From: Prochlorococcus marinus CUG1416
GTDB lineage: Bacteria; Cyanobacteriota; Cyanobacteriia; PCC-6307; Cyanobiaceae
Length of the DNA stretch: 64,000 nucleotides
Direction: 5' to 3'
Assembly (NCBI RefSeq): GCF_017695965.1
Contig: NZ_JAAORM010000005.1
Location: 62,001-126,000 of the forward strand
Positions within the stretch are counted from its first letter, which is position 1. Each line of letters opens with the position of its first letter. A program made the position numbers and the translations under genes. The notes under the pieces were generated by a model that worked only from the letters and a program-made list of their open reading frames with translations, did not search any database and had not been told where the DNA came from. Below are positions 1 to 64,000 of the stretch, one piece after another.

Positions 1-1326
1 TTGAAGATAAAGAAAGATATCTTTGGCTTTTAAAGAAAATAAAATTATTGCAAGAACAGTAAATAAAGAGAAAAATAATTTGGCTTTAAAAATTATCCCA
101 TAACTTATTAGATCAGATGCAAGATTAGGCATTTCAGGATCATTTATTGAACCTAACCAAATATTTGAGAAAAAGAATGCTATTGAAAGTCCAAACAAAA
201 TTAAAATATTAATAATCCATAAATATACATAAGTTTTATTTCGATCTTTTAAGTTTATAAAGCTATTACTGATTAAAATTGCAGCCGCTGGAATTGCTGG
301 CAACCAATAGCTTGGCAGTTTCGTAGCAGAAATACTAAAGAAGATTAAAACTGATGTTAACCAGCATAGGGAATATGTATAAAGGGTTTCAGAAACCTTG
401 CAACTTTCTTTTAAACTTTTCGAGAAATCCTTAAAAGCTTCAAATACACCGTGATATAAAAAAGGGGTGAATGGTAATGAAGCCAATATCATTATGTAGA
501 GAAAAAACCAGAACGGCTCAGCATGATTATTGACAACTGATGTATATCTTTGAAAATTATGATAACCAAAAAAATTGTCCCAAAAAGGCTTTCCTTCTTT
601 AATCAGTTCTAAGATATACCATGGAACACTTATTAGAATTGTTATTAATAAACCTTTCTTAGGGTTTATCTTGCAAAGCAAACTTCTCCAATCTTTCTGA
701 ATAAATAAAAATGATGTAATAGTAAGTGTTGCTAAAACAAATGCAACAGGTCCTTTCGTTAAAATTGCTAACCCCAAAAATACCCATGCTGAGATGCATT
801 TATCATTATTCTCACTTGCCATTCTTCTCCAAAATAAAAGCAGGCTAATTCCTAAAGTTCCAGTTAATAGAGAATCACTCACAGCAGTTCTACTCCAGAT
901 GATTATTAATGGAGACAGAGCAAAACCTAATGATGCAACTATTGGAGTGAGGAAATACTTATCACCTTTCTGTGGCCAACAACACAAGGTATCTCCAATC
1001 ATCAGCATTAAAAATAATGAGCCTAAAGCCGAAGGAAGTCTGGCTGAGAGTGTCCCGAAACTATCCCAAATCTCATTTTTTGGTAATGAGTAAAAAAAAC
1101 CCATTAGCCAATATATTAGTGGAGGCTTATCAAAACGGAAAATTCCATTGACTTTTGGCGTTAACCAATCCCCAGATTCACTCATTGCCCGTGCAGCAGC
1201 GGCAAATAAAGGTGGGGTTTCATCCACCAGTCCTGTTTTCCCTAAATCTAAAATAAATAAAATAATCCCAGAAACTAAAACTATTAATAAGGTTATAATC
1301 CTTTTTTTTGAATTTAGAAGAATCAT
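1..1326 (-). CDS. ArnT-like membrane glycosyltransferase (GT39/GT83 family), C-terminus cut by window edge
   Basis: Reading the minus strand from the ATG at 1326 gives an uninterrupted frame to base 1, so the 3' end lies outside the window. The N-terminus has a membrane segment, then a VDETPPLFAAAARAM stretch and an FDKPPLIYWL stretch. These match the catalytic-loop Asp-Glu and the KPPLxYW motif of the ArnT / dolichyl-phosphate-mannose mannosyltransferase superfamily. Many hydrophobic segments follow (multi-pass inner membrane protein). Family members move a sugar from a polyprenyl-phosphate carrier to lipid A or protein; the acceptor here is unknown. It lies just downstream of a GT4 gene on the same strand (14 bases apart), so the two are probably co-transcribed. 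Confidence 0.85.
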   Translation of the reverse strand, partial: MILLNSKKRIITLLIVLVSGIILFILDLGKTGLVDETPPLFAAAARAMSESGDWLTPKVNGIFRFDKPPLIYWLMGFFYSLPKNEIWDSFGTLSARLPSALGSLFLMLMIGDTLCCWPQKGDKYFLTPIVASLGFALSPLIIIWSRTAVSDSLLTGTLGISLLLFWRRMASENNDKCISAWVFLGLAILTKGPVAFVLATLTITSFLFIQKDWRSLLCKINPKKGLLITILISVPWYILELIKEGKPFWDNFFGYHNFQRYTSVVNNHAEPFWFFLYIMILASLPFTPFLYHGVFEAFKDFSKSLKESCKVSETLYTYSLCWLTSVLIFFSISATKLPSYWLPAIPAAAILISNSFINLKDRNKTYVYLWIINILILFGLSIAFFFSNIWLGSINDPEMPNLASDLISYGIIFKAKLFFSLFTVLAIILFSLKAKDIFLYLQ

Positions 1327-1340
1327 TTACTATATTAATT

Positions 1341-2417
1341 TTACTTATATTCGTTGATTACCTTATTAAGCCAGTTCATAACCTTGTTAGCAAATATATC
1401 TGTGGAAGCATTTTTTTCTACCCATTCTCTACAATTTTTACGCTTTATTTTTTCAATAATCTCTACATAGGAAAGAAGACTTTCTTTATCATCAGGATCG
1501 GCAAGATAACCTGTTTGCCCGTGCTGAATAATTTCACTAGGTCCTCCCCTTTTATATGCTATAACTGGCACTCCACAAGCTAAAGCTTCAACAACAACGT
1601 TTCCATATGCCTCATTCCATTTCGGAGTATTTAGCAAAACTCTGCATTTACCAAGTTCTTTTTGTAATTCATCGGTTGTCAAGAAACCCATCCAATCTAT
1701 AGTTCCTTGAGGAAATGATTGTTCTATCTTTGATGCGTAGGTCTCATCTTCTATAACTCCCCAAACATTTAGTTTCTCGCCAAGTTGATTTGCTGCAAAA
1801 ACCGCATCCTCTAAACCTTTCTCCGGTGCCACTCTTCCAACCCAAGCCAAGGGTCCCTTCGATGAATCTTGGAAAATATAATTATCTAATTTAAAACCGT
1901 TCCCAATAATTGTTGGTTTTTTTATAAATGGATAATCACTAGCTTGTATTTTTGAATGAAAAGCAAAATTGTTTGGATGTCTAGCATATACCTTGGAGAT
2001 TAAATTACTAATGACTAAACTTTCAGAACCCATACTAATAATATGTGCAATGGGTATCTCTACATTTAGAGTCATCCAAATAGGCAACCAATCATAAGAC
2101 ATGTTCAACAATACATCTGCTTGTTTTGCGATATCTAATCCCTTTTCTAGCATTCCTGCTAGAAGTGAATTATCTGGGATAAGTACAGGAGAATTGTAAT
2201 TTTGATGCTGCCAACTAATTTGATCTTGACCTTCTACAACATGTAATTTTGCTTTTTCATTACTATCATATAATTTAGATTTTTTGGGAGCTATCACATC
2301 TACCGAGTGACCTAGAGAAAGCAAACCTGAAACTAAGGAATTCAAAGTTAATTCAACTCCTCCACCTTTCCCGCTTCCCAGAAAACCTATTGGAGTACTA
2401 ATCAAAACTATACGCAT
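1341..2417 (-). CDS. Glycosyltransferase family 4 (GT-B fold)
   Basis: 358 aa. The N-terminus has the glycine-rich acceptor-side motif GKGGGVELTLNSLVSGL followed by GHSVDVIAP. The middle has AWVGRVAPEKGLEDAV, the donor-domain start typical of GT4. The C-terminal EALACGVPVIAYKRGGPSEI carries the nucleotide-sugar-binding region. Predicted to be a retaining, cytosolic or membrane-peripheral sugar transferase using a nucleotide sugar. The donor and acceptor cannot be read from the sequence. It sits between an EamA transporter and the ArnT-like gene, all on the minus strand, in the core part of the window rather than in the later polysaccharide island. Confidence 0.9.
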   Translation of the reverse strand: MRIVLISTPIGFLGSGKGGGVELTLNSLVSGLLSLGHSVDVIAPKKSKLYDSNEKAKLHVVEGQDQISWQHQNYNSPVLIPDNSLLAGMLEKGLDIAKQADVLLNMSYDWLPIWMTLNVEIPIAHIISMGSESLVISNLISKVYARHPNNFAFHSKIQASDYPFIKKPTIIGNGFKLDNYIFQDSSKGPLAWVGRVAPEKGLEDAVFAANQLGEKLNVWGVIEDETYASKIEQSFPQGTIDWMGFLTTDELQKELGKCRVLLNTPKWNEAYGNVVVEALACGVPVIAYKRGGPSEIIQHGQTGYLADPDDKESLLSYVEIIEKIKRKNCREWVEKNASTDIFANKVMNWLNKVINEYK

Positions 2418-2448
2418 TATTACACTGTTTTAAAAATCAAGAATCGAA

Positions 2449-3390
2449 TTAAATAGTAGTGTCTGTAAATTTATTTTCCCATAAAGACCTTCTCTGGCTA
2501 ACAAAAAATACTGATATAAGAACAAAAACTACTCCTATCCATTGCACAAAAGTAAGTCTTTCATCTAACCAAACACCTCCACTGAGAAGCGCAAATACAG
2601 GGGTTAAAAATGCAAGGGTACTAAATCCAGTTATTTCTTTACTATTAGCGAAGTAGAAAAACAATCCATAAGCTACAGCTCCTCCAAAGATACTTGCGAA
2701 TGACATGAGTCCCCAATCAAATATTGACCAATTTGGGATAATTTGAAAATTTGATTGTAAGCAATGCTTAATGATTAAGGGCACACTCCCTAGAACCATA
2801 TGCCATCCCGTAACTGCAACAGGATCACTTTTAGTACAGGTGAACCTAATTAAAATTGTTCCTAGTGCCATAGCTAAAGCAGCTGCAAGCATCCAAAGTT
2901 CACCAAAGTTAAAAGCTATATCATTCACAGACTTATCAGACAATAACCACCAATTCTCTAAAAATTCTTGTGGGACTCCTAAAAAAACTATTCCTCCCAA
3001 GCCAAAAAGTAAGCCTAACCATCCAATTGGATTAATTAAATTTCCAAATATAGCCCTTGCTAAAATCGCTACCAAAAGGGGCTGAGAATCAATCAATACA
3101 GAGCCAAGACCTGCTCCAGTTTTTTCTATGCCCAAAGTTAAAAATAACTGAAAGAAAGTGGCATCGACAATTGTAAACACAAAAAACCACTTCAAATCGC
3201 ACTTATAAATTTTTAAATCTCTTTTAAACAAATATGTTGTTATAAGAACAAGAATCCCTGCAGGAAGTAACCTTAAAGAAGCAACAAACTCTGGCCCAGC
3301 ACTAGATACTAAGGGAGTCATAGCCGCCATCGAAGTACCCCAAAGAGCAAAAGGGAGTATCATTAAAAACCAATTTAGGATTGAATTCAT
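2449..3390 (-). CDS. EamA/DMT-family membrane transporter
   Basis: 313 aa, with about ten hydrophobic segments arranged as two repeated halves, as in EamA (drug/metabolite transporter) proteins. Recognisable features are the FALWGTSMAA start, the GAGLGSVLIDSQPLLVAILA stretch closing the first half, and TLAFLTPVFALLSGGVWLDE near the end of the second half, which is the classic EamA signature. The substrate is unknown; family members export amino acids, metabolites or drugs. It is transcribed divergently from sppA, and only about 50 bases separate the two starts, so the promoters must be very close or overlapping. Confidence 0.9.
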   Translation of the reverse strand: MNSILNWFLMILPFALWGTSMAAMTPLVSSAGPEFVASLRLLPAGILVLITTYLFKRDLKIYKCDLKWFFVFTIVDATFFQLFLTLGIEKTGAGLGSVLIDSQPLLVAILARAIFGNLINPIGWLGLLFGLGGIVFLGVPQEFLENWWLLSDKSVNDIAFNFGELWMLAAALAMALGTILIRFTCTKSDPVAVTGWHMVLGSVPLIIKHCLQSNFQIIPNWSIFDWGLMSFASIFGGAVAYGLFFYFANSKEITGFSTLAFLTPVFALLSGGVWLDERLTFVQWIGVVFVLISVFFVSQRRSLWENKFTDTTI

Positions 3391-3441
3391 TAGGTCTGCT
3401 GATAGTCTTTTTAAAGTAGTTTTATGTTTTACCTTAAAAGT

Positions 3442-4251
3442 ATGATTTGGCCTTTTAGACGAAAGTCAAAAAAAAGAATGGCTCGTATAGTAATTGATGA
3501 GCCTATTACGAGTTCAACAAGAGTTTCTGTCCTTAAAGCTCTTAAACAAATAGAGGATAGAGAATTTCCTGCTTTAATCGTGAGAATTGATTCGCCAGGA
3601 GGTACTGTTGGTGATAGCCAAGAAATATACTCTGCTATTAAAAGACTAAAGGATACAGGATGTAAAGTCATTGCTAGTTTTGGGAACATCTCGGCATCTG
3701 GAGGTGTTTACATTGGTGTTGCATCTGACAAGATAGTTGCGAATCCAGGTACAATTACAGGATCTATTGGTGTGATTATAAGAGGAAATAATTTATCTGA
3801 ATTATTAGATAAAATTGGTATAAAATTCGAGACGGTTAAAAGCGGTGTCTTTAAGGATATACTTTCTCCAGATAAAGCTTTAAGTGAGGAGGGTAGAAGA
3901 CTACTTCAAGGCCTGATAGATGAAAGCTACAAACAATTTACTGAGGCAGTAGCTGAGGGAAGAAATTTATCTGTTGAAGAAGTTAGAAAATTTGCCGATG
4001 GAAGAATTTTCACAGGGACGCAAGCAAAAATATTAGGTCTTGTTGATGAAGTTGGAGATGAATTCGTGGCAAGAGAACTTGCTGCAAAGATGGTTAATAT
4101 TGATCCAAAAATTCAGCCCTTAACATTTGGGAAGAAAAAAAAGAAAATACTTGGACTAATTCCTGGAAGTAAAATTATTGAAAAAGTTATTAATAGTATC
4201 TTTTTTGAGATTGATTCATCTAACAAAATACTTTGGTTGTATAAGCCTTAA
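3442..4251 (+). CDS. sppA: Signal peptide peptidase SppA (S49 serine protease)
   Basis: 269 aa from the ATG at 3442. An upstream in-frame ATG at 3424 would add six residues; I prefer 3442 because the protein then begins MIWPFRRK. The nucleophile serine lies in GNISASGGVYIGVASDKI and the general-base lysine in KSGVFKDILSPDKA, the Ser/Lys dyad of the S49 family. VRIDSPGGTVGDS is the conserved core. This is the short single-domain form without an obvious N-terminal membrane anchor. It degrades cleaved signal peptides or membrane-associated peptides. It is followed after 18 bases by the chorismate mutase gene, so the two may be co-transcribed. Confidence 0.9.
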   Translation: MIWPFRRKSKKRMARIVIDEPITSSTRVSVLKALKQIEDREFPALIVRIDSPGGTVGDSQEIYSAIKRLKDTGCKVIASFGNISASGGVYIGVASDKIVANPGTITGSIGVIIRGNNLSELLDKIGIKFETVKSGVFKDILSPDKALSEEGRRLLQGLIDESYKQFTEAVAEGRNLSVEEVRKFADGRIFTGTQAKILGLVDEVGDEFVARELAAKMVNIDPKIQPLTFGKKKKKILGLIPGSKIIEKVINSIFFEIDSSNKILWLYKP

Positions 4252-4269
4252 ATAAATCTGCATGAAAAA

Positions 4270-4641
4270 ATGATTGTTGAACATAAAATTACATTTATTC
4301 GAGGAGCAACAACAGCATCTGGGAATTCAATTAATGAAATAGAAGATGCAGTTGTGGAATTAATTGATGAATTAATTTCACGCAACAATCTGAATAAGAC
4401 AAACATATTGTCTATTACATTTACTGCAACAAAAGATTTGGATGCATGTTTTCCTGCTTCAATTGCAAGGAAATGTCATGGACTTGATTTAGTCGCATTC
4501 TTAGACTGTCAACAAATGTATGTCTCTAATGATATCGATTTTTGTATAAGAATAATGGCACAAGTTTTATTACCAACAATTCAGCCTGTAAAGCATCCTT
4601 ACTTAAGAGGCGCTTCAAAATTAAGGACAGATAGATGTTAA
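4270..4641 (+). CDS. aroH: Chorismate mutase, AroH type
   Basis: 123 aa, the usual length of monofunctional AroH-class chorismate mutases, which convert chorismate to prephenate for phenylalanine and tyrosine synthesis. It shows FIRGATTA at the N-terminus (active-site Arg), FTATKDLDACFPA in the middle, CIRIMAQVLL (second active-site Arg) and HPYLRGA near the C-terminus (active-site Tyr position). These line up with the known Bacillus AroH residues from memory of that family. Trimeric and cytosolic by family knowledge. Encoded 18 bases after sppA. Confidence 0.92.
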   Translation: MIVEHKITFIRGATTASGNSINEIEDAVVELIDELISRNNLNKTNILSITFTATKDLDACFPASIARKCHGLDLVAFLDCQQMYVSNDIDFCIRIMAQVLLPTIQPVKHPYLRGASKLRTDRC

Positions 4642-4711
4642 CCTTAGTAAAACAATTCTTCCACTTTTAATTTGGATAGATCTAATTAATTCTTAGAAAT
4701 TTATTTAATCA

Positions 4712-5290
4712 ATGCTAAAAAAAACAAAGAATACTATTTTAAATATTAAAATATTAAAATTTCTTCTTATCCCTATAATTTTAGTCTCAACTCCATTCTT
4801 TAGTGATATTAAAGATGCTAAAGCAGGCTTAGAATTCCAATGGGACCAAAATTCTGGACACAGAAGATTAAAGTGGTTTCAAAAAGAGAACAAAAGAAGA
4901 TTTAGAAATAGGATTTATTTTTTCCTGAGGCCATCCGATAGAAATACTGAACTCTTAAAAATAAATCTATCCATTCCTAAAGCCTTTAAAGCTACTCTAA
5001 ATAAAGAAAAAATCAGCCTTTGCAAGGTAAGAATAGGCGGTTTTGAGAATAGAACTAAATGTCTGGAAGATATTCCTGCTGATATTGAAATTAATACTGA
5101 TGAATCATCCTTAAGATCAGTAAACATTTACCCCTACAGACCAATTCCATACAATAAAGAAAGTTTTGCAATTGTTTTAAAACTAATTAATCCAAAAAAA
5201 TCAGGACTTTATCAATTTCATTCCTATGGACAGCCTAAAGGTAAATCAGTTTCAAGTTATTTAGGAAGCTGGACCATAGTGATCGATTAA
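4712..5290 (+). CDS. DUF2808 family secreted protein
   Basis: 192 aa. It starts with a lysine-rich tip and a hydrophobic segment (KFLLIPIILVSTPFF), then ends a likely signal peptide at DAKAG, so the mature protein is probably exported. The mature part (FQWDQNSGHRRLKWFQ, RIYFFLRPSDR, then CKVRIGGFENRTKC) matches my recollection of the cyanobacterial DUF2808 family, which has no known function. Two cysteines in the CKV...TKC stretch could form a disulfide. It lies just upstream of rpmH on the same strand but has its own short intergenic region on each side. Confidence 0.75.
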   Translation: MLKKTKNTILNIKILKFLLIPIILVSTPFFSDIKDAKAGLEFQWDQNSGHRRLKWFQKENKRRFRNRIYFFLRPSDRNTELLKINLSIPKAFKATLNKEKISLCKVRIGGFENRTKCLEDIPADIEINTDESSLRSVNIYPYRPIPYNKESFAIVLKLINPKKSGLYQFHSYGQPKGKSVSSYLGSWTIVID

Positions 5291-5320
5291 ATGATAAATT
5301 AATTAAGGATAATAAAACAA

Positions 5321-5458
5321 ATGACTAAAAGAACTTTTGGTGGAACTTCAAGAAAAAGAAAACGTGTATCTGGGTTTAGAGTAAGAATGCGTTCTCATAC
5401 TGGTAGAAGAGTTATAAAAAGCAGAAGACAAAAAGGTAGAGAAAGAATAGCTGTCTAA
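5321..5458 (+). CDS. rpmH: 50S ribosomal protein L34
   Basis: 45 aa, found by reading the sequence directly. The protein begins [19 protein letters not shown] and continues with [12 protein letters not shown], the typical L34 pattern: tiny, very basic, one helix-turn-helix that binds 23S rRNA. Length is normal for cyanobacterial L34. An AAGGAT at 5305-5310 may act as a ribosome-binding site about 10 bases before the ATG. The rnpA gene follows 12 bases later, the nearly universal bacterial rpmH-rnpA arrangement. Confidence 0.97.
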
Positions 5459-5470
5459 CTCAACATAAAG

Positions 5471-5857
5471 ATGGCCTTACCTAAAGATATGCGTTTAAAA
5501 GGTCATAGGACTTTTAATTATATTCATAAAAATTCCAAAAAATATCATGGGAAATTAATGACATTTAAAGTGGCCAGATCAAATACTGAAATCCTCTTAT
5601 CCCATAAAATCACAAATACATCAAACAAATTTAGGGTTGCAATTGCGATTAGCAAAAAAGTTTCAAAAAAAGCTGTCGATAGAAACAAAATAAGAAGAAT
5701 CCTGCAAGATTGGTTATTAACAAACTTTCAAAAAATTAATAACCACAAACCTTATTGGTTACTTGTTAACCTTAAATTCGGAGATTTCTGCAATGATAAA
5801 AATAGACTTTTGGAGGAATTTCAAAACTTAATGTTCAAATCTCGTCTAATCAAATGA
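5471..5857 (+). CDS. rnpA: Ribonuclease P protein component
   Basis: 128 aa, basic. It carries FRVAIAISKKVSKKAVDRNKIRR, which contains the RNR-type motif of the RnpA family (seen here as DRNKIRRIL). The protein supports the RNase P catalytic RNA in 5' maturation of tRNA precursors. Position directly after rpmH confirms the call. Its stop codon overlaps the start of the next gene by four bases (ATGA), suggesting translational coupling. The RNA subunit gene rnpB is not in this window. Confidence 0.95.
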   Translation: MALPKDMRLKGHRTFNYIHKNSKKYHGKLMTFKVARSNTEILLSHKITNTSNKFRVAIAISKKVSKKAVDRNKIRRILQDWLLTNFQKINNHKPYWLLVNLKFGDFCNDKNRLLEEFQNLMFKSRLIK

Positions 5858-6267
5858 TTAACATCAACGAAGAAACCTTTTACGAAGGTGGTCCTGCAAA
5901 AAGTGATTTAATAATAAATCTACTAGCGGGTATAACTATTCTTGGTTTGCCATTTACCTTTGCAGCAATAGTTAGAGCATTGTGGTTGAGATATAAAATT
6001 ACAAACAAAAGAATTACAATAGATGGTGGATGGTTTGGTAAAAACAAAACACAAGTTTCATTAAGTAACATTGAAGAAATCAGATCTATCCCAAGGGGAT
6101 TCGGATCATATGGTGATATGGTTCTTATTCTTAATGACGGATCAAAGGTTGAAATGAAATCATTACCTCTATTCAGAGAAAAGCAAAAATTTATTGAAGA
6201 AAATATAAATAAAAGATCACAAATACCAAATCTCAACGAGGTAGAAGGATTTGCTACTAAATCCTAA
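5854..6267 (+). CDS. Membrane-anchored bacterial PH-domain protein
   Basis: 137 aa. After a short YEGGPAKSD lead it has a hydrophobic hairpin (LIINLLAGITILGLPFTFAAIVRAL), then YKITNKRITIDGGWFGKNKTQVSLSNIEEI, the beta-rich start of a bacterial pleckstrin-homology (YdbS-like) domain, and MVLILNDGSKVEMKSL. Function unknown. Genes of this kind commonly sit between rnpA and yidC in cyanobacteria, so a role linked to membrane protein insertion is an inference from position only. Its start overlaps the rnpA stop. Confidence 0.8.
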   Translation: MININEETFYEGGPAKSDLIINLLAGITILGLPFTFAAIVRALWLRYKITNKRITIDGGWFGKNKTQVSLSNIEEIRSIPRGFGSYGDMVLILNDGSKVEMKSLPLFREKQKFIEENINKRSQIPNLNEVEGFATKS

Positions 6268-6339
6268 ATAAATTAATTACAAAAACCTGTTTATCCTGTA
6301 AAATAAAATGTCTAGTAAAATTACACTCTCTTTAATATC

Positions 6340-7482
6340 GTGATAGGGTTCATTTCTGAAAAACTACTTATCCCTATTCTAGATTTTTTCTACGGTTTAG
6401 TACCTAGTTATGGTTTAGCGATTGTTGCATTAACAGTTGTAATTAGGATCGCACTTTTCCCTTTAAGCGCTGGTTCCATTAGAAGTGCAAGAAGGATGAA
6501 GATTGCCCAACCAGTAATGCAAAAAAAGCAAGCAGAAATAAAATCTAAGTTTTCAGGTGATCCAAAGAAACAGCAAGAAGAATTAGGAAAACTAATGAAT
6601 GAGTTTGGCAGTCCCCTCGCCGGTTGCCTTCCATTGATTGTGCAAATGCCTGTTCTATTTGCATTGTTTGCGACCTTAAGAGGCTCACCATTTGCTGATG
6701 TTCCTTACAACATAAATCTTAAGGTTGTTCCACAGGATCAAATTGCAGCGATAGATCCAAAACCTTATAAATCACCAAGACACTCTATATTCATCACAGA
6801 AAAATCACATTTTCCTGTGATAGCTACAATTCCTAATGGAACAAAATTAGGAACAGAAGAATCAATCAAAATAAATTTGCAAACAACAAATGGCAATAGC
6901 TATGCGGAAGTTTTATCTAAATACGATAATGGTTCGAAATTTCTCCCTACTTGGAAGGTATCAAAAGGATCTGAAAATCTAAAAGTTTCCCAAGACGGTA
7001 CTGTAACTGCAATTAAACCAGGTGATGCAACAATTGAAGCAAAAATACCTGGTCTAGCCGCCAAAAGTGGTTTTCTTTTTATTAAAGCTCTTGGTCAAGT
7101 TGGTTTTTATGTAGATGGGGCTATTAATTGGGATATTGCGACACTAGTTGGGGCCTTTGGATTAACCCTACTTCTTTCCCAAATTTTGTCTAGTCAGGGG
7201 ATGCCTGCGAATCCACAGCAATCAACAGCTAACAAAATTACACCAGTAATGATTACTGGTATGTTTCTGTTTTTCCCTCTACCAGCGGGAGTTTTACTAT
7301 ATATGGTTGTTGCAAATATTTTCCAGGCATTTCAGACTTTTCTTCTTAACAAAGAAGCCCTTCCTGAGAATCTACAGAAAATTTTGGATCAACAATTATT
7401 GGCCAAAGATCAAGTAATAACGACTTCTGCTTCAACTATCTCTGACAAAAGATTACCTTTTGAACCTAACAGTAAGAAATAG
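6340..7482 (+). CDS. yidC: YidC/Oxa1 membrane protein insertase with an extra Ig-like domain
   Basis: 380 aa from a GTG start. YidC inserts membrane proteins, alone or with Sec; in cyanobacteria it also serves thylakoid proteins. The first YidC segment is at residues 22-40, with the conserved substrate-groove Arg in [12 protein letters not shown] charged cytoplasmic loop (residues 50-90) is followed by [19 protein letters not shown]. The last segments are at about 263-285 and 303-335. Between them, residues about 122-255 form a long insert; 160-250 look beta-rich, with [19 protein letters not shown] matching the Ig-like BIG2 pattern. This insert sits on the periplasmic/lumenal side by topology. 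Confidence 0.93.
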
Positions 7483-7497
7483 TCTTAATCTTAAATA

Positions 7498-8964
7498 ATG
7501 AATTCTTGGTGTAGAAATTTAGAATTACTTATAAAATCAAGAACTTCATTAATTTGGATAAGGACTAAAGAAGAGGAAAGATTAGAAAAATTAGTTAATT
7601 TCTCTTGTGAAAGTTTAAGTATAAAAAGATTCGTTTGCTGGGATTGTGTTAGCGGTATTAAAGGATTAATAAATGAAGAAGGTAAATTTTCTAACAATCC
7701 TTTAGGAGTGCTTAATTGGCTTAAGGCACAAAGTTCTGAAGTTTCAACAGTTTTATTAGTAAAAGATTTTCATAAATTTTATGATGATCCATCTATTAAT
7801 AGAACTATTAAAGAACTATCTTCAGCGCTTAAGGAAACCAGTCATAATTTAATTATTAGTTCTCATCTATTTCCATCATCAGAGGAGCTGGATGAATTAA
7901 TGACAATTTTAAACTTACCTTTACCTGATCAAAAAGAATTGAAAAATCTAATAAAAAGAATTGCTATTAATACCAATTCAAATCTTGAGGAACAAGACTT
8001 AAACCAACTTTCTATAGCTTCAAGTGGATTAACTGAAATAAAGGTAAAGCAAGTCACTGCAAAGGCTCTTGCTCAAAGAGGAAAAATAAGTAAAGAAGAT
8101 ATTAAAGATATTCTTGAAGAAAAAAAACAAGTTATAGCAAGAAGTGAAATTTTAGAATTCTTCGAAGCCAAATCAAGTCAAGATGATATTGGTGGTTTAA
8201 ATGTTTTAAAAGTTTGGCTTAATCAAAGATATAGGGCCTTTTCTAAAGAAGCTAGAGACTATGGACTACCTATTCCAAAGGGAGTCTTACTTTTAGGAGC
8301 GCAAGGAACAGGGAAATCACTTACTGCAAAATCAATTTCCAAGAGTTGGTCGATGCCACTTCTTAGATTAGATGTGGGGAGACTATTTTCTAGCCTTGTT
8401 GGTTCAAGCGAGGCAAGAACAAGAGAAACAATATCGAGAGCTGAGGCCATGGCACCTTGTATCCTTTGGATCGATGAAATTGATAAAGGCTTTGGTGGCG
8501 ATGCTAGAAGTGATGGAGGGACAAGTCAAAGAGTTTTAGCAAGTTTGCTAACTTGGATGGCTGAAAAAGAATCCGCCGTATTTGTAATTGCCACCGCTAA
8601 TGCTATAGATAAGCTTCCTGCTGAATTATTAAGGAAAGGTAGATTTGATGAGATATTTTTTCTTGACTTACCAAATTCTGAAGAAAGATTAAGTATTCTG
8701 GATTTGCATTTAAAAAAAAGAAGACCAACTTACAGTTTCCCTCTTTCTACTATTATTGATAGAACAGATGGATTCTCAGGAGCAGAACTTGAACAAGCAG
8801 TAATAGAGGGTATGCATATTTCATTCTCTGAAAATAGAGAGCTTATGGAGAAAGATTTAATAAAGGCCGTTTCTGAATTAGTGCCTCTATCCAGAACAGC
8901 TAAAGAGCAAATTGATTTACTAAAAGAATGGTCATCTACAGGACGTGCTCGTTCTGCATCGTAA
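7498..8964 (+). CDS. ycf46: Ycf46-like AAA+ ATPase
   Basis: 488 aa. The N-terminal 230 residues form a Ycf46-type domain (SLIWIRTKEEERLE, then KDFHKFYDD). They are followed by one AAA+ module: Walker A GAQGTGKS near residue 270, Walker B ILWIDEID near 325, and an RKGRFDEIFFL sensor/arginine-finger region. No membrane segment or zinc protease motif is present, so this is not FtsH. Ycf46 is conserved in cyanobacteria and some plastids; a Synechocystis homologue has been linked to CO2 uptake, but the substrate is not known. It lies 15 bases after yidC. Confidence 0.9.
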   Translation: MNSWCRNLELLIKSRTSLIWIRTKEEERLEKLVNFSCESLSIKRFVCWDCVSGIKGLINEEGKFSNNPLGVLNWLKAQSSEVSTVLLVKDFHKFYDDPSINRTIKELSSALKETSHNLIISSHLFPSSEELDELMTILNLPLPDQKELKNLIKRIAINTNSNLEEQDLNQLSIASSGLTEIKVKQVTAKALAQRGKISKEDIKDILEEKKQVIARSEILEFFEAKSSQDDIGGLNVLKVWLNQRYRAFSKEARDYGLPIPKGVLLLGAQGTGKSLTAKSISKSWSMPLLRLDVGRLFSSLVGSSEARTRETISRAEAMAPCILWIDEIDKGFGGDARSDGGTSQRVLASLLTWMAEKESAVFVIATANAIDKLPAELLRKGRFDEIFFLDLPNSEERLSILDLHLKKRRPTYSFPLSTIIDRTDGFSGAELEQAVIEGMHISFSENRELMEKDLIKAVSELVPLSRTAKEQIDLLKEWSSTGRARSAS

Positions 8965-9088
8965 TTAAAGTTCTATTCATTAAAAATGTTTTAAAAGTTA
9001 GGAATCATTAATTTAGTTAATTTTTCATCAAAAATCCCAAAAAATGAATTGAGATTAACTATCTTAATTAAGGCATTACAAAAAAAGA

Positions 9089-10366
9089 GTGTTAGATCAA
9101 AAATTAATAAGAGAAAATCCAACATCTGTTGAAGAGAATTTATCCTTAAGAGGAAAAGTTTATAAAATATCCCACATACACGAATTAACTGTTAAAAAAA
9201 AAGAAATTGATATAGAAATATCCAGTCTCCAATCCGAAAGTAAAAAATTAAGCAAATCAATCGGTCAAGTAATTGGGAAATCGCAAAATAATAATTCACA
9301 AGAACTAAATGAATTAAAGAAAATGGGCAACGAATACAGAATTAAAATTTCTGAACTTGAAGAGAAAAAAAGATTATTAGATAAACAAGTAGACGATGAG
9401 ATTTATAATTTGCCAAATTTTCCTAGCAAAGATGCACCTATTGGAAATGATGAAAGTGATAATGTACAAATAAAAACTTGGGGGGACCCTTTTAGAAAAG
9501 AGAATATTAAATCACACTGGGAAATAGGAGAAAGTCTTAATATTTTTAACTTTGTAAAATCAACAAAAATTTCAAAAAGTCGTTTTATTACTCTTATAGG
9601 TGATGGTGCCAAATTAGAGAGGGCATTGATTAATTTTATGCTCGATATGCATACTAAAAATGGTTATTTAGAGTTAATGCCCCCAGCTTTAGTAAATTCA
9701 GAAAGTCTTAGGGGATCTGGACAATTACCTAAATTTTCAAATGAAAGTTTTAAGTGTACTAATGACGATTTATGGCTTTCTCCAACAGCTGAAGTTCCAC
9801 TAACTGCTTTTCATAGGAACGAGATTATTGATCCTCAGCAGTTACCTATTAAGTATGTTGCATATAGTCCATGTTTTAGGAGAGAAGCTGGAAGTTATGG
9901 TAGGGATACTAAAGGTTTAATAAGACTTCATCAATTTAATAAGGTTGAGCTCTATTGGTTTTGTGATCCAAGTCAATCTTTAGAAGCTCATAAAAAGATT
10001 ACTTCTGATGCAGAAAGCATTTTAAAAAAGCTCAACTTACCTTATAGATTAGTAGATATTTGTACTGGAGATTTAGGCTTTTCCTCCAGTAGAACATTTG
10101 ATCTTGAAGTCTGGCTTCCTAGTAGTAAATGTTATAGAGAAATTTCAAGTTGCAGTAATTGCCTTGACTTTCAGGCGCGTAGATCATCAATAAGATCAAA
10201 AATTGATAAAAAAAATACATATTTACATACCTTAAATGGCAGTGGGCTTGCTGTTGGAAGAACAATGGCCGCTATTCTTGAGAATGGTCAACAAACAGAT
10301 GGCAGAGTTAAGATTCCAGATGCTCTGGTTCCATATTTTGGATCAAATTTTTTAAAAACTGCTTAA
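9089..10366 (+). CDS. serS: Seryl-tRNA synthetase
   Basis: 425 aa from a GTG start. It charges tRNA-Ser with serine. The N-terminal coiled-coil arm (residues about 30-100, rich in Lys/Glu/Leu) is the tRNA-binding helical arm. The class II core follows: motif 2 in [23 protein letters not shown], motif 3 in [18 protein letters not shown]. Length is normal for bacterial SerRS (about 425). The next gene, rseP, begins 9 bases after the stop codon, so the two are probably co-transcribed. Confidence 0.97.
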
Positions 10367-10375
10367 TATAAAAGA

Positions 10376-11455
10376 ATGAATGTCTTAACCTCAATAACAG
10401 TACTTGGATTCCTCATATTTTTTCATGAGATGGGGCATTTTCTTGCAGCAATTTTACAAGGTATTTATGTTGATGGATTCTCGATTGGCTTTGGACCCTC
10501 AATTATTCAAAAAAAAATTAGAGACATCACTTATTCATTCAGAGCCTTTCCCCTTGGAGGCTTTGTATCCTTTCCTGATGAAGAACTAAATAATATTGAC
10601 CCTAAAGATCCAAATCTTTTGAGAAATAGGCCCATAATCCAAAGAGTTATTGTAATCTCCGCTGGAGTATTCGCTAACTTAATACTTGCTTACACAATCT
10701 TAATTATAAATGTAACTACTGTTGGTATTCCATTTGATCCAGAACCGGGTATTTTAGTTTTGGCGACTCAACCTGAGAAAGCTGCCTCTATTGCTGGCTT
10801 AGAACCTGGAGATAAAATATTAGAAATTGAAACTAGTACTTTAGGAATTGGTGATCAAGCTGTTTCCACTTTAGTAAAAGAGATTCAAAATTCATCAGAT
10901 GAACCAATTGCAATAAAAATTGAAAGAGATGGGATTTTAAAAGATTTAACTTTGATACCAAAAAATATTGATGGGAAAGGAACAATAGGTGCTCAATTGC
11001 AGCCGAATATAAGGAAAGAAACTAAAAAGACAAAAAATATTTTCGAACTTTTTAAATACACTAATAATGAATTTTCATCACTTTTGATAAAAACAATTCA
11101 AGGTTATAAAGGTTTAATAACAAATTTCTCCTCAACAGCTCAACAATTAAGTGGGCCGGTAAAAATCGTTGAAATCGGCGCACAATTATCTCAACAAGGT
11201 GGAACAGGCATATTATTATTTGCGGCTTTAATTTCTATTAATTTAGCAGTACTTAATTCATTACCTTTACCATTGTTAGATGGAGGACAACTTGTTTTCA
11301 CTTTAATTGAAGGTTTCAGGGGGAAACCTGTCCCAGTCAAGGTGCAAATGGTTGTTACTCAGTCCAGTTTTTTTCTTTTAGTTGGACTAAGCGTTCTGCT
11401 CATTATCAGAGATACTAGTCAACTATTAATCGTACAAAGATTATTAAACCAATAA
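10376..11455 (+). CDS. rseP: Site-2 intramembrane metalloprotease (RseP/M50 family)
   Basis: 359 aa. The zinc motif HEMGH (residues 17-21) lies in the first membrane segment. A PDZ domain follows at about 120-200 (EKAASIAGLEPGDKILEIE), and the second zinc ligand lies in the SLPLPLLDGGQ segment near the C-terminus. Site-2 proteases cut membrane-anchored regulators, such as anti-sigma factors, inside the membrane; the target here is unknown. The frame begins 9 bases after serS. Confidence 0.93.
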   Translation: MNVLTSITVLGFLIFFHEMGHFLAAILQGIYVDGFSIGFGPSIIQKKIRDITYSFRAFPLGGFVSFPDEELNNIDPKDPNLLRNRPIIQRVIVISAGVFANLILAYTILIINVTTVGIPFDPEPGILVLATQPEKAASIAGLEPGDKILEIETSTLGIGDQAVSTLVKEIQNSSDEPIAIKIERDGILKDLTLIPKNIDGKGTIGAQLQPNIRKETKKTKNIFELFKYTNNEFSSLLIKTIQGYKGLITNFSSTAQQLSGPVKIVEIGAQLSQQGGTGILLFAALISINLAVLNSLPLPLLDGGQLVFTLIEGFRGKPVPVKVQMVVTQSSFFLLVGLSVLLIIRDTSQLLIVQRLLNQ

Positions 11456-11517
11456 ATAAATTTTAAAAACTGTTCTCCAAGCTGTTAATATGTTATTTAG
11501 TTTAAAGATTATATTCA

Positions 11518-11820
11518 ATGGCCAAAAAGTCCATGATTGCTAGAGAAGTTAAACGCAAAAAACTTGTGAAGAAATATGCTGCAAAAAGGAAATCATTATT
11601 AGATGAATTTAATGCCGCAAAAGATCCAATGGAAAGGTTAGAAATTCATAGAAAGATTCAAGGTCTGCCAAGAAACTCTGCACCAAATAGAGTAAGAAAT
11701 AGGTGTTGGGCAACTGGTAAACCTAGAGGTGTATATAGAGATTTTGGTCTTTGCAGGAATCAGTTAAGACAAAGAGCTCATAACGGTGAACTTCCTGGAG
11801 TAGTTAAATCAAGTTGGTAG
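11518..11820 (+). CDS. rpsN: 30S ribosomal protein S14
   Basis: 100 aa, the long zinc-free form of S14 common in cyanobacteria. Typical features are the [16 protein letters not shown] start, [22 protein letters not shown] in the middle, and the [19 protein letters not shown] end. It lacks the four-cysteine zinc site of the short form. As in other cyanobacteria it stands alone, outside the large ribosomal protein operon. The 62 bases before it are AT-rich and probably hold its promoter. Confidence 0.97.
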
Positions 11821-11995
11821 TATGAGTTTTTAACTTAATAAGTACTATATTTTCTCAAGAAAAAATAATAGTTTTAGAAATTAAGATTCATTTTTAGGAA
11901 ATTTTTAAAAATTTTTACAGCTTATCTAAATAATTTACTCAATATGTCCCTATTAAATGTAAGAATAAATTATGTATAGATTTATAATTTAAAAA

Positions 11996-14161
11996 GTGGA
12001 AGGACAAAATAAGTCGATCACGTTTGACGGACGAGAGATACGACTAACTACAGGACTATATGCTCCTCAAGCAAATGGATCAGTAATGATTGAGTGTGGT
12101 GATACCTCACTATTAGTTACAGCAACAAAAACTGCCAAAAAAGAACCATCAGACTTTCTACCTCTGATATGCGACTATGAAGAAAAACTTTATGCTGCAG
12201 GGAGGATTCCAGGTGGTTTTATGCGGAGAGAGGGTCGCCCACCAGAAAGAGCCACTTTAATTGCAAGATTAATTGATAGGCCAATGAGGCCACTTTTTCC
12301 CACATGGATGAGTGATGAGATTCAAATAGTCGCATCATGCCTTTCTCTAGATGAAAGAGTTCCAGCAGATGTTTTAGCTGTTACGGGCGCTTCAATAGCA
12401 ACATTAATAGGAGAAATACCATTTTATGGGCCAATGGCTGCGGTAAGAGTTGGCCTAATAGGGGATGATTTCATCTTAAATCCTAGCTATAGGGAGATTG
12501 AGAAAGGAGATTTAGACATTGTGGTTGCAGGATCACCAGACGGTATCGTCATGATTGAAGCCGGTGCAAATCAATTATCAGAGCAAGATACAATCGAAGC
12601 TATAGATTTTGGATATGAGGCTGTTACTGAACTTATTAAATCTCAAGAAGATTTACTAAAAGATTTAGGAATAAAACGAATCAAACCATCGGATCCTGAA
12701 GAGGATAAAACATTACCTTCTTATTTGGAAAAAAATTGCAGTAAAGCTATTGATTTGGTTCTTAAGAAATTTGATCAATCAAAAGATGAGAGAGATCTTG
12801 AACTCGAAAAAATTAAAACTGAAACTCAAAGCAAAATTGATTCTCTTAAAGATGACAATCAAGTAAAAGTTCTGACCTCAGAGAATGAAAAATTAATTCA
12901 TTCTGACTTTAAAAAACTAACAAAAAAATTAATGAGGTCCCAAATCATTAATGATGGTAAAAGAGTTGATGGAAGAGAACTTGACGAAGTTAGAAAGATA
13001 ACAGCCTCTGCGGGCATTCTTCCAAAAAGAGTTCATGGCTCTGCACTTTTTCAAAGAGGTCTAACTCAAGTCTTATCTACTACGACACTTGGCACACCAA
13101 GTGATGCTCAAGAAATGGATGACTTAAATCCAAGTACTGAAAAAACATATTTGCATCACTACAACTTTCCTCCATATTCAGTTGGTGAAACTAGGCCTAT
13201 GAGAACTCCTGGAAGGAGAGAAATTGGTCATGGAGCACTTGCAGAAAGGGCAATAATCCCTGTTCTACCTGGCAAAGAGACATTCCCATATGTTTTAAGA
13301 GTTGTGAGTGAAGTTTTAAGTTCTAATGGTTCCACTTCAATGGGGTCTGTTTGTGGAAGCACCCTCTCATTATTAGATGCTGGCGTTCCTTTAAAAGCTC
13401 CTGTAAGTGGTACTGCTATGGGTTTAATCAAAGAAGGCAAAGAAGTTCGAATACTTACAGATATTCAGGGTATTGAGGATTTCCTTGGAGATATGGACTT
13501 TAAAGTTGCTGGTACTGATAAGGGTATAACTGCTTTGCAAATGGATATGAAAATTTCAGGTTTACCTGTCTCTATTATTTCTGATGCAATTAAAAAAGCT
13601 CGTCCTGCAAGATTACATATCTTAGAAAAGATGCAAGAGGCAATAGATAAACCTCAAGAATCTCTTTCTCCTCATGCTCCTCGACTCTTAAGCTTTAGAA
13701 TTGATCCTGAGCTTATAGGAACAGTTATTGGACCTGGAGGAAGAACTATCAAAGGAATTACTGAAAGAACTAATACAAAAATAGATATAGAAGATGGAGG
13801 AATTGTAACTATTGCATCTCATGACGGAGCTGCCGCAGAAGAAGCTCAAAAAATAATAGAGGGATTAACAAGAAAGGTTCACGAAGGAGAGATTTTCACG
13901 GGTGTCGTGACAAGAATTATCCCAATAGGTGCATTTGTTGAAATCCTTCCTGGGAAAGAGGGGATGGTACACATTTCTCAATTATCTGAAGCAAGAGTTG
14001 AAAGAGTAGAAGATGTTGTAAGGCAAGGAGATGAAGTAACAGTAAGAGTTAGAGAGATTGATAGCAGAGGAAGAATAAACCTTACATTAAGGGGGGTTGC
14101 ACAAAATGGAGGAATGTCTTACCCAGAACCAACTCCAACTCCAGTTGCTCCACTCAATTAG
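11996..14161 (+). CDS. pnp: Polyribonucleotide nucleotidyltransferase (PNPase)
   Basis: 721 aa from a GTG start at 11996, beginning [15 protein letters not shown]. It degrades RNA 3' to 5' using phosphate. Domain order: first RNase PH domain (residues 1-145), an alpha-helical linker, second RNase PH domain (about 320-545, with [22 protein letters not shown]), a KH domain ([15 protein letters not shown]) and an S1 domain ([23 protein letters not shown]). The order and length match bacterial PNPase. A TATAAT lies at 11983-11988, only seven bases before the start codon, so the message could be leaderless. Confidence 0.98.
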
Positions 14162-14163
14162 GC

Positions 14164-15066
14164 CTAAAAATCATATAAATCATATTTTTTGATCGTTTCT
14201 TTTACCTTCATGCAGATATCCTTGTGATTCAGATAGTTATTGGATGCAACAATAACACCTCTTTGCTCAAATTCTAATTTACAGTAAGAGAGTTCCTCAT
14301 TTTTTAATGTTGAGATTTCCCCACCAGCTGTTTTTAAAATAGCCTCAGGAGCGGCAAAGTCCCAATCCTTCGGAGCACTTTTACCAGGAATACTTAATGA
14401 TATGTAAATATCACTTTCTCCTCTTAAAATTGAAGCCACTTTGCATCCGATACTTCCCATAACTATTACATCTTTGAAATTAAGCTTTTCTATTAATTTG
14501 TTTAAAGTATTATTTCTGTGATTTTTGCTTGTCACTATTTTCATGTCCTTAATATGATTTTTACGAGACATTTTGGAATTTATCAATGAACCATTTTTCC
14601 TCTCGCACCATGATTTTTCTCCATTAGAAATCCATAACTCATCTCTTTCGGGAATAAGAACAAATCCTATAAAAGGTTTATTTTTATAATTTAAAGCCAA
14701 ATGCATTGCATAATTTCCTGTACCTTGAATAAAGTCTTTAGTACCATCCAAAGGATCAAGAACCCAAATCCAATCAAAATTTTTATTAAATGAATCAAAG
14801 TTATTTTTTGCATTCTCTTCGCTTAAGATAGTCCAACAAATATCTTTATACTTTTGTTTAATCCTATTGATTATTAAGTCATTTACTTCTAAATCAGCTA
14901 CTGTTACTGGGTCTTGGACACTTTGGCTTTTAATAATTTCACTTTTATTTTCGGAATCTTTAATCTTTTGGGAGTAAAACAATAATATTTCACAAGCCTC
15001 CCAACTTAAAACCCTCAAATCGTCGATAAGATTATGAATATCTACGCCATCAGGCAATTTAATCAT
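14164..15066 (-). CDS. cysQ: CysQ-like 3'(2'),5'-bisphosphate nucleotidase (inositol monophosphatase superfamily)
   Basis: 300 aa. Metal-binding residues are visible in DPVTVADLEVN, ILSEENA, WVLDPLDGTKDFIQGTGNY and the late KDWDFAAPEAILKTAGG, the standard Mg-dependent inositol-monophosphatase superfamily set. KDFIQGTGNYAM favours the CysQ/PAP phosphatase branch, which removes the 3' phosphate of PAP produced by sulfate assimilation. An inositol phosphatase role cannot be fully excluded. It runs toward pnp (convergent, 2 bases between stops) and is divergent from rsmI with only 3 bases between their starts. Confidence 0.88.
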   Translation of the reverse strand: MIKLPDGVDIHNLIDDLRVLSWEACEILLFYSQKIKDSENKSEIIKSQSVQDPVTVADLEVNDLIINRIKQKYKDICWTILSEENAKNNFDSFNKNFDWIWVLDPLDGTKDFIQGTGNYAMHLALNYKNKPFIGFVLIPERDELWISNGEKSWCERKNGSLINSKMSRKNHIKDMKIVTSKNHRNNTLNKLIEKLNFKDVIVMGSIGCKVASILRGESDIYISLSIPGKSAPKDWDFAAPEAILKTAGGEISTLKNEELSYCKLEFEQRGVIVASNNYLNHKDICMKVKETIKKYDLYDF

Positions 15067-15069
15067 TAA

Positions 15070-15933
15070 ATGAAAAACAAATTTATATTATCTCATAGAG
15101 GTCAAGAACCTGAACCCAGTACTTTATATCTCGTTGGAACTCCAATTGGTAACCTAAATGATATTTCTTCAAGAGCATTAAATATTTTAAAAAACGTTTC
15201 TCTCATTGCTTGCGAGGATACAAGACAAACAAAAAAAATAATGAGTAAGTTTCAAATTTCTAATAATCTTATAAGTCTGAATAAGCATAATTCCTTAACA
15301 AAAACTCCTAAAATAATTGATTTTATAAAGTCAGGGAAATCGATAGCACTTGTAAGTGACGCAGGGATGCCGGGAATATGCGACCCTGGCGAAGATGTTG
15401 TGAAAGCAGTCAAATCAGAAGGTTTTGATGTTATTTGTATACCAGGAGCATGCGCCCCAATAACGGCACTTGTCTCAAGTGGGATGCCCTCATCAAGTTT
15501 TACATTTGAAGGTTTTCTACCTAAAAAGAAAATTGATAGAGAAAAAATTATTCAAGAAATTAGTAAAAGCGAAAAAACGACTATATTTTTTGAATCCCCT
15601 CACCGATTAAAGAAACTTTTAAAAGAATTACATGAATTTTGTGGGGAAGATAGAGAAATAATTGTAGCAAGAGAGCTAACAAAAAAATATGAAGAACATG
15701 TAGGTAACAATATAAAAGAGGTAATGAAATTCTTTGAAAAAAAGGAAATCTTAGGAGAAATTACCATAGTTTTAAAAGGTATTGATAAAAAAATAAATTT
15801 AGAATTTAATGAATCAGAACTAAAAAAGGAAATTAGCGAATTAATGAATGCAGGAATAAGTCTATCAGCAGCTTCAAAATACTTATCTAAGAAAAAAGGA
15901 ATTAAAAAAAACCTACTTTATAATATGTACTAG
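15070..15933 (+). CDS. rsmI: 16S rRNA (cytidine-1402-2'-O)-methyltransferase
   Basis: 287 aa. It methylates the ribose of C1402 in 16S rRNA using S-adenosylmethionine. It contains YLVGTPIGNLNDISSRAL, ACEDTRQTKKI, ALVSDAGMPGICDPGE and FEGFLPKKK, the diagnostic RsmI blocks of the tetrapyrrole-methylase fold. Length is normal. The start codon is three bases from the divergent cysQ start, so both genes share one very short promoter region. Confidence 0.95.
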   Translation: MKNKFILSHRGQEPEPSTLYLVGTPIGNLNDISSRALNILKNVSLIACEDTRQTKKIMSKFQISNNLISLNKHNSLTKTPKIIDFIKSGKSIALVSDAGMPGICDPGEDVVKAVKSEGFDVICIPGACAPITALVSSGMPSSSFTFEGFLPKKKIDREKIIQEISKSEKTTIFFESPHRLKKLLKELHEFCGEDREIIVARELTKKYEEHVGNNIKEVMKFFEKKEILGEITIVLKGIDKKINLEFNESELKKEISELMNAGISLSAASKYLSKKKGIKKNLLYNMY

Positions 15934-15960
15934 AATTTGATATAGGATATATGCGAATTT

Positions 15961-16203
15961 ATGTTTTTTAATTTTAGAAAGTTATTTTTTGTATTTTCTT
16001 TTAACACTTGTTTATTTTTACTACTAATAATAGGTATCCAAAATAGTGCAAAAAAAAGTCGAGTTAATTTATTATTGAACGAAACAATAATATTGCCAAT
16101 AAGCTTCATCGTAGGATCAAGTTTTATTTGCGGATCACTACTTGGAAGTTTTTTAACACTAAATTTTGATAAAAAAAAGCAACAGCAATTTAAAGAGATA
16201 TAA
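15961..16203 (+). CDS. Small two-helix membrane protein, LapA/DUF1049-like
   Basis: 80 aa with two hydrophobic segments (about residues 8-27 and 44-68) and a basic C-terminal tail (DKKKQQQF). The pattern IQNSAKKSRVNLLLNETIILPISF between and before the second helix resembles LapA-domain (DUF1049) proteins, which assist membrane protein or lipopolysaccharide assembly in other bacteria. The match is to overall pattern only. The final 14 bases overlap the convergent gene on the minus strand. Confidence 0.55.
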   Translation: MFFNFRKLFFVFSFNTCLFLLLIIGIQNSAKKSRVNLLLNETIILPISFIVGSSFICGSLLGSFLTLNFDKKKQQQFKEI

Positions 16204-16870
16204 GTCTATCTTCATTAACAATTCTTGAAATACCGCGAGAAATCAATAATGGGGCAACAATCCTAAAAACATCAGTATTAGGAACTTTAATTACTTTTTG
16301 CTCCTTATTGCAAAATCTTTTCGCAAGCTTTAGATCTAAATACACTGCTATTGTTTTTCTATTTAAATCATCCTCAGGCAAGAATCTCCATTCAGGGTAA
16401 TCTTTCAAAAGTTTTATTTCTAACTCAATTTTTTTATCAACAATCATATAAACTAATTTAGGAAATTCAACATCTGAAATTGGAATGGATGTTAAATCTT
16501 TTTGGGATTCCTCATTAATTTCGTAATTAAGTGGAGTAATTTCAAAAAATGTTGAGGACAAAGAAAAATTATCATCTTTTGTATTAAGGTCCAAATTATT
16601 AATATTTATTGAATCATATTTTAAATTTAGGTTGTTTTTCTTAGATTCTGACTTATTTTTTCCCTTTTCTTTAATAGATAAATCTTTAATTAAAGAATTA
16701 TTTTTAATTGCTAATTCCTTATATTGTGAATCTCCAAGATGTTTCTTTAAATTTCTAATAATTGTTAGTTTAGTACATCCATAATTTTTAGACAAAATTT
16801 CTACACTTGAACCTTGAATAAAACTTTGTTTAATTTCCTGTATTTGCTTTTCAGAAAGTCTCTTTGCCAA
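16190..16870 (-). CDS. Protein with N-terminal helix-turn-helix-like segment, function unknown
   Basis: 226 aa. Residues 1-50 (KQIQEIKQSFIQGSSVEILSKNYGCTKLTIIRNLKKHL) read as a resolvase- or transposase-type helix-turn-helix. A low-complexity Lys/Asn/Ser linker follows at about 60-110. The C-terminal 100 residues are better ordered (KDYPEWRFLPEDDLNRKT, then KVPNTDVFRIVAPLLISRGISRI). I cannot assign a function; a DNA-binding regulator is an inference. It stands next to the tRNA-Arg gene that marks the island boundary and overlaps the convergent small membrane gene by 14 bases. Confidence 0.7.
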   Translation of the reverse strand: MAKRLSEKQIQEIKQSFIQGSSVEILSKNYGCTKLTIIRNLKKHLGDSQYKELAIKNNSLIKDLSIKEKGKNKSESKKNNLNLKYDSININNLDLNTKDDNFSLSSTFFEITPLNYEINEESQKDLTSIPISDVEFPKLVYMIVDKKIELEIKLLKDYPEWRFLPEDDLNRKTIAVYLDLKLAKRFCNKEQKVIKVPNTDVFRIVAPLLISRGISRIVNEDRLISL

Positions 16871-16970
16871 ATTTAATTAAATATCTTTTTACCATTCTAT
16901 GAAATATTTCGAGCAAAAAAAAACAAATAAAAATACTTAGCAATAAAAATAAATTTTATAGCCATTTTGA

Positions 16971-16999
16971 TTGTTTAGATTTTAATAGTCAGATATAAT
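16971..16999 (+). promoter_or_regulatory. Sigma-70-type promoter of tRNA-Arg
   Basis: TTGTTT (16971-16976) and a perfect TATAAT (16994-16999) are separated by 17 bases. The -10 box ends eight bases before the first tRNA base, which suits a short 5' leader. The call rests on sequence match and spacing only. Confidence 0.6.
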
Positions 17000-17007
17000 A
17001 AACAAAT

Positions 17008-17081
<74 letters not shown>

Positions 17082-17193
17082 TTTAAATAAAAAATTCCGA
17101 ATTAAAGTCAATTTAACATTAACAAAATGATCCTAAACTTAACTCATAAGAATAATTTGAAATAAAAAAATTTTAATTTGAGATGAAATCCGA

Positions 17194-18534
17194 ATGATAA
17201 ATACTTTTAAAAAAATTAAAAATAAAGAAATTAAGCTTCAGGAAATATCTGAGAAAATCTTTTTATTAGGCTTATTCTTACTCCCCTCAACAATGTCATT
17301 AGGAATATTACTAATCCTAATTTCTTCAATCGCAACTTTATTTTTCAGGAAAGATAAACAGAACGAAAAAAACTATTCGATTCTTTTGATATGCATATCT
17401 TTTTTAATGGTTGCATCTTGCATTTTTCAAACTTTGAATCTTTCAAATCAGGAACTGTATGGATGGCAAATTTCACTAACCTGGTTAGGATTATTAAATT
17501 GGATTCCATTCTTTTTTTTATTTTGGAGTACTCAATCTTTTCTAAAAACAAATTCTCAAAGAATTAATGCTGCAAAATTTGTCATCTCAGGCAGCATTCC
17601 AATATTAGTAACTGGATTTGGGCAATATTTTCTAAACTGGCAAGGCCCATTTAAATTCTTATACGGAACCATAATATGGTATTTAAAACCTATTGAAAAT
17701 CATTTAGGGCTTTCAGGTCTTTTTAGTAATCAGAATTATACTGGAACTTGGCTTTCAACAATATGGCCTTTAATACTTGGTCTTCTAATAATTAACTTAG
17801 AAAAGTTCTATAAAAAATCCATATTGATTTTTATGATTGGGAGCTTTACTTTTGCCATCATTTTAACTACTTCCAGGAATGCTATTTTAGGTATTATTAT
17901 TTCCATACCAATAGTTTTGGGATTAAAAAGCTTATTTCTTATTTCAACAATATTATTATTTTTATTTTTGTTAAATTCGTCATTTTTACCAATACCTACT
18001 TTCTTATCTGAAAACTTAACAAGATTTCTACCAGAACAATTTATAGACAAATTTAATAAATTTGGTTTTAGTAATTTACTCGAGTACCGGAGGATAAATT
18101 TATGGAATAACACATTAAATTTATTACTTAAAAAACCGATATTTGGTTATGGTGCTGCCTTCTTTCCAATAATTTATGCCATTAAATTTAGTGATCCACT
18201 TTATACTGAACAACACACACATAATATTTTTCTTGAAATTGCCTCTAGTTATGGTTTATTGGTGTCAATATTGTTAATTTATCTTATTTTATCTATCTTC
18301 AAAAAAGCATATAAATCAATTAAACATAGAATTCCAAACAAAAAGGAACTGATATTTAGTAAAAGTTGGTTTGCCTCTTCGATCATTATTTTATTATCTC
18401 AAATGAATGATATTACTTATTACGATGGAAGAATAAGCGTAATATTATGGATATTAATAGCAGGGCTTAACAATATAGGCTCCGAAAACAATTCTGATGA
18501 ATTTATAAATAATTCAATTAAGCATAAATATTAA
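17194..18534 (+). CDS. O-antigen ligase/polymerase-like membrane protein (Wzy_C family)
   Basis: 446 aa with about ten or more hydrophobic segments. A cytoplasmic TTSRNAILGI stretch and a large loop follow. The loop holds LLLKKPIFGYGAAFFPIIYA and EQHTHNIFLEIASSYG, whose HN-x-LE pattern is the hallmark of the Wzy_C/WaaL family. Such proteins join polyprenyl-linked glycans to lipid A core, protein or each other. Ligase versus polymerase cannot be told from sequence alone. First gene after the tRNA. Its 3' end overlaps the convergent methyltransferase gene by 21 bases. Confidence 0.85.
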   Translation: MINTFKKIKNKEIKLQEISEKIFLLGLFLLPSTMSLGILLILISSIATLFFRKDKQNEKNYSILLICISFLMVASCIFQTLNLSNQELYGWQISLTWLGLLNWIPFFFLFWSTQSFLKTNSQRINAAKFVISGSIPILVTGFGQYFLNWQGPFKFLYGTIIWYLKPIENHLGLSGLFSNQNYTGTWLSTIWPLILGLLIINLEKFYKKSILIFMIGSFTFAIILTTSRNAILGIIISIPIVLGLKSLFLISTILLFLFLLNSSFLPIPTFLSENLTRFLPEQFIDKFNKFGFSNLLEYRRINLWNNTLNLLLKKPIFGYGAAFFPIIYAIKFSDPLYTEQHTHNIFLEIASSYGLLVSILLIYLILSIFKKAYKSIKHRIPNKKELIFSKSWFASSIIILLSQMNDITYYDGRISVILWILIAGLNNIGSENNSDEFINNSIKHKY

Positions 18535-19317
18535 ATCTTTTGAGTAACATTTTTTTTCATTGATTACGCCTGTATTATCGATAAATTTTTCTAACTTTAT
18601 TGAATAGTGATTTTCATTAAAAATATTTTTTATTTTAGTTTCACTTATTGTGGATGATGGATACCAAATCTCTCTATCAATATATTTTTTCAAATGTTTC
18701 CCATTACCATTCTCAGATAAAAAAGATTTTTGAGCAAAAGTAAAAGGATTTTTTGAGAAATTATTTCTCGTTAAAATTACATATGGAACTTTCTCAGATA
18801 CAACTTGCATTATTGGATCATAAGGATTTTTCAGGTAATTAATTGCACAAGAAGTAAAAAAAATATCAATTTTATTACTTTTTAAAACACTTTTTAGTGA
18901 TGAGGAGAACCTAATTTTCCTGGAAAAGCTCCATTTCCTAGACTCTTCAACCTGTGCTGGAGTTTCAATTACCCATGATTTATCATATATTTCATCCCCA
19001 AAAATAGACTCTAAGAACAAAATATTTTCTCCACATGCACCCCCAAAATCAACAAATGAAGGGATTATCGATTTATTTGAATTAACAAAAAGCTTTATGC
19101 AGCGTAGAAGTATATTTAAAGACGGTGGTATAAAAAAGTCTTGATTAACCTCTAGTAAGTTACTCATTTTTTCAAACCGATATTTACATAAAATTTCGGA
19201 TTGATAACAAGATTTATTTTTTATTTCACAAAGTTTTTCTGCATAATCATAATTCTCCGTTACAAATAAATTTGAACTTACAACTCTTCTTTTTAGTTTT
19301 TCAAGTATTTTTAGCAT
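18514..19317 (-). CDS. Putative SAM-dependent methyltransferase, TIGR04325 (LIC12133) type
   Basis: 267 aa. FVDFGGACGENILF (residues 88-101) resembles the SAM-binding motif I, and WVIETPAQVEESRKW lies where an acidic motif II residue is expected. The overall pattern (YRFEK early, then SCAINYLKNPYDP) recalls the TIGR04325 family of methyltransferases found in O-antigen and capsule loci. The sugar it would methylate is unknown. It is convergent with the ligase-like gene and overlaps it by 21 bases. Confidence 0.7.
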   Translation of the reverse strand: MLKILEKLKRRVVSSNLFVTENYDYAEKLCEIKNKSCYQSEILCKYRFEKMSNLLEVNQDFFIPPSLNILLRCIKLFVNSNKSIIPSFVDFGGACGENILFLESIFGDEIYDKSWVIETPAQVEESRKWSFSRKIRFSSSLKSVLKSNKIDIFFTSCAINYLKNPYDPIMQVVSEKVPYVILTRNNFSKNPFTFAQKSFLSENGNGKHLKKYIDREIWYPSSTISETKIKNIFNENHYSIKLEKFIDNTGVINEKKCYSKDLIFMLN

Positions 19318-19432
19318 TAAAAGGACTAACTAAATATAAATATATATCAATTTGGATGTAAATTTTCTATTTACATAGAATAAAAAAAATGATTCTTCTA
19401 ATTAAATAGAATAACCTTTAGTAGCCAACAAG

Positions 19433-19438
19433 TATAAT
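19433..19438 (+). promoter_or_regulatory. Candidate -10 box upstream of the neuBCA operon
   Basis: A perfect TATAAT lies 20 bases before the neuB start codon, in the 141-base region between two divergent genes. No convincing -35 box is seen at 16-18 bases upstream. It is the best candidate for driving neuBCA. Confidence 0.35.
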
Positions 19439-19458
19439 AATTAAAATAACAAATATAA

Positions 19459-20493
19459 ATGGAAATAAAAGGTCGGGAAATCAGTTCTAATAATTTTCCG
19501 TTAATAATTGCGGAAATTGGTATTAATCATGGGGGAAGTTTGGATGTAGCAAAAAATATGGTTTATGAAGCTGCAAAATCTGGAGCCGAATGTGTTAAGC
19601 ATCAAACTCATTTCGTGGAAGATGAAATGACAGAGGATGCAAAAGAAATTTTTCCTCCTAATGCTAATGCTTCAATTTGGGAAGTAATTGAAAAATGTGC
19701 TTTAAATAGGGATGAAGAATTCGCCTTAAAACAATATGCTGAGGAATTGGGACTTATTTATATCTCAACTCCTTTTTCAAGAGCTGCTGCTGATTTTCTA
19801 GAGGAAATTGATATTCCAGCTTTTAAGATAGGTTCAGGAGAGTGTAATAACATACCACTTGTAAGACATATTACCAAATTTAAAAAACCGATCATCATCT
19901 CAACTGGTATGCAATCTCTAACAAGTTTAGATAAAACTGTAAAAATTTTAAATCAGGGGAAAATTGATTACGCTTTATTAGAATGTACGAATTTATATCC
20001 ATCTCCTCCTGAATTTGTTTCTTTATTGGGAATATCAGAGTTAAGCAAGAAATTTCCTAATACTATTATTGGGTTTTCAGATCACTCAATCGGACCCCAT
20101 ATGGCTTTAGCCTCTATTCCTCTAGGCGCATCAATAATTGAAAGACATTTTACAGATACAAAATATAGAAAAGGTCCTGATATATCTTGTTCAATGGATC
20201 CTAGTGAGCTTAGTTTTTTAATTAAGAAGTCAAAGGAAATATACATAGCATCTAAAAATCAAAAATCAAGAACAACGCCAGAGGAGGATGTATATAAATT
20301 TGCTCGAAGTAGCTTAGTTGCTGATAGGGATTTAAAAGAAGGGCAAATCATAAAAGAAGAAGATATTTGGGCAAGAAGGCCCGGGAATGGTGAAATACCT
20401 GGTTACTTATTTGATGAGATACTCGGAAAGAAGTTAAAAAATAGTATTAAATTTAATCAACAGTTGAAATGGGAAAATTTTGTCAAAGATTAA
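19459..20493 (+). CDS. neuB: N-acetylneuraminate (sialic acid) synthase or close relative
   Basis: 344 aa. It condenses an N-acylated hexosamine (ManNAc or a 6-deoxy relative) with phosphoenolpyruvate to give a nine-carbon sialic-acid-type sugar. The TIM barrel carries EIGINHGGS (residues 19-27), STPFS (103-107), KIGSGE (123-128), SDHSIG (207-212) and KGPD (238-241). The C-terminal antifreeze-like SAF domain (about 283-344) has ARRPGNG, whose Arg enters the neighbour's active site in known NeuB. The next two genes are neuC and neuA. A legionaminic-acid-type product is possible. Confidence 0.93.
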   Translation: MEIKGREISSNNFPLIIAEIGINHGGSLDVAKNMVYEAAKSGAECVKHQTHFVEDEMTEDAKEIFPPNANASIWEVIEKCALNRDEEFALKQYAEELGLIYISTPFSRAAADFLEEIDIPAFKIGSGECNNIPLVRHITKFKKPIIISTGMQSLTSLDKTVKILNQGKIDYALLECTNLYPSPPEFVSLLGISELSKKFPNTIIGFSDHSIGPHMALASIPLGASIIERHFTDTKYRKGPDISCSMDPSELSFLIKKSKEIYIASKNQKSRTTPEEDVYKFARSSLVADRDLKEGQIIKEEDIWARRPGNGEIPGYLFDEILGKKLKNSIKFNQQLKWENFVKD

Positions 20494-20499
20494 TCAAAA

Positions 20500-21630
20500 A
20501 TGCGAAATTATAATAAGAATCTTCTATTTGTAACTGGAACAAGAGCAGACTTTGGGAAATTACAGCCTCTAGCTATTGAAGCTATAAAAGAAGGATTTAA
20601 GGTAACTTTTTTTATAACTGGTATGCATATGTTAGATAAATATGGACTCACAAAAATTGAAGTTTCCTTGAATAATGATTTTGAGACCGTTGAATTCCTT
20701 AACCAAAGAGATGGAGATCCTCAAGACGTTATTTTGTCAAAAACAATAATAGGCTTTTCTGATTATGTAAATGAATTAAAACCAGATATGGTAATAATTC
20801 ATGGTGACCGAATAGAAGCAATTGCGTGCTCAATTGTATGTGCGACTAATTATATATTGAGTATTCATATCGAAGGAGGAGAGGTTTCTGGAACTATTGA
20901 TGAAATATTTAGACACTGCAATACCAAATTATGCAATATTCATATGGTAAGTTCGGAAGACGCGAGAAAAAGAGTTATCCAGCTTGGAGAGAATAAAAAA
21001 AATATTTATGTAATTGGTTCTCCTGAATTAGATATTCACAGGGAGAACTCAGGGGTAAGTATCTCAGAAGTCAAGAAAAGATATGATATAACTTTTGATG
21101 AATATGGAATTTGCATATTTCATTCAGTTACTTCTGAACTAGATAAGATCGACACTCAAGCAGAAAAATTCTTTCAAGCACTATGTCTTAGCAAAAAAAA
21201 TTTCGTTGTCATACTTCCAAATAATGACCCTGGATCTGAGGTTATAAAAGAAAAGATTCAAAAACTTGATAAAAAATATTTTAAAGTTCTCCCTTCAATG
21301 CGATTTAACTATTTTTCTGAACTTATAAAAAATTGCAGTTTATTTATCGGCAATTCAAGTGCAGGAGTAAGAGAATTACCCTTTCTAGGGATTTGTTCAA
21401 TAAATATTGGTTCAAGACAAACCAATAGAGGTTTATCATCTTCAATAAAACAAATTGATAATTTTGATGAGTTAATTATCAAAGAAGCTATTCTTGAAAA
21501 CTGGAATAAAAGATTTGTAAAAGACTTAGCATATGGGAAAGGTAATGCTGCAAAAGAGTTTGTTAATCTTTTAAAAAAGGATGAGTTATGGGAAAAGAAT
21601 CTTCAAAAAAAATTCAAGGACTCCTTATGA
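20500..21630 (+). CDS. neuC: Hydrolysing UDP-N-acetylglucosamine 2-epimerase
   Basis: 376 aa. It converts UDP-GlcNAc (or a 6-deoxy diamino relative) to the free 2-epimer plus UDP, the substrate for NeuB. It begins FVTGTRADFGKLQPL, the NeuC form of the family signature, and continues IIHGDRIEA, IHIEGGEVSGTIDE and FIGNSSAGVRELPFLG. The GT-B epimerase fold and length agree with NeuC/LegG. Six bases after neuB; its stop overlaps the preferred neuA start. Confidence 0.92.
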   Translation: MRNYNKNLLFVTGTRADFGKLQPLAIEAIKEGFKVTFFITGMHMLDKYGLTKIEVSLNNDFETVEFLNQRDGDPQDVILSKTIIGFSDYVNELKPDMVIIHGDRIEAIACSIVCATNYILSIHIEGGEVSGTIDEIFRHCNTKLCNIHMVSSEDARKRVIQLGENKKNIYVIGSPELDIHRENSGVSISEVKKRYDITFDEYGICIFHSVTSELDKIDTQAEKFFQALCLSKKNFVVILPNNDPGSEVIKEKIQKLDKKYFKVLPSMRFNYFSELIKNCSLFIGNSSAGVRELPFLGICSINIGSRQTNRGLSSSIKQIDNFDELIIKEAILENWNKRFVKDLAYGKGNAAKEFVNLLKKDELWEKNLQKKFKDSL

Positions 21631-22289
21631 ATAAATTCATATCAATAATCCCCTTAAGAAAAGGTTCAAAAGGTATAAAAAATAAAAACACTAAATTACT
21701 TAATGGTATCCCGCTTTATTTATATACTATTAACCAATCATCAAGACTATTTGAAAAATGTATTGTAAATACAAATATTGAAGAGATTTTAAATAAAAAA
21801 TTTACATCTAACATTGATACATTTAAAAGAGAGGAGAAATATTCAGGAGATAAAACTTCTATGCAAGAAGTCCTAAATGATCTATTTTGTAAATTGAATT
21901 TAGTTGATTACAATGCTGTCTTATTGCAAGCAACATCTCCCTTAAGATCAGATCAAGATATTATCAATGCCATTAATTTATTTAAAACTAAAGAGTATTC
22001 ACTTGTAATAAGTGTAAAAGAAACTGAAAAAAATATTTTAAAATATGGAATTAAAAAAAATAATTTTTTTAAACCTTTACATAAAAAGTCTCTCTTTAAA
22101 AACAGACAAGAACTTCCAAAAGTTCTTTCTCCTAATGGTGCAATTTATGTTTTTTCAATAAAAGATTTTTTGAAATGTAAAGACTTTCCATCAAATAAAA
22201 TTGGTTTCTATGAAATGCCCTTAGAAAGATCAATAGATATAGATAATATAGAAGACTTTAGAAAAGTTTCGAAAATTATTAAAAAATAA
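21627..22289 (+). CDS. neuA: CMP-sialic-acid synthetase (acylneuraminate cytidylyltransferase)
   Basis: 220 aa from the ATG at 21627, which overlaps the neuC stop as ATGA. An upstream in-frame ATG at 21588 would overlap neuC by 43 bases and is less likely. The nucleotide-binding motif IIPLRKGSKGIKNKNTKLL starts the protein, followed by LLQATSPLRSDQDI, PNGAIYVF and SIDIDNIEDF, the standard CMP-sialate synthetase blocks. It activates the NeuB product with CTP. Translational coupling with neuC is likely. Confidence 0.92.
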   Translation: MNKFISIIPLRKGSKGIKNKNTKLLNGIPLYLYTINQSSRLFEKCIVNTNIEEILNKKFTSNIDTFKREEKYSGDKTSMQEVLNDLFCKLNLVDYNAVLLQATSPLRSDQDIINAINLFKTKEYSLVISVKETEKNILKYGIKKNNFFKPLHKKSLFKNRQELPKVLSPNGAIYVFSIKDFLKCKDFPSNKIGFYEMPLERSIDIDNIEDFRKVSKIIKK

Positions 22290-22290
22290 A

Positions 22291-23217
22291 TTAATCTGCT
22301 TTACCATAAGGGAATAAATTACAATCAAATCTTGGCAAATGTTGCCTCGAATTATCAATATCATCAGGACTAATTTCCCTCGGTTCAACATTAAAAGAAT
22401 ATGACACCTTCTCGAAATTTAAGATTTCAATTGTTTTTTTGTTAAAGGTATGAAAACCTCCATATGGGTGACAATAAGTTTTTGGTGCCACAATATTTAT
22501 ACTTTCTAAGAATTTAAGTGATTTTTCAATTTCAACTTTCTGTTCAGCAAAAGATAACTTACTCATTACTGGATGACTATAAGAATGTGATCCAATAATC
22601 ATTCCATTTTTTGACATATTTTTCAAATTGATTGGTCTTATATAAAAATCCTCTATATTAAATTTATAATTCAAATCGAATGATATTTGATCAATTAACA
22701 ATTCTCGATACTCATATGAAATATAATAATTTAGGATTTTTTTAAATTCTGTAATCATATATGAGTTTTCCTGATTCTTATAAGTGTTTTTGTTAAATTC
22801 TTCAATCTTGCTATCTGGGATCATATATTTTCTAAGATATTTATTTAAAGATAGAAACAAAACTTCTCCAGAAAAAGCACCCGTTAAAAGGTGGATTCTA
22901 TGCACATCTAAAAACTTGTTATCTATATGCGGCATTGCGGGAATATAGAAAATACCCCATAATCCCCTTCTCAGTAGTTCTTTAAAAACAATCTCATAAT
23001 GGCATTGAAGTCCATCATCAAAAGTTAAAATTACCTTACCTTTAGAATTTGGATATACACCATTATCTATAAAATCAATCCATTCTTTTTTTGATACAAA
23101 ACCAAATTTTTTATCAAAGAAATCTAACTGTAATTTGAAATTCTTAAAATCAAGAAATCTGAAATTTGGATGACTTGCATCATATTTTTTAATGTAGTGA
23201 TACATTATGGCCTTCAT
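22291..23217 (-). CDS. Polysaccharide deacetylase (NodB/CE4 family)
   Basis: 308 aa. It carries the CE4 motif LTFDDG (residues 64-69, metal-binding Asp pair) and the metal-binding HSYSHP (211-216) with Pro-rich TYCHPYGG further on. Such enzymes remove N- or O-acetyl groups from glycans. No clear signal peptide is seen, so it may act on a cytosolic sugar intermediate; that is an inference. It is the last gene of a three-gene minus-strand cassette with a formyltransferase and an aminotransferase, and ends one base from neuA. Confidence 0.87.
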   Translation of the reverse strand: MKAIMYHYIKKYDASHPNFRFLDFKNFKLQLDFFDKKFGFVSKKEWIDFIDNGVYPNSKGKVILTFDDGLQCHYEIVFKELLRRGLWGIFYIPAMPHIDNKFLDVHRIHLLTGAFSGEVLFLSLNKYLRKYMIPDSKIEEFNKNTYKNQENSYMITEFKKILNYYISYEYRELLIDQISFDLNYKFNIEDFYIRPINLKNMSKNGMIIGSHSYSHPVMSKLSFAEQKVEIEKSLKFLESINIVAPKTYCHPYGGFHTFNKKTIEILNFEKVSYSFNVEPREISPDDIDNSRQHLPRFDCNLFPYGKAD

Positions 23218-23254
23218 ACAATCTTTTAAAAACTAATTAAAAACTACAAATTCT

Positions 23255-24073
23255 TTAAGAAGAGATTTTTTCTAAAGCTTTATTCTTCACAATATATGGC
23301 AAGTTAATACTATCTATAGTATTGATATAATTTTCAACTAAATTATTAGAAAAATTTCTGTAAAGACTTTTACAAGCCTTTTCATCAAAATCTTTCTGAA
23401 GATAGAGTTTACCTTGAGAGATGGGTTGAACTTCTTGGCTTAAATCATTAAATTTATTAATTATTTCTTTGTATAAATTTGACATTTCTTTTATCAGTCT
23501 ATTACCTATTGAATGTGGTCCGTCTCCAAGAAATATACTTGCTCTTATTTGATGAATAATTTTACCTGTATCTATACCTTTATTTAAATACATAAAAGTA
23601 GCTCCTACCATATGTGGCTCATTATTTATTAATGCCCATATATTAGTACCACTTCCTCTATAGTAAGGTGATAAGCCTAAGTGAACATTTAAAAAACGAT
23701 TTTCAAATACATTTATAAGTTCCTCTTTTATTAAAGAAGAACCATAACAGACTATAAGGTCAGGATTAATTTTTATTATTTTTTCAATAATATATTTATC
23801 ATTAATCTCTCCTTTTTTAATCATTATTGGATTTGAAAAATCCTCAGTTAATCTAATTGAAGTATCAAAAAAATCTCTTTCTGAAGAATCTCTTGCTGCA
23901 GCATGTAGTTTCTCTATTTTAGAAACATTATTATTAATTGATCGATTTAATAAACTTTTTTCATTCCCCTCACAGAAGCTAGCAATAACTTTATAACGTT
24001 TATCTGATGCAATATTTTTCCTAAAAAATTCATGTCTTCTCTCATTTCCTGTCAATAAGATAATTTTTTTCAT
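23255..24073 (-). CDS. Sugar N-formyltransferase-like protein
   Basis: 272 aa. It has the formyltransferase catalytic triad: Asn129 and His131 in LNVHLGLSPYYRGSGTN, and Asp168 in KGIDTGKII, as in N10-formyltetrahydrofolate-dependent enzymes. In O-antigen clusters this fold formylates amino sugars. The upstream gene encodes a sugar aminotransferase, which fits an amino-sugar substrate such as a dTDP-3-amino-3,6-dideoxyhexose. A sialic-acid-like substrate is possible given the nearby neuBCA. It is not the Met-tRNA formyltransferase: the C-terminal domain is missing. Confidence 0.8.
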   Translation of the reverse strand: MKKIILLTGNERRHEFFRKNIASDKRYKVIASFCEGNEKSLLNRSINNNVSKIEKLHAAARDSSERDFFDTSIRLTEDFSNPIMIKKGEINDKYIIEKIIKINPDLIVCYGSSLIKEELINVFENRFLNVHLGLSPYYRGSGTNIWALINNEPHMVGATFMYLNKGIDTGKIIHQIRASIFLGDGPHSIGNRLIKEMSNLYKEIINKFNDLSQEVQPISQGKLYLQKDFDEKACKSLYRNFSNNLVENYINTIDSINLPYIVKNKALEKISS

Positions 24074-24089
24074 AGATTATATTTTTTTC

Positions 24090-25202
24090 TTAGTAACTAT
24101 CAAGGACCTTACTAACTCTATTAACGACCTCGTAAGTAGTTTCTATCGGCATCAAATCAAATATTGGCAAAGATATATTATGTTTGCAAAATAATTCCGT
24201 TTTTGGCAAGTCACCTTTTTTATATCCTAAATCACGATAAGCTTTCATCAAATGTATAGGATTTCTATAACTAACATTAGTGCCCACACCAGCATTCTTT
24301 AATTTTTCTTGAAAATCATCTCTATTTTTTGCGAAATAAAAGGGTATTAAATAAAAAGAGCAATTTGAATATTTTGGGATTGGTATTGGATTGAAAAATT
24401 CTCTTGTTAAATTTTTATAATAAATTTCAGCAATATTTTTTCTATAAAAAATATTCTTTTCTAGTTTTTTTAACTTGAAATTAAGAATAGCTGCTTGTAT
24501 TTCATCCATCCTAGAATTAAAACCATCAACTTCAGCAACATAATCTTTTTCGATCCCATAGAATCTTAATCTTTTAATTAGTTGATATTTATCAATATCA
24601 TTAGTACAAATAATTCCAGCATCGCCATAAGCCCCCAATGGTTTAGTTGGATAAAAGGAAAACGCTGAAAAATCCCCTATAGATCCTACTTTCTTACCTT
24701 TAAAACTTGCTCCATGTGCTTGGCTACAGTCTTCTATTAAAGTAATATCATATTGATTTGATAATTTTTTAATCTCTTGAATATCACAAGGATAACCATA
24801 GAGATGTACAGCAATAATTGCTTTGGTTTTGCTAGTTAGAGCATTTTTAATTTTATTGATATCAATTAGGGCGTTTTCATTTACATCAACAAATATTGGA
24901 GTTCCTCCAGATTGCCTTATAGCTGAAACGGTTGGTATTGCTGTATTTGCTACTGTAATAACCTCTTCCCCTTTTTTTATTCCTATAGACTTTAAAATCA
25001 AAAAAAGTGCATTAGTTGCATTATCACACCCAATAGCAAAATTTGTACCTATATACTCTGAAAAATTCTTTTCAAAGTTTTCTAATTCCTGACCAAGAAT
25101 AAGCCTTCCTGAATCAAATACTTTATTTATTAAATCAAAATAAGTTTTTTTATTCTCATTCAATTCATATTCATATGTCCAAGAGGGTATTGTTTCGCCC
25201 AT
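24090..25202 (-). CDS. DegT/DnrJ/EryC1/StrS-type sugar aminotransferase
   Basis: 370 aa. The PLP lysine is Lys187 in SFYPTKPLGAYGDAG, and the PLP-binding Asp lies in LIEDCSQAHGA. VITVANTAIPTVSAI is a typical substrate-side loop. Enzymes of this family put an amino group on a keto sugar nucleotide. Based on the ketoisomerase at 36593 and rfbA/rfbB at 27565-29494, a QdtB/FdtB-type role (dTDP-3-keto-6-deoxyhexose amination) is plausible but not proven. First gene of the minus-strand cassette, with a 217-base intergenic region shared with gmd. Confidence 0.88.
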   Translation of the reverse strand: MGETIPSWTYEYELNENKKTYFDLINKVFDSGRLILGQELENFEKNFSEYIGTNFAIGCDNATNALFLILKSIGIKKGEEVITVANTAIPTVSAIRQSGGTPIFVDVNENALIDINKIKNALTSKTKAIIAVHLYGYPCDIQEIKKLSNQYDITLIEDCSQAHGASFKGKKVGSIGDFSAFSFYPTKPLGAYGDAGIICTNDIDKYQLIKRLRFYGIEKDYVAEVDGFNSRMDEIQAAILNFKLKKLEKNIFYRKNIAEIYYKNLTREFFNPIPIPKYSNCSFYLIPFYFAKNRDDFQEKLKNAGVGTNVSYRNPIHLMKAYRDLGYKKGDLPKTELFCKHNISLPIFDLMPIETTYEVVNRVSKVLDSY

Positions 25203-25419
25203 TTTAAAACATAGTTTTATTTGGATGAATACTATACTAATATACTTTAAGTAAATAAATCATGTAACTTGAATAATTGAGAATTGAAGAAATTTTAAAT
25301 TATCCACGCAATCTTAATTGCAGCAATAATTCTTGGTTTTTGATTTTTAATTATTTAAAAAAATTTTGTTTTAAACAATTAATAGTAAAAATTAATTAAA
25401 AACTATCTGGCATTTTTAT

Positions 25420-26499
25420 ATGAAAAAAGCTTTAATAACAGGCATTACAGGACAAGATGGTTCATATCTGGCCGAATTACTTATTAATAAAGGTTATGAG
25501 GTACATGGTATCAAAAGAAGATCATCTCTATTCAATACTGAAAGAATTGATCATTTATATCAAGATCCACATTTAGAAAAAAGAAATTTCATTTTGCATC
25601 ATGGAGATATGACTGATTCAATTTCTCTTACACGCATAATTCAACAAGTCCAACCAGATGAGATTTATAATTTAGCTGCCCAAAGTCATGTTGCTGTATC
25701 ATTCGAAGAGCCTGAATATACAGCAAACTCTGATGGATTAGGTGCTCTCAGAATTCTTGAATCTATTAGAATTCTTAACCTAGAAAAAAAGACACGTTTT
25801 TATCAAGCAAGTACCTCTGAATTATATGGAATGGTTCAAGAAACTCCGCAAAAAGAAACTACACCTTTTTACCCTAGGAGTCCTTATGCAATAGCCAAAT
25901 TATATGCATATTGGATAACCGTAAATTATAGAGAAGCATATGGTATTTATGCTTGCAATGGAATTTTATTTAATCACGAATCTCCAGTAAGAGGTGAAAC
26001 ATTTGTAACGAGGAAAATTACCCGCGGACTCTCAAGAATTAAATTAAAGCTTCAAGATTGTTTATACCTAGGCAATCTAAATGCCAAGCGAGATTGGGGC
26101 CATGCTAAAGATTATGTCGAGATGCAATGGTTAATGCTTCAGCAAAATAAACCTGAAGATTTTGTTATCGCAACGGGTATTCAATACTCTGTAAGAGAAT
26201 TTATAGAAATTGCTGCACAAGCTCTAAAAATGGATATCGAGTGGAAAGGAAGTGGCCTTAATGAAGTTGGGATATATAAGAATAAGGAAGTTATTAAAAT
26301 TGATGAAAGATATTTTAGGCCTACAGAAGTTGAGACATTATTAGGAGATGCTACTAAAGCTCATGAAAAATTGGGATGGAAACCAAAAATTAGTTTCCAA
26401 AACTTAGTGGAAGAAATGGTTGAAGAAGATTATAAAATTTCAAAAAGAAATGAATTAATTAGAAATAGTGGTTATTCAATTTTAGATTATTACGAATGA
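25420..26499 (+). CDS. gmd: GDP-mannose 4,6-dehydratase
   Basis: 359 aa. It dehydrates GDP-mannose to GDP-4-keto-6-deoxymannose, the first step to GDP-L-fucose. It has the Rossmann [14 protein letters not shown], the active-site ASTSELYG, and [13 protein letters not shown] (Tyr-x3-Lys). [17 protein letters not shown] and [13 protein letters not shown]-type segments (seen as [11 protein letters not shown]) are typical of Gmd. The stop overlaps the fcl start by four bases. Confidence 0.96.
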
Positions 26500-27479
26500 C
26501 AAATACATCTCAAAAAAGAATTTTTATTGCTGGGCACAATGGGATGGTGGGATCTGCAATTTTAAAGGTTTTAAAAAAAAGCAAAAATATCATAATACTT
26601 ACAAGAACAAGAAAAGAGCTTGATTTAACTAACCAAGATTCTGTAAGAAAATTCTTTCATTATGAGAAACCAAATGAAGTTTATATTGCAGCAGCTAAAG
26701 TAGGCGGTATTTTTGCAAATAATACTTATCCCGCAGAATTCATTACTGAGAATCTTTTAATACAGACAAATATTATCCAAACCGCCTTTAATTTTGGAAT
26801 AAAAAAGTTACTTTTTTTAGGCTCAAGTTGCATTTATCCCAAACTATGCGATCAACCAATAAGTGAAAAAGATTTACTTAATGGATTTTTAGAGAAAACT
26901 AATGAACCATATGCAATTGCAAAAATAGCCGGAATAAAAGTATGTGAAAGTTATAATCGCCAATATTCGGAAAGCCATGGAATTGATTATCGCAGCATAA
27001 TGCCTACAAATTTATATGGTCCTGGAGATAATTATCATGAAAAAAATAGTCATGTAATCCCAGCTTTAATAAGAAGAATTCATGATGCTAAGATTAAAAA
27101 TCTAGAAAAAGTTGAGATTTGGGGTACGGGTAGTCCAAAGAGAGAATTCCTTCATGTGGATGACCTCGCTGAGGCATGTCTACATATCATGAATCTTGAT
27201 AAATCAAAAATAAATAAATTTATAGATCCTATGTGTAGTCATATAAATGTTGGTACAGGTTTAGATATAACAATTAAAGATTTGGCTTTTAAAATAGCCA
27301 AAATAATAAATTATAAAGGACTCATTGAGTTTGATAGCTCAAAACCGGACGGTTCACCTAGAAAACTCTTAAATACTAGTCTTATTAACAACTTAGGTTG
27401 GCATCCAAAAATAGAACTTAATATTGGATTAGAAAAAACTTATCAAGATTACTTAGATAATTATTATTTAGAAAAATAA
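26496..27479 (+). CDS. fcl: GDP-L-fucose synthase
   Basis: 327 aa. It epimerises and reduces the Gmd product to GDP-L-fucose with NADPH. It carries [11 protein letters not shown] at the N-terminus, [10 protein letters not shown], and the [10 protein letters not shown] Tyr-x3-Lys pair, then [15 protein letters not shown]. The gmd-fcl overlap (ATGA) confirms the pathway. The donor GDP-L-fucose would be used by the two GT11-like proteins elsewhere in the island. Confidence 0.95.
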
Positions 27480-27564
27480 ATATCTTTTATTTACTTAAAG
27501 GAATAAAGAGACTAATGTAACTGCATTAATGATAAATTATTAATAAAGGATAAAGATAATAAAA

Positions 27565-28578
27565 TTGAAATTTCTTATTACTGGTGGACTCGGATTTATT
27601 GGATCTGCTCTAATAAGAAAAATTTTAGAAGATACCAAACATAATGTTTTGAATTTAGATAAACATACTTATGCCGCAAATTTATTTAATTTAAAGTCTA
27701 TCCAGGATTGTGATCGCTATCAATTTATAAAAGGAGATATTTGTGATGAAAATCTTATTCAAAAATTATTGGATAGTTATCAACCAGATTTCTTAATGCA
27801 CCTTGCAGCAGAATCTCATGTAGATAATTCAATAAATAATCCTTCAGAATTTATAAATACAAATATTCTTGGAACCTTTATATTATTGAAAAGTTGCCTC
27901 CAATATTGGAATTCATTACCATATGCAAGAAAAACCAGATTCAAATTTCATCATATCTCTACTGACGAGGTTTATGGAAGTCTGAACTCAGATAAAACTT
28001 TTGATGAGAATTCTAAATATCAGCCCAGCTCACCATATGCTGCTTCAAAGGCAAGTTCTGATCATTTAGTTCGCTCATGGTTTAAAACATATAATTTACC
28101 AATAGTGATTACTAATTGCTCTAATAATTATGGTCCCTTTCAATTCCCAGAGAAATTGATTCCTCTTACAATACTAAATGCTATTCAAGGAAAAAAAATC
28201 CCAATTTATGGAGATGGTCTGCAGGTAAGGGATTGGTTACATGTTGAGGATCATGCTGAAGCATTATTAAGAGTCATTTCAGAAGGAAAGATTGGCGAAA
28301 CTTATAATATTGGAAGTAATAATCAAAGAGTAAATATTGATGTTGTTAATAAAATATGTGATATTTTAGATAAAATCGTGATAGAAAAACCTGCAAATTT
28401 AAATTCATTCAACGATTTAATCACTCATGTCAAAGACAGACCTGGGCATGACTTTAAATATGGCATTAATTCATTAAAGATACTTAAAAATTTACAATGG
28501 GAACCAAAAATTCAATTTGAAGAAGGAATTAAAAAAACTATAATTTGGTATCTAAATAACAAAAATCATTATATTTAA
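27565..28578 (+). CDS. rfbB: dTDP-glucose 4,6-dehydratase
   Basis: 337 aa from a TTG start. It makes dTDP-4-keto-6-deoxyglucose. It has TGGLGFIGSALI, the HISTDEVYGSL catalytic region and YAASKASSDHLVR (Tyr-x3-Lys), then TNCSNNYGPFQFPEKLIPL, all typical of RfbB/RmlB. In this window its product is followed by no RmlC or RmlD; instead a 3,4-ketoisomerase and an aminotransferase are present, so a 3-amino sugar is the more likely end product. Confidence 0.95.
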   Translation: MKFLITGGLGFIGSALIRKILEDTKHNVLNLDKHTYAANLFNLKSIQDCDRYQFIKGDICDENLIQKLLDSYQPDFLMHLAAESHVDNSINNPSEFINTNILGTFILLKSCLQYWNSLPYARKTRFKFHHISTDEVYGSLNSDKTFDENSKYQPSSPYAASKASSDHLVRSWFKTYNLPIVITNCSNNYGPFQFPEKLIPLTILNAIQGKKIPIYGDGLQVRDWLHVEDHAEALLRVISEGKIGETYNIGSNNQRVNIDVVNKICDILDKIVIEKPANLNSFNDLITHVKDRPGHDFKYGINSLKILKNLQWEPKIQFEEGIKKTIIWYLNNKNHYI

Positions 28579-28624
28579 GAAATTTGATTGATTAGATATA
28601 AAATTATTGCGAGGTATAAATCTT

Positions 28625-29494
28625 ATGAAAGGTATTCTTCTTGCCGGCGGTAAAGGGACTAGGTTAAATCCCGCTACCCTCGCGGTTTCAAAACAATTAC
28701 TGCCCATATATGATAAGCCAATGGTTTATTATCCATTGTCAACATTAATGCTGGCAGAAATAAGAGATATTTTGCTAATCACTACTGAATTTGATGTCTT
28801 TAGATTTAAAAAATTACTTGGTAATGGAAATAAGTGGGGTTTAAATATTTCTTATGCAGTTCAAAATAAACCTAATGGTATTGCAGAGGCATTCATAATT
28901 GGAGAAAAATTTATTAATAATGAAAATTGTGCCTTAATTCTTGGTGATAATATTTTTTATGGAAATGAGCTTTCGAGAGACTTAATATCAGCTAAGAATT
29001 TCTTGGGTGCTTCAATTTTTTCTTCACAAGTCAGAGATCCACATAGATATGGCATTATTGAATTTAATCAAAATCAAAAGCCGGTAAAACTAATCGAGAA
29101 GCCTACTGAAAATGTTTCTAATCATGCGATTACAGGTCTTTATTTTTTTGATAAAGATGTAGTAAGTTTTGCTAAAGACTTAAAACCTTCAAAAAGAGGT
29201 GAACTTGAAATTACTGATATTTTAAAAGTTTATTTAGAACAAAATCGGTTAAATGTTAATAAGTTAGGCAGAGGGCATGCATGGCTAGACACAGGTACAC
29301 ATGATTCATTGCTTGAGGCTAGTCAATTTGTGGCGACTTTGGAACATCGGCAAGGTCTAAAGATTAGTTGCCCTGAGGAAATTGCATATAAAAAAAGTTA
29401 TATTTCATCAGATCAACTAAAATCGATTGCATTGCAATATAAAAAATCGAACTATGGTAACTATTTGTTATCTCTTTTAGGTGATAAGAATTAA
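28625..29494 (+). CDS. rfbA: Glucose-1-phosphate thymidylyltransferase
   Basis: 289 aa starting at MKGILLAGGKGTRL. An upstream TTG at 28607 would add six residues but is less likely. It makes dTDP-glucose from glucose-1-phosphate and dTTP. It shows GGKGTRLNPATLAVSKQLL, then YDKPMVYYPLSTLMLA, LGDNIFYG and AWLDTGTHDSLLEAS, the RfbA/RmlA signature set. It lies 46 bases after rfbB and supplies its substrate. Confidence 0.96.
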   Translation: MKGILLAGGKGTRLNPATLAVSKQLLPIYDKPMVYYPLSTLMLAEIRDILLITTEFDVFRFKKLLGNGNKWGLNISYAVQNKPNGIAEAFIIGEKFINNENCALILGDNIFYGNELSRDLISAKNFLGASIFSSQVRDPHRYGIIEFNQNQKPVKLIEKPTENVSNHAITGLYFFDKDVVSFAKDLKPSKRGELEITDILKVYLEQNRLNVNKLGRGHAWLDTGTHDSLLEASQFVATLEHRQGLKISCPEEIAYKKSYISSDQLKSIALQYKKSNYGNYLLSLLGDKN

Positions 29495-29569
29495 TTAATT
29501 TATTTAATTACAGGTAAATAAATCAATCTCATTAAACTGTTATATTAAAATCAAATCTAATAGATTTAC

Positions 29570-31357
29570 ATGTTAAATGATTTTAAGAAAATAATTAGTT
29601 TATTTAGCAAAGAGGAAAAATCAAAAGGATACAAATTACTAATCTTAGTTTTAATAATGGCATTTATAGAGGTTTTTAGCGTAGCCTCCATATTTCCTTT
29701 TATTGGCCTAATTACAAATACAGAAATCATTTATAGTCAGCCTTTAATTTTGAAAATTTATAATTTCATTGGAATTAATAATGAAAAGTATTTTATTATT
29801 TTTATTGGCTTACTTTGTTTATTATTATTCACTATATCCTTAGTAATTAAGTCTTTTACTACATATTTTCAAATATTATTTGCAGAAATATGTGAATGTG
29901 GCTTATCTCAAAGAATGTTTGATTTATATATCCATCAACCACATTCTTGGTTTCTAAATAGAAATAGTTCAGTACTTGGTAAGAATATAATCGAAGAAGT
30001 AAGTACAATTGTAAATTGTGGCTTGATGCCTTTGGTAAATATTGCAGCACAAAGTATTGTAGCAATATCGCTTATAACTTTACTAATAGTTGCAGAAGCA
30101 AAATTAGCTTTTTCTATTATCTTTATTCTACTTTTTCTTTACTTAATAATTTTTAAAACTGTAAGCCAATTCTTAAAAAGAATTGGAGCAGAAAGAAGTA
30201 AAACAAATTCATTACGATTTAAACTTTTAAATGAAGCTTTTAATGCTTATAAAGTGATAAAAATTCTGGGCTTAGAATCTAGATATCTTGAAAGATTTAA
30301 ACCATTAGCAAAGAAGTATGCTTTTAGAAATTCCAATTTGCAAATTACAACTATTTTGCCGAGGTATTTTGTAGAAATAATTGCTTTCGGATCGGTTCAA
30401 ATTATAATTTTATTTATGATTGCTAATAATTTAAATCTTAAAAGCGCTCTCCCATTTATAACTCTTTATCTTTTCGCAGGTTATAGATTATTGCCTTCAC
30501 TACAACAAATATATTCTAATTTTGCTCAACTAAGATATGTAAAAATCCCTTTAAAAAATATATATAATGATTCTATAAATTTAAATAGCAATAAGTTTTA
30601 TAATTATAATAATGAAATTAAAATAGAACTTAAAGACTCACTTTTATTAGAAAATATAAACTTTGCTTATGAAGATCAAAATAAAAAAATAATAAATAAC
30701 CTTAACCTTGAAATAAAAGCTAATACAAAAGTTGGACTAGTAGGAGAAACAGGAAGTGGTAAAAGTACCACAATAGATATAATATTGGGACTATTAGAGC
30801 CTCAAAGCGGAAATATTAAAATTGACAGCGAAATAATAACTCCAACGAACTCAAAGTTATGGCAGAAAAACGTTGGATACGTTCCACAAGAGATTTTTAT
30901 TTCAGATGAAGATATTGCTTCTAATATTGCTTTTGGAGTAAAGAAAGAAGAAATAAATTTAGATAAAGTAATTTGTGCTTCCAAAGTCGCTAATCTTCAT
31001 AATTTTGTAAATAAACTTCCTAAAAAATATTTAACTAAAATTGGCGAAAGAGGAGTAAGGTTATCGGGGGGGCAAAGACAAAGAATTGGTATAGCTAGAG
31101 CGATTTATAATAATCCGACAGTATTAATACTTGATGAAGCCACAAGCTCACTAGACAACCTTACCGAAAAGGCTGTTATGCAAGCAGTTGATAATTTAAA
31201 TAAAAAAATGACGATAATAATAGTTGCACACAGATTGTCTACTGTAAAAAATTGTGATCAAATTTATTTTTTCAAAAATGGTTCAATTGCAGATTCAGGA
31301 AGCTATGAGAGTCTTATAAAAACATACAAAACTTTTAGAGACATGGCACATCAATAG
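29570..31357 (+). CDS. PglK-like ABC exporter (glycan flippase), fused membrane and ATPase domains
   Basis: 595 aa. The N-terminal half holds about six membrane segments (FIEVFSVASIFPFIGL at the first). The C-terminal half is an ABC ATPase: Walker A GETGSGKST, signature LSGGQRQRIGIARAI, Walker B VLILDEATS and the H-loop IIVAHRLS. The architecture is a half-size exporter that dimerises. Members of the PglK branch flip polyprenyl-linked oligosaccharides across the inner membrane. A role in flipping an O-antigen precursor fits the context. A second, diverged copy lies at 55321. Confidence 0.88.
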   Translation: MLNDFKKIISLFSKEEKSKGYKLLILVLIMAFIEVFSVASIFPFIGLITNTEIIYSQPLILKIYNFIGINNEKYFIIFIGLLCLLLFTISLVIKSFTTYFQILFAEICECGLSQRMFDLYIHQPHSWFLNRNSSVLGKNIIEEVSTIVNCGLMPLVNIAAQSIVAISLITLLIVAEAKLAFSIIFILLFLYLIIFKTVSQFLKRIGAERSKTNSLRFKLLNEAFNAYKVIKILGLESRYLERFKPLAKKYAFRNSNLQITTILPRYFVEIIAFGSVQIIILFMIANNLNLKSALPFITLYLFAGYRLLPSLQQIYSNFAQLRYVKIPLKNIYNDSINLNSNKFYNYNNEIKIELKDSLLLENINFAYEDQNKKIINNLNLEIKANTKVGLVGETGSGKSTTIDIILGLLEPQSGNIKIDSEIITPTNSKLWQKNVGYVPQEIFISDEDIASNIAFGVKKEEINLDKVICASKVANLHNFVNKLPKKYLTKIGERGVRLSGGQRQRIGIARAIYNNPTVLILDEATSSLDNLTEKAVMQAVDNLNKKMTIIIVAHRLSTVKNCDQIYFFKNGSIADSGSYESLIKTYKTFRDMAHQ

Positions 31358-31463
31358 TTTTTAAAAAAATTGTTTTATTAGTATAAATAAAGATAAGAAA
31401 TTTCTATCATTATTTAGCCTTCAGAGCTTTATTGATATTATAAGAAAATAAGAAAAAGAAAAA

Positions 31464-32690
31464 ATGCCTTGTATATTAAAAAAAAGTTCAAAAAATAGCC
31501 CTGGAATAATAACATTTACTCATAATGAAGTATTACGAGGACTTCCTGCAAGATCAAAAAAAATAAGAGAATTTTTAACAAAAATGTCCAAAGAAAATAA
31601 ATGGATTTTTGGAGTTCATATTCAGGGTAATTGCCAACATATGCAATATTGGCCAGTTTCTGAATGGGAATCATTCTACATGTGGGGGGATATTAAAAAT
31701 TCTAAATTTTTGTCTAATATTCAAGATGCAAAAATTATTCCTTTAACAGCAGAATATTTTTTGCCAAAAAATAATATTAATAATTCGAAAAAAAAATGGG
31801 ATATATGTATAGTATCTAGGCCTTCAAAAATAAAAAGAATTGAGGAGACACTTTATACGATCAAGGAACTTTTTAAATTAAAAAAAGACTTAAAAGTTAT
31901 TTTTATAGTTCCAGATCCAAGAATTCAGTCTCAAGGATCAAGAACCTATAAATTAGGTATTGATGAAAAATTCTTTAAACTTCCAAAACTAATATTTAGT
32001 TGTACAGAATTGAAAAATATTACTTTTTTAAGTTCATCACAAGAATCTTTTGGAAACTTTCCAATACCACATAGTTTTATCCAAGAAATTATATCTAGAT
32101 CAAAATTTATTTTTATAAATTCTTATCTAGAAGGTGGTCCTAGAGTATTAGCTGAAGCATTTAGTTTAAATGTTCCTTGTATAGTATCAAATAAACTTCA
32201 ATCAGGTCTAAGAAGTTTTTTTAATGAGAAAAATATAATTGAAGTCGATGATTTACCAAAAGTGGCCGCTAATCAAATACTGAGCGGATTAAATAATTAC
32301 AAATTTTTTGATTTTAAATATTTAAATTTAGAAAATATGTTCAATGAGGAAGTTAATCAGAGAAAATTAAAAGAACTTTTAGAAGAAAAGTTTCTTATTC
32401 TTAAGAACAATAATAGTATTTGGTATTTAAATGATCTTCTATTTAGATTACCTTGTCACGGATATAAAAATGATATGCAGTTCTTTTATAATGAAAATCT
32501 ATTTTTCGAATGGATAAACGGTATAAATAAATTGAATAAAGATTTTAGTGAAGATCTATTATTCTCAGAAATTACTTCAAAGGATAAAAAGAAATTTAGT
32601 TTTTTTGACATAAAAGAATATTTAAAAGGTTATTTTATATTGCCAATTTTAAATAAAATTAAGAAACATTTATTTAAATCTATAATTTAG
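31464..32690 (+). CDS. Glycosyltransferase, GT-B fold (GT4-like)
   Basis: 408 aa. The C-terminal half has SYLEGGPRVLAEAFSLNVPCIVS, the Glu-x7-Glu-type donor-binding signature of GT4 proteins. The N-terminal half is divergent (GVHIQGNCQHMQYWPVSEWE). The last 90 residues add an uncharacterised tail. Donor and acceptor are unknown. It follows the PglK-like exporter by about 106 bases. Confidence 0.75.
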   Translation: MPCILKKSSKNSPGIITFTHNEVLRGLPARSKKIREFLTKMSKENKWIFGVHIQGNCQHMQYWPVSEWESFYMWGDIKNSKFLSNIQDAKIIPLTAEYFLPKNNINNSKKKWDICIVSRPSKIKRIEETLYTIKELFKLKKDLKVIFIVPDPRIQSQGSRTYKLGIDEKFFKLPKLIFSCTELKNITFLSSSQESFGNFPIPHSFIQEIISRSKFIFINSYLEGGPRVLAEAFSLNVPCIVSNKLQSGLRSFFNEKNIIEVDDLPKVAANQILSGLNNYKFFDFKYLNLENMFNEEVNQRKLKELLEEKFLILKNNNSIWYLNDLLFRLPCHGYKNDMQFFYNENLFFEWINGINKLNKDFSEDLLFSEITSKDKKKFSFFDIKEYLKGYFILPILNKIKKHLFKSII

Positions 32691-32739
32691 TAGAATAAAT
32701 AAAAATTTTTTTATATTAACTTTCAAATTTGCAAAAAAC

Positions 32740-33630
32740 TTGAATAATAAAATACTCAAATATAATGCAATATTTTTATTCCTATTTTCATTTATAGGTA
32801 TTGGAGTATTTCTTATTTACGATTTCATTTCTAGCGAAAGGGAAAATATCATCACAAGTGCAGAAAAAATAAATAACGATTCTAAAAATTTCAATACTGC
32901 AGAAGAAGCTTTAATTAATGATGGTTTAGGTAGGGACTATTCACTAAATTATTATCCTGATTTTGCAACTAATATTATAGATTTAAAAAAAAATATATTA
33001 CCGATTAATGGAATATCAAATATAAAAACTTATTACTGCAATGAACAAGGATTTCTTTCTAATTATTTTTCTGATAGGCATGGCTTTCCAAATAATGATG
33101 ATGTTTTTGAATCACAAAAAATTGATATTGCTTTAATAGGAGATTCTTATTTAGATGGAGCATGTACTAATAAAAGTTCGATACAACAAAACCTATCTAA
33201 ACAGAATAAAAATCTTAAAATAGCTACCTTTGCTCAAGGAGGTGCTGGGCCCTTACTTTCATTAGCTTTACTTAAAGAATATGCTTCAGAATATAAACCA
33301 AATCATGTTTTCTGGTTTTGGGTTGGTAACGACCTTAGAAATTTACAAGATGAATTACAATCTCCATTAAGATTTTATATGCGTGAAGGATATAGCCAAA
33401 ACCTCATAAATCCTATAAATAAATTGAATGCAGATAAAAGCGTAAAAGAAATTTTACAAGTTTACCAACAATTTAATAATCAAGAAGATTCTAAAAGCCT
33501 AAATAAAATATCTAAGAAAAATCATAATCAAAAAGATATTTACTCTAATACAAAAAATATAATTAAAAATTATTTCCCAAAAACCTTTTCTTTAATTAAA
33601 AAAATAAGAAAAGAAAAAAAAATACTCTAA
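32740..33630 (+). CDS. SGNH/GDSL hydrolase-like protein, N-terminal part (frameshifted)
   Basis: 296 aa from a TTG start. Residues 8-30 form a membrane anchor (IFLFLFSFIGIGVFLI), so the rest is probably periplasmic. ALIGDSYLDG (Ser136) is SGNH block I, AQGGAG (about 166-170) block II, and VGNDLRN (Asn197) block III. The block V Asp-His needed for catalysis is absent from this frame; it is found downstream in another frame (33608-34048). The frame ends in a lysine-rich tail created by a run of nine A's (33614-33622). Such proteins often add or remove O-acetyl groups on surface glycans. Confidence 0.7.
   Translation: MNNKILKYNAIFLFLFSFIGIGVFLIYDFISSERENIITSAEKINNDSKNFNTAEEALINDGLGRDYSLNYYPDFATNIIDLKKNILPINGISNIKTYYCNEQGFLSNYFSDRHGFPNNDDVFESQKIDIALIGDSYLDGACTNKSSIQQNLSKQNKNLKIATFAQGGAGPLLSLALLKEYASEYKPNHVFWFWVGNDLRNLQDELQSPLRFYMREGYSQNLINPINKLNADKSVKEILQVYQQFNNQEDSKSLNKISKKNHNQKDIYSNTKNIIKNYFPKTFSLIKKIRKEKKIL
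33614..33622 (+). repeat. Run of nine adenines at a frame break
   Basis: A nine-base A tract lies exactly where the SGNH hydrolase reading frame moves from frame 1 to frame 2. The second frame is open from 33608, so skipping one A here joins the two halves. Such tracts can shift frame by replication or transcriptional slippage, or can be sequencing errors. Confidence 0.8.
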
Positions 33631-33658
33631 TTATAAAGAAAAACAAACTCCAAGAAAT

Positions 33659-34048
33659 ATGATCATTTCTAGAAGAGAAATATTAGTGAGAAGATTACCA
33701 CATAAAGAAGATTTACTTATGGCTAAAGCATCTAAAGAGATATTAAAAGAAGCTAAAAATTATATTGAATCAAACGGTGGGGAACTTGTGATGATTTATC
33801 TTGGGTGGGGTGGATGGAACTCTAAAGAATATATTGATAAAGTTAAATATGAAAAGACCCATCATCTTCAAAAAAATTTAGTTAGAGATTTTTCAATCAA
33901 GAACAATATCAGATTCTATAATCTAGATAAAGATATAGATAAACTTTTTAAATCAGGAGATCATATTGATGGCCATTTTTCTGATTATGGTTATAAACTT
34001 GTAAGCAATATTATATCTAGATATATAAAAGAAATATACTCTAAGTAA
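33659..34048 (+). CDS. SGNH/GDSL hydrolase-like protein, C-terminal part (frameshifted)
   Basis: 129 aa from the first ATG, although the frame is open upstream to 33608. GDHIDGHFSDYGYKLVS (around residues 100-116) carries the Asp-x-His...Gly pattern of AlgJ/PatB-type SGNH block V (Asp104, His106). IYLGWGGW is a further hydrolase-like strand. It supplies the catalytic His missing from the preceding gene, so the two are most likely one gene split by the A run at 33614-33622. On its own it would be inactive. The split may be a recent loss or a slippage switch. Confidence 0.65.
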   Translation: MIISRREILVRRLPHKEDLLMAKASKEILKEAKNYIESNGGELVMIYLGWGGWNSKEYIDKVKYEKTHHLQKNLVRDFSIKNNIRFYNLDKDIDKLFKSGDHIDGHFSDYGYKLVSNIISRYIKEIYSK

Positions 34049-34125
34049 AATCTCGTGTCAAAAGAAAAGATAGTCAATATTTCAAATATATTTTTTCTTT
34101 ATATTTCTTTTACTAAAAATTATTT

Positions 34126-35025
34126 ATGAATTTAAGAAACATTTTTATAGAAATTAGATTATTAATCTTAAAAAGTTTTTCAAGTATTATTAAAAAAATT
34201 TTTAATAATAAAGTACCGAAATACATGGCAAAACTTCTTACAAAAGTTGAGCATAATATTTTCTTTATCAAAAGAAATAAAAATAAATCACATTTAGCAA
34301 ATATTGATGATTATAACTCTCATATCATTAATCAACTGGAGTTAAATGGATATTATGTTCTTAAAAATTACTGGTCAAAGGAAGCTTGTGAAAAAGTAAT
34401 AATAGAAATTAATAAATTCATAGAAAAATATCCTAAATATGTAAACTCTAATTGTTTATCCGACGAAAGATTTTTTGGAGCTGAAAACTGTTCTGATTTT
34501 ATAAATAATTACTTCAAAGACAGAAATATAAATGAAATAGCCAACAGATTTAATGGCCAAAAGACAATCCTCACATTTACATTGGCAGCTAAAATGAATT
34601 TCAAAATTGGGAATAAAGGTTCTGGAGAAGGTTGGCATCGAGATGGATTTCATAGACAATTTAAATCAATGCTTTATCTAACTGATGTAAATATGGATAA
34701 TGGTCCATTTGAGTTAATTTTGAATTCTCAAAAGATTAATTCACAATTAAGTGATATGAAGTCTGCTAATTTGAAATTTAACCAATATCGTCTAAGTGAT
34801 GAAGAGATAAAAAAAATATTACATAAAAATAAACACAGAAAAAAATCATTTTGTGCAGAGGCTGGATCATTAATTTTGTTTGATACTAGTACTTTGCACA
34901 GAGGAGCTCCAATAAAAAGAGGTTGCAGATATGCCTTAACGAATTATTTTTATAGAGAGGAGCAAGTTTCTAAAGAACTTTTTGAAAAATTTAATGTTTT
35001 TCCAAAAAAGAAAAAAATCTATTAA
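34126..35025 (+). CDS. Phytanoyl-CoA dioxygenase-family (PhyH) Fe(II)/2-oxoglutarate oxygenase
   Basis: 299 aa. The iron-binding facial triad is visible: His171 and Asp173 in GWHRDGFH, His258 in STLHRGAPI; Arg268 in GCRYALTNYF is placed to bind 2-oxoglutarate. This matches the PhyH double-stranded beta-helix family. The N-terminal 60 residues are basic and helical. The substrate is unknown; within a polysaccharide island it may hydroxylate a sugar, a lipid or a linker. It sits between the split SGNH gene and a putative glycosyltransferase. Confidence 0.82.
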   Translation: MNLRNIFIEIRLLILKSFSSIIKKIFNNKVPKYMAKLLTKVEHNIFFIKRNKNKSHLANIDDYNSHIINQLELNGYYVLKNYWSKEACEKVIIEINKFIEKYPKYVNSNCLSDERFFGAENCSDFINNYFKDRNINEIANRFNGQKTILTFTLAAKMNFKIGNKGSGEGWHRDGFHRQFKSMLYLTDVNMDNGPFELILNSQKINSQLSDMKSANLKFNQYRLSDEEIKKILHKNKHRKKSFCAEAGSLILFDTSTLHRGAPIKRGCRYALTNYFYREEQVSKELFEKFNVFPKKKKIY

Positions 35026-35029
35026 TAAT

Positions 35030-36532
35030 ATGTTTAATAAAAAATTAATTGATTATTCAAAAATTGATTTTAAGGGGAATGGCTTTCAGTATTCAGTAGA
35101 TATTTGTAATTCAATAGAAAACTATACTCAAAGTATTTTAAATAAAGATAAAAATGCTTTTAATTATAGGGACATCAACATGAGATATTCGATAGAAAGA
35201 TGCATCTATATAAAGTGTATTAACTCTAAAAGTCTTTTCCTAAACTATGAAAAATACTATTTAAGAAAAAACTCAAAAACTAATTTACCTAATTTAAGTC
35301 CTATTGAAAAAGATATTCTATATTTTATTTTAAATAAAAATATTTCTAATCAATACTTAAAGAAAAATATTAAAAGAGTAGTTTTAAAAAAATCAATTCA
35401 ATTTTGGAGAAATACAATACAAAACCTAAGAAAAATTTTGCTTAAGAGAAAAATTAAAAATAAAAGGAGTAAAATTATAATAAGTATTAACCATATTAAA
35501 TTTCTAAGTATTCTTAAACCTATATTAAGTGCTTTGCCTAAAGATTCATTTATTATTGAAGCAGGTAATGATGAAATTTTTTGGGAACAAATTAAAAAAA
35601 GAAATTATAAGGTAATAGATTTTAAAAGTTATTATTCAAATTATAATCATTTAAATTCTTCTAATTATATGGTTGAATTTTTAGAATTATTTAATATAGT
35701 TGATGATTTAATTTTTATTTTAAAGCGTATTAAACCAAAATCAATTTTAGTTATAGAGGGAGTTGCACCAAAAGATATTTTAATTTCGGAAGTTGCAAAA
35801 TCCATGAATATTTCAACTTTTTGTGTTCAGCATGGTTACCCACCATTTATAGATACAGGATTCAGAAATATGCAATTTTCAAAATTTTTAGCCTGGGGCA
35901 CTGGGACCTCAAAACTGCTACAAAAATATAATCCAAAACAAGAGTTTATGATAGTTGGGAATCACTCTTTAAAAACTAAAAATAACTATAAGGTAATCTC
36001 AAAGAAAAAATTTAAAGTTGGTTTCTTCTTGCAAGGAGAATGTGCTCTATTGGATAAAAAAGAAATCAGAGTTTTTTATAAATTGATTTTATTTTCAATT
36101 AAAAAATATAAAAATATCGACTTTATTATAAGAGAGCATCCCTCTTCAAAAATCAATAAAAACTTCAAAAATGAAATCTCAAAATTTAAAAATGTCATCA
36201 TATCTTATCCTGAAGAAAATAGTATTTCTAATGATTTAGAATCAATAGATATTGCAGTAAGTGTTTTTTCTAGTGTAATAATGGAATCCATTGCATTAAA
36301 TGTTGTTCCATTAATTTGTAGTTTTGGAACACTTCCAAAATACATCCCTGAGATAGCAAAACAAGGAGCTGCAGTAGAAGTTTTTAATTTGAATGATGCA
36401 AAAAAAGAGTTAGAAAAGCTTCTAAATAATAAGAAATATTTAAAAGAGTTTAAAAAGAGTATATGTAAAATCAAGTCTGATTATTTTTCAGACAAAAACA
36501 CAATTAAAATAATAAAAGATATAATTTTATAG
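35030..36532 (+). CDS. Putative GT-B surface-polysaccharide glycosyltransferase
   Basis: 500 aa from the ATG at 35030; an upstream ATG at 34982 would overlap the PhyH gene and is less likely. The C-terminal half has ILVIEGVAPKDILISEV, CVQHGYPPFIDTGFRN, FIIREHPSSKI and SVFSSVIMESIALNVVPLIC. The HG and REHP elements recall the fold of capsule transferases and CDP-glycerol-type transferases. The N-terminal half is very rich in Lys/Asn and not recognisable. The exact family and donor are uncertain. Confidence 0.6.
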   Translation: MFNKKLIDYSKIDFKGNGFQYSVDICNSIENYTQSILNKDKNAFNYRDINMRYSIERCIYIKCINSKSLFLNYEKYYLRKNSKTNLPNLSPIEKDILYFILNKNISNQYLKKNIKRVVLKKSIQFWRNTIQNLRKILLKRKIKNKRSKIIISINHIKFLSILKPILSALPKDSFIIEAGNDEIFWEQIKKRNYKVIDFKSYYSNYNHLNSSNYMVEFLELFNIVDDLIFILKRIKPKSILVIEGVAPKDILISEVAKSMNISTFCVQHGYPPFIDTGFRNMQFSKFLAWGTGTSKLLQKYNPKQEFMIVGNHSLKTKNNYKVISKKKFKVGFFLQGECALLDKKEIRVFYKLILFSIKKYKNIDFIIREHPSSKINKNFKNEISKFKNVIISYPEENSISNDLESIDIAVSVFSSVIMESIALNVVPLICSFGTLPKYIPEIAKQGAAVEVFNLNDAKKELEKLLNNKKYLKEFKKSICKIKSDYFSDKNTIKIIKDIIL

Positions 36533-36592
36533 AAAAATATGATAATTAATTTATTTTAAAAATTTTTATAAATATCTCATTAATCTAAATTT

Positions 36593-37009
36593 ATGAACAC
36601 TATCAAAGATCTTGAATTAATTGAAACAAGAACTTTTTGCAATGAAGAAGGGGTTCTTATTCCTTATGAATATTCTGATATTTTTAACACATCTATAAAA
36701 AGGACATTTATTGTTTTAGGAAAAAAAAATTCAACAAGAGGGAATCATGCGCACAAAAAATGCATACAATATCTTTGTTGTATTAAAGGTAAGTGCTTAA
36801 TTCAATGTGATGATAGTAAATATTCTAGTAAAATCTTTTTAGATAATCCTAAAAAGATTTTAAAAATCCCAAATGAGATTTGGTCATCTCAAGATTATTT
36901 GTCAGAGCAAAGTATATTAATAGTTTTTTGTACGCATAAATATGAAGAGTCAGATTACATAAGAGATTACAGCAAATTTAAAGAATTTAGATCTCTTAAA
37001 GAGATATAG
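36593..37009 (+). CDS. dTDP-4-keto-6-deoxyglucose 3,4-ketoisomerase (FdtA/QdtA type)
   Basis: 138 aa, a single cupin domain. TRGNHAHKKCIQYL holds the two catalytic histidines (His52, His54) in the RGxHAH pattern of FdtA/QdtA/WxcM. The enzyme moves the keto group of dTDP-4-keto-6-deoxyglucose from C4 to C3, ready for transamination. It links rfbA and rfbB (27565-29494) to the DegT aminotransferase (24090-25202) and the formyltransferase (23255-24073). FdtA (galacto product) and QdtA (gluco product) cannot be told apart here. Confidence 0.82.
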   Translation: MNTIKDLELIETRTFCNEEGVLIPYEYSDIFNTSIKRTFIVLGKKNSTRGNHAHKKCIQYLCCIKGKCLIQCDDSKYSSKIFLDNPKKILKIPNEIWSSQDYLSEQSILIVFCTHKYEESDYIRDYSKFKEFRSLKEI

Positions 37010-37125
37010 CTTAAAAACTTTAAATTTTTTATTTTTTTTAATTACATAAATTTGAATAGATAATCTATTAATTGATATTTTAGGGAAAGGAAATAAATAA
37101 TGTTAATTTATCAAAAAAGTAAATA

Positions 37126-37974
37126 ATGATTTATGTAGTTATTCCTGTTTTTAATCGATTAGAAAAAACTAAAAGTATAGTTTCATGTTTACGGGAACAA
37201 ACTGCAAAAGATTTTATTCATACAATCATTATTGATGATGGATCAACAGATGGCACAAGAGAATGGCTCATAGAACAAAATGATATTAAAACAATAAAAG
37301 GTACTGGCAATCTTCTATGGGGAGGTGCTGTTAATTTAGCCTTTAATTATTTAGAAAAAATTGCAAATTATACAGATTGGGTTCTTCTAATTAATAATGA
37401 CGTCATTATAGAAAAAAATTACATTAAAAACTTATTTAATCTTGCTAAAAAATATTATCCAGCGGCGATTGGAAGTGCAATCAAAAATTGTAACAAAACT
37501 CCCGAAATAACTTCTTTAACAATAAAGGTAGATACTTGGAATTTACAAATAAATGATGAATTAAAAAATAAAAAGAAATATCAAAGTTTTGATATTGCAG
37601 AATCAGATGTTTTATCAGGAAGAGGAGTTATTTATCCCTTCGAAAAAATAAAACAATGTGGAGGGATGAGACCAAAATTATTACCTCATTATTATTCAGA
37701 CTATGAACTTTCTTTGAGAGCTAAGAAAGTGGGACTAAAATTACTTGTCTCTTTAAATAATTGTGTCTTTTCTGAGGAAGATTTCATGAAAAAAAAAGCT
37801 GAACGTAAAAAAGAAAAATTTTTAACAAAATTATTAGTCAGAAAATCTTCTTCCTATTTTGTTGCTAAGATTGCATTTTGGATCCAAGCCAGTGATTGGT
37901 TAGGATTGATAACCTTGCCTTTTAGGATAATCATATTTATGATAATCCCAAATCGAGGAAGTAAATTATTTTGA
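37126..37974 (+). CDS. Glycosyltransferase family 2
   Basis: 282 aa. GT-A fold: VIPVFNRLEKT at the start, IIIDDGSTDGT, then the metal-binding NNDV region in VLLINNDVII. LSGRGVIYPFEKIKQCGGM and a DYELSLRAKKVG stretch follow, as in rhamnosyl- or fucosyl-type GT2 enzymes. The last 50 residues are hydrophobic and may bind the membrane. The donor is unknown. Its stop overlaps the start of the next gene (TTGA). Confidence 0.88.
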   Translation: MIYVVIPVFNRLEKTKSIVSCLREQTAKDFIHTIIIDDGSTDGTREWLIEQNDIKTIKGTGNLLWGGAVNLAFNYLEKIANYTDWVLLINNDVIIEKNYIKNLFNLAKKYYPAAIGSAIKNCNKTPEITSLTIKVDTWNLQINDELKNKKKYQSFDIAESDVLSGRGVIYPFEKIKQCGGMRPKLLPHYYSDYELSLRAKKVGLKLLVSLNNCVFSEEDFMKKKAERKKEKFLTKLLVRKSSSYFVAKIAFWIQASDWLGLITLPFRIIIFMIIPNRGSKLF

Positions 37975-39089
37975 GAATTTTAATAATAGATACTTATTAT
38001 GAAGATTTTTTAGATAAATTTTATCAAACAAATAAATATCTTAAAAGGTCTACTTATGATGATCAATTAAAAGCTTTGATAGATTCCAGTTTCGGTACTT
38101 CAGATTATTATAGTTATTACTTGAATAACCATAAAGCATTTAAAGCCTCCGATTTAATAGTTAATTGCAAATACTTACAAAATGCTTGGGCCAAAGAAAA
38201 TAATATTAAGGTTTTCAGAATAAATCTTAATTACAAAATATTCAAAATTCCGATATTTGGTAATTTCTTAAATAAGCTTCCAAACTTAGCGGATATTGCC
38301 TTTGAGCAAATAAAAAAAATTAAACCTGATATTATTTATATTCAAAATTTATCATTTTTCCCAAAAGAAGTTTTATTAAATATAAAAAATTATTCTAAAT
38401 TAGTTGTTGGACAGATCGCATCTCCTTTACCTCCAATTTCTTTTTTAGAGCCTTATGATTTAATTCTTACCTCATTCCCACATTTTGTAGGTCAAATTAA
38501 GAAATTAGGAATTAATAGTGAATATTTTAGAATAGGTTTTGATTCAAGAGTTCTTAAAAGATTAAAACATCAAAAAAAAGATATAAATTTCAGCTTTGTA
38601 GGAAGTATTAGTAAATACCATAACAAAGCAATGCCAATACTTGAATATCTTATTAAAAAGAATAATTTAAAAATATTTGGACAGGGTGTAAAAAACTTAC
38701 CTATTTTTTCAAAAATCAGAAGATGTCACTCTGGAGAAAAATGGGGTTTAGAAATGTATAGCACACTTCAGAGAAGTCTCATATCACTTAATAGACATAT
38801 ATCAACTTCAAAGAATTACGCTAATAATATGAGACTTTTTGAAGCTACTGGTATGGGTTCGCTACTGCTAACAGACTATAAAGATAATTTAAATGAAATG
38901 TTTGTAATAGATAAAGAAGTAATTACATATAAGTCAAAAGAAGAAGCCTCTGATAAAGCTTCTTATTATTTAAGGAATCAAGATCAATTAAAGAAAATAT
39001 CATTAGCTGGACAAAAAAGAACACTAAAAGATCATACTTACGAAAAAAGAATGGGAGAATTAAATATAATCCTAAAAAAATACTTGTAA
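37971..39089 (+). CDS. CgeB-like glycosyltransferase (GT-B)
   Basis: 372 aa from a TTG that overlaps the previous stop. The mid-region IIYIQNLSFFPKEVLLNIK and the C-terminal NNMRLFEATGMGSLLLTDYKDN match spore-maturation CgeB-type glycosyltransferases, whose C-terminal block reads MRxFEAxxxG. FSFVGSISKYHNKAMPILEYL starts the donor domain. Likely a sugar transferase acting in the same pathway as the preceding GT2. Donor unknown. Confidence 0.78.
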   Translation: MRILIIDTYYEDFLDKFYQTNKYLKRSTYDDQLKALIDSSFGTSDYYSYYLNNHKAFKASDLIVNCKYLQNAWAKENNIKVFRINLNYKIFKIPIFGNFLNKLPNLADIAFEQIKKIKPDIIYIQNLSFFPKEVLLNIKNYSKLVVGQIASPLPPISFLEPYDLILTSFPHFVGQIKKLGINSEYFRIGFDSRVLKRLKHQKKDINFSFVGSISKYHNKAMPILEYLIKKNNLKIFGQGVKNLPIFSKIRRCHSGEKWGLEMYSTLQRSLISLNRHISTSKNYANNMRLFEATGMGSLLLTDYKDNLNEMFVIDKEVITYKSKEEASDKASYYLRNQDQLKKISLAGQKRTLKDHTYEKRMGELNIILKKYL

Positions 39090-39202
39090 AAAGATTTTCA
39101 TCTAATTTAATTCTGATAAATCTTTTAAAGTCTTAATATTTATAATAAAGCTTTCTAAAATGATCAAGAATTCTTTATGGTAGTAAAAAGATTTTTTATT
39201 AT

Positions 39203-40576
39203 ATGGATTTCTTTTGCAACTACCCAAGTGAAGTTAACAAAACTAATTATCTTGAACTCAACGATAATACTGAAGTTTTTTATGGGTTACCTAAAAATGT
39301 AAAATTTTGTAAGTCATGTGTAATAAGCAATCAAAGACCTTCAACTAGTGTAGAGTTCAAAAATGATGGGAAACAACCCAAACAAGCTATAAATTTTAAT
39401 GATGATGGAATATGTGATGCTTGCAAGGTAAGAAAAAATATTGAAATTATTGATTGGGAAGCTAGAGAAAAAGAACTCAAACAAATATGTGATAAGTATC
39501 GAAGAAATGATGGAAGATATGACTGTTTAGTACCTGGCAGTGGAGGTAAAGACAGTTTCATGACCGCTCATTTATTAAAATATAAATACGGGATGAATCC
39601 TTTAACTTGTACATGGGCACCACACATATATACAGATTGGGGCTGGAAGAATCATCAAGCTTGGATTCATGCCGGATTTGATAATTTACTTTTTACGCCA
39701 AACGGCAAAGTCCATAGATTACTTACAAGACTTGCTATGGAAAAATTATTCTATCCATTCCAGCCTTTTATTTTAGGTCAAAAAAATATGCCTCCTAAAA
39801 TAGCAGCCAAATACGATATTGAATTAATTTTTTATGGAGAAAATCAAGCAGAATATGGCAATCCAAAGTCTGACAGCAAAAATCCTAAAATGGCCAATAA
39901 GTTTTTTTCAAAGGATGATAAAGATAAAATATACTTGGGAGGAACATCCTTAGATGAACTTAAAGAGATAGGATTAAAAAAAGTAGACTGGGAACCTTAT
40001 TTACCTATAGATAACTGCTATTTAGAGGAGAAAAAAATAGAATATTACTATCTTGGTTATTTTGAAAAGTGGCACCCTCAAGGAGCCTATTACTATTCTG
40101 TTAAAAATGGTGACTTTAAAAGTGCTCCTGAAAGAACAGCAGGAACTTTTAATACATACAACTCAATAGATGATAAGGTCGATGACTTTCATTACCATAC
40201 AACATTTATCAAATTTGGAATTGGTAGGGCAACTTATGATGCGGCTCAAGAAATCAGATCAGGAGATCTAATGCGTGAAGAAGGTATAGCGCTAGTTAAA
40301 AAATTTGACGGGGAATTTCCTGAAAGATGGGCATCGGAAGTTTTTAACTATTTAAGCCTACCAGAAAAAGAGTTTCCAGATATCTCGAAATTCTTTGAAA
40401 AACCAATTTTTGATAGAAAATATTATGATCTTTTAGCAGATAAATTTAGATCGCCTCACATATGGAAATGGGACAACAAGAATGGATGGTCTTTACGATA
40501 TAAAATATTCGAAATCGAAGAAAATAATAAACAAGAAGATTCCGCAGGATCATGGCAAGGTAACAAGGCTAGATAA
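39203..40576 (+). CDS. N-acetyl-sugar amidotransferase (WbuX/WbpG/PseA family)
   Basis: 457 aa. The PP-loop ATPase motif GSGGKDS is at residues 112-118. A four-cysteine cluster precedes it (Cys36, Cys39, Cys71, Cys74), probably a zinc site: FCKSCVISNQRP and ICDACK. Family members activate the N-acetyl group of a sugar with ATP; ammonia from a HisH/HisF-like pair turns it into an acetamidino group, as in Pseudomonas WbpG. The partner HisF-HisH fusion begins at the last base of this gene. The target sugar could be a sialic-acid-like sugar or a uronic acid derivative. Confidence 0.88.
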   Translation: MDFFCNYPSEVNKTNYLELNDNTEVFYGLPKNVKFCKSCVISNQRPSTSVEFKNDGKQPKQAINFNDDGICDACKVRKNIEIIDWEAREKELKQICDKYRRNDGRYDCLVPGSGGKDSFMTAHLLKYKYGMNPLTCTWAPHIYTDWGWKNHQAWIHAGFDNLLFTPNGKVHRLLTRLAMEKLFYPFQPFILGQKNMPPKIAAKYDIELIFYGENQAEYGNPKSDSKNPKMANKFFSKDDKDKIYLGGTSLDELKEIGLKKVDWEPYLPIDNCYLEEKKIEYYYLGYFEKWHPQGAYYYSVKNGDFKSAPERTAGTFNTYNSIDDKVDDFHYHTTFIKFGIGRATYDAAQEIRSGDLMREEGIALVKKFDGEFPERWASEVFNYLSLPEKEFPDISKFFEKPIFDRKYYDLLADKFRSPHIWKWDNKNGWSLRYKIFEIEENNKQEDSAGSWQGNKAR

Positions 40577-42021
40577 TGAGTGTTTGCAAAAGAGTTTTGG
40601 CAAGATTAGACATTAAAGGATCTAAGCTTATAAAAGGAGTACGTTTTGAGGGAGTAAGAGTAATTGGCAATGCATATGAAGTAGCTAAAAAATATGCAAA
40701 TTTGGGGGTTGATGAGATTTTTTATTCTGATGCGGTAGCAAGTCTTTATGGAAGAAATAGCCTATATGATTTACTTAAGCAAACCTGTAAAGATGTATTT
40801 GTGCCCATAACTGCTGGCGGAGCAATCAACAGCATTGAGGATGGACGAAAATTACTCGCTTCAGGAGCAGATAAGTTAGCAATTAATACAGGGGCTGTAA
40901 GAAACCCAAATTTGATAAATGATTTAGCAAATGAATTTGGGACCCAATGTGTTGTAGTTTCGATTCAAGCTAGAAAGTCTTACAATTCTAATTCTTGGGA
41001 ATTAATGATCGAGGGTGGCAGAGAAAAATGTGATAAAAATTTAATTAGCTGGATTGAAGAGGTCCAAGCCAGAGGTGCTGGAGAAATAATATTAACTTCT
41101 GTTGATAATGATGGTATCGGGGAAGGAACCGATCATGATTTGATAAGAAAAGTCCAACCATCAACAAAAATCCCATTAGTAATAGGTGGTGGCATAGGTT
41201 CTGAAGAAGAAATAACAAAAATATTTAATACTCATAAAAGTCTTTCAGGGATTTCAATAGGTTGGTCTTTCCATAATGATCATCTCAATATCAATAAGGT
41301 ACACAAAGCAATTCAAGAAAGTAAATGTGAAACAAGACTATTAGAAAATACTAGTAAAATATTAAATATAACTGAAGCTAAGGTAATAATTGTAGATTAC
41401 TCAATGGGGAATCTAGAAAGTTTGTCAAATGGATTAAAAAAGATAGGTATTGATGCAATTATCAGTTCTGAAAAAAGTAAAATAATGGATGCTGATCTTG
41501 TGTTTTTACCAGGAGTAGGTTCCTTTCATAAAGGGATGAGAAATTTGAATTCAAGAAAACTCATAAATCCTCTGCTAAGAAGAGCAAATGAAGGGAAAGC
41601 TATTATAGGTATTTGTCTAGGAATGCAGCTATTATTTCAGGAAGGTGAAGAATACCAACCATGCAAAGGACTAGGTATTATTAAAGGTAAAATCAAAAAA
41701 TTATCAAATAAATCTTATAATAATGAAAAATTAGTACTGCCTCATGTTGGCTGGAATAAACTTTATATAGATAAAAAATATGAAAATTCTAATTTAAGAT
41801 TATTTGATAAAAGTTATCAATATTTTGTTCATTCTTATGCTTATCAACCCGAGAAAACTGACTCAGAGAATACTCTTTTCAAATCTACCTATGGAGGTAA
41901 AGATTTTATTTCTGCAGTAAAATATAAAAGTTGTATTGGACTTCAATTTCACCCTGAAAGGAGTGGATATGAGGGGTTAAATCTTTTAAATGAACTAATC
42001 AAATCTTTAATAAGAATCTAG
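40576..42021 (+). CDS. HisF-HisH fusion: ammonia-supplying subunits of sugar amidotransferase
   Basis: 481 aa. Residues 1-255 match HisF (imidazole glycerol phosphate synthase cyclase); 267-481 match the glutaminase HisH, with Cys347 (GICLGM) and His459/Glu461 (LQFHPERS). The HisF part keeps the ammonia-gate residues Arg6, Glu47, Lys100 and Glu170 and Asp12 (Thermotoga numbering minus one for most), but the second catalytic Asp (Thermotoga Asp130) is Gln131 in VVVSIQARK. Cyclase activity is therefore doubtful, while ammonia channelling looks intact. The order HisF then HisH is opposite to eukaryotic HIS7. It overlaps the amidotransferase gene by one base, supporting a role in sugar amidination rather than histidine synthesis. 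Confidence 0.9.
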   Translation: MSVCKRVLARLDIKGSKLIKGVRFEGVRVIGNAYEVAKKYANLGVDEIFYSDAVASLYGRNSLYDLLKQTCKDVFVPITAGGAINSIEDGRKLLASGADKLAINTGAVRNPNLINDLANEFGTQCVVVSIQARKSYNSNSWELMIEGGREKCDKNLISWIEEVQARGAGEIILTSVDNDGIGEGTDHDLIRKVQPSTKIPLVIGGGIGSEEEITKIFNTHKSLSGISIGWSFHNDHLNINKVHKAIQESKCETRLLENTSKILNITEAKVIIVDYSMGNLESLSNGLKKIGIDAIISSEKSKIMDADLVFLPGVGSFHKGMRNLNSRKLINPLLRRANEGKAIIGICLGMQLLFQEGEEYQPCKGLGIIKGKIKKLSNKSYNNEKLVLPHVGWNKLYIDKKYENSNLRLFDKSYQYFVHSYAYQPEKTDSENTLFKSTYGGKDFISAVKYKSCIGLQFHPERSGYEGLNLLNELIKSLIRI

Positions 42022-42981
42022 ATGAGATATTTTTGTACTCTTTTTGATAAAAACTATCTAATCAAAGGTTTGAGCATGATTAATAGCTTATCAAAGAATT
42101 GTATTAAATATTTTATATATGTACTTTGCTTAGATAAAGAGACAAAAGATATTTTAGATAAGATCAATTTAAATAATGTTAAAACCATATTATTGAATGA
42201 AATAGAAGATAGAGATTTATTAGAAGCTAAGAGTAAAAGAACAAATACAGAATATTGTTGGACTCTTGCATCCTCATTTACTTGGTATGTTTTAAATAGA
42301 TTCAAACAAATTGATTTAATTACATATCTTGATGCCGATCTTTTATTTTATTCGGATGTAGAGGTTATTTTTAAAGAAATAAAAAAATCGTCAATTGCGA
42401 TTATAGAACATAGATTCTCATCACCCTTCGAGTACTTAGAAGTTAATGGGAGATTTTGCGTTGAATGGAATAGTTTTCGAAGAGACAAAGAGGGTATTAG
42501 ATGCTTGGATAATTGGAGAAAACAATGTTTAGCTTGGTGTTATTACAGACTAGAAAATGGGAAAATGGGCGATCAGAAATACCTTGATGAGTGGCCAAGT
42601 AAATTCCGTAATTGTCATATCATAAAAGATGATGGAGCTGGAATAGCGCCATGGAATTATGCAAAATACGAAATAAAGAAGCAAAATAATAAAATAAAAA
42701 TTAATGAAAGTAATCTAATTTTTTATCATTTCCACCAATTTAAGATTCTGGAAAACCAAAGGTTCTTTAGACTTGGAGATATGTATTCATCAAATAAGAA
42801 AGAACCTGATTTGATATATGAAATTTATGAAAAAGAAATTTTAAAATCTCTGAATATCATAAGAAAAATTGATAAAAAATTTAATCACGGAATATTTACA
42901 AGAAAAAATTATTTTTTTAAGGATAAAATCAAGAAATTGATCCCAAATACTATTAAGAAAATTATAAGGAGAATTATATGA
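42022..42981 (+). CDS. GT8-like nucleotide-sugar glycosyltransferase
   Basis: 319 aa. RYFCTLFDKNYLIKGLSMINSL begins a GT-A fold, and LITYLDADLLFYSD carries the metal-binding DxD. GDQKYLDEWP and a later His-rich YHFHQFK stretch follow, consistent with retaining GT8-type transferases. The C-terminal tail is basic. The start immediately follows the HisF-HisH stop, and the stop overlaps the next gene by four bases, so all are one operon. Confidence 0.8.
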   Translation: MRYFCTLFDKNYLIKGLSMINSLSKNCIKYFIYVLCLDKETKDILDKINLNNVKTILLNEIEDRDLLEAKSKRTNTEYCWTLASSFTWYVLNRFKQIDLITYLDADLLFYSDVEVIFKEIKKSSIAIIEHRFSSPFEYLEVNGRFCVEWNSFRRDKEGIRCLDNWRKQCLAWCYYRLENGKMGDQKYLDEWPSKFRNCHIIKDDGAGIAPWNYAKYEIKKQNNKIKINESNLIFYHFHQFKILENQRFFRLGDMYSSNKKEPDLIYEIYEKEILKSLNIIRKIDKKFNHGIFTRKNYFFKDKIKKLIPNTIKKIIRRII

Positions 42982-44318
42982 TAATTAAAAATATGCCTTG
43001 GTTGGTAAGTAGAAGAAGAGTATTAATATTGAGTATTGTTGATTACTCAATAATTTTAATATTATTTTTAATCCTACAAACAACTAAATATATTAATACT
43101 AATTTTTTATCTATTAACCTATTAGCCTTATCATGGTTAGTTGTTAGTTATATCCTTGATAAATATTCTGTTTCACAAGATGATTTCAACATCTACATAT
43201 CAAAGAGACTTTTAAGAGTTATAAACACTTCTATTCTTTCAGGAGTCTTATTTAAATTTATAATCATATTTTCCTCCATTCTAAATTGGAATGTTGGAGA
43301 TGGTAAATGGATTGCATTTATTATATGTACCGCATTTTTTAGTTATCTTTATGAAATATTTCATGCTTTTATAATTAAAAAATATTTATCTAAAGATATT
43401 GAATGGATATCCATATATTCAAATATTGAAAAAGGTTCTTTATTGTCTGAACCATTATATGTCAAAAATAATAGTTATTCTAAATCAATTCATAAAAGTA
43501 AAATCAATCAATTAACTAAATTAAGTAATAGTAAATTTGGATTGATTATTGAAGATATAAATTCATTTGACAATAAAGAAAAAACCATCTTAATTAATCT
43601 CAAAAACAGAGGCTATAAAATTTTATCCTTAATAAATTGGTATGAAAGGTATCTACATAGATATCCAAAAGAAATAACTAACTCTAATGATATAGCTGGA
43701 GAAGTTTTAATTAATAAAGAAATTAATTCTTCTCAGAGAATAAAAAGATTCAGCGAATTTTTTCTCTCATTATTATTACTTTTGATATTAAGTCCCCTAA
43801 TATTTTTGATTGCTGTTCTTATAAAAATTGAGGATAACGGTCCTATCTTTTATTCTCAAATCAGAAATGGATTTGCGGGTAAATCATTTAGAATTTATAA
43901 ATTGAGAAGTATGAAAGTAAATGCAGAAAAAAATGGAATAAAATGGTCTTCTCTTAATGATGAAAGAATAACTAAAGTTGGAAAATTAATTAGAAGAACC
44001 AGATTAGATGAAGTTCCGCAACTACTATCTGTACTAAATGGCGACATGAGTTTAATTGGACCAAGACCTGAGCGTCCTGAAATAGACGAGATGCTTTCAA
44101 AAGAAATTCCCAATTATCAATTAAGATATTTAGTAAGGCCTGGATTAAGTGGCTGGGCACAAGTTAGCTATCCTTATGGGGCATCTGTTGAAGATACAAA
44201 AATGAAGTTCAGCTATGATCTCTACTACATTAAAAACTTTTCAACCTTATTTGATTTATTAATACTTTTAGAAACAATAAGATTAGTCTTTAATTTGAGG
44301 GGTTCTTTACCTAAATAA
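42978..44318 (+). CDS. Polyprenyl-phosphate sugar-1-phosphate transferase (WbaP/WcaJ type)
   Basis: 446 aa. The N-terminus has about four membrane segments, then a short loop domain. The C-terminal 200 residues are the bacterial sugar transferase domain: FRIYKLRSMKVNAE, then RRTRLDEVPQLLSVLNGDMSLIGPRPERPE, with the catalytic Asp-Glu in LDEVPQ, and PGLSGWAQVSYPYGAS. It attaches the first sugar phosphate to undecaprenyl phosphate and so starts the glycan. It is the only clear initiating transferase in the window. Its start overlaps the preceding GT gene. Confidence 0.93.
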   Translation: MIIKNMPWLVSRRRVLILSIVDYSIILILFLILQTTKYINTNFLSINLLALSWLVVSYILDKYSVSQDDFNIYISKRLLRVINTSILSGVLFKFIIIFSSILNWNVGDGKWIAFIICTAFFSYLYEIFHAFIIKKYLSKDIEWISIYSNIEKGSLLSEPLYVKNNSYSKSIHKSKINQLTKLSNSKFGLIIEDINSFDNKEKTILINLKNRGYKILSLINWYERYLHRYPKEITNSNDIAGEVLINKEINSSQRIKRFSEFFLSLLLLLILSPLIFLIAVLIKIEDNGPIFYSQIRNGFAGKSFRIYKLRSMKVNAEKNGIKWSSLNDERITKVGKLIRRTRLDEVPQLLSVLNGDMSLIGPRPERPEIDEMLSKEIPNYQLRYLVRPGLSGWAQVSYPYGASVEDTKMKFSYDLYYIKNFSTLFDLLILLETIRLVFNLRGSLPK

Positions 44319-44319
44319 A

Positions 44320-45129
44320 ATGAAAACTAATGTAGAATTTTCTATTATTACAGTAACTTTAAATGCTAAAGCAGAATTACTAACAACAATTAAATCTGTT
44401 CAAGAGCAAAATTATAAGCATTATATCCACATTATAAAAGATGGTTTTTCTAATGATAAAACTAACCAAATAGATTACTCAAAATATAGAAATACCAGAT
44501 TTATCGAAAGTAAAGATGAAGGTGTTTATAATGCAATGAATCAAGGTTTCAAACTTTCTAAAAATGAATATATCTTATTTCTAAATGCTGGTGACATTTT
44601 TCTTTCTAAAAATAGCTTAAGGGATTTAGCTGAAAATATAAAAAAAAATCCTAACTTCACTTCATATTCAGGAGGGACTTTACAAGTTAATCTCAAAACT
44701 AAAAAAATAAAAAGATTAATTGGGCTAGGAATCTTATATCAAAATCTACCTTTTGCTCAATTACCACACCCCTCCTTTGTAGTTAAGAAAGCAACTTTAT
44801 CAAAATTAAATAATCCTTTTGATTCACGTTTAAAAATATCTGCAGATTATAAATTGCAATTGGAATTAAGAAAAAAACAACTTTGGAAAAATTGTTATCT
44901 TAATCAAATAATCTCCATAATGCCTACTGGAGGTATCAGTTCTTTAAATAAAAGATCAATCATTTTTGGATATAAAGAAACTTTGATTTTTTCTTATAGG
45001 CTATATAATCTAATTTCGATTTATATTATCTTAATTAAGTTAATTCTAAATCTATACTCCAGATTAGAAATTTTAAAATTAAAAACTTCAAATATCCATA
45101 ATAATCTTTTTCAACGATTTTTTAATTGA
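44320..45129 (+). CDS. Glycosyltransferase family 2 (WcaA-like)
   Basis: 269 aa. SIITVTLNAKAELLTTIKSV begins the GT-A fold; ESKDEGVYNAMNQGFKLS and LFLNAGDIF (the DxD-equivalent region) are the standard GT2 marks of colanic-acid and O-antigen transferases. The PHPSFVV segment and SADYKLQLEL further support this. Likely adds an early sugar to the lipid-linked primer made by the preceding transferase. It starts one base after that gene's stop. Confidence 0.87.
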   Translation: MKTNVEFSIITVTLNAKAELLTTIKSVQEQNYKHYIHIIKDGFSNDKTNQIDYSKYRNTRFIESKDEGVYNAMNQGFKLSKNEYILFLNAGDIFLSKNSLRDLAENIKKNPNFTSYSGGTLQVNLKTKKIKRLIGLGILYQNLPFAQLPHPSFVVKKATLSKLNNPFDSRLKISADYKLQLELRKKQLWKNCYLNQIISIMPTGGISSLNKRSIIFGYKETLIFSYRLYNLISIYIILIKLILNLYSRLEILKLKTSNIHNNLFQRFFN

Positions 45130-45130
45130 T

Positions 45131-45160
45131 AAATATTTTAAATTTAGTAAAATATTTTTT
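45131..45160 (+). terminator. Possible AT-only hairpin terminator
   Basis: AAATATTTT (45131-45139) pairs with AAAATATTT (45149-45157) around a nine-base loop and is followed by TTT. It begins two bases after the glycosyltransferase stop. The stem has no G-C pair, so the call is weak. It would separate the glycan operon from the flavoprotein gene that follows. Confidence 0.3.
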
Positions 45161-45222
45161 ATTATTTCTATCTTTATTTAAAAAGCTTAGTTAAGTTATA
45201 AATTTAATAACGTATAAATCCA

Positions 45223-46968
45223 ATGAATCATAATCTAGTTGATATTAATAATGTTCTTGTAATTGGATGCGGCGGGGCCGGATTAAGAGCTGCTATAGAG
45301 GCAAAATTGAATGGACTGCAGGTTTCTATTTTGGGGAAAAGAAGCAAAAAAGATTCTCATACCGTTCTTGCAGCAGGAGGGATAAATGCAGCTTTTGGTA
45401 ATATTGATCCAAATGATAATTGGAGATATCATTTTGCAGATACATATTTAGAGGGTTATGAGTTAGGTGATCCAGAGCTTATAGAAAGAATGTGTATAGA
45501 GTCTCCATATTATGTTGAAGAAATTGATAAGTGGGGAGCAAATTTTAAAAAATTAGATAACAATAAATTTGACCAAAGGTATTTTGGAGCACATAAATAT
45601 AGAAGAACTTGCTACTCAGGTGACTATACAGGTCAATCAATTTTGAATGCCTTGTTGCGAAAAAGTCTTTCTCTTAAAATCCCCATCCATGACTCTCAAT
45701 ATGTTGCAGAATTATTGGTAAAAGATAATAAATGTTTTGGAGCCATGTCTTTTAATATTATTACAGGTGAAAGAACAGCACACTTTGCAGATGCTGTTAT
45801 TCTCTGCACTGGAGGACATACTAGGATTTGGAAGAATAGCACCTCAAGAGAATATGAAAATACAGGTGATGGTTTTCATCTAGGTCTTAAAGCTGGTTGT
45901 GAATTATCAGATATGGAAATGGTCCAGTTCCATCCAACTGGCACGGTCCTTCCTACAGCAACAAGAGGAACTCTAGTTACTGAAGCAGTAAGAGGTGAGG
46001 GAGGCTTACTATTAAATTCTAAAGGAGAGAGATTTATGGCTAAATATGATTCAAAACGATTAGAACTTTCCACTAGAGATAGAGTCGCAATGGCTAACTA
46101 TACTGAAATAATAGAAGGCAGGGGAACAGAAAATGGAGGAGTATTTCTAGATATATCTCATAAAAGTAAAGAATTTATTCTCGAAAAAATACCAAATATT
46201 TATAGACAATTCATTGAAAACTCCTTAATTGATATTTCCAAGGAGCCTATGGAGGTATCGCCAACAGCCCATTATTCAATGGGGGGTCTAAAAGTTAATG
46301 CATTAGATCATTCTACAAGAATAGAAGGCTTGTTCTCTGCTGGAGAAGCAGCAAGTGGATTGCATGGAGCTAATAGACTCGGCGGCAATTCTTTAGCAGA
46401 AATCTTAATATTTGGTGCTCATGCTGGTAGAGCTGCTGCAAAGTTGTCAAAAGCCTTGTCTTCTCAATTAAGATCAAGGAAGTGTATTTCTGAAACTCAC
46501 GATTATTTAAATCACTCAATTTCAAAAGGTAATGAAAACGTTTACTTATTAAAATCAGAGTTAAGAGATTTAATGTGGGATTATTGTGGAGTAATTAGAA
46601 ATGAAAAAAGTTTAATTAAAGGCATAAACAGAATAAATGATCTTGAAAGCTTTTTGCCAAATACAGATATAAGATTAGAATTTAATAATCAGAATGATTT
46701 GATTAACAAATTAGATTTACATTCATCTCTTATCACGGCCAAAGTAACATTGTTATCAGCACTAGAAAGAAAAGAAAGTAGAGGTGCACACCAAAGAAGT
46801 GATTTTCAGAAAACCGAAGATGCTTGCAAATTTAATATTAATATCCTTATGAAGGGGGATAAATTTATTATTAAAAGGAGCAATCATAAGAGTGTGAATC
46901 AAGAATTAATTAATCATATAGAAAGATCAGAAAGAGAAGAAGAAATTGCAAAAAAATTACTTGAATAA
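45223..46968 (+). CDS. sdhA: Succinate dehydrogenase/fumarate reductase flavoprotein subunit
   Basis: 581 aa, full length. It has the FAD-binding VIGCGGAGLRAAIEA, and DSHTVLAAGG with the His that binds FAD covalently. Catalytic residues are visible in QFHPTGT, TEAVRGEGG, SPTAHYSMGGL and ANRLGGNSLAE. Covalent-FAD His favours SdhA/FrdA over L-aspartate oxidase, which lacks it. It interconverts succinate and fumarate. The iron-sulfur partner (SdhB) is not adjacent, which also holds in some other cyanobacteria. It is the only central-metabolism enzyme within the polysaccharide island. Confidence 0.9.
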   Translation: MNHNLVDINNVLVIGCGGAGLRAAIEAKLNGLQVSILGKRSKKDSHTVLAAGGINAAFGNIDPNDNWRYHFADTYLEGYELGDPELIERMCIESPYYVEEIDKWGANFKKLDNNKFDQRYFGAHKYRRTCYSGDYTGQSILNALLRKSLSLKIPIHDSQYVAELLVKDNKCFGAMSFNIITGERTAHFADAVILCTGGHTRIWKNSTSREYENTGDGFHLGLKAGCELSDMEMVQFHPTGTVLPTATRGTLVTEAVRGEGGLLLNSKGERFMAKYDSKRLELSTRDRVAMANYTEIIEGRGTENGGVFLDISHKSKEFILEKIPNIYRQFIENSLIDISKEPMEVSPTAHYSMGGLKVNALDHSTRIEGLFSAGEAASGLHGANRLGGNSLAEILIFGAHAGRAAAKLSKALSSQLRSRKCISETHDYLNHSISKGNENVYLLKSELRDLMWDYCGVIRNEKSLIKGINRINDLESFLPNTDIRLEFNNQNDLINKLDLHSSLITAKVTLLSALERKESRGAHQRSDFQKTEDACKFNINILMKGDKFIIKRSNHKSVNQELINHIERSEREEEIAKKLLE

Positions 46969-47054
46969 ATTCAAAATTAACTTTTATAATTCACTAATAG
47001 TTTTTAATTTTTTTATAAGAACTAAATATTATTTATAATTGATCGAGAGAAGTT

Positions 47055-47831
47055 TCAACCTTCACACACTTTTCCATTTAAAAGTTTTTTGTTGATGTTT
47101 GAATTCAACTCAATGAGAGGGGTTTTGGAAATATAAGATGCCCACATCGAAAATGTACTTGGCGGTCCTACGATTAAATCACAACATTGGAGAATAATTT
47201 GATCATCTTTCCAAGAACCTTCAGAAAAATAATCAGCCCCAATATCTATCATTTTTTTTTCATTACTGACAATAACAAAAAAGGGCTTCTTACTATCGTT
47301 AATTAATTTTCCCCTTAAGCAATTAATTATATCTCTATAAAAATCATCATCAAAATAATACTTTCCTTTGTTCCACTCTTTGTAATCTCCTCTTCTAATG
47401 TGAACACCTATGATAAATTTTCCCTTAGATTTTTGATTAATTAAAAACTCTTTTAGGGAAATTGATTTCCTAGATAAAAATCTTTCATCAAAACTATAAA
47501 TATTTTTTAATACTTCATGATGCTTAGCCGTTAATTTATATTGTCTGTAATTCCAACCTGTCACAAATTTGATGTAGTTTTTTTCATTTATATAAAAACA
47601 AAACTCATCTTTGCCAAAAAATAATTTAAGCGATTTAGTTAAAAACTTAAGAATAAAATTATTTATCTTATCAAAAAAATAAAATAAATTATTATCAAAT
47701 TTTAAAAGTCCTAACATAGAAGGATTTAAAATTTTTATCTCTTTTTCTAAGGCATATGCATGATAGTGTAATGATTGAAAAAGCCTATTACAAAAACCTC
47801 CATATTTTTCAATTACAATAAAAACTTTCAA
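47055..47831 (-). CDS. GT11-like fucosyltransferase candidate
   Basis: 258 aa. GGFCNRLFQ near the start resembles the GGLGNQLFQ of alpha-1,2-fucosyltransferases; IIGVHIRRGDY contains the HxRRxDY GDP-fucose-binding motif. VGPPSTFSMWASYIS is the late block with Ser-Phe-Ser. It is directly downstream of manC on the same strand (30 bases), so it is linked to GDP-sugar supply. Shorter than many family members (about 290). Linkage and acceptor are unknown. Confidence 0.75.
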   Translation of the reverse strand: MKVFIVIEKYGGFCNRLFQSLHYHAYALEKEIKILNPSMLGLLKFDNNLFYFFDKINNFILKFLTKSLKLFFGKDEFCFYINEKNYIKFVTGWNYRQYKLTAKHHEVLKNIYSFDERFLSRKSISLKEFLINQKSKGKFIIGVHIRRGDYKEWNKGKYYFDDDFYRDIINCLRGKLINDSKKPFFVIVSNEKKMIDIGADYFSEGSWKDDQIILQCCDLIVGPPSTFSMWASYISKTPLIELNSNINKKLLNGKVCEG

Positions 47832-47861
47832 AATTTGATTCTTATAACTTTAAAATTAAGT

Positions 47862-49319
47862 TTATTCACTTAAGTTATCTCTGCCATATTTATCATCAAA
47901 TCTCACTATGTCATCTTCACCTAGATATTCCCCGCTTTGAACTTCAATTAGAATTAATGGGGATTTACCAGGATTAGAAAGTCGATGTTTAAAACCTAAG
48001 GGTATATATGTACTTTCATTTTCAGAAAGAATACTTTTTTCTTTCTCAATCTCTACTAAAGCTTTTCCATTTACTACTACCCAATGTTCTGTTCTATAAT
48101 TATGTTTCTGCAATGATAGTGAGGCACCAGGATTTACATTTATTCTTTTTACCTGCCAACCTTTAGAACTAGACAATGATATGTAGCTACCCCAAGGACG
48201 ATATATTTTTCTATGCGTGGTAGCCTCTGGAAAGTTTTTTATTTTCATGAGATCAACAAGATTTTTAACTTTTTGACTAGATCCTTTTTTTGTTACCAAT
48301 ACAGCATCAGATGTTTCTACAACAATAAGATCTTCAATATCTACACCAACTAATAATTTATTCTCACTTCTTAAATAACAATTTTTGATTTTTTCAGATA
48401 AAACATTTCCAGTTAATGTATTCCCATTCAAATCTTTTTCAGATATTTTAAATAAAGCGTCCCAACTCCCTACATCGCTCCATTCAACATCTAAAGGTAA
48501 TACCATTCCAAATTCAGTCTTTTCCATAATTGCTATATCAAAAGGAATATCTGGACATTTTTCAAAATTTTCTTTCGAAATTCTTAGAAAATCTAGATCA
48601 ACAGAACTTTCCTTAATACATTTCTTGCAAATAGATAAAAGCTCAGGCTCAAATAAATTATATTGTTGCAAAACAAATTTTGCTTTAGTTAAAAAAATCC
48701 CACTATTCCAAGTATATTTTTCATTCTGAAGTAGTTTCTCTGCAGTTTTTTTGTCTGGCTTTTCTATAAATTTCTTTATTTTGACACCTTTAATATCTAA
48801 TTTATCCAAAGGTTCTTCAGCTTCTATATATCCAAATCCCGTTTCAGGATATTTTGGAGGTATCCCAAAAGTTACAATTTGGTTATTCAGGGCATATTTA
48901 ATTCCCTTATTAATAATTGCATTAAATTTATCAGGATTTTTTATCAAATGATCCGCTGGCAATACTAATACGAGGGGATCCTGATCAAATTGCATTGCGT
49001 TAATTATTCCTAATGCTATTGCTGGGGCTGTATTTCTGCCAAAAGGTTCAAGAATTATGGATTTTGGTTCAACATTTATTTCTCTCATTTGTTCAGCGAC
49101 AATAAATCTATGTTCCTCATTACAAATCAAAATAGGTTCTTGTACATTATTAATATTTTTTAATCTCAAAAAAGTTTCTTGAATAAATGAAATTTTATTT
49201 TTAGGGTTACATTCTAAGAATTGTTTAGGTAAGCTTTTTCTTGATAATGGCCAAAGCCTAGTTCCTGTGCCACCACATATAACCAAAGGGAATATTTTAT
49301 TTTTATTTAAATTAACCAT
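47862..49319 (-). CDS. manC: Mannose-1-phosphate guanylyltransferase / mannose-6-phosphate isomerase (bifunctional)
   Basis: 485 aa. The N-terminal nucleotidyltransferase has GGTGTRLWPLSRKSLPKQF (residues 16-34) and LVLPADHLI. The C-terminal cupin (about 370-485) has RPWGSYISL, SLQKHNYRTEHWVVVNG and YIPLGFKHRLSN, the type II phosphomannose isomerase. Together they supply GDP-mannose, the substrate of Gmd. Length is normal for the two-domain form. Co-transcribed with the GT11-like gene downstream. Confidence 0.95.
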   Translation of the reverse strand: MVNLNKNKIFPLVICGGTGTRLWPLSRKSLPKQFLECNPKNKISFIQETFLRLKNINNVQEPILICNEEHRFIVAEQMREINVEPKSIILEPFGRNTAPAIALGIINAMQFDQDPLVLVLPADHLIKNPDKFNAIINKGIKYALNNQIVTFGIPPKYPETGFGYIEAEEPLDKLDIKGVKIKKFIEKPDKKTAEKLLQNEKYTWNSGIFLTKAKFVLQQYNLFEPELLSICKKCIKESSVDLDFLRISKENFEKCPDIPFDIAIMEKTEFGMVLPLDVEWSDVGSWDALFKISEKDLNGNTLTGNVLSEKIKNCYLRSENKLLVGVDIEDLIVVETSDAVLVTKKGSSQKVKNLVDLMKIKNFPEATTHRKIYRPWGSYISLSSSKGWQVKRINVNPGASLSLQKHNYRTEHWVVVNGKALVEIEKEKSILSENESTYIPLGFKHRLSNPGKSPLILIEVQSGEYLGEDDIVRFDDKYGRDNLSE

Positions 49320-49440
49320 AATGAAAATTTATCATATTTGATTTCATATATCTCAACTTTGCATATTTATAAACTATCCTTTATTGAAACTATGAGTTAA
49401 TTTATGATAGTAAATATCAAGAACTCTTTAGCAAAATTTG

Positions 49441-50874
49441 ATGATAATTAAAAATATTTGTTGTATTGGAGCTGGTTACGTGGGTGGACCAACAATGTCA
49501 GTTTTAGCAGAAAAATGCCCCAATATAATAATAAATGTCGTTGATTTAAATCAAGAAAGAGTGAACAGTTGGAATAGTAATGATTTAAATAATCTTCCAG
49601 TTTATGAGCCTGGGTTAGCCGAAATTGTTAAAAATTGTAGAAATAAAAATTTATTTTTTTCCAATTTAATTCAGGAAAAAATTAAAGAAGCAGATATGGT
49701 TTTTATATCTGTAAATACTCCTACAAAAAAAAAGGGATTAGGTGCCGGTAAAGCAAGCGATTTAAAATGGGTTGAGGCTTGCGCAAGACAAGTGGCTCAA
49801 TATTCTTCTGGTCACACAATAGTTGTTGAGAAAAGCACTTTACCTGTAAGAACTGCAGAAGTAATCAAATCAATACTAAAGGAATCAAAGAAACAGAATA
49901 TAGGTGAAATGCCTCTGAAAACTTTTGATGTTTTATCTAATCCAGAATTTTTATCAGAGGGTTCTGCTATAAAAGATCTTTTAATTCCTGATAGAGTCTT
50001 AATAGGAGGTGAAAATAATGATGCCATAAATTCTTTGTGCGAAATATACAAAAATTGGGTTCCAGAAGAAAAAATACTTACTACAAATATTTGGAGCAGT
50101 GAATTAGCGAAATTAACATCTAATGCTTTTCTAGCTCAAAGAATAAGTTCTATTAACTCTATTAGTGCTTTATGCGAAGCTACTGGAGCAAATGTTAAAG
50201 AGGTAGCCAGAGCGATTGGATCAGATAGTAGGATTGGCTCAAAGTTTCTGAATACTGGGCCAGGGTTTGGTGGCAGTTGCTTTAAAAAAGATATTCTAAA
50301 TTTAGTATATTTATCGGAATTTTTTGGATTACCCGAAGTGGCTGCCTTTTGGGAAAGTGTTGTAAATTTAAATAATTGGCATCAAAATAGAATCTCAAAA
50401 TTAATTACCAAAAAGTTATTTGGTACTTTGTCAAATAAGAAAATTGTAATATTAGGTTTTGCTTTTAAAGCAAATACTAATGATACAAGAGAGTCTGCGG
50501 CTATACAAATTTGTAAAAATCTACTAGAGGAAGATGCATATTTAGTTATACATGATTCAAAAGTGGCCTATAAACAAATTGAAGTAGATCTAGAAAAGAA
50601 AGTTTTAAACAGTCATCTAACAAATAATGATGATTCCAAAATATCTAAAGGTGGCAACTGGAATTATACTCAAGATTTATCTGGAATATTTAATGATGCC
50701 GATGCTGTCGTAATTTTAACAGAGTGGGATATTTATAAAAGTATAAATTGGGAAGTGGTCTCCAAGTTTATGAGATCTCCTGCTTGGATATTTGATACTC
50801 GTTCAATTTTAAGCCCTATTGATATAAAAAAATCAAATTTAAACTTCTGGCAAATAGGAGATGGTCTATTATAA
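49441..50874 (+). CDS. ugd: UDP-glucose 6-dehydrogenase, long (eukaryote-like) form
   Basis: 477 aa from ATG at 49441 (a TTG three bases earlier is also in frame). It oxidises UDP-glucose to UDP-glucuronate with two NAD. The NAD-binding GAGYVGGPT, VEKSTLPVRTAE, NPEFLSEGSAIKDL and catalytic-Cys GFGGSCFKKDI are present. The length and GGPT motif are closer to animal- and plant-type UGDH than to the shorter bacterial Ugd. Product feeds the 4-epimerase at 53423. Confidence 0.92.
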   Translation: MIIKNICCIGAGYVGGPTMSVLAEKCPNIIINVVDLNQERVNSWNSNDLNNLPVYEPGLAEIVKNCRNKNLFFSNLIQEKIKEADMVFISVNTPTKKKGLGAGKASDLKWVEACARQVAQYSSGHTIVVEKSTLPVRTAEVIKSILKESKKQNIGEMPLKTFDVLSNPEFLSEGSAIKDLLIPDRVLIGGENNDAINSLCEIYKNWVPEEKILTTNIWSSELAKLTSNAFLAQRISSINSISALCEATGANVKEVARAIGSDSRIGSKFLNTGPGFGGSCFKKDILNLVYLSEFFGLPEVAAFWESVVNLNNWHQNRISKLITKKLFGTLSNKKIVILGFAFKANTNDTRESAAIQICKNLLEEDAYLVIHDSKVAYKQIEVDLEKKVLNSHLTNNDDSKISKGGNWNYTQDLSGIFNDADAVVILTEWDIYKSINWEVVSKFMRSPAWIFDTRSILSPIDIKKSNLNFWQIGDGLL

Positions 50875-50876
50875 AT

Positions 50877-51944
50877 TTACCTATTTGAGTACCCATTTGG
50901 ATTTTTGGATACCCAATTCCAACTATCTTTGCACATGGCTTTTATATCTTTATGTGGTTCCCAATTTAATAACTGCTTCGCCATTGAATTATCCGCTACA
51001 GAGTATTCAATATCTCCGGCTCTCCTAGAAGCAAACCTATAAGGTATTGATATTTTATTTACCTCCTCAAAAATATTAATTAATTGCAAAACGCTTTTGC
51101 CAATACCTGTTCCTAAATTCAGTGTAATTAAATTAGGTTTACTATTTTTACAAAGATATTCCAATGCCTTAATGTGACCATCAGCAAGATCCATCACATG
51201 AATATAATCTCTTATTGGTGTTCCATCAGGAGTATTCCAGTTATTCCCAAATATATTTAAATATCCCCTTTTACCCAATGCAACACTATTAATAATTGGC
51301 ATGATATTATTAGGCGTATTTTTAGGACTTTCCCCTAATTCTCCAGCAGTATGTGCTCCAATAGGATTAAAATATCTCAATATTGCTATTCTCCAATCAT
51401 TTTTTTCTACATTATTTAGATTATTTAAAATCTTTTCTATGGTTTCCTTTGTCATACCATAAGGATTAAGTGGATTTTTGTAGTGATTTTCTTTTAAGTT
51501 TTCTTTACTGTTATTTGTTCCATAAATAGTTGCGCTACTGCTAAAAACCAAAGTTCTGCATTCAAACTTTTCCATTACATTAAGCAAATTGACTGTACCC
51601 AAAACATTTGAAGTCCAATAGCTTAATGGATCTAACAATGAATCTGATACGGCTTTTAAACCAGCAAAATGAATAACAGCTGATATTTTATTACCATCTT
51701 TATTAGATTCTTCAAAAGCTTTCTCTAATGAATCACGATCCTTTAAATCACAATTAATAAGTTTAATTTTATTTGTTTTTTTAACGTATTTTTCAAAAAA
51801 TAAGTTTTTTATTTTATTTATTACTATGGGATAACTATTTACAAAAGAATCAACTATCAATAATTCATAGCCCTTCTCCAGTAAAGCCAAAGAAGTATTA
51901 CTACCAATAAAACCACATCCGCCAGTAACAAGTACTTTTTTCAT
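50877..51944 (-). CDS. galE: UDP-glucose 4-epimerase
   Basis: 355 aa. It interconverts UDP-glucose and UDP-galactose (and often the N-acetyl forms). GGCGFIGSNTSLALLE binds NAD; FSSSATIYG and NPYGMTKETIEK supply the Ser and Tyr-x3-Lys. RYFNPIGAH and IRDYIHVMDLADGHI are typical GalE blocks. Last gene of a minus-strand set of three nucleotide-sugar genes, and convergent with ugd (two bases between stops). Confidence 0.93.
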   Translation of the reverse strand: MKKVLVTGGCGFIGSNTSLALLEKGYELLIVDSFVNSYPIVINKIKNLFFEKYVKKTNKIKLINCDLKDRDSLEKAFEESNKDGNKISAVIHFAGLKAVSDSLLDPLSYWTSNVLGTVNLLNVMEKFECRTLVFSSSATIYGTNNSKENLKENHYKNPLNPYGMTKETIEKILNNLNNVEKNDWRIAILRYFNPIGAHTAGELGESPKNTPNNIMPIINSVALGKRGYLNIFGNNWNTPDGTPIRDYIHVMDLADGHIKALEYLCKNSKPNLITLNLGTGIGKSVLQLINIFEEVNKISIPYRFASRRAGDIEYSVADNSMAKQLLNWEPHKDIKAMCKDSWNWVSKNPNGYSNR

Positions 51945-52070
51945 TTGAAGATTTAAGCCTTAGATTATTCTTATATTGAAAGACTTCAAATTAAATATAA
52001 TAATTGATGAGTTATTAAAAATAAATTTAAAAGAAAAATTAATGAATTAACTGTTAGCCTTTTATATTAA

Positions 52071-53420
52071 TTATAACCTTATTGGATTCAATTCTCTTGG
52101 GATAATTCCTTTAATGTCAACGAATTTACCCTTTTCTACAATCAATTGTTTGAAAAATTCTGTTTTTAGTAATTTAAATTGTTCATGAGCAACTGCAGCA
52201 ATTATTGCCTCAAATTTTTGATTAGTAGGAATTTTATTATAAAAATCTATTTTTTTTGGTAAATTCTTATCTGTTTTTTCAATAAAGGGATCCACCACCA
52301 CGATAGAAATTCCGTATGACTTTATTTTTTGGATTAATTTAATAACCCCAGAGTTTCTCATGTCAGGACAATTTTCCTTAAAAGTCAATCCTAATATTAG
52401 AAACGTAGACCTACTTAATGTAAATCCTTCACTAGTCATGACAGAAACTAATTCTTCAATAATCCAGTCTCCCATATAATTATTTATTCTTCTTCCTGCT
52501 AATACCACCCCTGGAGAGTAACCAGCTAATGTTGCTCTATGAGTTAGATAATATGGATCTACACCTATACAATGGCCCCCAACCAATCCAGGTCTAAAAT
52601 CTAAAAAATTCCATTTTGTATTCGCTGCTTCTAGGACATCAAGTGTATCGATATTAAGTTTTCTACAAATTATCGCCAACTCATTTACTAATGCAATATT
52701 TAAATCTCTTTGAGTATTTTCTATAACTTTTGCTGTTTCCGCAATTTTGATGCTTTTTGCTTTATGAGTTCCAGCCTCTATAAAAGAGGCATAAAAACTA
52801 TCGACCCAATTCGCAGTTATTTCATCCATCCCACTTGTTATTTTTACAATATCTCCTATTGATCTTCCTCTATCACCAGGATTAATCCTTTCGGGACTAT
52901 AACCACAAAGAAAATCTTTATTTACTTTACCAACCATCTCTGCCTCAATTATTGGTATACAAATCTCTTGGGTTAAACCTGGATAAACTGTACTTTCAAA
53001 GAGTACTATGGGTATATTTTTGATTAATTCATTATCTCGCCTTATTTTTAAAGTTTTACCAATTAACTTACTTGCTATTTCTATTGGCTTTAAATTTGGA
53101 TTATTAAATGAATCAATTGGAGTAGGGACCGTAATTATATAAACATCAGAATTTTCTATCTCGCTTTCTAAATTAGTAAAAGAAATATTATTCCCATTAA
53201 TCAAATCATTATCTTTGACTTCATTAGTTCTATCAAATCCTTTTTTTAATTCTGAAATTCTCTCCTGATTGATATCAAAACCAACTATTTTTCTTCTTAA
53301 TTTTTGTCCAGTTTTATGGCAATTTAAAGTTTTATCAATTTGAACTGCTAAAGGTAAACCTACATAACCAAGACCAACTATTGTAACTTTACAATTATTT
53401 AATTTTGGAAGTAAATGCAT
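52071..53420 (-). CDS. UDP-N-acetylhexosamine 6-dehydrogenase (TviB/WbpO-like)
   Basis: 449 aa. NAD-binding GLGYVGLPLAVQ, then FESTVYPGLTQE, SPERINPGD and the catalytic-Cys GGHCIGVDPYYL. The SPERINPGD and GHCIGVDPYYLT blocks mark the TviB/WbpO/VipA branch, which oxidises UDP-GlcNAc or UDP-GalNAc to the uronic acid. It is separate from the UDP-glucose dehydrogenase at 49441. It lies two bases after the 4-epimerase gene on the same strand. Confidence 0.88.
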   Translation of the reverse strand: MHLLPKLNNCKVTIVGLGYVGLPLAVQIDKTLNCHKTGQKLRRKIVGFDINQERISELKKGFDRTNEVKDNDLINGNNISFTNLESEIENSDVYIITVPTPIDSFNNPNLKPIEIASKLIGKTLKIRRDNELIKNIPIVLFESTVYPGLTQEICIPIIEAEMVGKVNKDFLCGYSPERINPGDRGRSIGDIVKITSGMDEITANWVDSFYASFIEAGTHKAKSIKIAETAKVIENTQRDLNIALVNELAIICRKLNIDTLDVLEAANTKWNFLDFRPGLVGGHCIGVDPYYLTHRATLAGYSPGVVLAGRRINNYMGDWIIEELVSVMTSEGFTLSRSTFLILGLTFKENCPDMRNSGVIKLIQKIKSYGISIVVVDPFIEKTDKNLPKKIDFYNKIPTNQKFEAIIAAVAHEQFKLLKTEFFKQLIVEKGKFVDIKGIIPRELNPIRL

Positions 53421-53422
53421 AG

Positions 53423-54442
53423 TTAAACATTATAAAAGCTCTTATACCATGAAATAAATCTAGAGATACCTTCCTTAATAGTCGTATTAGGTTTATAACC
53501 TATATATTCTTCTAGTTCTTTAGTATCAGATTCTGTACTTTTCACATCTCCATCTTGCATTGGCATAAAGTTTTTAATAGCTTTAATCTCTAAAATCTCT
53601 TCAATATTGATAATGTAATCCATCAAATTAATTGGGCTTGAATTTCCTATATTGAAAATTTTATATGGAGCCCAACTTTGATGAGGTTTTGGATTGGAGA
53701 GTTCAAACTTAGAATCTCTAGTAGGTTTTTTTTCCAATAACCTGCTAACTGATTCCACAACATCATCGATATAAGTAAAATCTCTAATCATATTCCCATT
53801 GTTGAAAATATTTATTGGTTCTTTATTTAAAATAGCTTTTGTGAATAGAAATAATGCCATATCAGGCCTCCCCCATGGTCCGTAAACAGTAAAGAACCTT
53901 AATCCAGTTGTAGGGATATTATATAGATGACTATAAGAATGGGCCATCAATTCATTAGATTTTTTTGTAGCCCCATATAAAGAAACAGGGTGATCAACAT
54001 TATCTTCTTCTCTTAAAGGTAGATTACTATTGCCCCCATAAACAGAACTACTACTCGCATACAATAAATGTTCAGTAAGATACTCTCTACAACACTCTAG
54101 AATATTACTAAAACCAACAATATTAGATTCTATATAAGCCTTCGGATTCTCAATAGAATACCTCACCCCAGCCTGTGCAGCTAAATTAATAACAAAACTA
54201 GGTTTATATTCATAGAAAATGCTATTTAAATAGTCCTTATTTATCAAGTCTCCTTTCTTAAAAACAAAAGAATTTTCTTTATCCTTGATTTTTTTTAATT
54301 TCTCCAATCTAGCTTTTTTCAGATTTACGTCATAATAATTATTTAAATTGTCAAATCCAATAACAGTAAATCCATCATTAATTAATTTAGCTGAAAGATG
54401 GTAACCAATAAATCCAGCTGCTCCAGTCACAAGTACATTCAT
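53423..54442 (-). CDS. UDP-glucuronate 4-epimerase-like (CapI/LspL type)
   Basis: 339 aa. VTGAAGFIGYHLSAKL, DNLNNYYDVNLKKARL, AQAGVRYSIENP, SSSSVYGG, VSLYGATKKSNELM (Tyr-x3-Lys) and FFTVYGPWGRPDMALF are the typical blocks of UDP-glucuronate 4-epimerases. It would make UDP-galacturonate from UDP-glucuronate, or the N-acetyl equivalent with the adjacent TviB-like dehydrogenase. First gene of the minus-strand cassette. Confidence 0.9.
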   Translation of the reverse strand: MNVLVTGAAGFIGYHLSAKLINDGFTVIGFDNLNNYYDVNLKKARLEKLKKIKDKENSFVFKKGDLINKDYLNSIFYEYKPSFVINLAAQAGVRYSIENPKAYIESNIVGFSNILECCREYLTEHLLYASSSSVYGGNSNLPLREEDNVDHPVSLYGATKKSNELMAHSYSHLYNIPTTGLRFFTVYGPWGRPDMALFLFTKAILNKEPINIFNNGNMIRDFTYIDDVVESVSRLLEKKPTRDSKFELSNPKPHQSWAPYKIFNIGNSSPINLMDYIINIEEILEIKAIKNFMPMQDGDVKSTESDTKELEEYIGYKPNTTIKEGISRFISWYKSFYNV

Positions 54443-54650
54443 TATTTAGACTTCATTTTTTCTTCTTATTCTTTAATAGTCTATCTGAAATGAAGAACGA
54501 AAATTCAATTTATTAAAAATTGATCTTATAAACTTACTAAAGTCATAAAAAGTTAATATCTGAAGACATATTCAAGATTTGAACTTTTAAATTAGGTTAT
54601 TTAAAAAAAATAATATCTATAAATTCAAAAAATAAAGTCCCTTTACTAAA

Positions 54651-55328
54651 ATGCATCTTAACAACAGAAATTTGAAAATGATCTTAAAAAAACACATCAT
54701 TTATGGTGCTCGAGGCCATGGGAGATCTTTACTTTATAGTCTTAAGAACGATGGCTTAGAAATTTTATGTTTTATTGACCAAGATAAAGATTTACTAGGT
54801 AATTGTATTAGTGGCATACCTATATATAAAAGCCTTGATGATTTTCAAAATATTAATGATAAAAATGATGAGATTTCTATTTTAATTGGAGTAGGAGGCA
54901 CTAATTCAACTGACCGAAAATATTTGTTTGAGCAAGTAATACGAAAAAATTATTCAATTGACACTTACATATCTAAATCTGCAATAGTTATGAACACTTG
55001 TTCTTTATCCAAAGGTGTTCAAATCTTGTTAAATACTACTATTGCCGGTAATGTTAAAATTAGAGAAGGAGTAATAGTAAATAGTGGAAGTATTATTGAA
55101 CATGACTCAAGTGTTGGGGCATTTACACATATTGCGCCCGGTGTAACAATCTGCGGCTCGGTACACATTGGTAACATGAGTTTTATAGGAGCTGGTTCAA
55201 CAATTCTTCCAGGAATAAAAATTGGCTCAAATTCAATTGTTGGAGCAGGTTCTTTAGTAACTAAAGATATAGAATCTAATATGATTTCATATGGATCACC
55301 AGCAAAAGTAATTAAAGCCCGTGAATAA
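54651..55328 (+). CDS. PglD/NeuD-like sugar O/N-acetyltransferase
   Basis: 225 aa (a later ATG at 54678 is also possible). The N-terminal part IIYGARGHGRSLLYSL is the Rossmann-like sugar nucleotide-binding half. The C-terminal part has left-handed beta-helix hexapeptide repeats (from about residue 115: GVQILLNTTIAG, GVIVNSGSIIEH, with the catalytic-type His in EHDSSVGAFTHIAPG). This is the PglD/NeuD family, acetylating amino sugars or sialic acids. It overlaps the ABC exporter start by eight bases. Confidence 0.88.
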   Translation: MHLNNRNLKMILKKHIIYGARGHGRSLLYSLKNDGLEILCFIDQDKDLLGNCISGIPIYKSLDDFQNINDKNDEISILIGVGGTNSTDRKYLFEQVIRKNYSIDTYISKSAIVMNTCSLSKGVQILLNTTIAGNVKIREGVIVNSGSIIEHDSSVGAFTHIAPGVTICGSVHIGNMSFIGAGSTILPGIKIGSNSIVGAGSLVTKDIESNMISYGSPAKVIKARE

Positions 55329-57051
55329 ATTGTATAGCTTTAAGATTTTAAATTTTCTTCTAAAAAGAACTAATTCTTATAGAGAATTCTTTTTTGTAAT
55401 TGCAATGTTTATTTTTGCAGCATTATTTGAAATATCAACAATTGCACTAGTTTTTTCATTTATTTATTCGCTAATATCAACACCTCTTGAAGCAACTACT
55501 TTCGTCGAAAAGCTTTATACATTTTTTCCTCAATATGGAAGCAATAAAATCATTGCGATAACTTCTATTTTATTTTTTATTTTAATTTCAGGTCTTGTAA
55601 GAACTTTTTCTATTTATTTAACACAAATCATATCAGCAAATATCAGTATTAGAGTTAGCAACACTGTATATAAAAACTCATTATCAAATGAGTATATTTC
55701 TTTTAACTCAAAAGAAGACTCAAAGATTAAATCAATAGTACTAACCAAAATAAATCAAGTTGTGAGTGGTTACTTTATAAACTCATTACAGCTTATATCT
55801 TCATTGATATTATCTAGTATTTTGATTTTGGTACTCTTAATAGAGACTGGTAGTTTATTTATATATTTTGCTTTAATAATTTTTGTTTTTTATATTCTTA
55901 TTTATTTTTTAATAAAAAATCGAATCGAAATATATGGTAATAAATTCGTTAATGCGAGTAATAAACTAGCACTAATTCTTGATGATACCCTAAAACTTAA
56001 GCAGGAAATTAATATTTATAAAGTTCAAGAAAATTTCATAAAGATTTTCTTCAAAAATGACTCAGAGATGAGATTATCATTAGCAAAATCTCAGTTCATT
56101 GCGACATTTCCAAGATATCTTATAGAGACAATTTCCTTAGGGACAATTGTTTTATTATTATTACTTAAGGTAACCCTTAATGAAGGGAATAATATTGATG
56201 AAGTATCAGGGATAGTTGCTATTGGAATATTTGGCCTGAAACTTATTCCATCAATCCAAGTTGTTTATTCTTCCTTAACTCTTATAAAAACCTCAACACC
56301 TGCTTTATTAGAATTAACAAAACAAATAGATTTTAAAAAATCTTCATTTAAAAGTAATTATAAATATCGCGATATTCCAGATAAAGAAAAAATTCATGCA
56401 ATTACTATTGATAAATTATCTCATAAATATATAAATTCAAATTCCTATACTTTCAAAAATCTTTCTTGTGCATTTAGATTGGGGAAATCTACTGCTATTA
56501 CAGGCTCAAGTGGTGCCGGGAAAACTACTCTAATGAATATTATTCTTGGGCATGAAAAATTTTGTGAAGGCAAAATAAATATATTTACCAAAAACAACAA
56601 AGTTTTTAATTATGATCCCAAAATCCTCTTAGGGAGAATTTCTTTTGTACCCCAAAAACCATACTTATTGACTACTAGTATTAAAGAAAATATTTATTTT
56701 GGCAGAAAAAATCTTATTAATAAAAATTCAGAAGAAAAAATTAGTAAATGGGTAAAAGAATTAAACCTATTTGATACTTTCCAAAAATTACCAAAAGGAA
56801 TTGAAACTATTTATGGAAAAGAAATTGCATCATTAAGCGGAGGTCAAATACAGAAAATTGCCATATTAAGAGCTCTTGTAAGTCAGCCTGAAATTTTAAT
56901 TTTTGATGAGCCTACTAGTGCAATGGATATAGAATCTTTAAATCAGTTTTCGAATATATTGAAGTCTCTTTCAAAACATTTCATCATTATAACAATTACT
57001 CACAGCAAAAAATTAAGTGAATTGCATGAAGAAATTATTAGATTAGATTAA
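55321..57051 (+). CDS. Second PglK-like ABC exporter (glycan flippase)
   Basis: 576 aa from a GTG inside the end of the acetyltransferase gene. About six membrane segments, then an ABC ATPase: Walker A GSSGAGKTT, signature LSGGQIQKIAILRAL, Walker B ILIFDEPTSAMD. Its membrane domain resembles the exporter at 29570 in layout (each has an LFEISTIALV/FIEVFSVAS-like start), but the sequences are strongly diverged. The signature keeps SGG with a Q-for-R change after it (GGQIQ). Probably flips a lipid-linked oligosaccharide. Confidence 0.85.
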   Translation: MNKLYSFKILNFLLKRTNSYREFFFVIAMFIFAALFEISTIALVFSFIYSLISTPLEATTFVEKLYTFFPQYGSNKIIAITSILFFILISGLVRTFSIYLTQIISANISIRVSNTVYKNSLSNEYISFNSKEDSKIKSIVLTKINQVVSGYFINSLQLISSLILSSILILVLLIETGSLFIYFALIIFVFYILIYFLIKNRIEIYGNKFVNASNKLALILDDTLKLKQEINIYKVQENFIKIFFKNDSEMRLSLAKSQFIATFPRYLIETISLGTIVLLLLLKVTLNEGNNIDEVSGIVAIGIFGLKLIPSIQVVYSSLTLIKTSTPALLELTKQIDFKKSSFKSNYKYRDIPDKEKIHAITIDKLSHKYINSNSYTFKNLSCAFRLGKSTAITGSSGAGKTTLMNIILGHEKFCEGKINIFTKNNKVFNYDPKILLGRISFVPQKPYLLTTSIKENIYFGRKNLINKNSEEKISKWVKELNLFDTFQKLPKGIETIYGKEIASLSGGQIQKIAILRALVSQPEILIFDEPTSAMDIESLNQFSNILKSLSKHFIIITITHSKKLSELHEEIIRLD

Positions 57052-57054
57052 TGG

Positions 57055-58038
57055 TTAAATCAAATATGCAAATTTAACTTCAAATATTGATTTTAATATT
57101 ATGAGAAACAAATAAATCAACTTAAAATCATTATTCTTACTACTAAAAATCATATAAGTTATAGGTATATAAAGAGTTGCGAATAGTCTTCCTAAAAAGG
57201 GAAAGAAGAAAGTACTTAAAAGGCAAAAAAGTAAACTATGGCTAATTAGTGAATATTTTCCAAACATTCCATATGCATTACAAAAAATAAGGAAGATGAA
57301 TAGGTATAGTAAGATACCAAAGTTAAATCTATTAGTATATAAAGAGTATATTTCTAAACTAAATGAACTATTCTCAATAGTTAAATTATATATATTTATA
57401 AGGAGAATAACTAAAAAAGGAAATGCAATTAATAAAAATTTGTTTACATTTTTATTCTTTAAAAGAGCATACCTTGATAAATAAAAGCTTATTAAAGGTC
57501 CCAGGAAAAACAAAGAAGATCTATGAATAGAACTAGCGAATAAAATAACAATAAAAGATCTAAAGAAACCTAAATTATTAATAAAAACAGGTATTAAAAA
57601 TATAATTGCTAAACCTTGTCTTACTTGATTAAAGGCTGGAACAATTGATTGAGGAAGGATATTAAATAGAATACTTAAACAATATATCAAGTACAATTCT
57701 TTATTATTTTTTAATTTAAAAATATTTTTTAGAGCTTTGAGTATATAGTATGAAAATGAGGTGTAGATAATAAAACTTAATAAATTAAGTATAAATTCTG
57801 GCTCAATTCCGAGGATATTAACAACTGTAGCGAAAGCTTTCCATAAATATTCGTTTGTTAAATTTATTATTGATAAATTTGGTAGTTCATAAAAAGAATT
57901 AAAAAATTGAGAATAAATGGGCCAGTCATTTTGTAAAACAAAATTTTTTAGAATGCTAACGGCACAATAATTTAATGCTAAGAAAATAAAGAAATTTAAG
58001 TTTTGAAACTTTATATTCTTAATAATTATATTTTTCAT
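57055..58038 (-). CDS. EpsG-family polysaccharide polymerase-like membrane protein
   Basis: 327 aa with about nine hydrophobic segments. NDWPIYSQFFNSF near the start, FNQVRQGLAIIFLIPVF in the middle and FASSIHRSSLFFL next match the EpsG/Wzy-type pattern: an aspartate-rich loop, RQGLA and a His in the following segment. It would polymerise repeat units on the periplasmic side. Its start overlaps the previous minus-strand gene by four bases. Confidence 0.75.
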   Translation of the reverse strand: MKNIIIKNIKFQNLNFFIFLALNYCAVSILKNFVLQNDWPIYSQFFNSFYELPNLSIINLTNEYLWKAFATVVNILGIEPEFILNLLSFIIYTSFSYYILKALKNIFKLKNNKELYLIYCLSILFNILPQSIVPAFNQVRQGLAIIFLIPVFINNLGFFRSFIVILFASSIHRSSLFFLGPLISFYLSRYALLKNKNVNKFLLIAFPFLVILLINIYNLTIENSSFSLEIYSLYTNRFNFGILLYLFIFLIFCNAYGMFGKYSLISHSLLFCLLSTFFFPFLGRLFATLYIPITYMIFSSKNNDFKLIYLFLIILKSIFEVKFAYLI

Positions 58039-58865
58039 TCACAAAAAAAATCATTCCCATTAATGTAGCCCTCAATGCCTAAATAGGGAATGTTCTTAAT
58101 CGGATATAAAAAGATTCCTATAATATTTTCTAAAGAAATATTTGAAGCCGTTAGGAATAATAAACTCATAAGTCTTATCTTAGATATTTGTCTTTTTACA
58201 ATTATTATTCTTCTTGTAGAGTGATTATTATTTCTTCTACAAATTTTCATATAAACTCCTTTCGATTTTATTTTGTTAAGTTGATTAGATATTAATTTAT
58301 ATCTTGCAGGAATGATATTTAAATTATTTCTATTTTTATTAATTAAAGAAGCCACTTCTAATCCAAAAATTATAGTAACTAATGCTGGGACTCCCTTATT
58401 AGTAGATTTTCTTGATTTTAATACTGACTTATAATTTTTAATAGAGAAATATAAATCAGATTTTTCTATTATTTCTCTCTCCATTTCAACATTAAATTTT
58501 GAATTATCGACGAAAATTATATAGGCATTCTTATCATTTTTCTTGATCGAATTTAAAGATTCAATAGTATCTTGATATCTACTATTTACATTTAAGTTAT
58601 TGTTAAAATTAGTAAAATTTTCATTATCAAAGGGATTCAAGCAAGAATTAGTAATGTATAAATTTTTTCCTTTTGGTACACTTTCTAAAGTTTTATTCTT
58701 TAACAAATTTCTCCTAAACAACTTTAAGTTTTTTAATAAACTTAAAATCAAAGCTAATTTATATGGTATACCTTTAAATATGTTTTTGGAAGATTTAATT
58801 AATCTTAATAATACTATTAATTCCCAATACACATTTAAAAATGTTAAGCAATAATAACCTAGCAT
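58035..58865 (-). CDS. Unrecognised protein of the polysaccharide island
   Basis: 276 aa, function not recognised. LYITNSCLNPFDNENF and RYQDTIESLNSIKKNDKNAYIIFVDNS are ordered stretches. The R-x-QDTIxSLxSI pattern recalls uncharacterised proteins in other O-antigen loci, from memory only. No signal peptide is convincing; the N-terminus is mildly hydrophobic. It pairs with the EpsG-like gene (four-base overlap). Its start overlaps the divergent fucosyltransferase-like gene by 25 bases, so one of the two starts may lie elsewhere. Confidence 0.6.
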   Translation of the reverse strand: MLGYYCLTFLNVYWELIVLLRLIKSSKNIFKGIPYKLALILSLLKNLKLFRRNLLKNKTLESVPKGKNLYITNSCLNPFDNENFTNFNNNLNVNSRYQDTIESLNSIKKNDKNAYIIFVDNSKFNVEMEREIIEKSDLYFSIKNYKSVLKSRKSTNKGVPALVTIIFGLEVASLINKNRNNLNIIPARYKLISNQLNKIKSKGVYMKICRRNNNHSTRRIIIVKRQISKIRLMSLLFLTASNISLENIIGIFLYPIKNIPYLGIEGYINGNDFFCE

Positions 58866-59749
58866 ATCAACGCATTCAAGGAGGTTTTGGGAATCAGTTA
58901 TTTCAAATATGTGCTGGAATATTTATTGCAAACGTAAATAGAAATAAAAAATTATATGTTGATTGCAATGATAGTATTTTCAGTGCCAAATTAAGCAATA
59001 ATAGTAAATACTTAAGACTTAAGAAGATATGTAAGTTAATAATGCTTAAAGAAGATTTTAATAAATTAAATTTTCCAACCACCTTTATCACAATTTTAAA
59101 TAGATTATTATTACGTACAAATTCACTTTTTAAGAAACATTATTTAAATTCATTAAATAATAAAGATGATTATACATTAAGTACACCCTTCTCTTACTTA
59201 ATCACAGGCTATCTACAGGACTATAAATATGTTGAAAAAACTATAAATAAAAACAGTGGCGATAAATTTTATGGTTATTATAAAAACACCTTTCCTTTTA
59301 GTCCTAAAGATAATTCACTATTGTTGCATTTTAGATACTACCCCAAGGATGGATTTTCTATAAAAGAATGTGTAAAGCCTGATTTTTATAAAGAATGCAT
59401 AAACAATATTATTTCAAAAAACATCAAATATTTATATATATCCACTGATTGCGAATTATCTATAAATGCAATATTAACCTTATTAAAATTAGAAGATAAT
59501 AATTTCAAGGAAGTTATAGATTTAAGACCTCTTACACAAAAAATGGAGGTTGACGAATTACTTACTTTTTTAAGCACTTTCCCAACTATCTTATTAAGTA
59601 ACAGTACTTTTTCATGGTGGATTGGATACTTTGCATCAAAATTTAAAGGGGCTAATGTAATTGCTCCTTCAAACAAATGGCTTCAGGAAGGTTATGTTCA
59701 TCCATGGACAGATTTTCCAATTAAAATTGATATTTTTAATTGGATATAA
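58841..59749 (+). CDS. GT11-like fucosyltransferase candidate
   Basis: 302 aa. IQGGFGNQLFQICAG is the N-terminal signature of alpha-1,2-fucosyltransferases; LLLHFRYYPKDG stands where HxRRxDY is expected but keeps only His-x-Arg. The late block STFSWWIGYFAS, with an upstream SNS, is well kept. The length is typical of the family. GDP-L-fucose would come from manC, gmd and fcl. The changed donor motif makes the sugar donor less certain than for the family in general. Confidence 0.72.
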   Translation: MLSNNNLAYQRIQGGFGNQLFQICAGIFIANVNRNKKLYVDCNDSIFSAKLSNNSKYLRLKKICKLIMLKEDFNKLNFPTTFITILNRLLLRTNSLFKKHYLNSLNNKDDYTLSTPFSYLITGYLQDYKYVEKTINKNSGDKFYGYYKNTFPFSPKDNSLLLHFRYYPKDGFSIKECVKPDFYKECINNIISKNIKYLYISTDCELSINAILTLLKLEDNNFKEVIDLRPLTQKMEVDELLTFLSTFPTILLSNSTFSWWIGYFASKFKGANVIAPSNKWLQEGYVHPWTDFPIKIDIFNWI

Positions 59750-59752
59750 AAT

Positions 59753-61657
59753 ATGTGTGGAATATTTGGTTTACTAAATTATGACAATCATCAAAATTTA
59801 GATTTTTTAAAATCCTCACATGACTTTTTATCTAAAAGGGGACCTGATGAATTTAGTTTTACAGAGCTACATAAAAATTTATTATTTGGACATGCTCGAT
59901 TATCTATAAGCGGCAAGGAATTTGGTAAACAACCAATGAAGTCATTTTGTGGCAGATATCATGTAGTTTTCAACGGAGAAATTTATAATCACGAATATTT
60001 AAAAAAAAGCCTATTAAAAAAAATTACTTCACAAAGAATCATGGACCTTTCTTCTGATACAAGAGTATTTGTTGAATTTCTTTCTTTACATGGGATTGAA
60101 GAAACTATAAAGAAACATGCTGAGGGTTCATTTGTAGTTGCTATATATGACTATTTAGAGAAAAAAATAACAATTGCGAATGATAATTTCGCAGAAAAAC
60201 CCCTATATTATTCTCTTGGAAATAAACATTTTATTTTTTGTTCTCGTTTACTGCCAATATCCAAATATCTAAAAATAAACCCTGATATAGAGTCTTTAAA
60301 CTCAAGTCTTTTGAAAGTAAGAAATATCTTCCCAAATACTATTTTTAATGGCGTAAAAAGATTAGGCCCTGGCCAATTAATAGAAATTGATTCCAAACTT
60401 AGTTTTAAAACCAAAAATTATATTCATAACTCTTTTAATAAAAAAGAAAATAAAAATAATTCAAATAGTTTTAAATCTAAAAATAGGCCTTTCAAAAAAA
60501 ATCTAGATTATTTTGAAGAAATTTTTTCTGAAACAATTAAAGAGATGATCCCAAAAGATCAAAAGGTTTCCGCTCTTCTTTCTGGAGGGATAGACTCCTC
60601 TTTAGTAAGTATTTATTTAGCAAAGAACCTATCTTGTCTAGAAACTTTTACAGTTTCATTCCCTGATCAAGAGTATGATGAATCAATATATGCAAGAGAA
60701 GTTGCAACGCACATAAGATCTAAACATAATGAATATAAAATTTTTCCTTCAGATCTCATAGAAATAATGGATAATTATACCGATATTATAGATGAACCTT
60801 TTGGAGATTCCAGTTTGGTTCCAAGTACCTTTATTTTTAAAAAAATCAAATCAAAGGGATTTAAAATTACATTTTCAGGCGACGGAGGTGATGAATTGTT
60901 TTATGGATATGAAAGATATAGATATTTACGAATGTCTTTATGGATGGATAAATTTCCAGTTTTTCTTCGTAAATCAGCAGCAGCAATATTAGAAAAAGTC
61001 ATTTCAATAAAATATGTAAATTTATCCCCAAATATTAGATATAAATTAAAAAAAGCTATTGATAATGGATTCCATTTAATGACATCAAGAGAAATATACA
61101 ACCTTTTAATTCAACAAAACTCTAATCTGAATATTTTTTCCAATAGATTGGATAATTCCAAAAATATTAATTCAATTTTTTCAAGTTTACATCAATCTGA
61201 AATGCATTTTTTTAGGACATCAGATATAGCCAACTATATGTATGAGGATACACTTGTAAAAACTGATTCGGCAAGTATGGCTTCTTCCATAGAATCAAGG
61301 CTGCCATTTTTACATCCCAAAATTGCGTCTTTTGCTCTTGGTTTAGACTATAAGGTTCATATGCATAATTTCAAAACAAAAAGTATTTTAAAGTATCTTT
61401 TACAAAGCCATCTAGGTAAAGAATTCATTACTCGTCCAAAAAAAGGATTCTCACTTCCTTTGGATAAATGGTTAAGAGAAAGTTTAAATTCTTGGATGAA
61501 AGATAATATAGACGCTGCAAAATCAATTATTCAATCTGAAGAGATGATTACTTACTTAGATGAATTAATTATTTCCTTAGAATCCGGAGATAGAGTTTCA
61601 GATGCACTATGGCCTTTTATCTCTTTAGGATGCTGGTATAAATGCATAAAAAAATAA
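59753..61657 (+). CDS. asnB: Asparagine synthase-type glutamine amidotransferase
   Basis: 634 aa. Class II glutaminase with the N-terminal Cys2 (MCGIFGLLNY), then RGPDEFSF and VFNGEIYNHEYL. The C-terminal synthetase has the PP-loop LLSGGIDSSL and FSGDGGDELFYGYERY. Such enzymes make asparagine, but copies in O-antigen loci often amidate a uronic acid of the glycan (WbpS type). The latter fits here because the island makes several uronic acids. Its stop overlaps the next gene by 16 bases. Confidence 0.92.
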   Translation: MCGIFGLLNYDNHQNLDFLKSSHDFLSKRGPDEFSFTELHKNLLFGHARLSISGKEFGKQPMKSFCGRYHVVFNGEIYNHEYLKKSLLKKITSQRIMDLSSDTRVFVEFLSLHGIEETIKKHAEGSFVVAIYDYLEKKITIANDNFAEKPLYYSLGNKHFIFCSRLLPISKYLKINPDIESLNSSLLKVRNIFPNTIFNGVKRLGPGQLIEIDSKLSFKTKNYIHNSFNKKENKNNSNSFKSKNRPFKKNLDYFEEIFSETIKEMIPKDQKVSALLSGGIDSSLVSIYLAKNLSCLETFTVSFPDQEYDESIYAREVATHIRSKHNEYKIFPSDLIEIMDNYTDIIDEPFGDSSLVPSTFIFKKIKSKGFKITFSGDGGDELFYGYERYRYLRMSLWMDKFPVFLRKSAAAILEKVISIKYVNLSPNIRYKLKKAIDNGFHLMTSREIYNLLIQQNSNLNIFSNRLDNSKNINSIFSSLHQSEMHFFRTSDIANYMYEDTLVKTDSASMASSIESRLPFLHPKIASFALGLDYKVHMHNFKTKSILKYLLQSHLGKEFITRPKKGFSLPLDKWLRESLNSWMKDNIDAAKSIIQSEEMITYLDELIISLESGDRVSDALWPFISLGCWYKCIKK

Positions 61658-62685
61658 TTATCCTTCACATTTTACCTCGATTGTATGGAGGTGGAGCCGA
61701 AAAGATTCATAATCTCCTTTATCAAAAACTATCTAAAGATTTCGTTCAATTAAGATTAGTAATTTTTGATAAAAATTCTTATATTGATCTTTTGAAGTTT
61801 GTTTTATATAGGCATAAAAATCATAAAAAAATCTTATTTGGATGGATGTATTATGGAGGATTATTAGCATTTATTATTTCTTATTTAACGCCTATTTCTG
61901 GTCAAATAATTTCTTTGCATTCATTACTTGATAAAAGATTGGAAGGTTTACCAGTAAAAATATCTAGAAAACTGATAAAAATATTTCTTCCTTTTAAAAA
62001 AGTAGTTTTTACTTACCCAAATAAAATAAGTATGAGTCAACATTTATTAGATGGGTTTCCTAAAAACAAATCTATTGTTGTAAAAAATGGTATTTTTTTA
62101 GAAGAAGACTTAGAGATAAAAAGCACTAAATCAAATTATGAAAAGGTTTTTAAAATTGGAGTTCTTGGAAGAAATAATAGATACAAAAATTTAGAACTTG
62201 CAATTAATGCATTTTTAGCATTTCATTATTCGACTAAATCAACTGCAAAAATATATTTGAAAGGAGATAAGGTAGATTTACTTTCAAAATATATTTCTAA
62301 AGATCAAGAAAATTTAATTTTCTTAGATTCAAATACTAATAATGTAGATGTTTTTTTTAAGGAAATAAACCTCTTAATTGTACCTAGTATTTGCGAATGT
62401 TCTCCCCTAGTTATTCCTGAAGCAATATTCTCTGGAACCAGAGTTATATCAACACCAACTGCAGATGCATATCGATTAATTGGAAATTTCGGAACTATTA
62501 CAGATGATTTTGAAATAAGTAGTATGGTTAGCGCAATAAAAAAAGAATATAATTTATTTAGTAGAAATAAAAAAATTCATAAAAAAAATTATTTTATAAG
62601 TATGAAGACTCATTCTTATAAGGTTTCCAATTTAAACAAAATGTCTAGTGAATTTAAAAAAATTATTTTAAAATTAACAAGATGA
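61642..62685 (+). CDS. Glycosyltransferase family 4
   Basis: 347 aa. LHILPRLYGGGAEKIHNLLY is the classic GT4 start (acceptor-domain glycine loop). The donor domain has FKIGVLGRNNRYKNLELAI and VPSICECSPLVIPEAIFSGTRVIS, with the Glu-x-x-PLVIPEA signature. Start and stop both overlap neighbours (16 and 4 bases), so it belongs to one operon with asnB and the next GT gene. Donor unknown. Confidence 0.87.
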   Translation: MHKKIIILHILPRLYGGGAEKIHNLLYQKLSKDFVQLRLVIFDKNSYIDLLKFVLYRHKNHKKILFGWMYYGGLLAFIISYLTPISGQIISLHSLLDKRLEGLPVKISRKLIKIFLPFKKVVFTYPNKISMSQHLLDGFPKNKSIVVKNGIFLEEDLEIKSTKSNYEKVFKIGVLGRNNRYKNLELAINAFLAFHYSTKSTAKIYLKGDKVDLLSKYISKDQENLIFLDSNTNNVDVFFKEINLLIVPSICECSPLVIPEAIFSGTRVISTPTADAYRLIGNFGTITDDFEISSMVSAIKKEYNLFSRNKKIHKKNYFISMKTHSYKVSNLNKMSSEFKKIILKLTR

Positions 62686-63680
62686 GATTTAAAGATTCTT
62701 TATTCCATATTCCTGAGAAATCAGAGCCAAAACCACTTATTTTAACTAGACCAATTTTCCTAGGATTGAATACTACTTCCATTCCATTTATTCTTTGGAT
62801 TTTTTTAAGAATCACAAAAGTTCTTACTTTTAAACAAAATCTCAAGAATATATTCAGTTCTGGGCATGGGGCTGTTTATAATTCCTTAGTTAGAGGGTCT
62901 TTATCAAGATTAGATTTTAATAATTGGGGTAAAATTACAGGCCGTAAAAAGGTGGTAGTTATTTCATCAAGGTTAGCAGCACTTCAAATGCATTTTCATA
63001 AAAAAAATGGTTTTATTGAGAGACTGTATGCAGGTCCAAATATAGAGTTTATTTTTTTCAGAAAAAACTTTCCTTACTTATCTGGAATTTTAGTTCCTTC
63101 TAAAGAATCCTCATCAATTATAAGAAGTGCCAACTATGAGAATTTCAAAAAGACATTAATATGGCCATCTGGCGTAGATCCAAAATACTGGGAAAATAGA
63201 AAAACTAATAAAAAAAAATCAGAAATATTAATCTATTACAAAAATCAAAAAGGGCCAATACCTAGTAAAGATATTATCAAATTAAAACTCTCTTCATTTA
63301 ATCTAAATATAAATTTCATAGATTATGGATCTTACACAATTGAAGAATATAAAAAAGCTTTAGAAAAATCTAAATTCATGATTTTTCTTTCTAGAGATGA
63401 AACACAAGGTTTAGCTTTCTTTGAAGCATGGTCCATGAATGTTTTTACTTATGTTTGGGAATATAAAGTTAAAACAAATGAAGGTTTAGATTATGAAGGA
63501 TGTGTTTGCCCTTACATAAATAAGTCTGTGGGCAAATATGTAAATAATTTCGACTGTCTTATTAGATCTATAAAGAATAAAGATTACTCTTCGAAAGATA
63601 TATCACCAAGAAATTGGATTCTTAAAAATGGAACTGACAAAATTTCTGTAAGTAAATTAATTAAATTAATATCTTGCTAA
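62682..63680 (+). CDS. Glycosyltransferase-like GT-B protein
   Basis: 332 aa. LVPSKESSSIIRSANY, IWPSGVDPKYWENR and MIFLSRDETQGLAFFEAWSMNV are the recognisable GT-B elements; the last equals the donor-binding Glu region of group 1 transferases. The N-terminal 100 residues are atypical. Overlaps the preceding GT4 by four bases. Sugar unknown. Confidence 0.72.
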   Translation: MRFKDSLFHIPEKSEPKPLILTRPIFLGLNTTSIPFILWIFLRITKVLTFKQNLKNIFSSGHGAVYNSLVRGSLSRLDFNNWGKITGRKKVVVISSRLAALQMHFHKKNGFIERLYAGPNIEFIFFRKNFPYLSGILVPSKESSSIIRSANYENFKKTLIWPSGVDPKYWENRKTNKKKSEILIYYKNQKGPIPSKDIIKLKLSSFNLNINFIDYGSYTIEEYKKALEKSKFMIFLSRDETQGLAFFEAWSMNVFTYVWEYKVKTNEGLDYEGCVCPYINKSVGKYVNNFDCLIRSIKNKDYSSKDISPRNWILKNGTDKISVSKLIKLISC

Positions 63681-63682
63681 TT

Positions 63683-64000
63683 ATGGAACCTTTTTTTTCT
63701 ATAATAATTCCAACTTTTAATTCAAAATATACTATAAATGAAACATTGATATGTTTATCAAAACAAACTTTTAAAGATTTTGAAATTATAATAGGAGATG
63801 ACGGAAGTAAAGATGGAACTATCGAGGTAATTAAAAATAATTTTATTTCAGATAACAAAATAAATACAAAAAATAATTTAAGAGATAAAATTAAAATTTA
63901 TAAATTTAGTCATAGTGGATTAACAAAAACACTTAATAAATGCCTAAAAAAATCAAAAGCTAAATATGCTGTAAGACTAGACTCAGATGATTTATTTTCA
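63683..64000 (+). CDS. Glycosyltransferase family 2, 3' end beyond the window
   Basis: The ATG at 63683 opens a frame that runs to the window edge. The translation starts MEPFFSIIIPTFNSKYTIN and has QTFKDFEIIIGDDGSKDGT and, near the edge, YAVRLDSDDLF, the GT2 nucleotide-binding Asp and the DxD. At least 106 residues are present. It is three bases from the previous stop, so the glycan operon continues to the right. Confidence 0.87.
   Translation, partial: MEPFFSIIIPTFNSKYTINETLICLSKQTFKDFEIIIGDDGSKDGTIEVIKNNFISDNKINTKNNLRDKIKIYKFSHSGLTKTLNKCLKKSKAKYAVRLDSDDLFS

Follow-up and report, generated by a model that had tools for sequence, protein, structure and literature searches.

Why would a Prochlorococcus marinus genome encode a HisF-like and a HisH-like protein as one chain, and what could that chain do beside a gene for a sugar amidotransferase? 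The question arises in the window, by which we mean the whole stretch of 64,000 nucleotides analysed here, taken from a genome of 1.67 Mb in 5 contigs. An earlier note, made from the letters of the window, described a 481-residue frame with a HisF-like half followed by a HisH-like half, and NCBIfam domain matches to residues 3-253 and 270-476 bear this description out. The gene and its parts are as follows.

40576..42021, + strand: HisF-HisH fusion gene, a single open frame of 481 aa
40582..41334, + strand: HisF-like (beta/alpha)8 barrel, residues 3-253, with TIGR00735 and TIGR03572 matches below their cut-offs
41335..41382, + strand: linker, approximately residues 254-269, of a sequence and length that vary among relatives
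41383..42003, + strand: HisH-like class I glutaminase, residues 270-476, with a TIGR01855 match above its cut-off

In NCBIfam, the HisF half scored 233.5 bits with TIGR03572 (WbuZ) and 232 bits with TIGR00735 (HisF), neither reaching the curated cut-offs of 299.7 and 294.55 bits, respectively, and its 167 bits against NF038364 (AglZ/HisF2) fell short of 310. The HisH half scored 193 bits with TIGR01855, above the curated cut-off of 105.4, and thus qualifies as a HisH by score. Pfam assigned His_biosynth and GATase domains to the fusion. An AlphaFold model, predicted from an alignment of 17 fusions, had overall scores of 89.3 (mean pLDDT) and 0.91 (pTM). The HisF half of this predicted model has the HisF barrel fold, matching HisF-LUCA (4evz) with Z 35.7 and rmsd 1.7 over 253 residues, and chain A of 1gpw with Z 33.7 and rmsd 2.0 over 251 residues. 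All matches listed in the structural search with the whole fusion were to the HisF half, and the HisH half was therefore compared with Thermotoga HisH by sequence. The window's own linker contains no in-frame ATG, GTG or TTG, so the HisH half has no usual start codon there from which it could be made alone.

Alignment with solved HisF and HisH proteins located the residues expected to carry catalysis and ammonia transfer, and every residue assignment of the earlier note proved right.

40966..40968, + strand: Gln131 codon (CAA), aligned in solved HisF with Asp130, the general base of the cyclase
41614..41616, + strand: nucleophile Cys347 (TGT) of the glutaminase triad, from alignment with solved HisH
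41950..41958, + strand: His459-Pro-Glu461, holding the remaining residues of the glutaminase triad, from alignment with solved HisH

Arg6, Glu47, Lys100 and Glu170 of the fusion correspond to Thermotoga Arg5, Glu46, Lys99 and Glu167, which we take to form the ammonia gate of HisF, and all four are invariant across the fusions. By sequence alignment, Cys347, His459 and Glu461 are the triad of Thermotoga HisH, and a PGVG oxyanion strand lies at residues 312-315. Alignment with Thermotoga HisF and HisF-LUCA placed Asp12 at Thermotoga Asp11 and Gln131 at Thermotoga Asp130. These two aspartates are the general acid and general base, respectively, of the HisF cyclase (PMC11350729), and of this catalytic pair the fusion keeps Asp11 and has Gln for Asp130.

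Comparison across HisF groups, given here and below in Thermotoga numbering, puts this substitution in a wider setting. Positions 9, 11 and 130 are Cys/Asp/Asp in nine of nine canonical HisF sequences, and in the 17 fusions they are Arg/Asp/Gln (n=16) or Lys/Glu/Gln (n=1), with Gln130 in every one. Eighteen rows of unfused WbuX-HisF-HisH relatives, one Glu row being a duplicate because L093 and L097 share a protein accession, have Glu (14), Gln (2), Ser (1) or Asp (1) at position 130, the full combinations being Arg/Asp/Glu (13), Arg/Asp/Gln (2), Lys/Glu/Glu (1), Lys/Asp/Ser (1) and Arg/Asp/Asp (1). The earlier note presented the loss of Asp130 along with the fusion, and this link did not hold up: 17 of the 18 unfused rows also lack the aspartate, so its loss belongs to the wider group and was not caused by fusion. 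Gln130 is fixed in the fusions, yet it is found in unfused relatives too, and Cys9 is replaced by Arg nearly throughout the fusions and these unfused relatives. In a second WbuX-linked type, where HisH precedes HisF in most cases, Asp130 is mostly retained and Leu stands at Asp11; four of its rows have lost both aspartates, with Thr at 11 and Pro at 130. These patterns suggest that cyclase chemistry was given up more than once among WbuX-linked HisF types.

The genes that adjoin the fusion provide a clue to its possible partner.

39203..40576, + strand: WbuX-type N-acetyl-sugar amidotransferase, TIGR03573 350.5 bits (cut-off 203.2)
42022..42981, + strand: GT8-like glycosyltransferase, beginning right after the fusion stop
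42978..44318, + strand: polyprenyl-phosphate glycosylphosphotransferase-like gene, TIGR03025 286.6 bits, slightly below the cut-off of 295.55

The TAA stop of the WbuX gene shares one base with the ATG of the fusion (TAATG, 40574-40578), and WbuX adjoins the fusion in every locus with enough flank, usually upstream and, in L011, downstream. The GT8-like gene is probably co-transcribed with the fusion. The gene at 42978..44318 is part of the same surface-polysaccharide block. Membership of the WbuX family is borne out by the TIGR03573 score, the PP-loop SGGXDS and a four-Cys motif; the PP-loop, here SGGKDS (invariant S113-S118), and C36, C39, C71 and C74 are conserved among WbuX relatives. Residues 10-441 aligned with PDB 8WEX (630 bits, E 2.4e-188), and the WbuX model matched the same structure with Z 41.8, rmsd 2.1 and 63% identity over 372 structurally aligned residues. 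The 8WEX report describes a family that ligates ammonia to the N-acetyl group of a sugar, a tetracysteine site that holds zinc, and a PP-loop fold suggesting conversion of ATP to AMP and PPi (PMC10607449). Other cyanobacteria encode HisF and WbuX in one frame (L081, 681 aa; L088, 689 aa), with HisH as the adjoining gene. Taken together, the HisF-WbuX and HisF-HisH fusions link HisH, HisF and WbuX as a chain, which fits a route for ammonia that leads from the glutaminase via the HisF barrel to WbuX.

We consider it probable that the fusion is a one-chain supplier of glutamine-derived ammonia to a WbuX that acts on a nonulosonic acid, the HisF half serving as a conduit and docking module without cyclase activity. 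The C-terminal HisH half would hydrolyse glutamine, and the ammonia would cross the N-terminal HisF barrel via the retained gate, to be handed over at the far face of the barrel to the WbuX encoded upstream. Using ATP, WbuX would activate the N-acetyl group on a legionaminic-type nonulosonic acid, itself nucleotide-activated, and swap the oxygen of that group for NH, affording an acetamidino group. With Gln in place of Asp130 and a remodelled pocket, the HisF half is predicted to lack imidazole-glycerol-phosphate cyclisation and would instead act as a conduit and a docking or sensing module. Glutamine hydrolysis, gated ammonia passage and ATP-dependent amidination would follow the precedent of known families; partner docking, substrate identity and cyclase loss are what we infer for this protein. 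Fusing HisF and HisH would plausibly secure a 1:1 stoichiometry. The dedicated link to sugar amidination proposed in the earlier note is upheld by the adjacent WbuX, the genome's own hisF and hisH, and the HisF-WbuX fusions. Its picture of an ammonia pump without a cyclase stands in part: Asp130 is lost and both gate and glutaminase are retained, but 'pump only' is too simple for a pocket that is strongly conserved.

The conservation of that pocket was quantified over 20 positions taken to line the HisF pocket. Across 16 fusions their mean entropy was 0.33, versus 1.15 when every position is counted, and 20,000 randomly drawn position sets included none with so low a value, in a comparison of rows that share ancestry. 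Arg9, Asp11, Lys19, Phe23, Asn103, Gln130, Thr171 and Asp176 are invariant in all 16, and the phosphate-site Ser201 is Gly in 15. Lys19 and Phe23 of loop 1 and Asp176, which touch ProFAR or one another in the activated Thermotoga complex (PMC8115485), are retained in the fusions, and split relatives have mostly Leu/Met23 and Glu176. Judged from this alignment, the altered pocket looks re-purposed, not dead or decaying, and the retained Asp11, Lys19, Phe23, Asn103 and Asp176 may leave room for a changed catalytic or ligand-binding role. Since Lys19, Phe23 and Asp176 would be needless in a plain pipe, a ligand or a docked partner is to be expected there, and ligand binding or docking of WbuX is probably still a function of the pocket.

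A tentative reading of these data is that the remodelled pocket binds a ligand, be it the nucleotide sugar, some intermediate or an effector resembling PrFAR, and keeps the glutaminase off until WbuX is loaded. Binding of PrFAR/ProFAR does likewise in histidine synthesis, and both the low pocket entropy and the retention in the fusions of three residues that split relatives have mostly changed would fit such a switch. However, the kinship of the sequences inflates their conservation, and WbuX docking or folding constraints could conserve the same positions. A ligand switch refines the ammonia-supplier explanation, and both can hold together. With similar reserve, we can picture the HisF half as a regulated ammonia adaptor, in which the Arg9/Gln130 pocket might recognise a sugar nucleotide or WbuX and license glutamine hydrolysis, and in which lineages would have broken different aspartates, Asp130 in the WbuX-HisF-HisH type and Asp11 in the mostly HisH-first type.

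The ammonia-supplier explanation also specifies a nonulosonic acid, a sugar of the sialic-acid type, as the acceptor, and the window holds a corresponding gene set.

19459..20493, + strand: NeuB-family nonulosonic acid synthase, TIGR03569 347.5 bits (below cut-off), PF03102
20500..21630, + strand: NeuC/LegG-type hydrolysing 2-epimerase, TIGR03568 353 bits (above cut-off)
21588..22289, + strand: NeuA/PseF-type cytidylyltransferase

The NeuB-family gene may encode the enzyme that makes the acceptor sugar. Where the flanks are long enough, the cassette has NeuB-type genes close by, usually together with NeuC- and NeuA-type genes, and the NeuB-cassette distance is 0.1-4.3 kb in eight other genomes (six fused, two split) and 20 kb in the window. 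Among 200 genomes, NeuB is present in 8 of the 9 that carry the fusion and in 84 of the 191 that do not (p = 0.009 by Fisher's test, relatedness ignored), a modest genome-level co-occurrence. In one carrier (G044) the NeuB match is on a different contig from the cassette, and in the sole carrier without NeuB (G130) the cassette is at a contig end of a genome that is 71% complete. G073 and G168 have DegT-aminotransferase and NeuD-like genes near the cassette, as in legionaminic-type pathways. The Neu-type genes near the cassette, together with the DegT/NeuD-like neighbours, make a nonulosonic acid the favoured acceptor. Legionella ORF 28, a ptmG homologue, has been assigned the step from CMP-Leg5Ac7Ac to CMP-Leg5Am7Ac (PMC3766260); it may be the gene that encodes 8WEX. 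The window, G086 and G044 have in common a formyltransferase and a deacetylase, located in the island or close to it, and a formamidino variant of the sugar is conceivable, if speculative.

The window also contains a UDP-HexNAc dehydrogenase-like gene (52071-53420) as well as NeuD-like and FdtA genes. Together with the 20 kb between the nonulosonic acid genes and the cassette, they could point to another N-acetyl sugar as acceptor, for example an N-acetyl-hexosamine uronic acid as for Pseudomonas WbpG. We regard this as unlikely in view of the short NeuB-cassette distances in the eight other genomes, the NeuC-type genes near most of them, and the close match of WbuX to the Legionella enzyme.

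Far less probable is a role in histidine synthesis. The genome has a canonical hisF (L002) and hisH (L003) at separate loci, and the comparison with the genome's own HisF that the earlier note had suggested revealed canonical Cys9/Asp11/Asp130 in L002 versus Gln at 130 in the fusion. The best reading of these sequences is that histidine would be made by this canonical pair at its own loci. Retention of Asp11 and much of the pocket, and the His_biosynth and GATase assignments of Pfam, are what could be expected of a second working, drifted imidazole glycerol phosphate synthase, but we rejected this very improbable reading on account of Gln in place of the general base in 17/17 fusions, a HisF half under the HisF cut-off, the canonical hisF and hisH, and the coupling to WbuX wherever flanks can be checked.

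The fusion was found as 17 distinct sequences of the Prochlorococcus/Synechococcus family, the other copies being 32-57% identical to that of the window. It is full-length in 9 of 200 genomes of the genus, the window's included; 300 genomes of the family gave seven further carriers, three of them single-contig genomes, and a GTDB contig scan located fusions in named Prochlorococcus single-cell genomes, L040 among them. When 386 genomes from across the phylum were scanned, this family alone gave full-length matches, and the other four matched through HisF alone. The halves are encoded by separate genes, which often overlap, in other Cyanobacteria, a gammaproteobacterium, Pelagibacteraceae, an Actinomycetota and an Omnitrophota MAG; in L012, L013 and L053 they overlap or abut. 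None of the matches in plasmid records covered most of the fusion query, and the plasmid relatives opened (from alphaproteobacteria and Subdoligranulum) hold split HisF2/HisH genes, the annotated ones bearing the names 'N-acetyl sugar amidotransferase', 'wbuZ' and 'hisH'. Phage records gave matches in separate pieces only, and no fused frame was identified in them. A single-protein query found no relatives in genome or viral contigs, and an alignment query returned 17 genome-contig loci and 0 viral loci.

Linkers of the fusions are 10-36 residues long and differ between lineages. The 17 fusions require a single label change in the tree of each half, indicating one origin, with clade support of 96/99 in the HisF tree and 93/91 in the HisH tree. 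An unfused, very long-branch row (L054) sits inside the fusion clade of the HisF tree, possibly because the gene was split again later or because its long branch is misplaced. Recurrence in 17 distinct sequences confirms that the reversed HisF-HisH architecture is real, far beyond chance. The sequencing error that the earlier note had named as a potential refutation is thereby set aside: although the overlapping or abutting genes of split relatives could be joined by one indel, an assembly error has a negligible chance of explaining a joined frame that recurs in different genomes, three of them single-contig, with lineage-specific linkers and a single fusion clade for both halves (L054 lying inside it in the HisF tree).

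The ammonia supply of WbuX/WbpG-type enzymes is poorly defined, and the structural paper on 8WEX calls the structure and function of the N-acetyl sugar amidotransferase family little known (PMC10607449). A natural HisF-HisH beside a WbuX with a solved homologue, together with the HisF-WbuX fusions, offers ready constructs for studying the complex and its ammonia path, and the natural series of residues (Asp, Glu or Gln at 130; Asp or Leu/Thr at 11) shows how a textbook cyclase may be retooled. If the explanation holds, some of the abundant picocyanobacteria of the ocean should bear a nonulosonic acid with an amidine group.

Already known are the WbpG/HisH2/HisF2 trio and a HisH-HisF fusion in the opposite order (PMC1963479, PMC11237513); our literature search, which had most subscription journals outside its scope, found no paper on a HisF-first HisF-HisH fusion or on such a fusion in Prochlorococcus. 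The WbuX/WbpG-linked HisF2 (WbuZ, AglZ/HisF2) and HisH2 form the same trio, in the same order of WbuX, HisF-like and HisH-like genes and in surface-polysaccharide loci. Such a trio is also found in a Sphingomonas EPS cluster (PMC11340318), a Rhizobium plasmid record has neighbours named wbuZ and hisH beside a WbuX-type gene, and the fusion shares the WbuZ-type context in lying beside a WbuX-family amidotransferase. In contrast to WbpG-linked HisF2 and HisH2, the window's HisF and HisH are one chain with Gln130, where split relatives mostly have Glu. The fusion scores below the cut-offs of both WbuZ and AglZ/HisF2, as do clear split relatives. LpNASAT of Legionella pneumophila (8WEX) is a full-length counterpart of the window's WbuX, and hence of the partner and not of the fusion; the available text of its report mentions neither an ammonia source nor a fused HisF-HisH (PMC10607449). 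The HisF-WbuX proteins L081 and L088 resemble the fusion in joining a HisF2-like barrel to a partner from the same pathway, but that partner is WbuX, not HisH, and their barrel retains Asp130 and has Leu at Asp11. Finally, HIS7/HisHF, a histidine-making enzyme described from eukaryotes as well as from a few bacterial and archaeal species, likewise carries both domains in one polypeptide (PMC1963479, PMC11237513), but HisH is N-terminal there and HisF is N-terminal in the window, the reverse order that the earlier note had recognised.

Two loci of other cyanobacteria join HisF2, the HisF-like barrel linked to the amidotransferase WbuX, to WbuX itself in one frame, and an own HisH gene adjoins the fusion in both:

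L081, 1429-3471, (-): HisF2-WbuX fusion, one frame, 681 aa
L088, 1423-3489, (-): HisF2-WbuX fusion, one frame, 689 aa

The barrel of these fusions retains Asp130 (Thermotoga HisF numbering) and carries Leu instead of Asp at position 11. Both catalytic Asp residues are absent from the WbuX-linked HisF2-like barrels of four genomes of a single cyanobacterial genus (L080, L082, L084 and L085), which have Thr at 11 and Pro at 130.

Plasmids of Pseudohalocynthiibacter (L093) and Roseovarius (L097) share a polysaccharide segment in which a NeuD-type acetyltransferase gene sits between HisF2 and HisH. Because its protein accessions are identical on plasmids of two genera, recent transfer of the segment is suggested. 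The hisF- and hisH-like genes in phage-labelled records H15-H27 (e.g. OR848171, OR846787, OR844989, MT836342) look like bacterial host contamination.

In three genomes (those of the window, L020 and L021), nonulosonic acid genes or the HisF-HisH fusion are accompanied by two further genes, which is a hint that the sugar may bear an N-formyl or a formamidino group:

Window 22291-24073: polysaccharide deacetylase and formyltransferase-fold gene

The window's surface-polysaccharide island also holds a PhyH-type 2-oxoglutarate dioxygenase (34126-35025). Surface-polysaccharide genes likewise surround a fumarate reductase/L-aspartate-oxidase-like flavoprotein (45223-46968), for which none of the NCBIfam matches listed reached its cut-off.
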